This document shows, in pieces, positions 1-35,318 of a DNA stretch of 35,318 bases. The translations under genes and the position numbers were made by a program. The notes under the pieces were generated by a model. It searched no databases. It was not told the DNA's origin and saw only the letters and a list, made by a program, of their open reading frames with translations. Within the stretch, counting starts at the first letter, position 1. Each line of letters starts with the position of its first letter. This stretch comes from Blastocatellia bacterium (lineage in GTDB: Bacteria; Acidobacteriota; Blastocatellia; UBA7656; JADIYM01). The stretch lies in contig JAJTWZ010000003.1 of NCBI GenBank assembly GCA_021463145.1, forward strand, positions 1 through 35,318, written 5' to 3'.

Positions 1-93
1 AAAGGCCGTGGACTGAGGCCTGTACGGGGAGTCAAAGAACTTTCACTTCCTGCTGATCTTGACTGTCGCCTCACTTCGGCTCGGAAGAAGGAT

Positions 94-621
94 GTGGCGG
101 CCTTTCCTAGGTGGCCTTTCTCATGCGGAGTCGGGTCGGACTTCATACCGATGACCGGCGACTGGGATGTAGACGGGACCGACACACCGGGGCTTTACGT
201 GCGTACGAGCGGCGTCTTCCTGCAGAACGAAAACGAGCCTGGGGCCGCCGACGTCGTCTTCAACTACGGGCCGCCGAACTCGACCTGGCTTCCGATTGCC
301 GGCGACTGGAACGGCGACGGGACCGACTCGGTCGGACTGTTCGACCCGGGGACGCGCACTTTCTATCTTCGGAACTCGAATAGCGCCGGGAATGCCGATT
401 TCGCGTTTTCGTTCGGGGCAGGAGCGGGCCTGCTGCCGATCGCCGGGGACTGGAACAACGACCAGGTAGATACGATCGGCATCTACAACCCGGCCGATGG
501 CAGCTTTTTCCTCAAGAACACGCACGCGGGTGGCACGGCTTGGATCGGAATGTGCTTCGACGTTGACGATCAATTCTACTTTGCACGCTCTTATTCAGCT
601 CGCTGTTCACCAACTTCATGA
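94..621 (+). pseudogene. Fragment A of a GDWNGDGTD-type repeat protein
   Basis: The reading frame is open to the left window edge, and the first usable start is a GTG at 94 with no convincing ribosome binding site. From about nt 112 it encodes three units of roughly 45 residues. Each has a GDW(D/N)xDGTDT core followed by a (V/I)GLY-type strand and an F(Y/F)L(R/K)NxN-type strand. Such units resemble FG-GAP/VCBS-like or SBBP-like beta repeats of secreted bacterial proteins (family-level inference). Homology stops within the third unit, after about nt 540, and the frame runs into unrelated residues to a stop at 621. It has no start-proximal signal peptide and no anchor. A second fragment with the same repeats lies at 2071-2430, so I read both as remnants of one or more larger genes. 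The real left end lies outside the window. Confidence 0.6.
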
Positions 622-1143
622 AGCTGCGTCGTCGCTCGACAAGCGGATTGTCTCGAGGAGAAGGAACAGGTGGAGGGCGTTTCGCGGCGAGGACACGAAG
701 TCGAACCGCTCGTAGAAGCGCCGCGCGTCATCGTCTTTCGCATTCGTGAGTACAGCGCGGGCCCCGATTACCTCCGCGGCCTTGAGCGCACGGCGGAGTG
801 CGTCCTTCAACATCGCGGCGCCGAGCCCGCGGCCCCGTTCGCGATTGTCGATGGCGAGACGTGCGAGGAGAACGACCGGAACGGGATACCGCCCGAGACC
901 GCTAGTCACGGGCAGGGGCGCGTCTTCCGGCGATACGGAACCCGCGGCGAGGGTGTAATAGGCGACGATGCTCGGACCTCGGAGCGCGACGTAGGTTCTG
1001 CCGCCGCCCGTGCGCTGGTTCGTCAACGCGAACCGTTTCAAGTATTCATCGAGCTCGGGCTTCCCGCTGCAGAACCCTCCGGCCTTGTGCCGACGCTCGA
1101 GCGGAACCGGACCGACGAGCGGTTCCAACCGCTCAGCGCTCAA
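616..1143 (-). CDS. GNAT-family toxin of a TacAT-like toxin-antitoxin pair
   Basis: This 175-residue GNAT acetyltransferase follows a DUF1778 antitoxin gene and overlaps its end by 11 nt. The start is a TTG at 1143 with GGAG about 10 nt upstream inside the antitoxin gene. Visible motifs are the N-terminal FCSGKPELDEYL segment typical of this toxin family (residues 24-35), the acetyl-CoA pyrophosphate loop RERGRGLG (101-108) and FYERFDF (143-149), whose Tyr matches the general-acid position of TacT/AtaT-type toxins. Characterised relatives block translation by acetylating the amino group of aminoacyl-tRNA; that this one does so is inferred. Gene order, size and overlap are as expected for the family, and it appears intact. 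It sits between two repeat-protein fragments, which suggests acquisition as a module. Confidence 0.88.
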   Translation of the reverse strand: MSAERLEPLVGPVPLERRHKAGGFCSGKPELDEYLKRFALTNQRTGGGRTYVALRGPSIVAYYTLAAGSVSPEDAPLPVTSGLGRYPVPVVLLARLAIDNRERGRGLGAAMLKDALRRALKAAEVIGARAVLTNAKDDDARRFYERFDFVSSPRNALHLFLLLETIRLSSDDAAS

Positions 1144-1420
1144 GGATGCTCGGCTCCGTCATGAGCCTTGTCAGGCGCGGCGACGGCGATGGCGGGCTGT
1201 CGAGCGCTCGGACGAACTCATTCCACGTCTCGCGAGGAAGACGGATGTGCGTCTCCTCGGCGAGGACTCGCTGGGCTTCTCGGGAAGCCACGTCGAGGAC
1301 GAACTCCGTGACGGTCTTGTGGCGGAGCGCGGCGGCGCGATGAATGAGATCCTTCTGAGCGGCCGACGCGCGTACCGCTATGCGCTCACTCTTGCCTGGA
1401 TCGTTCGTCCGGGTCGCCAT
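1133..1420 (-). CDS. DUF1778 ribbon-helix-helix antitoxin (TacA-like)
   Basis: This 95-residue protein has a basic N-terminal half with SERIAVRASAAQKDLIHRAA, which fits the ribbon-helix-helix fold of DUF1778 antitoxins. A C-terminal tail follows (RLPRETWNEFVRALDSPP) of the kind that wraps the GNAT toxin and masks its active site. The start ATG at 1420 has AGGAGA 6 nt upstream (1427-1432 on the opposite strand). It is the first gene of the two-gene operon, the usual order. DUF1778-GNAT complexes repress their own promoter, and a perfect 7-bp inverted repeat at 1440-1462, just upstream of the ribosome binding site, is a good operator candidate. Confidence 0.88.
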   Translation of the reverse strand: MATRTNDPGKSERIAVRASAAQKDLIHRAAALRHKTVTEFVLDVASREAQRVLAEETHIRLPRETWNEFVRALDSPPSPSPRLTRLMTEPSILER

Positions 1421-1439
1421 AGTCTTTCTCCTGACAAGG

Positions 1440-1462
1440 TGTGTACCTGATGGGCGTACACA
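1440..1462. promoter_or_regulatory. Inverted repeat, probable operator of the toxin-antitoxin operon
   Basis: TGTGTAC (1440-1446) and GTACACA (1456-1462) form a perfect 7-bp inverted repeat with a 9-nt spacer. It begins 20 nt upstream of the antitoxin start and next to its ribosome binding site. Ribbon-helix-helix antitoxins bind such half-sites as dimers. The position suits conditional autorepression, but binding is inferred. Confidence 0.5.
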
Positions 1463-1881
1463 TCGTACGGCATCGCTCGTTACTCGGCAACCTCCGTCGA
1501 TATGTCTGGCAAAATTGACGGGGACAGGCTTCCTTCGCCATAACCGATGTAGACTTAATAACTTGCGGGATCCAGTCCAAGCATGTCAGAGGCATATCAG
1601 AGCGAGTTTGCTCGCGAATCCGGTTGCCAGGTTGACTTCTGGCCGGTGAACAAGGGGCTCGGCGGTTTGTTGGGCTGGCGATGGCCTTTCAGTGACGCGA
1701 GTGCCGACGGACAAGAGTGGCGAAGCGACGAAGCTCGCAATGCCACTGCTGCCGCGACGTCTCAGCCGAAGCGATGTCGCGGTTTGCGAAGCGATTCCCG
1801 GATCAACTGCTCACGGGGGCCTGTTTCCGCCGTTTACGCCGATGGACGCGGGGTGATCACCTGGCGGCCGCTTGGCGGTTA
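1463..1881. other. Stretch without a supportable gene
   Basis: I find no frame here with recognisable protein motifs or a good start. An open frame from 1583 to 2032 on the plus strand has low-complexity, non-protein-like composition and overlaps the transposase scrap on the other strand. A short word AAATTGACGGG recurs near 1514 and 1899. The stretch is probably decayed insertion debris. Confidence 0.4.
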
Positions 1882-2073
1882 CGTAGTGGCCACGTGGGAA
1901 ATTGACGGGTACCTGTCGACGGCGGTGGCGGCGTCGACGCTTGCGCCGAACCTCTCCTCCCCGACGCCATTGGGAGCGGGAGCCGTCCAGATACTTCCGC
2001 ACGTCGAGCAGCGCAGGACCTGCCGTTCGTAGATGGTTCCAGTGACGGTCGGCGACCCCGTCAGATTCACGTG
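1882..2073 (-). pseudogene. IS66-family transposase (TnpC) remnant, zinc-finger region
   Basis: Read on the minus strand, about 60 codons encode TGTIYERQVLRC, then STCGSIWTAPAPNGVGEE and a short tail. The LRCxxCGxxxTAxxPxGVGEE pattern is that of the zf-IS66 zinc-binding segment and the start of the catalytic core of IS66 transposases. Homology begins at about 2073, right where the right-hand repeat-protein fragment starts on the other strand, and fades before 1882. No IS ends, TnpA/TnpB or DDE residues remain. It is a non-functional fossil. The call rests on one conserved motif, so family assignment is good but not certain. Confidence 0.6.
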
Positions 2074-2430
2074 CTGGCGCCGCTTGTGCTCGTGGAGTGG
2101 GAACCGGCGACGTCGGGGACGTTCTTCCTTCGCAACACGAACTCGCATGGACCGGCGGACATAACGCCGTTCACGTTCGGTGCGCCGAACAAGACGCCGC
2201 TCGCGGGCGACTGCAACGCGGACGTAACCGACACGGCCGGCGTGTACAGCAACGAGACCGCGGCCTGGTTCCTGACGAACGCGAACGTGGCCGGCGCCGT
2301 CGCCGGCTTCACGTTCACGCACGGAGTCGCGGGCCAGGCCGGGCTCGTGGGCGACTGGGACGGCCGGATGCCGCTCCAGTGTGAGTGGACAGGATTGACA
2401 GGATTCTTCGAGGACTTACACGAACAATGA
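2071..2430 (+). pseudogene. Fragment B of a GDWNGDGTD-type repeat protein
   Basis: From about nt 2107 the frame encodes SGTFFLRNTNSHGPAD, a GDCNADVTDTAGVY unit, a WFLTNANVAGAVAG unit and a final GDWDG that breaks off near nt 2367. These are the same beta repeats as in fragment A at 94-621, on the same strand. The remaining residues to the stop at 2430 are unrelated and include a tandem 9-mer at 2388-2405. A hairpin at 2429-2451 overlaps the stop codon. The frame has no credible start or signal peptide and should be non-functional. Confidence 0.55.
2388..2405. repeat. Tandem 9-mer GACAGGATT x2
   Basis: GACAGGATT occurs twice back to back, directly after the point where repeat-protein homology ends. 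Short ACAGGATT-type tandem tracts are seen in non-coding DNA of many bacteria. Its position at a breakpoint is the only notable thing. Confidence 0.6.
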
Positions 2431-2451
2431 AGGCCTCTCAGGGTGGCCTTC
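2429..2451 (+). terminator. Hairpin at the end of repeat-protein fragment B
   Basis: GAAGGCC (2429-2435) and GGCCTTC (2445-2451) make a perfect 7-bp stem with a 9-nt loop, overlapping the stop codon of the preceding frame. No U-run follows, so it is at best a weak or Rho-assisted terminator. Confidence 0.35.
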
Positions 2452-2538
2452 GTCCCTGTCCTCGGAAATCCCGGAAGAAGCCAATGCTCGGCGCCTGCCT
2501 TGACGGAGATGGGATGTGACAGGGATGCTCGCCGTCCG

Positions 2539-3027
2539 ATGGACATCCGCATCGAGATCGACGACCTGACGCGGCCCGAGGTGCGGGCGCTCCTCGACGA
2601 GCACCTCGAGAACATGCACGCGCTCTCGCCGCCGGAAAGCGTGCACGCGTTGCCGGTCGAGGAGCTGCGGCAGCCGGACGTGACGTTCTGGTCGGTCTGG
2701 GAGGGCGCGGAGCTGCTCGGTTGCGGCGCGCTCAAGGAACTGACGGCGGAGCATGGCGAATTGAAGTCGATGCGGACGGCGATGTCGCACCGGCGGCGGG
2801 GCGTCGGACGGATGGTCGTCGAGCACGTTCTCGGCGAAGCGCGGCGGCGCGGGTACGTGAGGTTGAGCCTCGAGACCGGTTCGCAGCCGGCGTTCGAGCC
2901 AGCGCGGCGGCTCTACGCGCAATTCGGGTTCGTGTTCTGTGCGCCGTTCGGCGAGTACGTCGAGGACCCGAACAGTGTCTTCATGACGCTCGGACTCGCC
3001 GCGGTGGCCAGAGGTACCGTGAAATAA
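2539..3027 (+). CDS. GNAT N-acetyltransferase, YsnE-like
   Basis: This 162-residue single-domain GNAT protein starts at the ATG at 2539, the first Met that gives a family-like N-terminus (MDIRIEIDDLTRPEV). The central ELKSMRT and HRRRGVGRMVVEHVL segments (residues 74-98) match the acetyl-CoA binding beta4/alpha3 region. The C-terminal LETGSQPAFEPARRLY and PFGEYVEDPNSVFM segments match the YsnE/PhnO-like branch almost word for word. Substrates of this branch are mostly small amines or amino acids, and the actual substrate is unknown. It stands alone with no operon partner. It looks intact, unlike its flanking sequences. Confidence 0.85.
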   Translation: MDIRIEIDDLTRPEVRALLDEHLENMHALSPPESVHALPVEELRQPDVTFWSVWEGAELLGCGALKELTAEHGELKSMRTAMSHRRRGVGRMVVEHVLGEARRRGYVRLSLETGSQPAFEPARRLYAQFGFVFCAPFGEYVEDPNSVFMTLGLAAVARGTVK

Positions 3028-3091
3028 TACACACGGCTTGACTTGCGCTGATAGACACTTGCCTGAATGGCGAAGGCTAGCCTTGTAAATC

Positions 3092-4295
3092 ATGGAATCA
3101 TACTCCGTGATTGCATACATGATTGGACGCCGGATTGGTCCCGTCATCGAGGAGCGCCTGTCAGAAGTTCCTGCGGTGGTGCTCCTAGGGCCACGGCAGA
3201 CGGGCAAGACCACGCTTGCGCTCGAGATTCCCGCCCGTCGCGATGCGGTGTATCTCGATCTCGAGTCCGACAGTGACCGGGCAAAACTCGTGGAGCCGGA
3301 ACTTCATCTGTCCGAGCACGGCGGTCGACTTGTCGTGCTCGACGAGATTCACAGAGCGCCGGGCATTTTCCCGACGCTGCGCGGGATGATCGATCGTTCG
3401 AGGCGTGAAGGCCGTTCGACGGGACGCTATCTCCTGCTCGGCTCTGCGTCGCTCGACCTGTTGCGACAGTCCGGCAAGACGCTGGCGGGCCGTGCAAGCT
3501 ATTTTGAGCTCAACCCCTTCGACACACTCGAGGTCGATTCATCGAGCGAGGGTCTGGAGCGCGTGTGGGTGCGCGGCGGGTTTCCGGAGAGCCTTCTTGC
3601 TCCAAGCGGTGCGCGGAGCATGCGCTGGCGGCTCGACTTCGTTCGCTCGTATCTCGAACGGGACATTCCACAGCTCGGACCTCGCGTTGCCGCGGAGCGA
3701 CTGCGCCGAATGTGGACCATGCTTGCGCATCATCAGGGGGGGAATTCTGAACCTCGCGCAACTGGCGCGAAACCTGTCCGTCGATGCAAAGACCGCGGGA
3801 TCCTATGTCGATCTGCTCGTGGATCTGCTTTTGGTACGTCGACTCCCGCCGTGGCACGCGAATATCGGCAAGCGACTTGTACGCTCGCCGAAGGTGTACT
3901 TGCGCGATAGCGGTCTGGTGCACGCACTCCTTGGACTCGGCGATCGGGAAGCGCTGCTTTCGCATCCCGTCGTCGGTGCCAGTTGGGAGGGGTTCGCGGT
4001 CGAGCAGTTGTTGTCCGCGGCGCCGGAGGGCGCCGAAGGACACTTCTATCGGACGAGCGGAGGTGCGGAGATCGATCTCCTCCTGAGCTTTCCCGGGGGA
4101 CGGCTCTGGGCAATCGAGATCAAGCGGAGCCTCGCTCCGCGAGTCGAGCGTGGATTTCACTCCGCGTGTGCCGATGTCGACCCGGAGAAGCGGTTCGTCG
4201 CTTATCCGGGAGCGGAAGTGTTTCCCGCTTCCGAAGGCATCGAAGCCGTCCCGCTGCGCGAACTCGCCCGCCGCTTGTCGGAGGCAGGGCGGTAG
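3092..4295 (+). pseudogene. AAA_14/DUF4143 ATPase, split by a frameshift
   Basis: Two overlapping frames together make one roughly 400-residue protein. The 5' frame (from ATG 3092, or ATG 3119) carries Walker A GPRQTGKTT, Walker B LVVLDEIHRAPG, and YLLLGSASLDLL in the sensor region. The 3' frame carries NLAQLARNLSVDAKTAGSYV, then KRLVRSPKVYLRDSGLVHAL and GAEIDLLL/IEIKRS, which is DUF4143 with its nuclease-like C-terminus. They meet at seven consecutive G residues (3736-3742). Removing one G restores a continuous frame reading HHQGGILNL. These proteins are common stand-alone ATPases in accessory regions, and their role is not established. The shift may be a real null mutation, a sequencing indel, or slippage. 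The next DNA downstream is a transposase remnant on the other strand. Confidence 0.8.
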
Positions 4296-4434
4296 GCCGT
4301 CGGCGCCCCCAGAGCGCATCCGACGCCACGGGCTCACACGCTTTAGCAGGCGACGCGGCCATACTTGCTGGTCGTGAACCGGTGACATCTCCTCCTCTCG
4401 ATGTTGACCGTCCCATTCGGTGCGGCGAAGGTGC

Positions 4435-4775
4435 GCGTGAATTGGGATCGGTGAAATTCCTCTGCGCCTTGGCGTCGGGGACGGCCGTCTCCGGATCGGG
4501 GACCCTCGGGGCGCGCCCTCCCGGCTTCCTTCCGGTCTCCTCGATCTGCCGTTCTCGTTCCGCAATGCGAGCGCGTGCCTCGGTTTCCGAAGCGTCCGCC
4601 TTCTCTCGCGCCGCCTGCTCCAGTTCTGCCTGCACCTCGCGGGCCTTCCGCAGCCGGCTTTCGCGCCGCTGAAGGTACTCGGGCAGCTCGTCGCCTCCTT
4701 GTCATTGCCGTACCGCCCATCTTCCGCGTCGTCAATTCGCTGCGCCCCCTCCAGAAGCGCCAGGATTACGCTGCT
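4435..4775 (-). pseudogene. IS1182-family transposase remnant, frameshifted
   Basis: Read on the minus strand from about 4775, one frame gives LLEGAQRIDDAEDGRYGNDKE. After a single-base loss near 4694 the next frame gives DELPEYLQRRESRLRK, a charged helical stretch, then PDAKAQRNFTDPNSR ending at 4435. The series RYG..GDELP, an E/A/R-rich helix and AQRNFTDPxSR is characteristic of the middle of IS1182-type transposases. The N-terminal domain and everything after NFTDPNSR, including the later catalytic acidic residues, are gone. No terminal inverted repeats are recognisable. This is a dead element beside the frameshifted ATPase. Confidence 0.7.
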
Positions 4776-5024
4776 GAAGGCAGGTGCCAATTACCGCAAC
4801 GCTGCTTGCGAGCGCATCATGGCAGTACGCCGACGCGTTCATCTCACAAGCACCGTAGCAACAGCACCAGAACCCACGGCTCAGGTAGTGGGACTTGCGC
4901 CGTGAATCGGTCCAACCCCGCAGGAGCGAAAGTCGCCGCGGAAGGTCAGCCCGATCGGTTACGGCCATACGAACCCAGGGAATCTGGACTCATCGCCATC
5001 AGTTCGCCGCGGTTCGACGCTGTT
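4776..5024. other. Intergenic stretch, no gene seen
   Basis: Between the transposase remnant and the end of the ABC1 kinase gene, both strands carry short open frames without recognisable motifs, ribosome binding sites or repeats. A terminator for the leftward kinase gene would be expected here, but I see no clear stem followed by a T-run. Confidence 0.4.
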
Positions 5025-6533
5025 CTATCTCTCGGACTCCCTCGCTGTGCGTGGGCCGGTGTAATGCTTCCACGCCATCTTCGCGAGTTTCCACGTCTTC
5101 GACCAGTCGATCGAGCCTTCATCACCCTTCAGCACGCGCGAAAGGATCCTCCCGGCAAAATATCGTCCCTCCCGCCGAAGCATGAATTCCTTCGCGTGAG
5201 GTCGCGCGACGAGGAAGAAGTTGAAGTCCGGATCGGCCTTCGAGCCGATCCCTTCGATCGTAGTCAGCGCTCGCAGAACGAACGTGAAATGAGGCGGAAT
5301 CTGGAATGGGTATCGATACAGCAACTCGGCAACCTCTTCGCTCATGTCCCTGAACGTGAGGTCGCCTAGCCGCAAACCTTCGTATTGCTCGATCAGTTTC
5401 GTTCCGATGTGGTCGAGTCCCTCATGATCGAGTGGATCGATTCGCAGGAACCCAAGGCCGGCGGCCGCCCGCAGCAGACCGCGCCAGTCCTTCTCGACGA
5501 TGTAGAAGAAGGCATCGACGAGCTTCGACTGAAGTTCGAGCGATATTCGACCCGCCATTCCAAAATCGAAGAAGGCGAGGCGGCCGTCGTGCATGATCCT
5601 CAGGTTTCCGGGATGAGGGTCGGCGTGAAAGAAGCCGTCTTCGAGCAGTTGCTTCAGATAAGCCTGTACGAGCCGTTCGGTTACGTCCGATGGGGCCAGT
5701 CCGAGCCTGCGCAATCCGGGATGGTCGTCGACCTTGACGCCTGGGATGTACTCCATCGTGATTACGCGGCGCGTGCTCAACTCCGGGAAGACTTTCGGAA
5801 CGTGGATAGACGGCCAACTCGCGAAGTTCGCCCGGAACGTCTCGGCGTTCTCGACTTCCTTTACATAGTCGATCTCGTCAGCGATGACGCTCGCGAACTC
5901 GTCTATGACGCCGCTCCAGTCCGTTGCCTTCAGCACATCCGAGACCTGCATGCGCGGTGCGAAGTGTCGAAGCGTTGCAATGTCGAGACCGATCCGTTCC
6001 TCGAGACCCGGGCGCTGCACCTTGACGACGACTTCCTCTCCGCTCCTCAGCCGCGCCCTGTACACCTGGCCAAGGCTCGCAGAGGCGATTGGAGACGAGT
6101 CGATCGACGCGTACAGGTCGCGCACCGGTTGTCCGAGTTCTTCCTCGATGATCGAGTAAGCGTCGGCATCCGGGAACGGCGGGACGCGGTCGAGGAGTTC
6201 CCTGAGCGCCTCCGTATACTCGAACGGCAGCAAGTCCACACGGGTCGACAACATCTGCCCGATCTTGATGAAAGCCGGTCCCAGTGCGATCAGCTCGTTT
6301 CGCAGCCTCTCACCCTCTGCCCGCCGCCGGGACTCGGGACTCTCGCCCGTCCAGCCGCGCTCGTTCAGCCAGATCGCAGTCCGTAGCTTGAAAGCCGCCC
6401 AGCCAATTCGCGCGATTCGTATGCGCCCTCGCCATCCGTACGATTCGAGGCTCGCTCCCTGGCGCGGCTCCATCGCGGTAGCCGGATCGGGGAGCTGGAT
6501 CATCTTTGGTTGGTTGGCCACGGCCCTGAGCAT
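5025..6533 (-). CDS. ABC1/UbiB (AarF) family atypical protein kinase
   Basis: This 502-residue member of the ABC1/ADCK/UbiB family has the diagnostic motifs in order: KIGQ (residues 90-93) in the N-terminal extension, the Ala-rich nucleotide loop SASLGQVY (151-158), Lys171 in VVVKVQRPG, the HADPHPGN catalytic loop (303-310) and DFG (323-325). Bacterial members assist ubiquinone or other isoprenoid-quinone synthesis, probably as ATPases that handle lipid intermediates at the membrane. Others are less defined. No ubi or men gene is adjacent, so the role is inferred from family. It follows the VWFA-related gene by 64 nt on the same strand and may be co-transcribed. Met11 and Met21 are alternative starts; none has a clear ribosome binding site. 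Confidence 0.9.
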   Translation of the reverse strand: MLRAVANQPKMIQLPDPATAMEPRQGASLESYGWRGRIRIARIGWAAFKLRTAIWLNERGWTGESPESRRRAEGERLRNELIALGPAFIKIGQMLSTRVDLLPFEYTEALRELLDRVPPFPDADAYSIIEEELGQPVRDLYASIDSSPIASASLGQVYRARLRSGEEVVVKVQRPGLEERIGLDIATLRHFAPRMQVSDVLKATDWSGVIDEFASVIADEIDYVKEVENAETFRANFASWPSIHVPKVFPELSTRRVITMEYIPGVKVDDHPGLRRLGLAPSDVTERLVQAYLKQLLEDGFFHADPHPGNLRIMHDGRLAFFDFGMAGRISLELQSKLVDAFFYIVEKDWRGLLRAAAGLGFLRIDPLDHEGLDHIGTKLIEQYEGLRLGDLTFRDMSEEVAELLYRYPFQIPPHFTFVLRALTTIEGIGSKADPDFNFFLVARPHAKEFMLRREGRYFAGRILSRVLKGDEGSIDWSKTWKLAKMAWKHYTGPRTARESER

Positions 6534-6597
6534 AGCGTGCCGTACGCCCGCTCGTCGCGCACGGTTCCGACCGTAATAGCGGTCCTGGCGGACGCCG

Positions 6598-7725
6598 TCA
6601 GTCCTTTGGCGCCAGATATCCTGGCCGCGTCACGACGACCGAACCGATGGCCTTGGGAACAGTGACCGAAAGGACGCGCCACGAACCATCGTGCCTGCTG
6701 TTTGTCGGGTAATAACCGATCGAGTAACGCGTGCGGAGCTCGGCCGCAATGGCCCTATAAGCAGCACCTGCATCGACGAGGCTCGCGATCGGATAGACGC
6801 GGCCGCCGGACCGTTTGGCCATTTCGGCCGCCTGCTGCCGCGCCAGATCGTACAGGGAGCCATTGATCTCTAGGCGCTCGATCGCCGAGTAGGTCGACGG
6901 TTCTCGCCCGCGATCCGGGCTGTCCGGCGCGAAGTTCTCGTAGAAGCGCGCAAGCTGGCTCTTCGAGAAGTTGATTCGGCTTTCTCCATCCTCAGGCTGA
7001 GTGAGTAGTCTGTCCGAGAAAGACTGGGTGTCGAGCAGGATCACGTAGATCGAGATCCCGGACTGGTCCGCAAGCCTTACGGCTTCGTCGAAATCGTAGG
7101 AGCTCGTCGAGTCGACACAGTCCGAAAACAGAACGACCGCCCGGCGCCTGGACGATGTATCGGCCGCGACGGGACTTTCGCCGAGAGCAAGGACCAGCGC
7201 GTCGTAGAGTGAAGTTCCAGTATTCGAGTCGAAGCGCTTCGCTCCAGGGTCCGTAGCGATCGTTGGTCCGAAGTCTGAGAGTTGCCGAGCCAGTATCGAC
7301 CTGTTGCTGGTCAGTTCGTCCGGAAGCTGAACGCCACGGCTGAAAGACGCGATACCCAACCTGTCGGCAGGACTCAGCCCGCCGATGAACTCGCTCGCCG
7401 CCGACCGCATTCTGCCAATGTCGTTAATGGTGGACCCGCTCGTGTCGAGGAGCAGCAGAAGTGAGTACGGGTCGCTCACCGGTTCGAAGAACTCGATCTT
7501 CTGCGGGACGCCGTCCTCGAGCACCTGAAATGACTCAGGCCGCAATCCGGTTACCGGCTGCCCGGCACGGTTCGTCACCGAGACCGTGAGAGTCACCAGG
7601 TCCGACCTCAACTCGACCGCGTCGCCGTTACCCGGCTGCGGCTGTACGCGGCGCGGGCGGTCCTGTGCGCCGGCCGATACCGCAAACATCATTGCCAGCA
7701 GTAAATGGATGCACGTCGAGCGCAT
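6598..7725 (-). CDS. Secreted VWFA-related domain protein (Acidobacteria type)
   Basis: The protein has 375 residues from the ATG at 7725, chosen because it begins a clear signal peptide (MRSTCIHLLLAMMFAVSAGA, cleaved near 20). The segment VELRSDLVTLTVSVTNRAGQ followed by LRPESFQVLEDGVPQKIEFF is the hallmark N-terminus of the VWFA-related family (TIGR03436), which is abundant in Acidobacteria. The MIDAS metal site begins at DTSGS (94-98), and later conserved parts include TSLYDALVLAL and AVVLFSDCVDS. The C-terminus (RYSIGYYPTN..., VTRPGYLAPKD) is also typical. It should act outside the cytoplasmic membrane in metal-dependent protein binding; the partner is unknown. It is first of a minus-strand pair with the ABC1 kinase and divergent from the cassette starting at 7938. 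Confidence 0.9.
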   Translation of the reverse strand: MRSTCIHLLLAMMFAVSAGAQDRPRRVQPQPGNGDAVELRSDLVTLTVSVTNRAGQPVTGLRPESFQVLEDGVPQKIEFFEPVSDPYSLLLLLDTSGSTINDIGRMRSAASEFIGGLSPADRLGIASFSRGVQLPDELTSNRSILARQLSDFGPTIATDPGAKRFDSNTGTSLYDALVLALGESPVAADTSSRRRAVVLFSDCVDSTSSYDFDEAVRLADQSGISIYVILLDTQSFSDRLLTQPEDGESRINFSKSQLARFYENFAPDSPDRGREPSTYSAIERLEINGSLYDLARQQAAEMAKRSGGRVYPIASLVDAGAAYRAIAAELRTRYSIGYYPTNSRHDGSWRVLSVTVPKAIGSVVVTRPGYLAPKD

Positions 7726-7937
7726 GGACTGAAATGTTACGCAGCCTGTCCATGGCGCGCCAGCCGCCGGCGGGGCCCGGCAATTGGCAGCGCCGGCGAA
7801 GTGCTGTAGGGTGTGTGACGGTCCGATGCGGGCTGTGCCCACATAGCCCGCCAGTCAGTGATGTTCTCGAAACCGGAACAACAGGGGATTCATCCGTCAC
7901 GATCGCGTGGTAAACGTCGCCGTGATGGTGCGCCCAG

Positions 7938-8912
7938 GTGAGAGATGGTCCGGCTTCGGTTGAGCGGTGCGTTCCAGGCGATCTCTGCCTGGTTACCACG
8001 TACTTCAACCCCGCCGGTTACGCGAAGAAGCGGCAGCGATACCTCGACTTCGCCACGCGCTGCCGGATAGCCGGGCTGCCCCTCTTCACGGTCGAGTGCG
8101 CATTCGGAGACACGCCTTTCGAGCTGCCGGCTTCGGCGCCGGTAATCCAGGTTCGCGCAAGAGACGCAATGTGGCAGAAGGAGAGGCTCTTCAACATTTC
8201 GCTGGCCCGCATCCCGGCCCGCTTCGAGAAGCTGGTCTGCCTCGACTTCGACGTAATCTTCGAGAACGCAAACTGGGCCGGGTGCACGTCCGCGCTTCTG
8301 GAGCAGGTTCCACTAGTTCAGCCTTTCGAGACTGCGATCTGGCTGCCGAAGGACGCCATCACCGACGATGGAAGCGGGCGCGTTCTTCCGGGGTTCGCAT
8401 CGCGATACGTTCAGAATCCAATGGTTGCTCGTGGTGGCGCCTTCGAGGCGCACGGAATGCCGGGATTCGCGTGGGCCGCTCGCCGTCAGTTGCTCGAGGA
8501 ACACGGCCACTATGACGCGTGCGTGATCGGGGGCGGCGATCATCTGATTGCTCACGCTGCGTGCGGAGATTGGTCGTCCGAGTGCTTCGACTGGAGTGTG
8601 GGCCTCGGCTCGCGTCAACACCTGCATTTCGAACGCTGGGCGAGGCGGTTCCACGCAGACGTCAAGGGGCGGATCGCTTTCGTGCCCGGCCGTCTTCTGC
8701 ACATCTGGCACGGATCGTGGGACAGCCGTCATTACACGTCGCGGCACCGCCATCTGAAGATCCACGACTTCGACCCAGACCTCGATATCGAAATCGACGG
8801 TAATGGATGCTGGGAGTGGTCGAGCGACAAGCCGGAACTTCATTCGGCCGTGGCGACGTACTTCGCGCTTCGGCTCGAGGATGGAGACGGCTCCACGGCC
8901 GAAGTCGCGTGA
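7938..8912 (+). CDS. GT-A-like glycosyltransferase family protein
   Basis: This 324-residue protein starts with GTG at 7938; a stop at 7923 in the same frame rules out a start upstream of it, and no ATG is near. After an N-terminal beta strand (LCLVTTYFNP) comes a stretch with MWQKERLFN, then LVCLDFDVIF with a D-F-D motif at 103-105, placed like the DxD metal/nucleotide-sugar site of GT-A enzymes. A later GFAWAARRQLL segment plus GGGDH (198-202) echoes the hG.awa.rr...GgeD region of GT2/GT7-type transferases. I do not recognise the exact family; donor and acceptor are unknown. It is first gene of a compact trio with a nucleotidyltransferase and an HPr-kinase-like protein, so it probably helps modify the same product. 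There is no membrane segment, so it should be cytoplasmic. Confidence 0.65.
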   Translation: MRDGPASVERCVPGDLCLVTTYFNPAGYAKKRQRYLDFATRCRIAGLPLFTVECAFGDTPFELPASAPVIQVRARDAMWQKERLFNISLARIPARFEKLVCLDFDVIFENANWAGCTSALLEQVPLVQPFETAIWLPKDAITDDGSGRVLPGFASRYVQNPMVARGGAFEAHGMPGFAWAARRQLLEEHGHYDACVIGGGDHLIAHAACGDWSSECFDWSVGLGSRQHLHFERWARRFHADVKGRIAFVPGRLLHIWHGSWDSRHYTSRHRHLKIHDFDPDLDIEIDGNGCWEWSSDKPELHSAVATYFALRLEDGDGSTAEVA

Positions 8913-8919
8913 CTGGCAC

Positions 8920-10098
8920 GTGAACGGGCAGTCGAAATACGGTGAGTTCGCGGCCAACTGCGCGGCGTTCGCGAGGCTGCTAAACGAGGGCGAATCCGCA
9001 GCGGCGGAGTCGTTCTCGCGCATCGCGCCGGAATCCATAGAGACATTCGTCGCCGCCAACAAACTCGAGTTTCACTTCGCCGGGCTCGCGCTCGAGTCCC
9101 CGCTCAGGCTGGCAATCGGACAAGCTCTGGCCGGCGGCTACGACGGCTATGCCGAACGGCAACGTGACAGGCAGGAGAGTCTTCTCGACGAGTTGTGGTT
9201 CCTCGCTGAGAGGCTGGAAGGTGCGGCTATTCCGTTCGTTCTGCTGAAGGGACTCTATTTCGCCGACGTCTTCTACGGTGGGCTCGAACGCCGGTTCTCT
9301 TGGGATCTGGATGTCCTGGTCAAGGCCGCCGACGCCGCAAGGGTCGATCGTCTGTTGCGGCGCAGCGGCTACTTCCGTCGCTCGGCCGTCCTGGGGTCTC
9401 GCGCACTTGCGGCCAGGTTCACGCATGCATTCGATTACGGCAACGCGCGACCCCGGTTCTCGGTGGACCTGCACTGGATGCTTTCGCGCCATCCGTCGTT
9501 CAGGGTCGACGAAGCCGCGATCTGGTCGAATCTGCGGTCCTGCACCTTGCTCGATCGCCGCTTCGCCGTGCTTTCGATCGAGTACGAGATCGTCTCGAAC
9601 GTTCTTTCGACGTTCCGCGACATTCAGCGTGGCGCGATCAGACTGCGAGCGCTGGTGGATCTGTACAAGGTGCTCGAGATCGCAGACGCGTCAATCGACT
9701 GGGGGGGCTTTCTGGACCGGCGCCGCGCGGAGCGAATCGGATTGATCTCGGTGAATGTCCTCTCGCTACTGCTCGACCTGTTCGACTGCCGGAAGCGGTT
9801 TTCCGGCGCTGCCAGACTGGTCGACTCCGTGCCGGAGATGCTCGTGCCATATCCCGGGGGACTCGCCGCGAATCTGTTCGAGCCTGGTGGGGCCAGTCTG
9901 AAGAACCGTGGATGGACGGCGGGTGCTTACGAATGCTCGCGCACGAGCGTGGCCGCGTGGTGGATGGTCTCGCTCCCGTTCCGTCTGGCGGTCTACCGAT
10001 CCGGGCGCCGTTATGCGAATTTCAAGCGGCGTATCCACGTGATTAAGAATCGGCTTCGCGGCGCCGAGCCGGTGCCAGTGGCGCGAAGGCGGCGGTAA
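8920..10098 (+). CDS. NTP_transf_5 nucleotidyltransferase family protein
   Basis: The protein has 392 residues from the GTG at 8920. An alternative ATG at 8881 would overlap the upstream gene by 32 nt, and neither start has a good ribosome binding site. The core IPFVLLKGLYFADVFY followed by RRFSWDLDVLVKA (residues 104-136) matches PF14907: an LLKG helix and a D-x-D metal pair on the following strand (D129, D131). The C-terminal part is mostly helical, with a basic tail. Family members are found with HPr-kinase-like proteins in RiPP and exopolysaccharide/exosortase loci, where they are thought to transfer a nucleotide or sugar-phosphate group; the reaction here is not known. The stop codon overlaps the next start by one base (TAATG), implying coupled translation with the kinase-like gene. 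Confidence 0.8.
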   Translation: MNGQSKYGEFAANCAAFARLLNEGESAAAESFSRIAPESIETFVAANKLEFHFAGLALESPLRLAIGQALAGGYDGYAERQRDRQESLLDELWFLAERLEGAAIPFVLLKGLYFADVFYGGLERRFSWDLDVLVKAADAARVDRLLRRSGYFRRSAVLGSRALAARFTHAFDYGNARPRFSVDLHWMLSRHPSFRVDEAAIWSNLRSCTLLDRRFAVLSIEYEIVSNVLSTFRDIQRGAIRLRALVDLYKVLEIADASIDWGGFLDRRRAERIGLISVNVLSLLLDLFDCRKRFSGAARLVDSVPEMLVPYPGGLAANLFEPGGASLKNRGWTAGAYECSRTSVAAWWMVSLPFRLAVYRSGRRYANFKRRIHVIKNRLRGAEPVPVARRRR

Positions 10099-11252
10099 TG
10101 ATCGAATCGGTTATGCCGACGGTGACTCTCGAGTTCGAAAGCCTGACAATACGCGCGCATTGCGGCACGCGAGCGAATCGCGAATGGCTGACCGAGTTTC
10201 TAGTTCCCGACTTCGTGGAGTCGAGTTCCGACTCCGTCGATTGCACTGTGAGGGTTGCGCTCGACGACGCACTTTACGCAGAAGCACTCGGCGAGGGCTG
10301 TCCGGCCGATGCTCCGCTTCTCGACTGCTTCGCGCTCGATAGCAGCGTGGTTCGGCTGCCGATTCTGCGCCGTGCGGGCACCGAGACGGTGGTCGCCGAT
10401 CTTCAGTTCGAGTCTATTTACCGGATCGACCCGGATCGCCGTCTCGTCACGATCATCTCGCACTCGGACAGCATTCGGGTACGAGCGTCGCTTCTGCGCG
10501 TGGTCCGGGAGTTCGCGATGAACGCAATGCACGGCCGAGGCCTTTTTCTGCACGCTTCCTCGATCGCGATGGGCGCCGACGGAGTTGCCTTCGCCGGCCG
10601 CCGGAGCGCGGGAAAGACGACTCTTCTCACGTATCTGCTCGGGCACGGCGTTGGCGCTTACCTCTCCAACGACCGCGTATTCGTGGCGGATCGCGATCCG
10701 GTGCCTGTTCTTCGAAACGTCCCTACAGTGGTCTCGGTCCGGCCCGGCACCCTGGAGTTGTGCGCGGGTTTCGGAGAACGGCTCTTCGGATCGGGGTACG
10801 CGACGTACCTGACGACTATCGTCGAGTCGGACAACGCCGGTCCGAGCGAAGTCAGGACTAATGCGTTCGGCAACTACTTCCTGAGTCCGGCCCAGTTTCG
10901 TTCGTTGTTCGGGGAGCCGCAGTCGACGAGCGCCACCGCGGCCGCGCTGGTCTATCCGGTCATCGACGAAACGACTCCTGCATTCCGGATTGAGCCGCTC
11001 ACGATCGAAGAGTCGATTTCGCGCGTGCAAGACGCTCTGCTCGGATCGGGGAGCTGGCGCAAGGGACCGGATGCGCTCGCTATCCCTGTTCACATACCTT
11101 CGCCATCGGACGAAGAGTTGGCCATCAGGGTCAGGCGGTTTTTCGAGCGCGTCCGGTGCTTCGAACTACGGCTTGGCAAGCGCGCTTACGAGAGCACGGT
11201 GCTTGCAGACGCAGTGAAAGCCCTCGCGACCCCCATTCGGCTCCAAGACTGA
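10098..11252 (+). CDS. HPr kinase/phosphorylase-like (HprK-related) protein
   Basis: This 384-residue protein starts at ATG 10098, overlapping the upstream TAA. Its N-terminal half (about 1-140) is divergent. The C-terminal half has RGLFLHASSI (147-156), the P-loop GRRSAGKTTLL (167-177) and LSNDRVFV (189-196), the arrangement of HPr kinase C-terminal domains. Catalytic-domain relatives without the HPr-sensing N-terminal domain phosphorylate small molecules or RiPP precursors (the lasso-peptide kinases ThcoK/PadeK) or accompany exosortase loci. No HPr or PTS gene is in the window, so catabolite control is unlikely. Together with the glycosyltransferase and nucleotidyltransferase upstream it forms a modification cassette. 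It ends 29 nt from the convergent peptidase gene. Confidence 0.8.
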   Translation: MIESVMPTVTLEFESLTIRAHCGTRANREWLTEFLVPDFVESSSDSVDCTVRVALDDALYAEALGEGCPADAPLLDCFALDSSVVRLPILRRAGTETVVADLQFESIYRIDPDRRLVTIISHSDSIRVRASLLRVVREFAMNAMHGRGLFLHASSIAMGADGVAFAGRRSAGKTTLLTYLLGHGVGAYLSNDRVFVADRDPVPVLRNVPTVVSVRPGTLELCAGFGERLFGSGYATYLTTIVESDNAGPSEVRTNAFGNYFLSPAQFRSLFGEPQSTSATAAALVYPVIDETTPAFRIEPLTIEESISRVQDALLGSGSWRKGPDALAIPVHIPSPSDEELAIRVRRFFERVRCFELRLGKRAYESTVLADAVKALATPIRLQD

Positions 11253-11281
11253 TTGTTGCAGGTCGCGAGGAGGCCGCCGGA

Positions 11282-12466
11282 TCAGAACTCGGCAAGCACG
11301 GGAATCAGGTGCGACTGGATCGGCTGTCCTGAGACGATGGCTTCTGTCTCGGTAAGGTAAACGTCTACTTCGGACCGGATGCCGAACTTCCCGGGCAGGT
11401 AAACACCGGGTTCGATAGAGAAGCAGGTGTTCGGCACCAATCGCCGCTCGTCGCGCGTCTCGAGGTTGTCGATGTTCGCGCCGTTGCCGTGGACCATTTC
11501 GTGGATGTTGTGACCGGTCCTGTGGATGAAGTAGTCGCCGAATCCTTCGGCCGAAATCGACGCGCGAGTCGCATTGTCGACTTCCCAGCCGAAAACCGTC
11601 TCACCGGCGGCAACGCGCTGCTGAACGAACGAGATGCCCGCATCTCTACCGCCGCTCACGACCTCGAACACACGGGCGTGCTCGTCAGGAACGTGATCGT
11701 CCATGAAGCAGGTCCACGTGATGTCGAAATAGACGGCGTGCGGCTTGTCGAGCTTCGCCCAAAGATCGGTGAGAAGCAGTTCGCCGCGCCTGAGAGGCGC
11801 AGAACCCAACTCGGGCGGCGAGTAGTGCGGCATCGCGCTGTTCGGGCCAACCGCAACGATTGGCGGGTGATCCGTCACGAGATTGGCCTTCGAGTAGAGG
11901 CCCATCATGAAGTCCTGAATCTCGCGCTCGACGGTGGGGACCCCGTCGCGGATCCGCCGCGCGACTTCCGCATATGTAGTATCGACGATCTGACGCATCG
12001 CTACGGCCGCGTCGAGGTGACTCTGGAGTTGCTCCGGACGCATCACCGCCTCGAACTGCTGGACGAGATCCGCCGAGCTGACGACCTCGGTACCAAACGA
12101 CCGGATCAGCTCTACCGTGCCAGCGTCGACGCGCGAAATGTAGGGAATGGCGTTCATCGGCGAGTACTGCATGGCGACACGGCCAGCACCGGCAAGAGTC
12201 TCCCTGACGTGGCCGTGCAACTGCTCCCAGGGCAGGTAGACCTTTTTCACTCCGGGCAGGGAATCGAGGGCCTCGCGCTCGATGGAATGCACGATCCTGG
12301 TCGCCTCTCCCTTCGCGGGAATGTAGTAGAACCAGCGCCGCGTGGCGTGGCCCTCGTGCAGTCCAAGCACGTTCGTCGCGATTGGATCCGACCCTCGGAA
12401 GCTGTAGAAGAGCCACCCATCGAGCTCGCGCTGCCTTAGTGCGTCCTGAATGTTCGTAATGTCCAT
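11282..12466 (-). CDS. M24 family metallopeptidase (Xaa-Pro aminopeptidase-like)
   Basis: This 394-residue protein has a creatinase-type N-terminal domain and a C-terminal pita-bread fold. All five metal ligands expected for the family are visible: Asp in LLTDLWAK, Asp in YFDITWT, His in HRTGHNIHEMVHG, Glu in FSIEPGVYL and Glu in IRSEVDVYLTE. Family members remove an N-terminal residue before proline or cleave related imido bonds, using two Mn or Co ions in the cytoplasm. The start ATG at 12466 has AAGGGA close upstream. It lies 39 nt downstream of the M20 peptidase gene on the same strand, and the pair probably forms a peptide-degradation operon. Exact specificity (PepP versus dipeptidase) cannot be read from sequence. 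Confidence 0.88.
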   Translation of the reverse strand: MDITNIQDALRQRELDGWLFYSFRGSDPIATNVLGLHEGHATRRWFYYIPAKGEATRIVHSIEREALDSLPGVKKVYLPWEQLHGHVRETLAGAGRVAMQYSPMNAIPYISRVDAGTVELIRSFGTEVVSSADLVQQFEAVMRPEQLQSHLDAAVAMRQIVDTTYAEVARRIRDGVPTVEREIQDFMMGLYSKANLVTDHPPIVAVGPNSAMPHYSPPELGSAPLRRGELLLTDLWAKLDKPHAVYFDITWTCFMDDHVPDEHARVFEVVSGGRDAGISFVQQRVAAGETVFGWEVDNATRASISAEGFGDYFIHRTGHNIHEMVHGNGANIDNLETRDERRLVPNTCFSIEPGVYLPGKFGIRSEVDVYLTETEAIVSGQPIQSHLIPVLAEF

Positions 12467-12505
12467 ATTCCCTTGGGATGCCCCTTCAAATTTCCACTAT
12501 GGCGG

Positions 12506-13663
12506 TCAGCGGGTCAGGTTGGCGTTGAGCCTGAGTATTTCGAGGACGACTTCGGCCGACCGGTACATGTCCTTCACGTCGAGCCACTCCTTCACGGTGT
12601 GGATGGCCTGCATTCCCGTGCCAAGGTTGGCGACTTCCAATCCTCGCCGATTGAACACGTTGGCGTCGCAGCCGCCGCCAGTGGCGAGGGTCTGGACCTG
12701 CTGGTTCAGATTCGTTGCGGCCTGCATAACCAGTTGGACGATTGTCGAGTCGTCTGCAACGTTCATGGAATGGTATTCACGGGTAATGTTCTCTTCGACG
12801 CGAGCCGTGACCGACACGCCGTCGACCACGACGGTGTGGCGGGCAGCGGCGTCGTGCAGAGCCTTGCGCATGTGTTCGGTCTGCGCGTCCAGCTTGGCCG
12901 AATCGTGGCTTCGGGCTTCCGCCTTCAGCACGACCTGGTTCGGAACGATGTTCGTGGCGGCGCCGCCCTGCACTACACCAATGTTAGCCGTGGTTTCGAA
13001 GTCGATACGTCCGAGCTTCATAGCGGAAATCGCCTCGGCAGCGACCTGTATGGCGGAAATACCGTTTTCGGGGCAGACGCCGGCGTGCGCTTCGAGCCCG
13101 TAGATCGTGTATTCCATATGATCGGCCGACGGCGCGCGCGTGAACAGATATCCGACGTCATCGCTGTCGAGCACCAGGCCGTACTTCGATCGCAAGCTCG
13201 CCATATCCAGATGTTTGGCGCCGAGCAGCCCGACTTCCTCGCAAATAGTGAACACCGCGTCGATGTTCGAATGCGGGATGCTGTTTTCCTTTAGGGTGCG
13301 CAGGCACTCGACGATGATCGCGCAGCCCGACTTGTCGTCACCCCCAAGTACCGTGGTGCCGTCAGTCCGGATGATGTCTCCGTCGATGACCGGCTTTACT
13401 CCCTTTCCAGGGACGACGGTATCCATGTGCGCGGCAAGGAAGATCGCCGGGGCATCCGGCACCGTGCCGTTGATCCTTGCAATCACGTTGCCGGTGTCGC
13501 CGCCAACGGCTTCTCCGGCGCCATCGACCGACACCTCGATGCCAAGGGCTTCGAGATCGGCTCGGATGCGTGCCGCCACAAGACCTTCTTCTCTTGAATG
13601 GCTGTCGATCTGCACGAGATCGAGGAGGTACTGACGGAGGCGCTCACGGTTGATCTGCGTCAT
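12506..13663 (-). CDS. M20 family metallopeptidase, PepT-like aminopeptidase
   Basis: This 385-residue protein starts at ATG 13663 (MTQINRERLRQYLLDLVQID), with AAAGGA rather far upstream; a TTG at 13699 is a less likely start. Metal-site motifs are AAHMDTV (His79, Asp81), LGGDDKSG (Asp109), CEEVGLLG (catalytic Glu142, metal Glu143), DSDD near 166, and a late His in GMQAIHTVKEWLDV. A dimerisation lid domain lies between about 175 and 290. This pattern fits PepT-like tripeptidases and the M20 'PepT-like' group, which trim short peptides in the cytoplasm. It is upstream partner of the M24 peptidase. Substrate range is inferred only. Confidence 0.88.
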   Translation of the reverse strand: MTQINRERLRQYLLDLVQIDSHSREEGLVAARIRADLEALGIEVSVDGAGEAVGGDTGNVIARINGTVPDAPAIFLAAHMDTVVPGKGVKPVIDGDIIRTDGTTVLGGDDKSGCAIIVECLRTLKENSIPHSNIDAVFTICEEVGLLGAKHLDMASLRSKYGLVLDSDDVGYLFTRAPSADHMEYTIYGLEAHAGVCPENGISAIQVAAEAISAMKLGRIDFETTANIGVVQGGAATNIVPNQVVLKAEARSHDSAKLDAQTEHMRKALHDAAARHTVVVDGVSVTARVEENITREYHSMNVADDSTIVQLVMQAATNLNQQVQTLATGGGCDANVFNRRGLEVANLGTGMQAIHTVKEWLDVKDMYRSAEVVLEILRLNANLTR

Positions 13664-13879
13664 TGCTCGGTGACCAGAATCCTTTTGAGTGTCTAGCAAT
13701 TACGTTGGGGTTGAGGCGAGGGCAAATGCTATGCGCCGCCTCCGGTGCTGTCAATGCGGGGCGCAACAAAGTGGCGAAACGCCACTAAAGATCGTCCGAG
13801 TTCGGCCGATACTTCACTTGAGACAGGAACACATCGCTCGCAATCGAGCGCCGGCGGCTAATTGAAGGGGGAAGCCTCA

Positions 13880-14077
13880 ATGCGTCGGGCCACATTGCTT
13901 TACAGATCGGGACCACTGCGGAAATGCCGGAATCGGGCCGTTGTTGCTACGCCGATATTTTGCTTCTACAATCGCGCCCAGCTTCGGTTCACGCCGGATT
14001 CGTTCTCGAAACTCTCAGATTCGATTCACCAGGTCACGACGGTTGGGGCGCAGTATCCGCATGAGTGCGGAGACTGA
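13880..14077 (+). other. Small open frame of uncertain status (65 codons)
   Basis: ATG at 13880 is preceded by AGGGGG at 8-nt spacing, a respectable ribosome binding site. The product (MRRATLLYRSGPL...) is basic and matches nothing I recognise. It overlaps the putative promoter of the downstream lipoprotein gene, which argues against a conserved protein. The rest of the 450-nt gap (13664-14113) shows no other gene. Confidence 0.15.
13944..13972 (+). promoter_or_regulatory. Putative sigma-70 promoter of the oligopeptide-binding lipoprotein gene
   Basis: TTGCTA (13944-13949), a 17-nt spacer and TACAAT (13967-13972) form a good sigma-70-like match in a locally AT-richer patch. Transcription would start near 13979, leaving a 5' leader of about 135 nt. 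Confidence 0.45.
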
Positions 14078-14113
14078 CCGTTTGTCGATTTTCAGCGCCT
14101 GCGAGGATGAACA

Positions 14114-15889
14114 ATGACTGACATTCGAACTTCCGCCGTCAAACGGTTGGCCGCCGCCGCGGTGCTCGGCTGTTTAGTGTCGGCCTGCGGTTCTACGCCT
14201 GGAATCCAGGCCGAGAAGCGCGAACCGATCCCCATTCCGCAGTCCGCACTGACCGTTCAGGGGCAGCCCGGCACCTTCGGCGGTACGCTGACGGTTGCAA
14301 TCGATGGCGAGCTTTCGACCTTCAATCCCTACTACGGGTCGGATGCGGCTACGCGAGAGGTTCTGAGTCAACTGTATTCACCCCTGATCGGCCTCAATCC
14401 GGTAACTGGCAAGATCCTTCCCCAGGAAGGCCTGGCGCAGTCGTTCGAAGCGAATGGCCGAAAGGTAACGATTCGCCTTCGGGACGGACTGTTCTTCTCC
14501 AGCGGGAAGAACATCACCGCCGACGATGTGCTGTATTCGTTCAAGGTGGCCCTCGACGAGGATGTTCGCGCGCCGATATCGGACATGCTTCGTGTCAGCG
14601 GACGCCTGCCCGATGTCAAGAAGGTCGACAATCTGACCGTCGAGCTCGAGTTTTCCGAATCGTACCCGGCCATTGGCTACGTGCTTTCCCAGATGCCGGT
14701 CATCTCGGCCGGGCCGGATCCGCAGGCTCTAATGGACAAGGGGCGCTTCGAGGAGGCCCTGAACATCGACACGGCTCCGGCGAACATCGCGAGCTCGGGC
14801 CCCTTCGTCGTGAGCGAGGTGCAGAAGGGCAAGGAAATCAAACTCAAGTACAATCCGCACTACTGGAAGGTCGATTCCCAGAGCCTGCGGCTTCCTTACC
14901 TCGACTACATCGTTTACCGGTTCGGACTCGCCGACGAAGAGATCGTCAAGGGCCTCGAGACCAACCAGATCAATCTCACGTCGGCAATCGACCCGAAGCG
15001 CTTTGCCGGTCTGGGCGAAGGCGGTGCGACTTACCTGACAGTAGATCTCGGGGTCGGCTACGGAACGTGGCAGCTCTTCGGTCAACTCGATCACAAGAGG
15101 TCTGCCGACAAGGCCAAGACCGGGTGGTTGCTCAACGTTAATTTCCGCCAGTTCCTGTCGCGAATCGTCGATCGCGATGCGATAGTCCGGGACGTTTTCG
15201 CGGGGAAGGCAAAACCCGCCTACGGGCTGGTGACGGCCGCGAACGCTTCGTGGAACAACGATGGCATCAAGAAGTTCCCGTTCGACGCGACCGCGGCACT
15301 TACAGGTCTCGGCGCGGACTTCCACGTCGCGGAGCGGGACGGAAAGCCGCAACTCCTCGACATCGTCGACCGGGTAGTGAAGTTCAATCTCTACTACCCT
15401 AAGAACGACGAAGCCGAGGCCATACAACAGATAATCGTCGATCAGCTTGCGAAGGCCGGCGTACCGGTCAAGGCCGTCGCGGTCGAATCGAGCAAGCTGT
15501 TGTCGCAGTACATCGTTCCCGGCAAGTTCGAACTCGTCCTGTGGAAGATGGACCGCTTCGGCCCGGATCCGATCTCGTACATGCCTGCCCTTATGCAGGA
15601 CGGCACAATGCACTTCTATATGAACACTCCGGCGGGGACGCTCAGCTCGCTGGATTTCGAGGTAACGGTCGGACGCCTGATGCGCGCCCAGCAGGACAAG
15701 GTGCTCGACGCCGAACGGCAGAAAGAATTCAACGAGGTCCAGAAGGTCTGGGCCGAAGGGCAGCCGGTGACATACATTGTCTCGGAGAACGTGCTGGTGG
15801 CCCACGACAGTCGTCTGGGGAATTTTCAGCCGGTGACGACGGTTCCGTTCGCCACCTGGAACTCGGAACTGCTTTTCTTCCGAAGGTGA
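14114..15889 (+). CDS. Oligopeptide/dipeptide-type ABC transporter substrate-binding lipoprotein
   Basis: This 591-residue protein has a lipoprotein signal (RLAAAAVLGCLVSAC, lipid-anchored Cys25) and then a family 5 solute-binding fold. The entry segment GGTLTVAIDGELSTFNPYYG, RLRDGLFFSSGKNITADDVLYSF and SSGPFVVSEVQKGKEIKLKYNPHYW parts are diagnostic of SBP_bac_5 (DppA/OppA type). Length is in the usual range. In a Gram-negative cell it would be membrane-anchored and face the periplasm, binding peptides or similar ligands. No permease or ATPase genes are adjacent, so it is an orphan binding protein that must share a distant transporter or act as a sensor. It has its own candidate promoter at 13944-13972. 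Confidence 0.9.
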   Translation: MTDIRTSAVKRLAAAAVLGCLVSACGSTPGIQAEKREPIPIPQSALTVQGQPGTFGGTLTVAIDGELSTFNPYYGSDAATREVLSQLYSPLIGLNPVTGKILPQEGLAQSFEANGRKVTIRLRDGLFFSSGKNITADDVLYSFKVALDEDVRAPISDMLRVSGRLPDVKKVDNLTVELEFSESYPAIGYVLSQMPVISAGPDPQALMDKGRFEEALNIDTAPANIASSGPFVVSEVQKGKEIKLKYNPHYWKVDSQSLRLPYLDYIVYRFGLADEEIVKGLETNQINLTSAIDPKRFAGLGEGGATYLTVDLGVGYGTWQLFGQLDHKRSADKAKTGWLLNVNFRQFLSRIVDRDAIVRDVFAGKAKPAYGLVTAANASWNNDGIKKFPFDATAALTGLGADFHVAERDGKPQLLDIVDRVVKFNLYYPKNDEAEAIQQIIVDQLAKAGVPVKAVAVESSKLLSQYIVPGKFELVLWKMDRFGPDPISYMPALMQDGTMHFYMNTPAGTLSSLDFEVTVGRLMRAQQDKVLDAERQKEFNEVQKVWAEGQPVTYIVSENVLVAHDSRLGNFQPVTTVPFATWNSELLFFRR

Positions 15890-15938
15890 TCGTCTGAAAG
15901 AGTCGTCTCTCGGGGCGCGTACCGGGTAGGATTCAGTT

Positions 15939-15967
15939 CCACACGATGCGCGCCTCGTCGCGTGTGG
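15939..15967. repeat. Inverted repeat upstream of the NudB-FolP gene
   Basis: CCACACG (15939-15945) and CGTGTGG (15961-15967) form a perfect 7-bp inverted repeat with a 15-nt loop, ending 12 nt before the ATG at 15980. It could terminate the upstream transcript weakly or fold near the ribosome entry site. No T-run follows. Confidence 0.35.
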
Positions 15968-15979
15968 GCTGGCCTTCCG

Positions 15980-17314
15980 ATGAAGCGACCGAACTCCGTC
16001 CAGGTCATCGTTTACCGGGAATCGGAATCCGGCCGCCAGTACCTGCTCCTTTTGCGCCACCGGCCCGGCTCGGACGATTTCTGGCAACCCGTCAGCGGTT
16101 CGCTCGAGGATGGAGAGACCTTTGCGGACGCCGCCATGCGTGAACTGGGCGAAGAGACGGGAATCGAACGGCCGGAGTCGCTCGTCGATATCGGCCTCGT
16201 CGACCGGTTCGAGATCGCCCCGGCCTGGCGCCAGCTCTACGAATCCGGCGTTACGCACAATGTGCAGGCGGCCTTTGCCGCCCGGGTGCGAGACGCCGTC
16301 GTATCCATCGATGATAGCGAGCATCGAGAGTATCGTTGGGCATCCTGCGAGCAGGCCCGTGCGATGCTGCGGTATGAACCGAACAGGCGGGCGCTGGAGC
16401 TCGTCGAGTCCGGTCTGTCGCACCTGATTCGCCGGCCTTTCTACGTCTCTCTTTCTCGAGGCCAGCTCGCTCTGGGGGAGCGCACGCTCGTGATGGGCAT
16501 TCTCAACGTGACACCGGATTCGTTCTCGGACGGGGGCACTTACACCGACGTCGGGCGTGCCGTGGAGCGGGCGCTCGAAATGGAGCGCGAAGGTGCGGAC
16601 TGCATCGACATTGGCGGTGAATCCACACGCCCCGGAGCCGCGCCGATCGATGCCGCCGAAGAGCGGCGCCGCGTCGAGCCCGTCATTCGGGCGCTTTCGG
16701 GACGATTGACCGTGCCTATTTCAATCGACACGACGCGCGCCGAGACGGCAAGGGCCGCAATCGACGCGGGAGCCAGGATCGTCAACGACGTTTCCGGACT
16801 GCGGTTCGACCCCGAGCTCGCGAGTGTCGCGGCGTCTACCGGTGTTGCGCTCGTGATAATGCATATGCGGGGAACGCCCGAAACCATGCAGAAGCTGGAG
16901 CCGGTTGCCGACATCAACCTCGAAGTGACGGCGGCCTTGTTGGAGGCGATGACCGTCGCAACCGACCGAGGCGTGGATCCGAAGCGCATCCTTCTCGATC
17001 CCGGCATCGGATTCGGCAAAACGGGCGCCCAGAACGTCGAACTGATTGCAAATCTCGACCGCGTCGCCGCCCTGGATCGTCCCTTGCTCGTGGGAACTTC
17101 GCGAAAGTCGTTCCTGGGCGCCTTGACCGGACGCAGCGCCGCCAATCGCGTTCACGCTTCGACCTCCAGCGCCGTGGCAGCGGTTCTCGGCGGAGCGCAC
17201 GCCGTTCGCGTCCACGACGTGGCGCCGACGGTCGACGCCGTCCGGGTTGCCGACGCGGTGCTTGCAGCGCGAGGACCTCGTACGCCGGTCGATCACGCAT
17301 CCCCGGTTCGTTGA
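15980..17314 (+). CDS. folP: Fusion of NudB-like dihydroneopterin triphosphate diphosphatase and dihydropteroate synthase (FolP)
   Basis: One uninterrupted 444-residue frame joins two folate enzymes. Residues 1-148 are a Nudix hydrolase: the entry KRPNSVQVIVY and FWQPVSGSLEDGE resemble E. coli NudB, the Nudix box is complete (G40, E46, R54-E55, E58-E59, G61), and YESGVTHNVQAAFAARV matches NudB's RYAPGVTRNTE region. Residues 165-434 are a full dihydropteroate synthase: MGILNVTPDSFSDGG, DIGGESTRPGA, PISIDTTRAE, NDVSGL, IMHMRGTPETMQ, DPGIGFGKT and GTSRKSFLG. The Nudix part would remove pyrophosphate from dihydroneopterin triphosphate; FolP joins pABA to the pterin diphosphate. The ATG at 15980 is preferred over a GTG at 15962. 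No other folate gene is in the window. Confidence 0.9.
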   Translation: MKRPNSVQVIVYRESESGRQYLLLLRHRPGSDDFWQPVSGSLEDGETFADAAMRELGEETGIERPESLVDIGLVDRFEIAPAWRQLYESGVTHNVQAAFAARVRDAVVSIDDSEHREYRWASCEQARAMLRYEPNRRALELVESGLSHLIRRPFYVSLSRGQLALGERTLVMGILNVTPDSFSDGGTYTDVGRAVERALEMEREGADCIDIGGESTRPGAAPIDAAEERRRVEPVIRALSGRLTVPISIDTTRAETARAAIDAGARIVNDVSGLRFDPELASVAASTGVALVIMHMRGTPETMQKLEPVADINLEVTAALLEAMTVATDRGVDPKRILLDPGIGFGKTGAQNVELIANLDRVAALDRPLLVGTSRKSFLGALTGRSAANRVHASTSSAVAAVLGGAHAVRVHDVAPTVDAVRVADAVLAARGPRTPVDHASPVR

Positions 17315-17340
17315 CAGGCTTTCGAGCAGCGCCCTAATAT
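17311..17340 (+). promoter_or_regulatory. Putative sigma-70 promoter of the acyl-CoA mutase operon
   Basis: A consensus TTGACA (17311-17316) overlaps the folP stop codon and is followed after 18 nt by TAATAT (17335-17340). The predicted start near 17347 leaves a leader of about 93 nt to the mutase ATG. Confidence 0.45.
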
Positions 17341-17439
17341 CCACCGTTCGGAACGCGACAACCTCAACCCCTTCAACGGCGTGCGTGCCGCGCGCGCGGA
17401 TTGTTCCGAGGTGTTCCCGTTCGACCGAGGAGACACCGA

Positions 17440-19125
17440 ATGAGTACGACCAAGAATCCGGCGTCCGGCACGTCCGAAGCGGAAGCGAGCTGGCAGGAGA
17501 AAACGCTAGAGCCGACGTTGCGGAAGATGCCGGAGCGGATGGAGCAATTCACTACTACGTCGCTTTATCCGATCAAGCGGCTCTACACGCCCTCCGACCT
17601 CGACGGAATCGACTTCGACGAGGATGTGAATTTCCCCGGACAGTTCCCGTACACAAGGGGCATTCACGCTACCGGTCATCGCGGGCGGCTCTGGACGATG
17701 CGGCAGTTCGCGGGATTTGGTTCGGCGTTCGACACGAACAAGCGGTTCAAATATCTCCTGGCACACGGCCAGACCGGACTGTCGACGGCATTCGACCTTC
17801 CGACGCTCATGGGTCTGGATGCCGACAGCCCCCTCTCGGAGGGCGAAGTCGGCAAGTGCGGAGTAGCGGTCTCGTCGCTCGCCGACATGGAAGCGCTTTT
17901 CGACGGCATTCCGCTGGAAGAAGTCACCACGTCGATGACGATCAATGCTCCGGCGTCGATGATCCTCGCGATGTATTTCGTCGTGGCCGAGAAGCAGGGC
18001 GCGAGTTGGCGGAAGATCTCGGGAACGCTCCAGAACGACATCCTCAAGGAATTCATCGCCCAGAAGGAATGGATCTATCCGCCTCGTCCGTCGATGCAGC
18101 TCGTGATCGACTCGTTCAAGTTCTGCACGGACGAAGTGCCTCGCTGGAATTTCGTGTCGGTTTCGGGGTACCACATTCGCGAGGCCGGATCGACGGCGAT
18201 TCAGGAGCTCGCCTTCACGCTCCGGGACGGTATCGAGTACGTGCAATGGGGCATTGACGCCGGCATGGATGTCGACGCGTTCGCTCCGCGCATCTCGTTC
18301 TTCTTCAACGCACACAACGATTTCTTCGAGGAGATCGCGAAGTACCGCGCTGCCCGGCGAATCTGGGCACGCGTCATGCGCGACCGCTTCGGGGCCAGGG
18401 ATCCGCGGTCGTGGCAACTCCGTTTCCACACGCAGACGGCAGGAGTAACGCTCACCGCCCAGCAGCCGTACAACAACGTGGCTCGCGTCGCGATCCAGGC
18501 ACTCGCTGGCGTGCTTGGCGGCACGCAGTCGCTGCATACGAACTCGCTGGACGAAACGCTCGCGCTGCCGAGCGAGCACGCGGCGACGATCGCGCTTCGG
18601 ACGCAGCAGATCATCGCGCATGAAACTGGTGTGACGAACACGGTGGATCCGCTCGCAGGTTCGTACTTCGTCGAGAAGCTCACGTCCGAGATGGAAGCCG
18701 GCGCACTCGAGTACATCCGGAAGATCGACGAGATGGGCGGCATGGTCGAAGCCATCGACCGCGGCTATCCGCAGAAAGAAATCCACGAAGCAGCATACGA
18801 GTTCCAGCGCGCAATGGAACGTGGCGAGAAGCTCGTCGTTGGCGTGAACGCCTACACCGAAGTATCGGACGAGAGCGTCCAGCCGCCGATGCTGGTCATC
18901 GACAACCAGACAGCGGAGTTGCAAATTCAGAGGCTTGCCGACCTTCGCGCTACGCGGGACTCGGACGGCGTGGCGCGCGCGCTCGACCTGCTGGCAGCTG
19001 GAGCGGCCGAGGGACGGAACACGATGCCGTTGCTCATCGACTGCGTTCGCGCCTACTGCACGCTTGGGGAGATGTGCGACGCACTGAAGGCTGTATACGG
19101 CGAGTATCAGGAACCCGATTTCTAG
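17440..19125 (+). CDS. B12-dependent acyl-CoA mutase large subunit, isobutyryl-CoA mutase-like
   Basis: This 561-residue catalytic (TIM-barrel) subunit starts at ATG 17440 with GAGGAG upstream. It would commonly be labelled methylmalonyl-CoA mutase. However, the substrate-pocket residues differ: RQFAGFG has Phe90 where methylmalonyl-CoA mutase has Tyr89, and [11 protein letters not shown] has Gln208 where it has Arg207. Phe/Gln at these sites is the published signature of isobutyryl-CoA mutase (IcmA Phe80/Gln198). 2-hydroxyisobutyryl-CoA mutase has Ile there plus an Asp at the site that is Ala117 here (LSTAFDLP). Conserved SGYHIREAG carries the active-site His. Size matches IcmA, which works with a separate small B12 subunit, encoded next. 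Likely reaction: isobutyryl-CoA to n-butyryl-CoA or a similar carbon-skeleton shift. Confidence 0.85.
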
Positions 19126-19134
19126 AGGCCGACG

Positions 19135-19536
19135 ATGGAAAGAAAGATCCGAATTCTCATTGCGAAACCCGGCCTCGACGGACACGACCGAGGGGCAAAG
19201 GTCATTGCCCGCGCGCTCCGCGACGCTGGGATGGAAGTAATCTACACCGGCCTGCGCCAGACACCGGAGCAGATCGTGGCGGCCGCGGTACAGGAAGATG
19301 TGGATTGCATCGGCCTGTCGATTCTCTCCGGAGCTCATATGACGCTGTTTCCGCGCGTCCTCGATCTCATGAAAGAACAGGGGCTCGACGACGTGATCCT
19401 CTTCGGTGGAGGCATCATTCCTGACGAGGACGTTCCGAAACTCAAGGAGGTCGGCGTCGCTGAGATTTTCACTCCCGGAGCTTCGACGCAGGCCGTCATC
19501 GAGTACCTGCGGCAGCATGTCCGATCCGCGGCCTGA
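19135..19536 (+). CDS. B12-binding small subunit of acyl-CoA mutase (IcmB-like)
   Basis: This 133-residue cobalamin-binding domain contains the DxHxxG lower-ligand motif (D15-G-H17-D-R-G20), LSILSGAHM and FGGGIIP, the three loops that cradle the B12 nucleotide tail. It starts 9 nt after the large-subunit stop. Size and stand-alone form match IcmB/HcmB-type subunits and the separate C-terminal domain of archaeal-type mutases. It should form a heterotetramer with the preceding protein in the cytoplasm. Its 3' end overlaps the crotonase gene by 20 nt. No MeaB/IcmF-type G-protein chaperone is in the window. Confidence 0.92.
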
Positions 19537-20197
19537 TCAGATCTCAGTCGATCGGGTCACTCCGGCAGTCGCCATAGTTGCGATCGAGCGGATCTCGCGG
19601 TTCAACACGCTGAGTATCGATACGCTCGAGGCGATCGACGCGGCATTCGTCGAACTCGCGGCCGACTCTGGTGTAGTAGCGGTTATCGTCAAGGGCAGCG
19701 GCGGCCGGGCATTCGCTGCCGGCGCCGACCTTCGGGAAGTGGGGGCTCTGAATCCCCGCGACGCTCTCGCATTTTCCGCGAGAGGGCGGCGGGTGTTCGA
19801 CAGGATCGAGCGAGCACCGCAGTTGGTGGTTGCGGCCATAGACGGGTATTGCATGGGTGGCGGGCTCGACCTCGCACTCGCGTGCGATGTCCGGCACGCA
19901 TCGCCGTCCTCTACGTTTGCCCATCCCGGCGCATTGCGTGGGATCGTGACCGGATTTGGCGGAACGGGCCGGCTGCCGCGATTGGTTGGACGTGCTAGCG
20001 CGTATGAGCTGTTCGTGACCGGCCGCACGCTTGATGCTGCCGAGGCGCTTTCGATCGGCCTCGTCGACCGGCTCGAGGACGACCCGCTCGCGTCCGCGCT
20101 TGACGTTGCTCACCGGACCGCCGAACGATGGCCGGTTGCCGCCGCCTGGATGAAGGGAAGTGCGGTGCGGTGGTGGCGAAAGGGCCGGCGAGGCTGA
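19517..20197 (+). CDS. Crotonase (enoyl-CoA hydratase/isomerase) family protein lacking the hydratase glutamates
   Basis: This 226-residue protein starts at ATG 19517, inside the end of the B12 subunit gene, implying translational coupling. Crotonase features are clear: [10 protein letters not shown] supplies one oxyanion-hole amide and [15 protein letters not shown] the other, followed by [20 protein letters not shown]. In enoyl-CoA hydratase the two catalytic Glu sit in GGGxEL and in xPExxLG; here they are Asp118 and Gly138. It therefore should not be assumed to be a hydratase. Other crotonase activities (decarboxylase, isomerase, thioesterase) keep the oxyanion hole but change these residues. 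The C-terminus is shorter than the usual 255-260 residues. Context suggests a substrate related to the acyl-CoA mutase. Confidence 0.8.
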
Positions 20198-20296
20198 ACA
20201 CGACCCGTCGAGAACGCCAGGATGGTTCCCTTGACCACCCGTCGCCCCCTGCTGTAGGAATGTCGGCCGAATCCCGACAAGAGGAGATCGCCGACC

Positions 20297-20785
20297 ATGT
20301 TCGAAGATCGCGACAAGAGCCGATTGCTCGCCAACCTCAAGAGTTTGCCGCACGAACTCGATGACCTCGTCGCTGGAATGTCGGATGACGAGCTTCGCTG
20401 GCGGCCGATTCCGAACAAGTGGTCGATCGCGGAGATTCTTGTGCACCTGCGAGATGTCGAGCGCGAGGTGTTTCAGGTGCGGATACGGCAGACCCTCCTC
20501 GAGGATCGTCCGACGTTCGCGGCCTGGGATCAGGAACGTGCGGCCGTCGAGCGCGACTATCTCTCCCAGAGCGCGACGGCAGCCCTCGCCGAATTCGGCG
20601 AAATCAGGAGTCAGACCGCGGCATTCCTGGAGTCGGCGCCGGTCGATCGGTGGCAACGGACTGGTATCCATCCCGCGCGGGGCGAGAAGACGGTCGAGGA
20701 GATGGTGACCTGGCAGATAAAGAGTCACGACCTCTCCCACCTCGTTCAGATCAAGGACATCCTGCGGATCAAGATGCCCTGGTAA
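20297..20785 (+). CDS. DinB-like metal-binding four-helix protein
   Basis: This 162-residue protein of the DinB_2 type has GAGGAG upstream of the ATG at 20297. The NKWSIAEILVHLRDVE segment (40-55) and KSHDLSHLVQI (142-152) supply the three conserved histidines (H50, H144, H148) of the metal site. Family members include bacillithiol- or mycothiol-dependent transferases and many uncharacterised stress-linked proteins. The function here is unknown. It lies 99 nt after the crotonase gene on the same strand and may or may not belong to that operon. Confidence 0.8.
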   Translation: MFEDRDKSRLLANLKSLPHELDDLVAGMSDDELRWRPIPNKWSIAEILVHLRDVEREVFQVRIRQTLLEDRPTFAAWDQERAAVERDYLSQSATAALAEFGEIRSQTAAFLESAPVDRWQRTGIHPARGEKTVEEMVTWQIKSHDLSHLVQIKDILRIKMPW

Positions 20786-20820
20786 GAGCTGGTCAGGCCG
20801 CATCGCCCGGCAGCAAGGCA

Positions 20821-20839
20821 ACCCGGGCTCACTCCGGGT
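20821..20839 (+). terminator. Weak hairpin after the DinB-like gene
   Basis: ACCCGG (20821-20826) and CCGGGT (20834-20839) form a 6-bp stem with a 7-nt loop, 35 nt after the stop. Only a short pyrimidine run follows. Confidence 0.3.
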
Positions 20840-20855
20840 CTTCCGAGAAGCGTGT

Positions 20856-20885
20856 TTGACGGTCGTTCGTCACGGCCGTTACACT
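20856..20885 (+). promoter_or_regulatory. Putative promoter of the S55-domain gene
   Basis: TTGACG (20856-20861), an 18-nt spacer and TACACT (20880-20885) are placed so that transcription would start near 20892, about 48 nt before the ATG at 20940, which itself has AAGGAG at 8-nt spacing. Confidence 0.35.
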
Positions 20886-20939
20886 TCACGCAGTGGTTGA
20901 CGCTCCCCGGAGCGTGTTGTCTCTCAAGGAGTTCCCCGG

Positions 20940-22814
20940 ATGAAGCACCTGTGTCTGGCCCTGCTCCTGTTGTATTGCGTGCCGACCGTCTCTCAGGCGC
21001 AGGCGTCGCCGCAGTCCGGCCCGGCCGTCGATGTGTCGAAGTACTTTCCGGTCGAAGACGTCCGTACCGGAATGCGCGGTTACGGACTGACGACGTTTAC
21101 CGGAACCACGCTCGAACGATTCGAGTTCGAGGTGCTGGGTGTAGTCGACGGGCAGCCGAATCCACGGCAGCGCCTCATTCTTGCGAGACTTTCCGGCGGA
21201 ATGCTCGAAAAGACTCGGGTATTCGCCGGTATGAGCGGCAGTCCGGTCTACATCGACGGGCGCCTGGTCGGAGCGGTCGCGTACACCTTCGCTTTCGCTT
21301 CCGAACCGATCGCCGGAATCACTCCGATCGGGCAGATGATCTCCCTGCTCCGCGACGTGCCGTCATCGCCGGCAAATCAATCGAGCGGTGGACTGTCGTT
21401 CCGCGATCTCGTAGCGACGCGATCGTCGGCCTCGCCGTCGGATGCGCTCAAACGGCTTCCGGGTCCGAACTCGATTTCCGGATTGAGCGCAGCAGCCGCC
21501 GCTCCTGTCCTTTCTTCATATGCCGGCCAGTCGCTTCGGCCGATAGCGACGCCGGTCGCATTCTCCGGCGTTTCACAGTCCGTGATCGACGTCTTCGCCC
21601 CTGAATTCGAGCGAATGGGATTGATGGCCGTCGCGGCGCCTGGTGGTGGCTCTCCCATCGAACCGATGAGTGCGGCGACGCCAGACACCCTCAAGCCGGG
21701 CAGTTCCGTCGTCGTTTCGCTCATTCGCGGAGATTACTCGGCCGGCGCAAGCGGAACGGTCACGGAGAGAGTCGGCGACCGGATATTCGCCTTTGGCCAT
21801 CCTTTCCTGAATCTTGGCGCGACGACGATGCCGATGGCCGAATCGGACGTCATCGTCGTCGTTCCGAATCTGAACAACTCGTTCAAGTTCGCGATACCGA
21901 CTCGCACGGTCGGATCGATCGGTCAGGATCGTTCGTCCGGCATCGGCGGCCTTCTGGGCCGCGCGCCCAGGATGATTCCCGTCCGCGTCAGCTTCAAGAA
22001 CAGCAAGGGCGAGACGAATCTCTACAACTACGAGATCATCAGCGATCCTCAACTCGCACCGCTTTTCCTCAATATCACGCTGATGTCTACCGTGACCGGA
22101 TCTGAGCGGCAGATAGGCGACCAGACGATAGACGTTCGCGGGACGATCCGTCTTGCGGGTCAGCCGGCCATCGCGCTCGAGAACCGGTTCGCCGGATCAT
22201 CGAATGCAGCTACCGCCGCCGCTCTGTCCATCGGGACGCCGATGCAGTTGCTCCTGGGCAGTGGATTCCGCGACGTGAATGTAGAGGGCGTCGACGTGAC
22301 GATATCGGCCACGGAAGACCTCAGCATCGGATCGCTCACCAAACTGCGCGTCAGCCAGACGCGCGTCGGGCGAGGCGAGACGGTCGAGTTGCAAGCGTTC
22401 GCCCGGACGGACGACGGCGTCGAGTACGTCGAACGCATCCCGATCGTCATCCCCCGCGACGCACCGCTCGGCAAGGTCGCGGTCCTCGTGGGCGACGGCG
22501 CCACGATCGCGCAATCGGACGAGAGTTTCGCGGGTTTTTCTCCGACGAACCTCTCGCAACTGGTCTCCGCGATCAATCGACTGAAGAAGAACGATCGCCT
22601 TTACGTGAAGCTCCTCCGCGCAAGCGGTGGCGCCGTGGTCGAGAATCAGGCGATGACCGCATTGCCGCCGTCGGTACTTTCCACGCTGGAGTCTCCTCGC
22701 TCGACGAGCGCGGTAACGATGCTTCAGACGGCGACGATCTTCGAGAAGGAACTGGCGCCGGCGCGGTTCATCGTCACGGGCCAACAGGTCATCCAGATCG
22801 ACGTCGTCCGGTGA
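20940..22814 (+). CDS. Secreted SpoIVB-type peptidase S55 domain protein
   Basis: This 624-residue protein has a signal peptide (MKHLCLALLLLYCVPTVSQA). Residues 44-135 contain GMRGYGLTTF, FEFEVLGV and FAGMSGSPVYIDG (probable catalytic Ser99), then GAVAY and IAGITPIGQM. Residues 260-345 contain LIRGDYSAGASGTVTE and IFAFGHPFLNLG (probable catalytic His287). Both halves resemble Bacillus SpoIVB, but there the His block comes first and the GMSGSP block last, so the domain order here looks swapped. The C-terminal 250 residues are beta-rich and have no named domain. It should act in the cell envelope as a serine protease or a protease-fold binding protein. The next gene, 76 nt on, encodes a secreted beta-propeller protein and is probably its partner. 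Confidence 0.85.
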   Translation: MKHLCLALLLLYCVPTVSQAQASPQSGPAVDVSKYFPVEDVRTGMRGYGLTTFTGTTLERFEFEVLGVVDGQPNPRQRLILARLSGGMLEKTRVFAGMSGSPVYIDGRLVGAVAYTFAFASEPIAGITPIGQMISLLRDVPSSPANQSSGGLSFRDLVATRSSASPSDALKRLPGPNSISGLSAAAAAPVLSSYAGQSLRPIATPVAFSGVSQSVIDVFAPEFERMGLMAVAAPGGGSPIEPMSAATPDTLKPGSSVVVSLIRGDYSAGASGTVTERVGDRIFAFGHPFLNLGATTMPMAESDVIVVVPNLNNSFKFAIPTRTVGSIGQDRSSGIGGLLGRAPRMIPVRVSFKNSKGETNLYNYEIISDPQLAPLFLNITLMSTVTGSERQIGDQTIDVRGTIRLAGQPAIALENRFAGSSNAATAAALSIGTPMQLLLGSGFRDVNVEGVDVTISATEDLSIGSLTKLRVSQTRVGRGETVELQAFARTDDGVEYVERIPIVIPRDAPLGKVAVLVGDGATIAQSDESFAGFSPTNLSQLVSAINRLKKNDRLYVKLLRASGGAVVENQAMTALPPSVLSTLESPRSTSAVTMLQTATIFEKELAPARFIVTGQQVIQIDVVR

Positions 22815-22890
22815 CTCAACTTCCACTTACGCAGTTTCAATCGGCCGGGTGCGCCTGCCCCGCTCACCCGGCCATTCCTTTGCGCACACC

Positions 22891-25059
22891 ATGACTACCA
22901 CCTGCTCCTCGATGTATCGGCCGCTGGCCGGGCTCCTGCTCGTCTGCCTGCTCGTCGCAATTGCGGATTCCACGGCGACCGCAAGTTCACCGGTGACGTT
23001 CGAACTGACGTCCCGCTCGGATCTCGAAAAGGGAAGCGCGTCGGGAGTGTCCATTTCCGACAGCGGGACACTGGCGCTGTCGCCGTCCTTCGACGCGGTC
23101 TTCGACACACAGCAGACGCACGTGTGGTCGTCGGTCGTAGGCGCGAACGGAACCATCTTCCTGGGCACGGGTCACGATGGAAAAATCTTCTCGGTGGAGA
23201 GAAGCGGCGCCGGCAAGGTGCTTTTCGACGCCGCCGAGCTCGAGGTGACGGCGCTGGCCATAGACCCGGCCACGGGCGCTCTGTTCGCCGCGACGTCTCC
23301 CGACGGGAAGGTTTATCGCATCGACGCGTCGGGCACGTCGTCCGTCTTCTTCGATCCGGAGGACAAGTACATCTGGTCGCTCGTCTTCAGAAGCGGCGTG
23401 CTCTATGCCGGAACTGGCGAAAAGGGCGTGATTTATCGCATCCCGGCGGACGGCAAGGGCTCGGCGTGGGTCGATACGGATGAGGTCCACGTCGTGTCGC
23501 TTGCATTCGCTCCGAACGGCGACCTGATTGCAGGGACGGATCCGAACTCGCTGGTGCTTCGAATCGGCGCCGACGGCAAACCGTTTGCGATTCTCGACAC
23601 GCCGCTGCAGGAAACGCACGCGTTCTCTGTGACGTCCGACGGCACGATCTATGCGCTGGCCATTGCGGCGTCTGCGGCGACGACGAATGCCGAGCAGGGC
23701 AGCGTTTCGGTCGTCGAGAGCAACACGACCACGGCCGTAAAGCTGGACATCGCGAATGCCGGCACGGCGCCGGTGCCGAGCCGTCGGGACGTGGACGATG
23801 CGAAGAGCGCCGTCTTCAGGATCCTGCCGGACGGCTCGACAGACGTCGTATGGAGTTCGAAGACGGTCGTGGGGTACGCGGTCCTGGCTGACGGCGCGCG
23901 AGTGCTCATTGGCACCGGCGACAGGGGACGGATCGTTTCGATCGATGCGGCGACGCTGCGCTCGACGCTCTTGCTGCAGTCTACGGAGGACCAGACGACG
24001 ACGCTGGTGTCTGCGGCCGGCGGAATCTTCGCGACGGGCACGAATCTGGGCAAGCTGTTCCGCCTTGGACCTGGCTCCGTGCCGATCGGAACGTACGAGT
24101 CTCCGGTTCACGATGCAAAGGCGTCTTCGGCCTGGGGCCGCGCGGCACTTGTCGGGGTTGGTAGCGTGACAATGGAGTCGAGATCCGGAAACACCGAGGC
24201 GCCCGATTCGACCTGGAGTCCCTGGGTGCCCGTTCGTTTTGAGAACCGCAGTGGCGGGGTCTCGAGCCCGTCGTCGCGATACCTGCAGTGGCGCGTGACG
24301 CTTTCAGGAGCGGGAGTGGAGGTTCAATCGGTTTTGATCAGTTACCTTCCGAAGAATGTTGCGCCGGAGATCACGCAACTGGTGGTACTGCCGTCCGGGA
24401 TCGGCCTGCAGGAACAGCCGCAGCTGCAGGCGGATCCGGCGATCTCCAGTTCGGGCTTCGATCCTGCGATCTTCGGACTGGCGCAGAACATTCCGCCGCG
24501 TCGCGTGTTCCAGAAGGGAGCTCGTTCGGTGGTCTGGCAGGCGAAGGACCCGGACGATGACCGGCTTTCCTACACGCTGCTCGTTCGCGGGGTGGCAGAG
24601 CGGGAGTGGAGGACGCTCGGAACCGGGTTGTTGAATACGTGGTTCACGATCGACAGCGATGCCTTGCCGGACGGGGTTTATTTGATTCGACTCGTCGCAT
24701 CCGATGGGGTGACGAACCCGAAGGCGCTCGCTCTTACGGGAGATCGCAGCTCCGAGCCCATCGAGATCGACAACACGCCGCCGAAGGTCACCGCCGGATC
24801 GCCCGCCATTTCGGGCCGGGGCGGCGACGTCTCATTTCGTGTCGAAGATGCAACGAGCCGGATCGTGCGCGCCGAGTACAGTATCGACGGCGGACCGTGG
24901 CTTCCGGTCTATCCGTCTGACGGTATTCCCGATTCCCCGGCGGAGAACTTCGTCGTCCGTGTCGATGGTCTGAGCCTGGGCGAGCACGTCGTGGCGCTGC
25001 GCGCCGCCGATTCGAGCGCCAACACGGGAACCGGTAAGTTGACCGTCACCGTGAAGTAG
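22891..25059 (+). CDS. Secreted beta-propeller protein with C-terminal Ig-like domains
   Basis: The protein has 722 residues from the ATG at 22891 (GTG 22849 and ATG 22912 are alternatives). A signal peptide with core LAGLLLVCLLVAIA is present. Residues about 70-420 hold repeated blades with short motifs such as TIFLGTGHDGKIFSV, ALFAATSPDGKVYRI, VLYAGTGEKGVIYRI and ARVLIGTGDRGRIVSI, an SMP-30/NHL-like propeller. Residues about 420-510 and 520-722 are beta-sandwich-like; one contains DPDDDRLSYTL and the last has IDNTPPKV and LSLGEHVVALRAAD, as in Ig-like domains. It has no transmembrane anchor. Such proteins bind carbohydrates or proteins outside the cell; the ligand is unknown. It lies directly after the S55 gene and the pair is probably co-transcribed. 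Confidence 0.8.
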   Translation: MTTTCSSMYRPLAGLLLVCLLVAIADSTATASSPVTFELTSRSDLEKGSASGVSISDSGTLALSPSFDAVFDTQQTHVWSSVVGANGTIFLGTGHDGKIFSVERSGAGKVLFDAAELEVTALAIDPATGALFAATSPDGKVYRIDASGTSSVFFDPEDKYIWSLVFRSGVLYAGTGEKGVIYRIPADGKGSAWVDTDEVHVVSLAFAPNGDLIAGTDPNSLVLRIGADGKPFAILDTPLQETHAFSVTSDGTIYALAIAASAATTNAEQGSVSVVESNTTTAVKLDIANAGTAPVPSRRDVDDAKSAVFRILPDGSTDVVWSSKTVVGYAVLADGARVLIGTGDRGRIVSIDAATLRSTLLLQSTEDQTTTLVSAAGGIFATGTNLGKLFRLGPGSVPIGTYESPVHDAKASSAWGRAALVGVGSVTMESRSGNTEAPDSTWSPWVPVRFENRSGGVSSPSSRYLQWRVTLSGAGVEVQSVLISYLPKNVAPEITQLVVLPSGIGLQEQPQLQADPAISSSGFDPAIFGLAQNIPPRRVFQKGARSVVWQAKDPDDDRLSYTLLVRGVAEREWRTLGTGLLNTWFTIDSDALPDGVYLIRLVASDGVTNPKALALTGDRSSEPIEIDNTPPKVTAGSPAISGRGGDVSFRVEDATSRIVRAEYSIDGGPWLPVYPSDGIPDSPAENFVVRVDGLSLGEHVVALRAADSSANTGTGKLTVTVK

Positions 25060-25463
25060 CCGTTACGGGTTGCGAGCCGGATTGCCTTGCCGTGAGCCCG
25101 TCTGTCGATAGCCCACAACGCAAACTTACCCATTGGGTCGCCGGGTTGGCGACCCGGTGTGGCGGCCCTTTCTTGTGGCCTCCAGTTCGAGAATGGAGGA
25201 CGCAGGCGAATTTCCGCTGCTGTATTCAGGCGCTGTTACCGCGGCGCACCTCAGGCGTCGAGCCCAATCCTCTGTCGAACCTGAACCGGTGACGTGTCGC
25301 CGCAGCACGCGGTCATTGGTCCCCGGAAAAATGACCAAGATCGGAATCCTCGAGACGCCACCGGGAAGCCCGGAGCGTGAGTGACCTCGTTTCGTGCCGA
25401 TTTCCAGCGGAACCGGCGCGGCGGCTACCTGCACCGCGCCCCGTCGCGAGAAGACGGCAATAG
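25060..25463. other. 404-nt non-coding stretch between convergent genes
   Basis: No frame here has a recognisable product. It holds the strong hairpin at 25135-25155 and, just after it, a GTGGCGGCC...TTTC...GTGGCC word that also occurs at 94-116. It separates the plus-strand propeller gene from the minus-strand thiL gene, so termination signals for both are expected here. Confidence 0.5.
25135..25155. terminator. Perfect 8-bp hairpin between convergent genes
   Basis: GGGTCGCC (25135-25142) and GGCGACCC (25148-25155) pair perfectly around a 5-nt loop. It lies 76 nt past the propeller gene stop. The sequence after it is GC-rich apart from a short CTTTCTT, so it could be a bidirectional terminator without a classic U-tract, or a structured repeat element. 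Confidence 0.4.
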
Positions 25464-26450
25464 CTAGAACTCATCCGGCCGCCTCCGCATCGACCCGAAA
25501 TGATCGAAGCCGGCAGGATCGAGCGGGTCTCGCCGTCCCTCAACCTCGATCCAGCATCCCGTGACGGACCGGTCCGCCCGGCCGATTCGAGCAAGCGGGA
25601 GACCGATCTCGACGGAGAGGGTCTCCAATGCATCGCGTCTACCCACATCCGCCGTGAACAGCAGTTCGTACTGCTCTCCACCGTGCAATGCCGGTTCGAG
25701 CCCCGCCGGGGCCGGCACGGCGTCGCCGTCGATAACGATACCGACGGAGCTCGCCGTAGCGACGTGTCGCGCGTCCGACGACAGTCCGTCGCTCAAGTCG
25801 ATCGCAGCGCTCGCCAGTCCGCGAAGCACGAGCTCCCGTCCCAACTCGACGCGGGGTTCCGGCGCAAGATGCGCGCGAACGAACGAGTCGTAACAGCCGG
25901 GGCGCGACTCGCGAACGTCCTGAGACTCGAGCAGCCGCAGACCCGCCGCCGACGTTCCGAGAACTCCGCTGACATAGACGTCCTGGCCGTCGCGCGCGCG
26001 GTCGCGGCGCAAGGCGCGCCCCTGCTCCACGTGCCCGACGAGGACCGAATCCACGAACAGTCCGCCAGGCGACGACGAAAGGTCGCCGCCAACGATCGTG
26101 GCTTCGAAGCGTCCGGCCAGCGCCGTGGCGCCTCGATAGAACGCTTCGAGGAATGCATCGTCCACATCGGCCGGCAGGCCGAGACCGAGCAGGATCGCCG
26201 ACGGCGCCGCCCCCATCGCCGCCAGGTCACTGAGGGAAACCGCAATTGCCTTGAAGCCAAGTTGTTCCGGCGTCATCCAGAACCGGCGAAAGTGGACGCC
26301 TTCGACGAGCAGATCGGACGAAATCACCGTGTCGAAGCCCGGCCTTGGCTCCAGCAATGCACCGTCGTCGCCGACTCCGAGCACGACGCCCCGTCCACGG
26401 CCGGCCGTCAGGCGGCGGAGCGAGGCAATCCGTTCGAATTCACCGGACAT
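25464..26450 (-). CDS. thiL: Thiamine-monophosphate kinase ThiL
   Basis: This 328-residue member of the PurM/ThiL ATP-binding fold starts at ATG 26450. GVGDDGALLE (25-34), SSDLLVEGVHF (44-54) and FKAIAVSLSDLAAMGA are the Mg/ATP and substrate loops of ThiL, and GGDLSSSPGG, IDLSDGLSSDARH and the closing GFDHF follow in order. It phosphorylates thiamine monophosphate to thiamine diphosphate, the last step of cofactor synthesis. It begins 8 nt after the stop of the aminotransferase gene on the same strand, so the two are very likely one transcript, though no pathway link is evident. No thiC/thiE genes or TPP riboswitch are in the window. Confidence 0.93.
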   Translation of the reverse strand: MSGEFERIASLRRLTAGRGRGVVLGVGDDGALLEPRPGFDTVISSDLLVEGVHFRRFWMTPEQLGFKAIAVSLSDLAAMGAAPSAILLGLGLPADVDDAFLEAFYRGATALAGRFEATIVGGDLSSSPGGLFVDSVLVGHVEQGRALRRDRARDGQDVYVSGVLGTSAAGLRLLESQDVRESRPGCYDSFVRAHLAPEPRVELGRELVLRGLASAAIDLSDGLSSDARHVATASSVGIVIDGDAVPAPAGLEPALHGGEQYELLFTADVGRRDALETLSVEIGLPLARIGRADRSVTGCWIEVEGRRDPLDPAGFDHFGSMRRRPDEF

Positions 26451-26458
26451 ACCGGCAC

Positions 26459-27628
26459 TCACAACACCTTGCGAAGCGCTTCTATCCCTCGCTCGATAGT
26501 TTCGGGAGATGTGGAGTAAGAGAATCGCAGGTGGCCTTCGCCTTCCGGACCGAAAATAACCCCCGGCAGGCACGCAACGCCCGCGCGGTCGAGAAGCCGG
26601 TTCGCGATCTCCCAACTGTCGGCGCCAAGCGACCGGGCGTCCGGAAACGCGTAGAAGGCGCCGGCGGGCGCCTCGAGATCGAACCCAAGACTTTGAAGCC
26701 CGGAGACGAGAAGGTCCCGACGGATACGGTACTCGTCGCGGCACCAGTTCGTGAAATCGACGGGTCCGGTGATCGCCGCCAGACCAGCCCATTGAGTCGG
26801 CGTCGAGACGCCGTTCGTCGAGGTTAGCGTGAGCTTCCTGAGGCCTGTCGCGAACGGTTCCGGAGCGACCACGTACCCGAGTCGCCATCCGGTCATCGCA
26901 TACGACTTCGAGAACGTATAGCAGGAGATCGTGCGTTCGTACATTCCCTCCAGCGATGCGATCGAGACGTGCGGTTCTTCGTAAACGATGTGCTCGTAGG
27001 CCTCGTCGCTTATGACCACGAGGTTGTACTCTCGCGCGGCGGCGGCCGTCTGCTCCAGTTCGTCCCGTGTGAGGACGATGCCAGTCGGGTTCTGCGGAGT
27101 GTTCACGTAGAGCACGCGCGAGCGTTCGGTGAGCGATGCCTCGATCGTCCGGCGGAACCCCTCGCGCCTTGCCTGCGCGGTGTCGATCCGTACCGGCGTG
27201 CCTCGGGTAAGGCAGATGAGGTCCCGGATCGGCGTCCAGTAGGGCGAGAACATCAGTACGTCGTCCCCGGCGTTTACGACGCTCTGAAACGCGCCGAAGA
27301 GCCCCTGCATGCCACCGTTCACGACCACGACGTCGGAAGTATCCGCTGGAATGCCGTTCTCGCGATTCAGCTTCTCGGTCAGCGCCTCGACCAGCGGCGA
27401 GATTCCGCTCGACGGTGCATAACGCGTCTTGTTTTCGGCAAGGGCGCGGATGCAGGCATCCTTGATGTGGTCCGGAGTGTTCGGGAAGGGCTCGCCGCCT
27501 TCGAACTGCAGAACACTCTCGCCGCGCTCGCGCATTCCGAGGATCTTGTTGCGAACCTTGACGATCTCCGAGAAACCGACGGCTGAGAGCCGGTCCGCGA
27601 GCGCGAAACTTGAAGTCTGGGCTGTCAC
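26459..27628 (-). CDS. Class I/II PLP-dependent aminotransferase
   Basis: The protein has 389 residues from the GTG at 27628, chosen because a full AGGAGGT sits just upstream. The fold-type I aminotransferase signatures are all present: FEGGEPFPNTPDHI, VVNGGMQGLFGAF, NTPQNPTG, ISDEAYE, and SFSK-type SKSYAMTGWRLGY holding the PLP-binding lysine, then an Arg in the C-terminal HLRFSYST for the substrate carboxylate. It belongs to the aspartate/aromatic aminotransferase-like group (AspC/PatA-like); exact amino donor cannot be read. It is first gene of a two-gene transcript with thiL. Confidence 0.9.
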   Translation of the reverse strand: MTAQTSSFALADRLSAVGFSEIVKVRNKILGMRERGESVLQFEGGEPFPNTPDHIKDACIRALAENKTRYAPSSGISPLVEALTEKLNRENGIPADTSDVVVVNGGMQGLFGAFQSVVNAGDDVLMFSPYWTPIRDLICLTRGTPVRIDTAQARREGFRRTIEASLTERSRVLYVNTPQNPTGIVLTRDELEQTAAAAREYNLVVISDEAYEHIVYEEPHVSIASLEGMYERTISCYTFSKSYAMTGWRLGYVVAPEPFATGLRKLTLTSTNGVSTPTQWAGLAAITGPVDFTNWCRDEYRIRRDLLVSGLQSLGFDLEAPAGAFYAFPDARSLGADSWEIANRLLDRAGVACLPGVIFGPEGEGHLRFSYSTSPETIERGIEALRKVL

Positions 27629-27660
27629 GAGGCGACCTCCTGGGCGATATGAAGAGCGGG

Positions 27661-27713
27661 AGTATATTGCCGTATCGCTCTGGCTGGCCAGTGATGAGCC
27701 TCTTCGGTACAAT
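27661..27713. promoter_or_regulatory. Candidate divergent promoters sharing one -35 hexamer
   Basis: Rightward: TGGCCA (27685-27690), 17 nt, TACAAT (27708-27713), leading to the receiver/zinc-ribbon gene at 27765. Leftward: the same TGGCCA, which is its own reverse complement, 18 nt, TATACT (27661-27666 read on the minus strand), leading to the aminotransferase at 27628. Both -10 boxes are good; the shared -35 is weak. Confidence 0.3.
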
Positions 27714-27764
27714 CTGCCGCGACTTCGGCTCATCACACCAACCGCACAGTGGAGGAACCCGGAC

Positions 27765-28709
27765 ATGAAACGAGTTCTGCTGGCTGACGACAGCGTCGCC
27801 GGGCGCAAGTCCATACAGGGCGTGCTCGAGGCGGCCGGCATCGAGCTCGTAACGGTCGGAAACGGAGACCTGGCGTTGTCGAAGCTGGAAGAAGTCGCGC
27901 CGCAGATGGTGCTGCTCGATGTGGCAATGCCAGGACGCAGCAGTTACACGGTGTGCGAGGAAATCAAGAAGGACCCTCGCTACGCATCGATCCCCGTGCT
28001 TCTGGTTTCGTCCGAATTCGAGCCCTTCGACGAACAGGCCGCCGAGGCCGCTGGCGCCGACGGTCATTTGATCAAGCCATTCGGGACGCTCGCGGTCGCA
28101 CAGATCCGCGAAGTTTGGACGCGGACGGCGCCGCCGGACACGGCGGAACTCGAAGGTGCGGAGGGGGCCGCTTCACCGTCTGCCTCGCCGATGAGTTTCC
28201 CTGGGCCCGAAGCGTTCATTACCAGCGCGATGAAAGCTTCGGACGTCGAAAAGGCAGTCGCGGCGAAGGAACTCGAGCGGTCGGGCTACGAAACCGGTGG
28301 GCGCGCTGTTCCGGCCGTGGCTCGGAAGGACGCGGCTTCGCCGGTGCCGGATCACCTGCTCGACGACACAGTCTCGCCCGAGCGGGCGAAGCGTGCGCCA
28401 ACGACCGAGAATCTGGATCACGAGTCCATTTCGGTGGCTGCGGATACAGCTGGCGCCGCTGGCATCGGCCGTGTTTCGGTGGGGGACATGAGGTCACAGG
28501 GCGATAGGTGCCCGAACTGCACGGCAAGCCTCAATCCGGGTGACATCTTCTGCGTCGCTTGCGGTTCGATGGTCCTCCTGACATCGGAAGAAGCGGACCG
28601 CGCTCCGGTCGCTCCGGCGTGTGGCGAGTGCGGCGCCGAGCTCATGGCCGGAGAGATCTTCTGTGTCTCTTGCGGTGCGGTCGCCGGGGGAGTCAACAGC
28701 GCGGGGTAG
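27765..28709 (+). CDS. Response-regulator receiver domain with two C-terminal zinc ribbons
   Basis: This 314-residue protein starts at ATG 27765 after GGAGG. Residues 3-120 are a CheY-like receiver with acidic pair Asp8/Asp9, phospho-acceptor Asp52 (LLDVAMPG), Ser83 and Lys104 (LIKPFG), so phosphorylation should be possible. Residues about 125-245 are a low-complexity, Ala/Pro/acidic linker. The C-terminus has two near-identical four-cysteine ribbons, CPNCTASLNPGDIFCVACG (249-267) and CGECGAELMAGEIFCVSCG (286-304). There is no helix-turn-helix or enzymatic output domain, and no histidine kinase is nearby. It may pass a signal through zinc-ribbon contacts with protein or nucleic acid. Confidence 0.85.
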   Translation: MKRVLLADDSVAGRKSIQGVLEAAGIELVTVGNGDLALSKLEEVAPQMVLLDVAMPGRSSYTVCEEIKKDPRYASIPVLLVSSEFEPFDEQAAEAAGADGHLIKPFGTLAVAQIREVWTRTAPPDTAELEGAEGAASPSASPMSFPGPEAFITSAMKASDVEKAVAAKELERSGYETGGRAVPAVARKDAASPVPDHLLDDTVSPERAKRAPTTENLDHESISVAADTAGAAGIGRVSVGDMRSQGDRCPNCTASLNPGDIFCVACGSMVLLTSEEADRAPVAPACGECGAELMAGEIFCVSCGAVAGGVNSAG

Positions 28710-28722
28710 CCGCTGGCTTGCT

Positions 28723-28744
28723 CCACAGGGCCGTGAGACTGTGG
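28723..28744. terminator. Hairpin between convergent genes
   Basis: CCACAG (28723-28728) and CTGTGG (28739-28744) form a 6-bp stem with a 10-nt loop in the 38-nt gap between the receiver gene and the cysteine desulfurase gene. It is weak, but its placement suits a shared terminator. Confidence 0.35.
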
Positions 28745-28747
28745 TTG

Positions 28748-29938
28748 TCAACCGGCCGAAGCGGCCGTATCGATGCCGGACTCGGTCCTCAGCCGGGAGA
28801 TGACCTGCTCGAGGGCGTCGAGCGCTTCGTCGATATCCTCCACGGTGTTCGACTCGGCGAGCGAGAACCGCAGGCTGCCGTGGATCTGATCGCGATCGAT
28901 GCCGAGAGCAACGAGGACGTGACTCGGTTCGACCGATCCCGACGAGCACGCGGCCCCCGTCGCACACGCAACGCCTTTCAGGTCGAGCGATATCAGGAGT
29001 CCTTCGCCGGGCACGTCGCCGAAGCTGACGTTCGCAATGTGCGCCACGCGCGAATCGGGATCGCCGTTGAAGGCCACGTTCGGTATGCGCTCACGGATTC
29101 CAGCTTCAAGCCGGTCCCGGAGTGCGCGCGTGTGCTCGGCGCGTTCGGCGAGTCGCTCACCCGCAATTTCGCACGCAGCACCGAGGGCGACGATCATCGG
29201 AACGGATTCTGTGCCCGGGCGGCGGCCGCGCTCCTGATGTCCGCCGAACTGCCTCGCGGCCAGGCGAACGCCTTTCCGAACGAATAGCGCTCCGGCGCCC
29301 TTCGGTGCGTGCAGCTTGTGGCCCGAGAGCGAGAGCAGATCGACTCCGAGCGCTCGCACGTCCACCGGGATCTTTCCGGTGGCCTGTACCGCATCGGTAT
29401 GCAGGTGCAGGTGATTCTGTCCGGCCGCACGCCGTTCGCGCACGAGCGCGGCAATCTCGGCAATAGGTTGAACGGTGCCTATTTCGTTGTTTACGAACAT
29501 GATCGACACGACCGTCGTGTCGTCGCGGAGCGACATTCGGACTTCCTCCACGTCGACAACTCCACCGCGAGACACGGGAACGGCCGTCACCGACCAGCCA
29601 AGCGACTCGAGGTGCTTACAGGCCTTGAGCACGGCTGGATGCTCGATCGAGGACGTAACGATGTGGCGGCCCTTCTCCGCCCATGCCTCCGCCACGCCGA
29701 TTACGGCCAGGTTGTCGGATTCGGTTCCTCCTGATGCGAACACAATCTCGTTTTCGTCGGCCCCGATCAGCGAGGCCACCTGGCGGCGAGCCTTCGCAAC
29801 GGCCTTCTTGCTCTGCTGCCCGAGCCAGTGGATCGACGAAGCGTTTCCGTACAGATCGGTCAAATACGGGAGCATTGCCTCGACGACCGCCGGGTGCACG
29901 GCCGTAGTCGCAGCGTTGTCGAGATAGATTCGTCGCAC
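28748..29938 (-). CDS. Cysteine desulfurase (NifS/IscS class)
   Basis: The protein has 396 residues from the GTG at 29938, which has AGGAGG about 8 nt upstream; an ATG at 29965 lacks one. IYLDNAATT opens the fold, His100 (SSIEHPAV) stacks on PLP, Lys208 (LSGHKLHAPKG) binds it, and Cys331 in GAACSSGSVEPSHV is the persulfide carrier in the flexible loop of IscS/NifS-type (class I) enzymes. It takes sulfur from cysteine for Fe-S clusters, thiolated tRNA or thiamine. No iscU/iscA neighbour is present. The genes upstream on the same strand (STAND ATPase, miaA, usp) are separated by 195 nt. Confidence 0.93.
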   Translation of the reverse strand: MRRIYLDNAATTAVHPAVVEAMLPYLTDLYGNASSIHWLGQQSKKAVAKARRQVASLIGADENEIVFASGGTESDNLAVIGVAEAWAEKGRHIVTSSIEHPAVLKACKHLESLGWSVTAVPVSRGGVVDVEEVRMSLRDDTTVVSIMFVNNEIGTVQPIAEIAALVRERRAAGQNHLHLHTDAVQATGKIPVDVRALGVDLLSLSGHKLHAPKGAGALFVRKGVRLAARQFGGHQERGRRPGTESVPMIVALGAACEIAGERLAERAEHTRALRDRLEAGIRERIPNVAFNGDPDSRVAHIANVSFGDVPGEGLLISLDLKGVACATGAACSSGSVEPSHVLVALGIDRDQIHGSLRFSLAESNTVEDIDEALDALEQVISRLRTESGIDTAASAG

Positions 29939-30133
29939 GTCGCCTTCCTCCTTCCGAAGCAGCATTCTTGCAGCTAAATTGCCGGACGGCTACAGCCGAT
30001 CGTCCCGAGGCCGCCCGAGCCCGGTTGAAGGGGAAAGACAGTCGGAGCCGGAACCGGCAACCTCGACCGGCGAAGCCGCCAGTTTGCCGATCGGGATCGA
30101 TCTGGCGGTGCGATCCTGGCTGGCTCCGGGATA

Positions 30134-31117
30134 CTAAAGACGCTCGGCCATCTGCCTCAGAAGCTTGTGCGGCACCAGCGACACGGGGTCCGTCGCGTGC
30201 CGCAACACGAGGCAGTTCCGATCGGCGAGCAACTCGAGCAGGGAATCCGTCGCCGTCGTTCCACCCGGGCGGCCCACCTCTCCATGGAGCAGGGCTCGCG
30301 CCGCGCGCGCCGGGGGCTGTCCGGATCTGGAAAGTACCTCGCGAAGCAGAAGCGTCATGTGCTCTTCGCTCGGGCCCAGCGGCAGCGCCTCGAAGTCGAT
30401 CCGCAGGTATCTTGGCAGATCGTGAGAGAGCTGACCTACGAGGTTGATGACCGCCGCACATCCACCGGACCGGCGAGCGATCGACGAGGCCGCTTCGTCC
30501 GAGAGATCGTAGTTGTGAACTTCCCGGACGTACCGGGCGACGTCGTCGGCGTCGAATCGGAGATCGGACGTATCGAGCTCGACGATCATGTTCCTGAGGC
30601 GTGCGCGTTTCAGGAATGGAGGCGCGACCTCGGACGCCACGACGAGCCGGATGTAGGCGGGCAGCTTCTCGGCAATCGCTTCGATAAGCGTGTTGGCTTC
30701 CTCGGATTCGACTACGTTCTCGTAGTTGTCGAGTATCACCGAAGTTACGGCGAGTTCCTGGATGGCGCCGGTAATCCACTTCGCCGCTTCACGAACGTCG
30801 GGGACGGGCCCCGGAGCGGCGATTGGCCATCCGTATATTGCCGACACGAAAGACGCGACGAGCGTATCGAGCGCGGCGTCTGCCGCTTCGAGATCGACCC
30901 AGCGCGCCGAGGCGCCCTCCTGTGCCGCGAAGAACGAGAGCACCGTCGACTTTCCGTGGCCCGGTGGCGCTTGAATGAGCACCAGCGGCGCGCCGGAACT
31001 GCTTTCGATGTATGACCGGACGTATTCACGCTGGAATGCCAGCGGATGCGTGTAGACCGGCGCCGATTTCAAATCGGCGACCGTGGTCACGGCAGGGTCT
31101 TCAGCATTGACACTCAT
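30134..31117 (-). CDS. Orphan STAND/MalT-like AAA ATPase
   Basis: The protein has 327 residues from the ATG at 31117. The N-terminus resembles the ATPase module of MalT/LuxR-type STAND regulators: Walker A APPGHGKST (50-58), Walker B VILDNYE (127-133), a strand RLVVASEVAPPF, then LDTSDLRFDADDVARYV, the start of the winged-helix arm. Normally such modules are followed by TPR sensor repeats and a LuxR DNA-binding helix-turn-helix. Here the protein ends after a short helical tail (LVPHKLLRQMAERL), so both output and sensor are missing. It is third on the minus strand after usp and miaA, with 49 nt to miaA. Its function is unknown. Confidence 0.75.
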   Translation of the reverse strand: MSVNAEDPAVTTVADLKSAPVYTHPLAFQREYVRSYIESSSGAPLVLIQAPPGHGKSTVLSFFAAQEGASARWVDLEAADAALDTLVASFVSAIYGWPIAAPGPVPDVREAAKWITGAIQELAVTSVILDNYENVVESEEANTLIEAIAEKLPAYIRLVVASEVAPPFLKRARLRNMIVELDTSDLRFDADDVARYVREVHNYDLSDEAASSIARRSGGCAAVINLVGQLSHDLPRYLRIDFEALPLGPSEEHMTLLLREVLSRSGQPPARAARALLHGEVGRPGGTTATDSLLELLADRNCLVLRHATDPVSLVPHKLLRQMAERL

Positions 31118-31166
31118 GACGCCAGGTGAGACAGGGGCAGCGGCGCGAAATCGATGCGGCGGGAGT

Positions 31167-32105
31167 CTACTGAATCGGGCTGGCGAGGTAAAGTAAAGCT
31201 TCCCGCCGGGCGCGCTCCGACGTTCCGAAAGCACCAATCCAATGCACCGAGGGCGTCGACCGCCACCAGGTGAGCTGGCGCTTTGCGTAGTGCCGGGTGT
31301 CGAGTTTCGTCTGCTCGACAGCCGACTCGAGTGACCGAGCGCCCGCGAGATACTCGACGACGCGCCGATACCCGTGCGCGCCGAGCGCCTTGGCATCGGG
31401 CGGCAAGCCAGAGTCGAGAAGTTGGCGGACTTCGTCGACGAGCCCGGCCTCGAACATGCGGTCGGTCCGGTCGTTGATGAGGCGATAGAGTTGGTCACGA
31501 GGCGGCGACAACGCGATTATTCGAACGCGACGGGCGACATCGGGCATGGGCGACTCGCGGGGCCGTTCCGAATGCAGTTCGGCCGAGGATCGACCCGTTG
31601 CAAGTCGCAACTCGAGTGCGCGCACCACTCGCGACCGGTCGCGTGGGGCAAGGCGGCCGGCACCAAGGGGATCCAGCCGCGCGAGGATGGCGTGCAGGCG
31701 TTCCGGGCCCCTGCGTTCTACTCGCCGGACCAATCGAGATCGGATGGACGGATCCACTTCCGGGGACTCGAAAAGTCCGTCAGTGAGCGCCTTGAGGTAG
31801 AACCCGGTACCGCCAGCGAGTATCGCCGTGCGGCCCGATCCTTCTATGTGCCGAATCGCCGAGCTCGCCGCCCTCGCCCAATCGCCCGCGGTGAAGTTTA
31901 CGGTGGGATCGACGATGTCGATGAGATGGTGAGGTATTCCGCAGCGTTCGGATTCGGGCACCTTCGCGGTGGCGATCCGGATTCCCGTGTAAACCTGAAC
32001 CGAATCGAGGTTGACGATCTCTCCGTCGAGCTCTCGGGCAATCGCGATTGCGAGGTCGCTCTTTCCCGACGCGGTCGGACCCACGATGGCAGGAATCGGT
32101 CGCAC
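31167..32105 (-). CDS. miaA: tRNA dimethylallyltransferase MiaA
   Basis: This 312-residue protein has P-loop GPTASGKS (9-16), then NLDSVQVYTGIRIATAK, GIPHHLIDIVDP and AILAGGTGFYLKAL, the standard order of MiaA. Later SRVVRALELRLATG and TRHYAKRQLTWWR complete the tRNA-gripping part. It transfers a dimethylallyl group from DMAPP to A37 of tRNAs that read codons starting with U, so it consumes the product of the isoprenoid genes at 32678 onward. It begins 13 nt after the stop of the universal stress protein gene, so both share a transcript. Length is typical. Confidence 0.95.
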   Translation of the reverse strand: MRPIPAIVGPTASGKSDLAIAIARELDGEIVNLDSVQVYTGIRIATAKVPESERCGIPHHLIDIVDPTVNFTAGDWARAASSAIRHIEGSGRTAILAGGTGFYLKALTDGLFESPEVDPSIRSRLVRRVERRGPERLHAILARLDPLGAGRLAPRDRSRVVRALELRLATGRSSAELHSERPRESPMPDVARRVRIIALSPPRDQLYRLINDRTDRMFEAGLVDEVRQLLDSGLPPDAKALGAHGYRRVVEYLAGARSLESAVEQTKLDTRHYAKRQLTWWRSTPSVHWIGAFGTSERARREALLYLASPIQ

Positions 32106-32118
32106 GCGGACTGGCCGC

Positions 32119-32577
32119 TCAAAGGCCCTTCGATTTCGCGATCAGGACCGGGCAGGGAGAGTGCCGGATGACGCGCTCCGCCGTGCTGCCCAAAATGACG
32201 TCGGCAAGCGTTTCTCCCCGGCGGCCCATGACGATCACGTCTATGTCGTTCTCGTCCGCGTAGTCGATGATCTCGCGACCGGGATCGCCAAACAGCGCCG
32301 CTCTGGCCGCGAGGGTTACTCCGGGGATGACTCGCTCGACCTCGGTTGCCAGTTCGTCGTGAGCGGCATCGCTGGCCTTGCGCGTCAGCGAGTCGTCTGT
32401 GTCCTCACTGGTCAACATCCCTTCCCGAACGGCATATCGCAACGGCGTCTTGCCCACGACGTGGACGACGTGCAACTCCCCGTCATTTTCGGCAGCAAGT
32501 CTGGCTGCGAATCGGACTGCGTCGGACGCGCAGTCCGAATAATCTGTCGGGGCGAGGATTCTGGTGAAGAGCGGCAT
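32119..32577 (-). CDS. Universal stress protein (UspA family)
   Basis: This 152-residue single Usp domain starts at ATG 32577 with AGGA 6 nt upstream. RILAPTDYSDCASDAVRFA is the N-terminal strand-loop-helix and VIVMGRRGETLADVILGSTA is close to the G-2x-G-9x-G(S/T) nucleotide-binding motif (the second spacing is one residue shorter here), followed by HSPCPVLI. Such proteins bind ATP and help survival in stress by unclear means. It is first of the usp-miaA-ATPase run, with a consensus-like promoter just upstream. Confidence 0.93.
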   Translation of the reverse strand: MPLFTRILAPTDYSDCASDAVRFAARLAAENDGELHVVHVVGKTPLRYAVREGMLTSEDTDDSLTRKASDAAHDELATEVERVIPGVTLAARAALFGDPGREIIDYADENDIDVIVMGRRGETLADVILGSTAERVIRHSPCPVLIAKSKGL

Positions 32578-32606
32578 GACTCGTCCTGTGTTCCAAGGGA
32601 TGGCCA

Positions 32607-32634
32607 ATGGTAACCCACGGCTCAAGTCTGTCAA
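32607..32634 (-). promoter_or_regulatory. Putative sigma-70 promoter of the usp-miaA operon
   Basis: Read on the minus strand, a perfect TTGACA (32629-32634) is followed after 16 nt by TACCAT (32607-32612). Transcription would start near 32600, giving a leader of about 23 nt. Confidence 0.5.
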
Positions 32635-32677
32635 CCTGGTGCGCCGGACCTCGGACCTGCGATATACAGCCGAAGCC

Positions 32678-33595
32678 ATGATGAATCCATCCCAATCCGG
32701 GGTCGAACTGGCCGAGGAGTATCTCTCCACGCAGTCCGATCGCGTAAGCGCGTGGCTCGAACGGCTGGTCCCGGCCGAGACCGTCGAACCGCCGGTTCTG
32801 CACCGGGCAATGCGCTACAGCCTGCTGGCGAGCGGAAAACGGCTGAGGCCCGCACTCTGCATCGCCGCAGGCGAGGCGTTCGGCGCACAGGAGTCCGAAT
32901 TGTTGCCGGTCGCGTGTGCGCTCGAAATGATCCACACGTACTCCCTGATTCACGACGACCTGCCGTCGATGGACGACGACGACTTTCGGCGCGGGCGACC
33001 CACCTGCCACAAGACCTTCGGTGAGGCCACGGCCATTCTTGCAGGCGACGCACTGATGACGCTTGCTTTCCGAATCCTCGCTATCGAAGGAGTATCGGAC
33101 GGGAGAGAAGCGAACCGGCTGCGCATCATCGCCGGCATTTCGGCCGCTGCGGGCACCCCGGGCGGCATGGTTGCGGGTCAGGTGCTGGATCTGGAGGGAG
33201 AAAAGACACCCGTCGACGCCGGTGGACTCGACAGGCTGCACGCCGCCAAGACCGGCGCTCTGCTCACCGTGTCCGTCGTGGCCGGCGCTCTATGTGGCGA
33301 CGCCGACGCCGGCGTGGTCGAGCGACTGAAGCGATTCGGGGCCGGGCTCGGCCTCGCATTCCAGATCGCCGACGACATCCTCGATCTGACTGGCACCCCG
33401 GAGGAACTCGGCAAGACACCGGGAAAGGATGTCGCGTCGGGCAAGTGCACCTATCCCAGCCTCTACGGGATCGACGGATCGATCGATCGGGCGCGCGCAA
33501 CCATCGGCGAAGCGCTCGAAGTCATTGAACCGCTCGGTCCGCGAGTTGACCGGCTTCGACAGTTGGCTTGCTTCGTCATCGATCGTCGGAAATAA
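32678..33595 (+). CDS. ispA: Farnesyl diphosphate synthase (polyprenyl synthetase)
   Basis: This 305-residue protein starts at the double ATG at 32678/32681; no strong ribosome binding site is seen. GKRLRP (53-58) binds isopentenyl diphosphate, the first aspartate-rich motif is DDLPSMDDDD (93-102) and the second is FQIADDILD (228-236). The segment HTYSLIHDDLPSMDDDDFRRG is close to E. coli IspA, and the Tyr at the fifth position before the first Asp is the usual block that stops growth at C15. It condenses DMAPP and IPP to farnesyl diphosphate. It precedes dxs by about 90 nt, and the pair forms an isoprenoid operon common in bacteria. Confidence 0.93.
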   Translation: MMNPSQSGVELAEEYLSTQSDRVSAWLERLVPAETVEPPVLHRAMRYSLLASGKRLRPALCIAAGEAFGAQESELLPVACALEMIHTYSLIHDDLPSMDDDDFRRGRPTCHKTFGEATAILAGDALMTLAFRILAIEGVSDGREANRLRIIAGISAAAGTPGGMVAGQVLDLEGEKTPVDAGGLDRLHAAKTGALLTVSVVAGALCGDADAGVVERLKRFGAGLGLAFQIADDILDLTGTPEELGKTPGKDVASGKCTYPSLYGIDGSIDRARATIGEALEVIEPLGPRVDRLRQLACFVIDRRK

Positions 33596-33682
33596 TGCCC
33601 GGAAGCGGCAATCCGGAACTACCGGAGCGGCTCCACGCGAACCCGGTATCGGATGCTGCTCACTGAAAGGCCAGAACACCAC

Positions 33683-35318
33683 GTGACACATACTCCTCTG
33701 TTGCCCACGATCGATGATCCTTCCGATCTTCGAAAGTTGCCCACATCCAGACTCCCGCAGGTCGCTCAGGAGATCCGCGAGTTCATGATCGAGACGCTGT
33801 CGAAGATTGGCGGACATACTGCCGCCAGTCTCGGTCCGGTCGAACTTTCGCTCGCGCTTCACTACGCGTTCGACACACCGCGGGATCGTCTGATCTGGGA
33901 CGTCGGCCACCAGGCCTATTCGCACAAGATTCTCACGGGACGGCGCGACAGATTCCCGACGGTCAAGCAGTACGGCGGGCTTTCCGGCTTCCTCCGGCGT
34001 GAAGAGTCTCCTTATGACGTCTTCAATGCCGGACACGCAGGCACGTCGATCTCCGCTGCGCTTGGCATGGCCATCGCGCGCGATCTCAAGGGTGACGATT
34101 TCCACGTCATTGCGGTGATCGGCGATGGCGGACTTACCGCCGGCATGGCAATGGAGGCCTTCAACCAGGCCGGGCACGACAAGCGGCGGCTGATCGTGGT
34201 CCTGAACGACAACGAGATGTCGATCGCCCCGAACGTCGGGGCCGTGAGTGGCTATCTGAACCGAATTAGAGGCGGCCAGCCCTACAACACGATCAAGGAC
34301 GAGATCGAGGAATTGCTCAAGTCCATCCCGGGCGTCGGCGAGATGATGTTCAAGAGCGCGAAAATGGTGAAGGACGCAATTTCGCGCGCATTCGTTCCGG
34401 GCGTGCTGGCCGAGGAGCTTGGCTTTCGATACTACGGGCCGATCAACGGTCACGACACGGACGCGCTGCTCGAGGTATTCGAGGAAGCGAAGAACCTCGA
34501 TCATCCGGTGCTCATTCACACCCTGACGAAGAAGGGCAAAGGCTACGAACCGGCCGAGCGTGATCCATACTCGTGGCACGGTACGACTCCATTCGACATT
34601 GCCAGTGGGGCGTTCATAAAGTCGAAAGCCACGGCGCCGACGTACACGCAGGTCTTTGCGGACACCACGGCGTCGATGATGGAACGGGACGAACGCATCG
34701 TGGCGATCACGGCGGCAATGCCGGACGGCACTGGGCTCAACAAGGTCTCGCCGCAGTTTCCGGACCGCGTGATCGACGTCGGCATCGCGGAGCAGCACGC
34801 CGTCACTCTGGCCGCTGGAATGGCGCTCGAGGGGATGAAGCCGATCTGCGCTATCTACTCGACTTTCCTTCAGCGGGCGTTCGACCAGGTCGTCCACGAC
34901 GTGTGCCTGATGGACATTCCGGTTGCGTTTGCGGTCGACCGCGGTGGTATCGTCGGCGCGGACGGTCCCACGCACCACGGCCTGCTCGACTTCACGTACC
35001 TGCGGGCGCTGCCCAACATGATCGTGATGGCCTCGAAGGACGAGAACGAGCTCGCCCGGATGTTGAAAACGGCGGTAGAGGCGGGGCACCCGGCCGCGGT
35101 ACGATTCCCGCGCGGAAACGGCCTCGGTGTACAGATCGACGAGGTGCTCGAACCTCTCGAGATCGGAAAGGGCGAGTTGCTGAGGGAAGGCCGGGATGGC
35201 GCCATCGTCGCAATCGGCCACATGGTTTCGGAGGCGGTCGAGGCCGCGGAGCGGCTTGCGGCCGAAGGCGTCGAGGTTGCTGTGATGAACGCACGGTTCG
35301 TGCGGCCCATCGACACTG
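33683..35318 (+). CDS. dxs: 1-deoxy-D-xylulose-5-phosphate synthase, 5' part (runs off the window)
   Basis: The first 545 residues are present; the gene continues past the right edge. I chose GTG 33683 because its N-terminus lines up in length with E. coli Dxs; an in-frame ATG at 33653 would add ten residues. Dxs motifs follow in order: IWDVGHQAYSHKILTGRR, GHAGTSISAALGMA, the thiamine-diphosphate motif GDGGLTAGMAMEAFN...LNDNEMSI, then GIAEQHAVTLAAGMAL with the catalytic Glu, IYSTFLQRAFDQV and GIVGADGPTHHG. It joins pyruvate and glyceraldehyde 3-phosphate in the first step of the MEP pathway, and it needs the thiamine diphosphate made by ThiL. Confidence 0.96.
   Translation, partial: MTHTPLLPTIDDPSDLRKLPTSRLPQVAQEIREFMIETLSKIGGHTAASLGPVELSLALHYAFDTPRDRLIWDVGHQAYSHKILTGRRDRFPTVKQYGGLSGFLRREESPYDVFNAGHAGTSISAALGMAIARDLKGDDFHVIAVIGDGGLTAGMAMEAFNQAGHDKRRLIVVLNDNEMSIAPNVGAVSGYLNRIRGGQPYNTIKDEIEELLKSIPGVGEMMFKSAKMVKDAISRAFVPGVLAEELGFRYYGPINGHDTDALLEVFEEAKNLDHPVLIHTLTKKGKGYEPAERDPYSWHGTTPFDIASGAFIKSKATAPTYTQVFADTTASMMERDERIVAITAAMPDGTGLNKVSPQFPDRVIDVGIAEQHAVTLAAGMALEGMKPICAIYSTFLQRAFDQVVHDVCLMDIPVAFAVDRGGIVGADGPTHHGLLDFTYLRALPNMIVMASKDENELARMLKTAVEAGHPAAVRFPRGNGLGVQIDEVLEPLEIGKGELLREGRDGAIVAIGHMVSEAVEAAERLAAEGVEVAVMNARFVRPIDT

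What the first reader, a model, noticed from the sequence alone, without database searches (positions are those of the whole stretch)
7938..11252. Compact glycosyltransferase / NTP_transf_5 / HPr-kinase-like cassette without a known substrate
Three genes packed with 7-nt and 1-nt (overlapping) junctions encode a GT-A-like transferase of unrecognised family, a PF14907 nucleotidyltransferase and an HPr-kinase-like protein. The kinase-nucleotidyltransferase pair is known from lasso-peptide clusters (kinase adds phosphate to the precursor C-terminus, nucleotidyltransferase adds more groups) and from exosortase-associated loci, where a PqqD-like protein accompanies them. Here the PqqD-like protein, precursor and cyclase are absent and a glycosyltransferase takes their place. 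The set could sequentially phosphorylate, nucleotidylate and glycosylate one acceptor, a modification system I cannot match to a described one.
Basis: partly seen in the sequence, partly recalled or inferred. Interest (0 to 1): 0.65.

Follow-up and report, generated by a model that had tools for sequence, protein, structure and literature searches.

The report
Kinase–nucleotidyltransferase–glycosyltransferase trio, substrate unknown
A tightly packed set of three bacterial enzyme genes is a pared-down form of a rare gene cluster, found in at least four bacterial phyla, that most likely adds a phosphate and sugars to a molecule that is not a peptide; no matching described pathway was found in the papers that could be searched.

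Summary
The trio is real: GT 7938-8912, NTP_transf_5 8920-10098 (7-nt gap), HPr-kinase-like 10098-11252 (1-nt TAATG overlap), between unrelated genes on the opposite strand. The first protein has no Pfam match, but its predicted structure (pLDDT 92.7) is a GT-A glycosyltransferase. The exact trio is not a conserved unit: 75 of 79 sampled GT loci lack the other two genes. The GTs that do sit with them are not one lineage (clade rejected, p-AU 1.7e-52). The kinase and nucleotidyltransferase are conserved together. In nine other genomes they come with an APH-type phosphotransferase (fused to the kinase in two), with glycosyltransferases of varying families, and usually an exporter. No PqqD/RRE or precursor gene was called there. 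The window copy lacks the APH partner and exporter, and its genome holds no clear APH homologue. All 11 cluster kinases have Asn-Asp where HPr kinases have Asp-Asp. A separate PqqD + NTP_transf_5 + HPr-kinase-like locus lies elsewhere in the same genome. Best reading: a minimal phosphoglycosylation cassette for a non-peptide acceptor, related to but distinct from lasso/LPP RiPP tailoring pairs. New variant of a known kind; substrate unproven.

The parts
7938..8912 (+). GT-A-fold glycosyltransferase of an unnamed family; DxD at 8244-8252 (D103, D105), invariant W257-H258-G259
   Evidence: 17 invariant columns in 54 relatives; 10 of 54 relatives hit Glycos_transf_2 weakly; AlphaFold2 pLDDT 92.7; beta4GalT7 4irq Z 13.5, rmsd 3.6, 194 aligned
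8920..10098 (+). NTP_transf_5 (PF14907) nucleotidyltransferase-fold transferase; D129/D131 at 9304-9312; GTG start at 8920 (longest ORF begins 8803)
   Evidence: conserved K110-G111, R125, D129, D131, H185; model pLDDT 84 matches MenT1 Z 12.9 and ANT(2'')-Ia Z 10.5-11.2
10098..11252 (+). HPr-kinase-like kinase, N-D subfamily: H152, P-loop G167-T174 at 10596-10619, N191-D192 at 10668-10673
   Evidence: clade of cluster kinases supported 96/98

Best explanation
The trio is a minimal phosphoglycosylation cassette. The HPr-kinase-like protein phosphorylates an acceptor that is not a ribosomal peptide encoded nearby (a glycan, glycolipid or small metabolite). The NTP_transf_5 protein then transfers a group onto that phosphate; by analogy with PsmN of pseudomycoidin this would be a hexose. 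The GT-A enzyme adds or extends sugar. The locus is a reduced member of a cluster type whose usual core is APH phosphotransferase + N-D HPr-like kinase + NTP_transf_5, with interchangeable glycosyltransferases and usually an exporter (Wzm/Wzt-type, MsbA-type or MFS). Shown: the gene families, the folds of two of the three proteins, intact key residues, cluster composition across phyla. Inferred: all catalytic steps, their order, the acceptor, and joint action.
For: Three co-directional genes with 7-nt and -1-nt junctions. NTP + N-D kinase + APH occur together in nine other loci of four phyla (L048, L062, L102, L104, L128, L129, L138, L149, L151), plus kinase + APH at a contig end in L150; those nine carry glycosyltransferases (L048 and L151 partly by similarity) and most carry an exporter (ABC2_membrane + Wzt_C in L062, ABC_membrane + ABC_tran in L104, ABC in L138, MFS in L128). 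APH and kinase are fused in L104 and L149. Window kinase and window NTP fall inside the cluster clades (96/98 and 100/99), and the window NTP is apart from the PqqD-type paralogue on C9. Cluster genes are packed with no called precursor or RRE gene. GT-A fold with conserved DxD; nucleotidyltransferase fold close to small-molecule adenylyltransferases. Chemical precedent: PsmK phosphorylates and PsmN is needed for one or two hexoses on the phosphate (PMC9266682, PMC8498205).
Against: No substrate or activity is shown. The window lacks the APH and the exporter that mark the other clusters, so it could be a decayed or repurposed remnant. Its GT is not of one lineage with the other cluster GTs. 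The N-D kinase lacks one Asp of the catalytic D-D pair, so kinase activity cannot be assumed. A peptide substrate encoded elsewhere in the genome is not excluded.
Confidence: 0.5

Rival explanations
1. The trio tailors a ribosomal peptide, as in lasso or LPP RiPP clusters, with precursor, RRE (PqqD-like) and protease supplied in trans from another contig, for example C9.
For: HprK-like kinase + NTP transferase + MsbA-like exporter, with RRE and a peptidase, define the LPP RiPP family, and the kinase and NTP transferase occur in paeninodin-type lasso clusters, often in glycosyltransferase-rich loci (PMC13381572; PMC7533575). The same genome has a PqqD gene with a Cys-rich tail on C9.
Against: The C9 locus has its own NTP_transf_5 and HPr-kinase-like genes. 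None of the nine complete related clusters has a called RRE or precursor gene. The window kinase is not of the D-D type described for lasso kinases.
Confidence: 0.15
2. Ordinary surface-polysaccharide genes: kinase and nucleotidyltransferase decorate an O-antigen-like or exopolysaccharide chain (a phosphate side group) and the GT is one of its transferases.
For: L062 and L048 carry an ABC permease with a Wzt-like ATPase next to GT, NTP, APH and kinase.
Against: L102, L104 and L150 instead sit with metabolite-type genes (aldehyde dehydrogenase with isochorismatase domain, isopropylmalate-dehydrogenase-like; an AMP-ligase/carrier/thioesterase protein in L104). No polymerase, flippase or polysaccharide exporter was recognised among the neighbours of the window trio that were scanned.
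Confidence: 0.25
3. A decayed remnant or chance juxtaposition: pair and GT arrived separately and no longer form a pathway.
For: APH and exporter absent, no clear APH homologue in the genome. The window GT is closest to stand-alone Gemmataceae GTs (47%). The kinase has no close homologue in 57 related genomes.
Against: Intact frames, near-zero gaps, conserved motifs, codon use and GC like the neighbours. GT of this family next to the pair in four other genomes against roughly 0.003 expected.
Confidence: 0.1

Closest known systems
PsmK/PsmN of pseudomycoidin and PadeK/ThcoK (lasso peptide tailoring)
   Same: HPr-kinase-like kinase paired with an annotated nucleotidyltransferase; PsmN is needed for hexoses on a phosphoserine (PMC9266682, PMC8498205)
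   Different: No precursor, B1/B2 or macrolactam synthetase here; kinase has N-D instead of the His-Lys-Asp-Asp motif; a separate GT-A enzyme is present, and an APH in the related clusters
LPP RiPP family (HprK kinase LppK, NTP transferase LppN, RRE, SpI peptidase, MsbA-like exporter; PMC13381572)
   Same: Kinase + NTP transferase, with MsbA-type exporters in related clusters L102, L104, L138; glycosyltransferase-rich surroundings
   Different: No RRE, SpI or precursor gene called; an APH phosphotransferase is the constant partner in the related clusters; Acidobacteriota (inferred), Gemmatimonadota, Planctomycetota and Pseudomonadota rather than mainly Bacillota
HprK_rel_B (TIGR04355)
   Same: Best NCBIfam match of the window kinase; the full member L153 also reads T-N-D
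   Different: Scores 36 bits against a cut-off of 200; separated from the cluster kinases by a 96/98 branch; no NTP_transf_5 hit beside L153
FomB fosfomycin-monophosphate kinase (NF000361)
   Same: Weak profile match to cluster kinases L128 (2.8e-7) and L151 (3e-6); acts on a small-molecule phosphate (PMC4790336)
   Different: Far below the curated cut-off of 400; not reported for the window kinase

Membership tests
NTP_transf_5 (PF14907) | Profile score over Pfam's gathering cut-off | tested here: met
   104.4 bits against 31.2
HPr kinase/phosphorylase (canonical) | His + Walker A P-loop GxxxxGK[ST] + catalytic Asp-Asp | tested here: not met
   His152 and GRRSAGKT present, but Asp-Asp reads Asn191-Asp192; profile homology to 1jb1 (8e-5), so HPr-kinase-like but not a canonical member
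HprK_rel_B (TIGR04355) | Score over the curated cut-off of 200 | tested here: not met
   36 bits
Lasso peptide / LPP RiPP cluster | Precursor peptide and RRE (PqqD-like) gene at the locus | tested here: not met
   No room or called gene at 7842-11282; the genome's PqqD lies on C9
Lasso peptide cluster | Macrolactam synthetase (Asn-synthase-like) and B2 protease | tested here: not met
   Flanking proteins tested are UbiB, VWA, M24, PepT and SBP_bac_5 families
GT-A glycosyltransferase | GT-A fold with DxD motif | tested here: met
   Model pLDDT 92.7; 628 of 998 aligned chains Z >= 8, top rows are glycosyltransferases; D103/D105 invariant in 54 relatives
APH/N-D kinase/NTP_transf_5 cluster (this report) | APH phosphotransferase beside kinase and NTP | tested here: not met
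   Absent at the locus; best genome match only 2.7e-4 over 35 residues
Exosortase/PEP-CTERM-associated locus | Exosortase or PEP-CTERM genes in the genome | not tested

The most novel reading that the evidence does not exclude
An undescribed phosphoglycosylation pathway for non-peptide acceptors. In the full clusters the APH enzyme places a phosphate on an acceptor hydroxyl, the N-D HPr-like kinase adds a further phosphate or phosphorylates a phosphate, and NTP_transf_5 transfers sugar onto it. The window carries the smallest version, in which kinase, NTP_transf_5 and one GT suffice.
Probability: 0.22. Interest if true: 0.7.

Novelty: new variant of a known kind. Interest (0 to 1): 0.45.

Why it matters
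HPr-like kinase and NTP_transf_5 pairs are, in the experiments found, tied to ribosomal peptides. A multi-phylum set of clusters with the same pair, a third kinase-like enzyme, glycosyltransferases and exporters, but no peptide gene called, suggests that the chemistry is broader. It also gives small sets of enzymes to express, so that the open question of what NTP_transf_5 transfers becomes testable. The trio in this window is the smallest such set seen here.

Tried and rejected
Trio as one conserved unit: rejected (75 of 79 GT loci lack the pair; cluster GTs not a clade). Phage or plasmid origin of the GT: relatives exist on Cupriavidus/Burkholderia plasmids, in Xanthomonas phage XaC1 and beside phage-like genes in L014, but none of these carries the pair; no hit in viral contigs. 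Defence system: no PADLOC match. Recent insertion: the M24 neighbour is found in relatives but none of the other window genes tested lies beside it there, so no empty site could be read; codon use and GC of the trio are not foreign. APH elsewhere in the genome: none convincing. Third NTP match on C86: 22 bits, below cut-off. Sequence search of the GT family against solved structures: no relative. A named described system: none in the full-text searches; the library lacks most subscription papers, and two key papers were not held.

Full report
Observation. The neighbours are on the opposite strand and of other families: UbiB-like kinase and VWA protein upstream, M24 and PepT-like peptidases downstream. 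The middle protein is PF14907 at 104 bits. The third is a distant HPr-kinase relative: 36 bits to TIGR04355 alone, and a profile match to solved HPr kinases once its relatives are added. The first protein has no family match of its own, but 10 of the 54 proteins in its family alignment touch Glycos_transf_2 weakly, its model is confident (pLDDT 92.7), and the leading structural matches are GT-A glycosyltransferases (4irq Z 13.5, rmsd 3.6 A, 194 aligned). D103, D105, W257 and H258 are invariant.

The GT family. It is rare in the window's own phylum (5 of 396 genomes, the window's included) but widespread: 230 relatives in genome contigs from archaea to CPR bacteria. Of 79 loci read, only four carry both the nucleotidyltransferase and the kinase within about 10 kb: L048, L062, L102, L104. 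A rough chance estimate is as follows: 14 of 1,483 genomes have such a kinase at E<1e-20 (counted), and a 20-kb stretch is about 0.4% of a 5-Mb genome, so 79 loci should give about 0.003 hits against 4 seen. Clustering of sugar genes would raise the expectation but hardly to 4. The five GTs found next to the pair do not form a clade (p-AU 1.7e-52; at least four label changes forced by starred branches). So the GT joined the pair repeatedly. The window GT is nearest to stand-alone Gemmataceae GTs (47%).

The true core. Seeding with the kinase instead of the GT gave further loci in the window's phylum (L128, L129), the phylum of L062 (L138), the phylum of L104 (L149, L150) and the class of L102 (L151). 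In all nine loci outside the window that hold both kinase and NTP, an APH phosphotransferase is present too; in L104 and L149 it is fused to the kinase. Glycosyltransferases are always there but of different families: window-type in four, UDPGT-like in L128, L129 and by similarity in L151, group-1/family-2 in L138, families 28, 92 and 2-like in L149. Exporters vary: permease plus Wzt_C ATPase in L062 and by similarity L048, ABC membrane/ATPase proteins in L102 (by similarity), L104 and L138, MFS in L128 and by similarity L151. The genes are packed, and no short precursor or RRE gene was called between them. The window has neither APH nor exporter next to its trio, and no clear APH homologue of this kind anywhere in the genome. 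It is therefore a reduced form, not the archetype.

The kinase. All 11 cluster kinases keep His, P-loop and the second Asp but have Asn at the first of the two Asp residues of HPr kinase (LSNDRV in the window against IADDRV of 1jb1). A review reports that lasso kinases depend on a His-Lys-Asp-Asp motif (PMC9266682). That the first Asp acts as base in HPr kinase is my own knowledge, not tested here. Asn-Asp is not confined to these clusters: a full TIGR04355 member (L153) and a kinase beside phosphonate-type genes (L139) have it. The cluster kinases form one side of a 96/98 branch against those. Weak matches of two cluster kinases to FomB, which phosphorylates fosfomycin monophosphate, make a phosphate acceptor thinkable but no more.

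The nucleotidyltransferase. The model (pLDDT 84.1, from only nine sequences) matches MenT1 (Z 12.9, 2.8 A, 181 aligned) and aminoglycoside adenylyltransferase ANT(2'')-Ia (Z 10.5-11.2), with FKRP lower (Z 6.4). The fold fits transfer to a small acceptor; it does not say what is transferred. The only experiments found are on PsmN, which is needed for one or two hexoses on a phosphoserine (PMC9266682, PMC8498205), and on the LPP pathway, whose final product is not known (PMC13381572).

A second locus in the same genome. Contig C9 (L018) has, in order and on one strand, a long surface-type protein, a PqqD-like protein with a Cys-rich tail, NTP_transf_5, a Cys-motif protein, and an HPr-kinase-like protein with LSDEYAVF. 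Its NTP lies apart from the window's in the tree, which argues that the trio is a separate system.

How it probably works, and how sure. Kinase phosphorylates an acceptor, NTP_transf_5 adds a group to the phosphate (hexose by analogy), the GT-A enzyme adds or extends sugar. Families, two folds, residues and cluster composition are shown; every reaction, the order and the acceptor are inferred. I give 0.5 to a non-peptide phosphoglycosylation cassette, 0.25 to the narrower reading that it is an ordinary surface-polysaccharide decoration, 0.15 to peptide tailoring in trans and 0.1 to a remnant.

Novelty. Kinase + NTP transferase pairs are known from lasso and LPP peptides, and lasso clusters with glycosyltransferases have been listed (PMC13381572, PMC7533575). 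The set with APH and without peptide machinery was not found described in the searchable papers, which exclude most subscription journals. I therefore call it a new variant of a known kind.

Noticed in passing
G000 contig C9 (L018), 1391-8650: Surface-type protein, PqqD-like protein with a Cys-rich C-terminal tail, NTP_transf_5, Cys-motif protein and HPr-kinase-like protein in a row: a PqqD-accompanied set in the same genome.
   Followed up: partly
L139, 1584-11173 (G455): Two adjacent HPr-kinase-like genes beside genes that look like phosphonate biosynthesis (PEP-mutase-like, aminotransferase-like, asparagine-synthase-like); identities of the neighbours read from sequence, not scanned.
   Followed up: no
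L102 16329-19461, L104 3-1652, L150 1762-3329: Isochorismatase/aldehyde-dehydrogenase proteins and isopropylmalate-dehydrogenase-like genes recur near the kinase cluster in three genomes, hinting at a small-metabolite component.
   Followed up: partly
L041, L047, L076, L088: Open frames holding the window-type GT run on to 515-830 aa in archaea and a CPR bacterium, so the GT may be fused to another domain there.
   Followed up: no
L022, L014, L020, L021: Window-type GT genes also occur in Xanthomonas phage XaC1, beside terminase/portal-like genes in G084, and on Cupriavidus and Burkholderia megaplasmids.
   Followed up: partly
L037, L040, L077: In three Myxococcota the GT sits in the same order next to a MoxR-like ATPase gene and an IMP-dehydrogenase-like gene, suggesting a fixed role there.
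   Followed up: no
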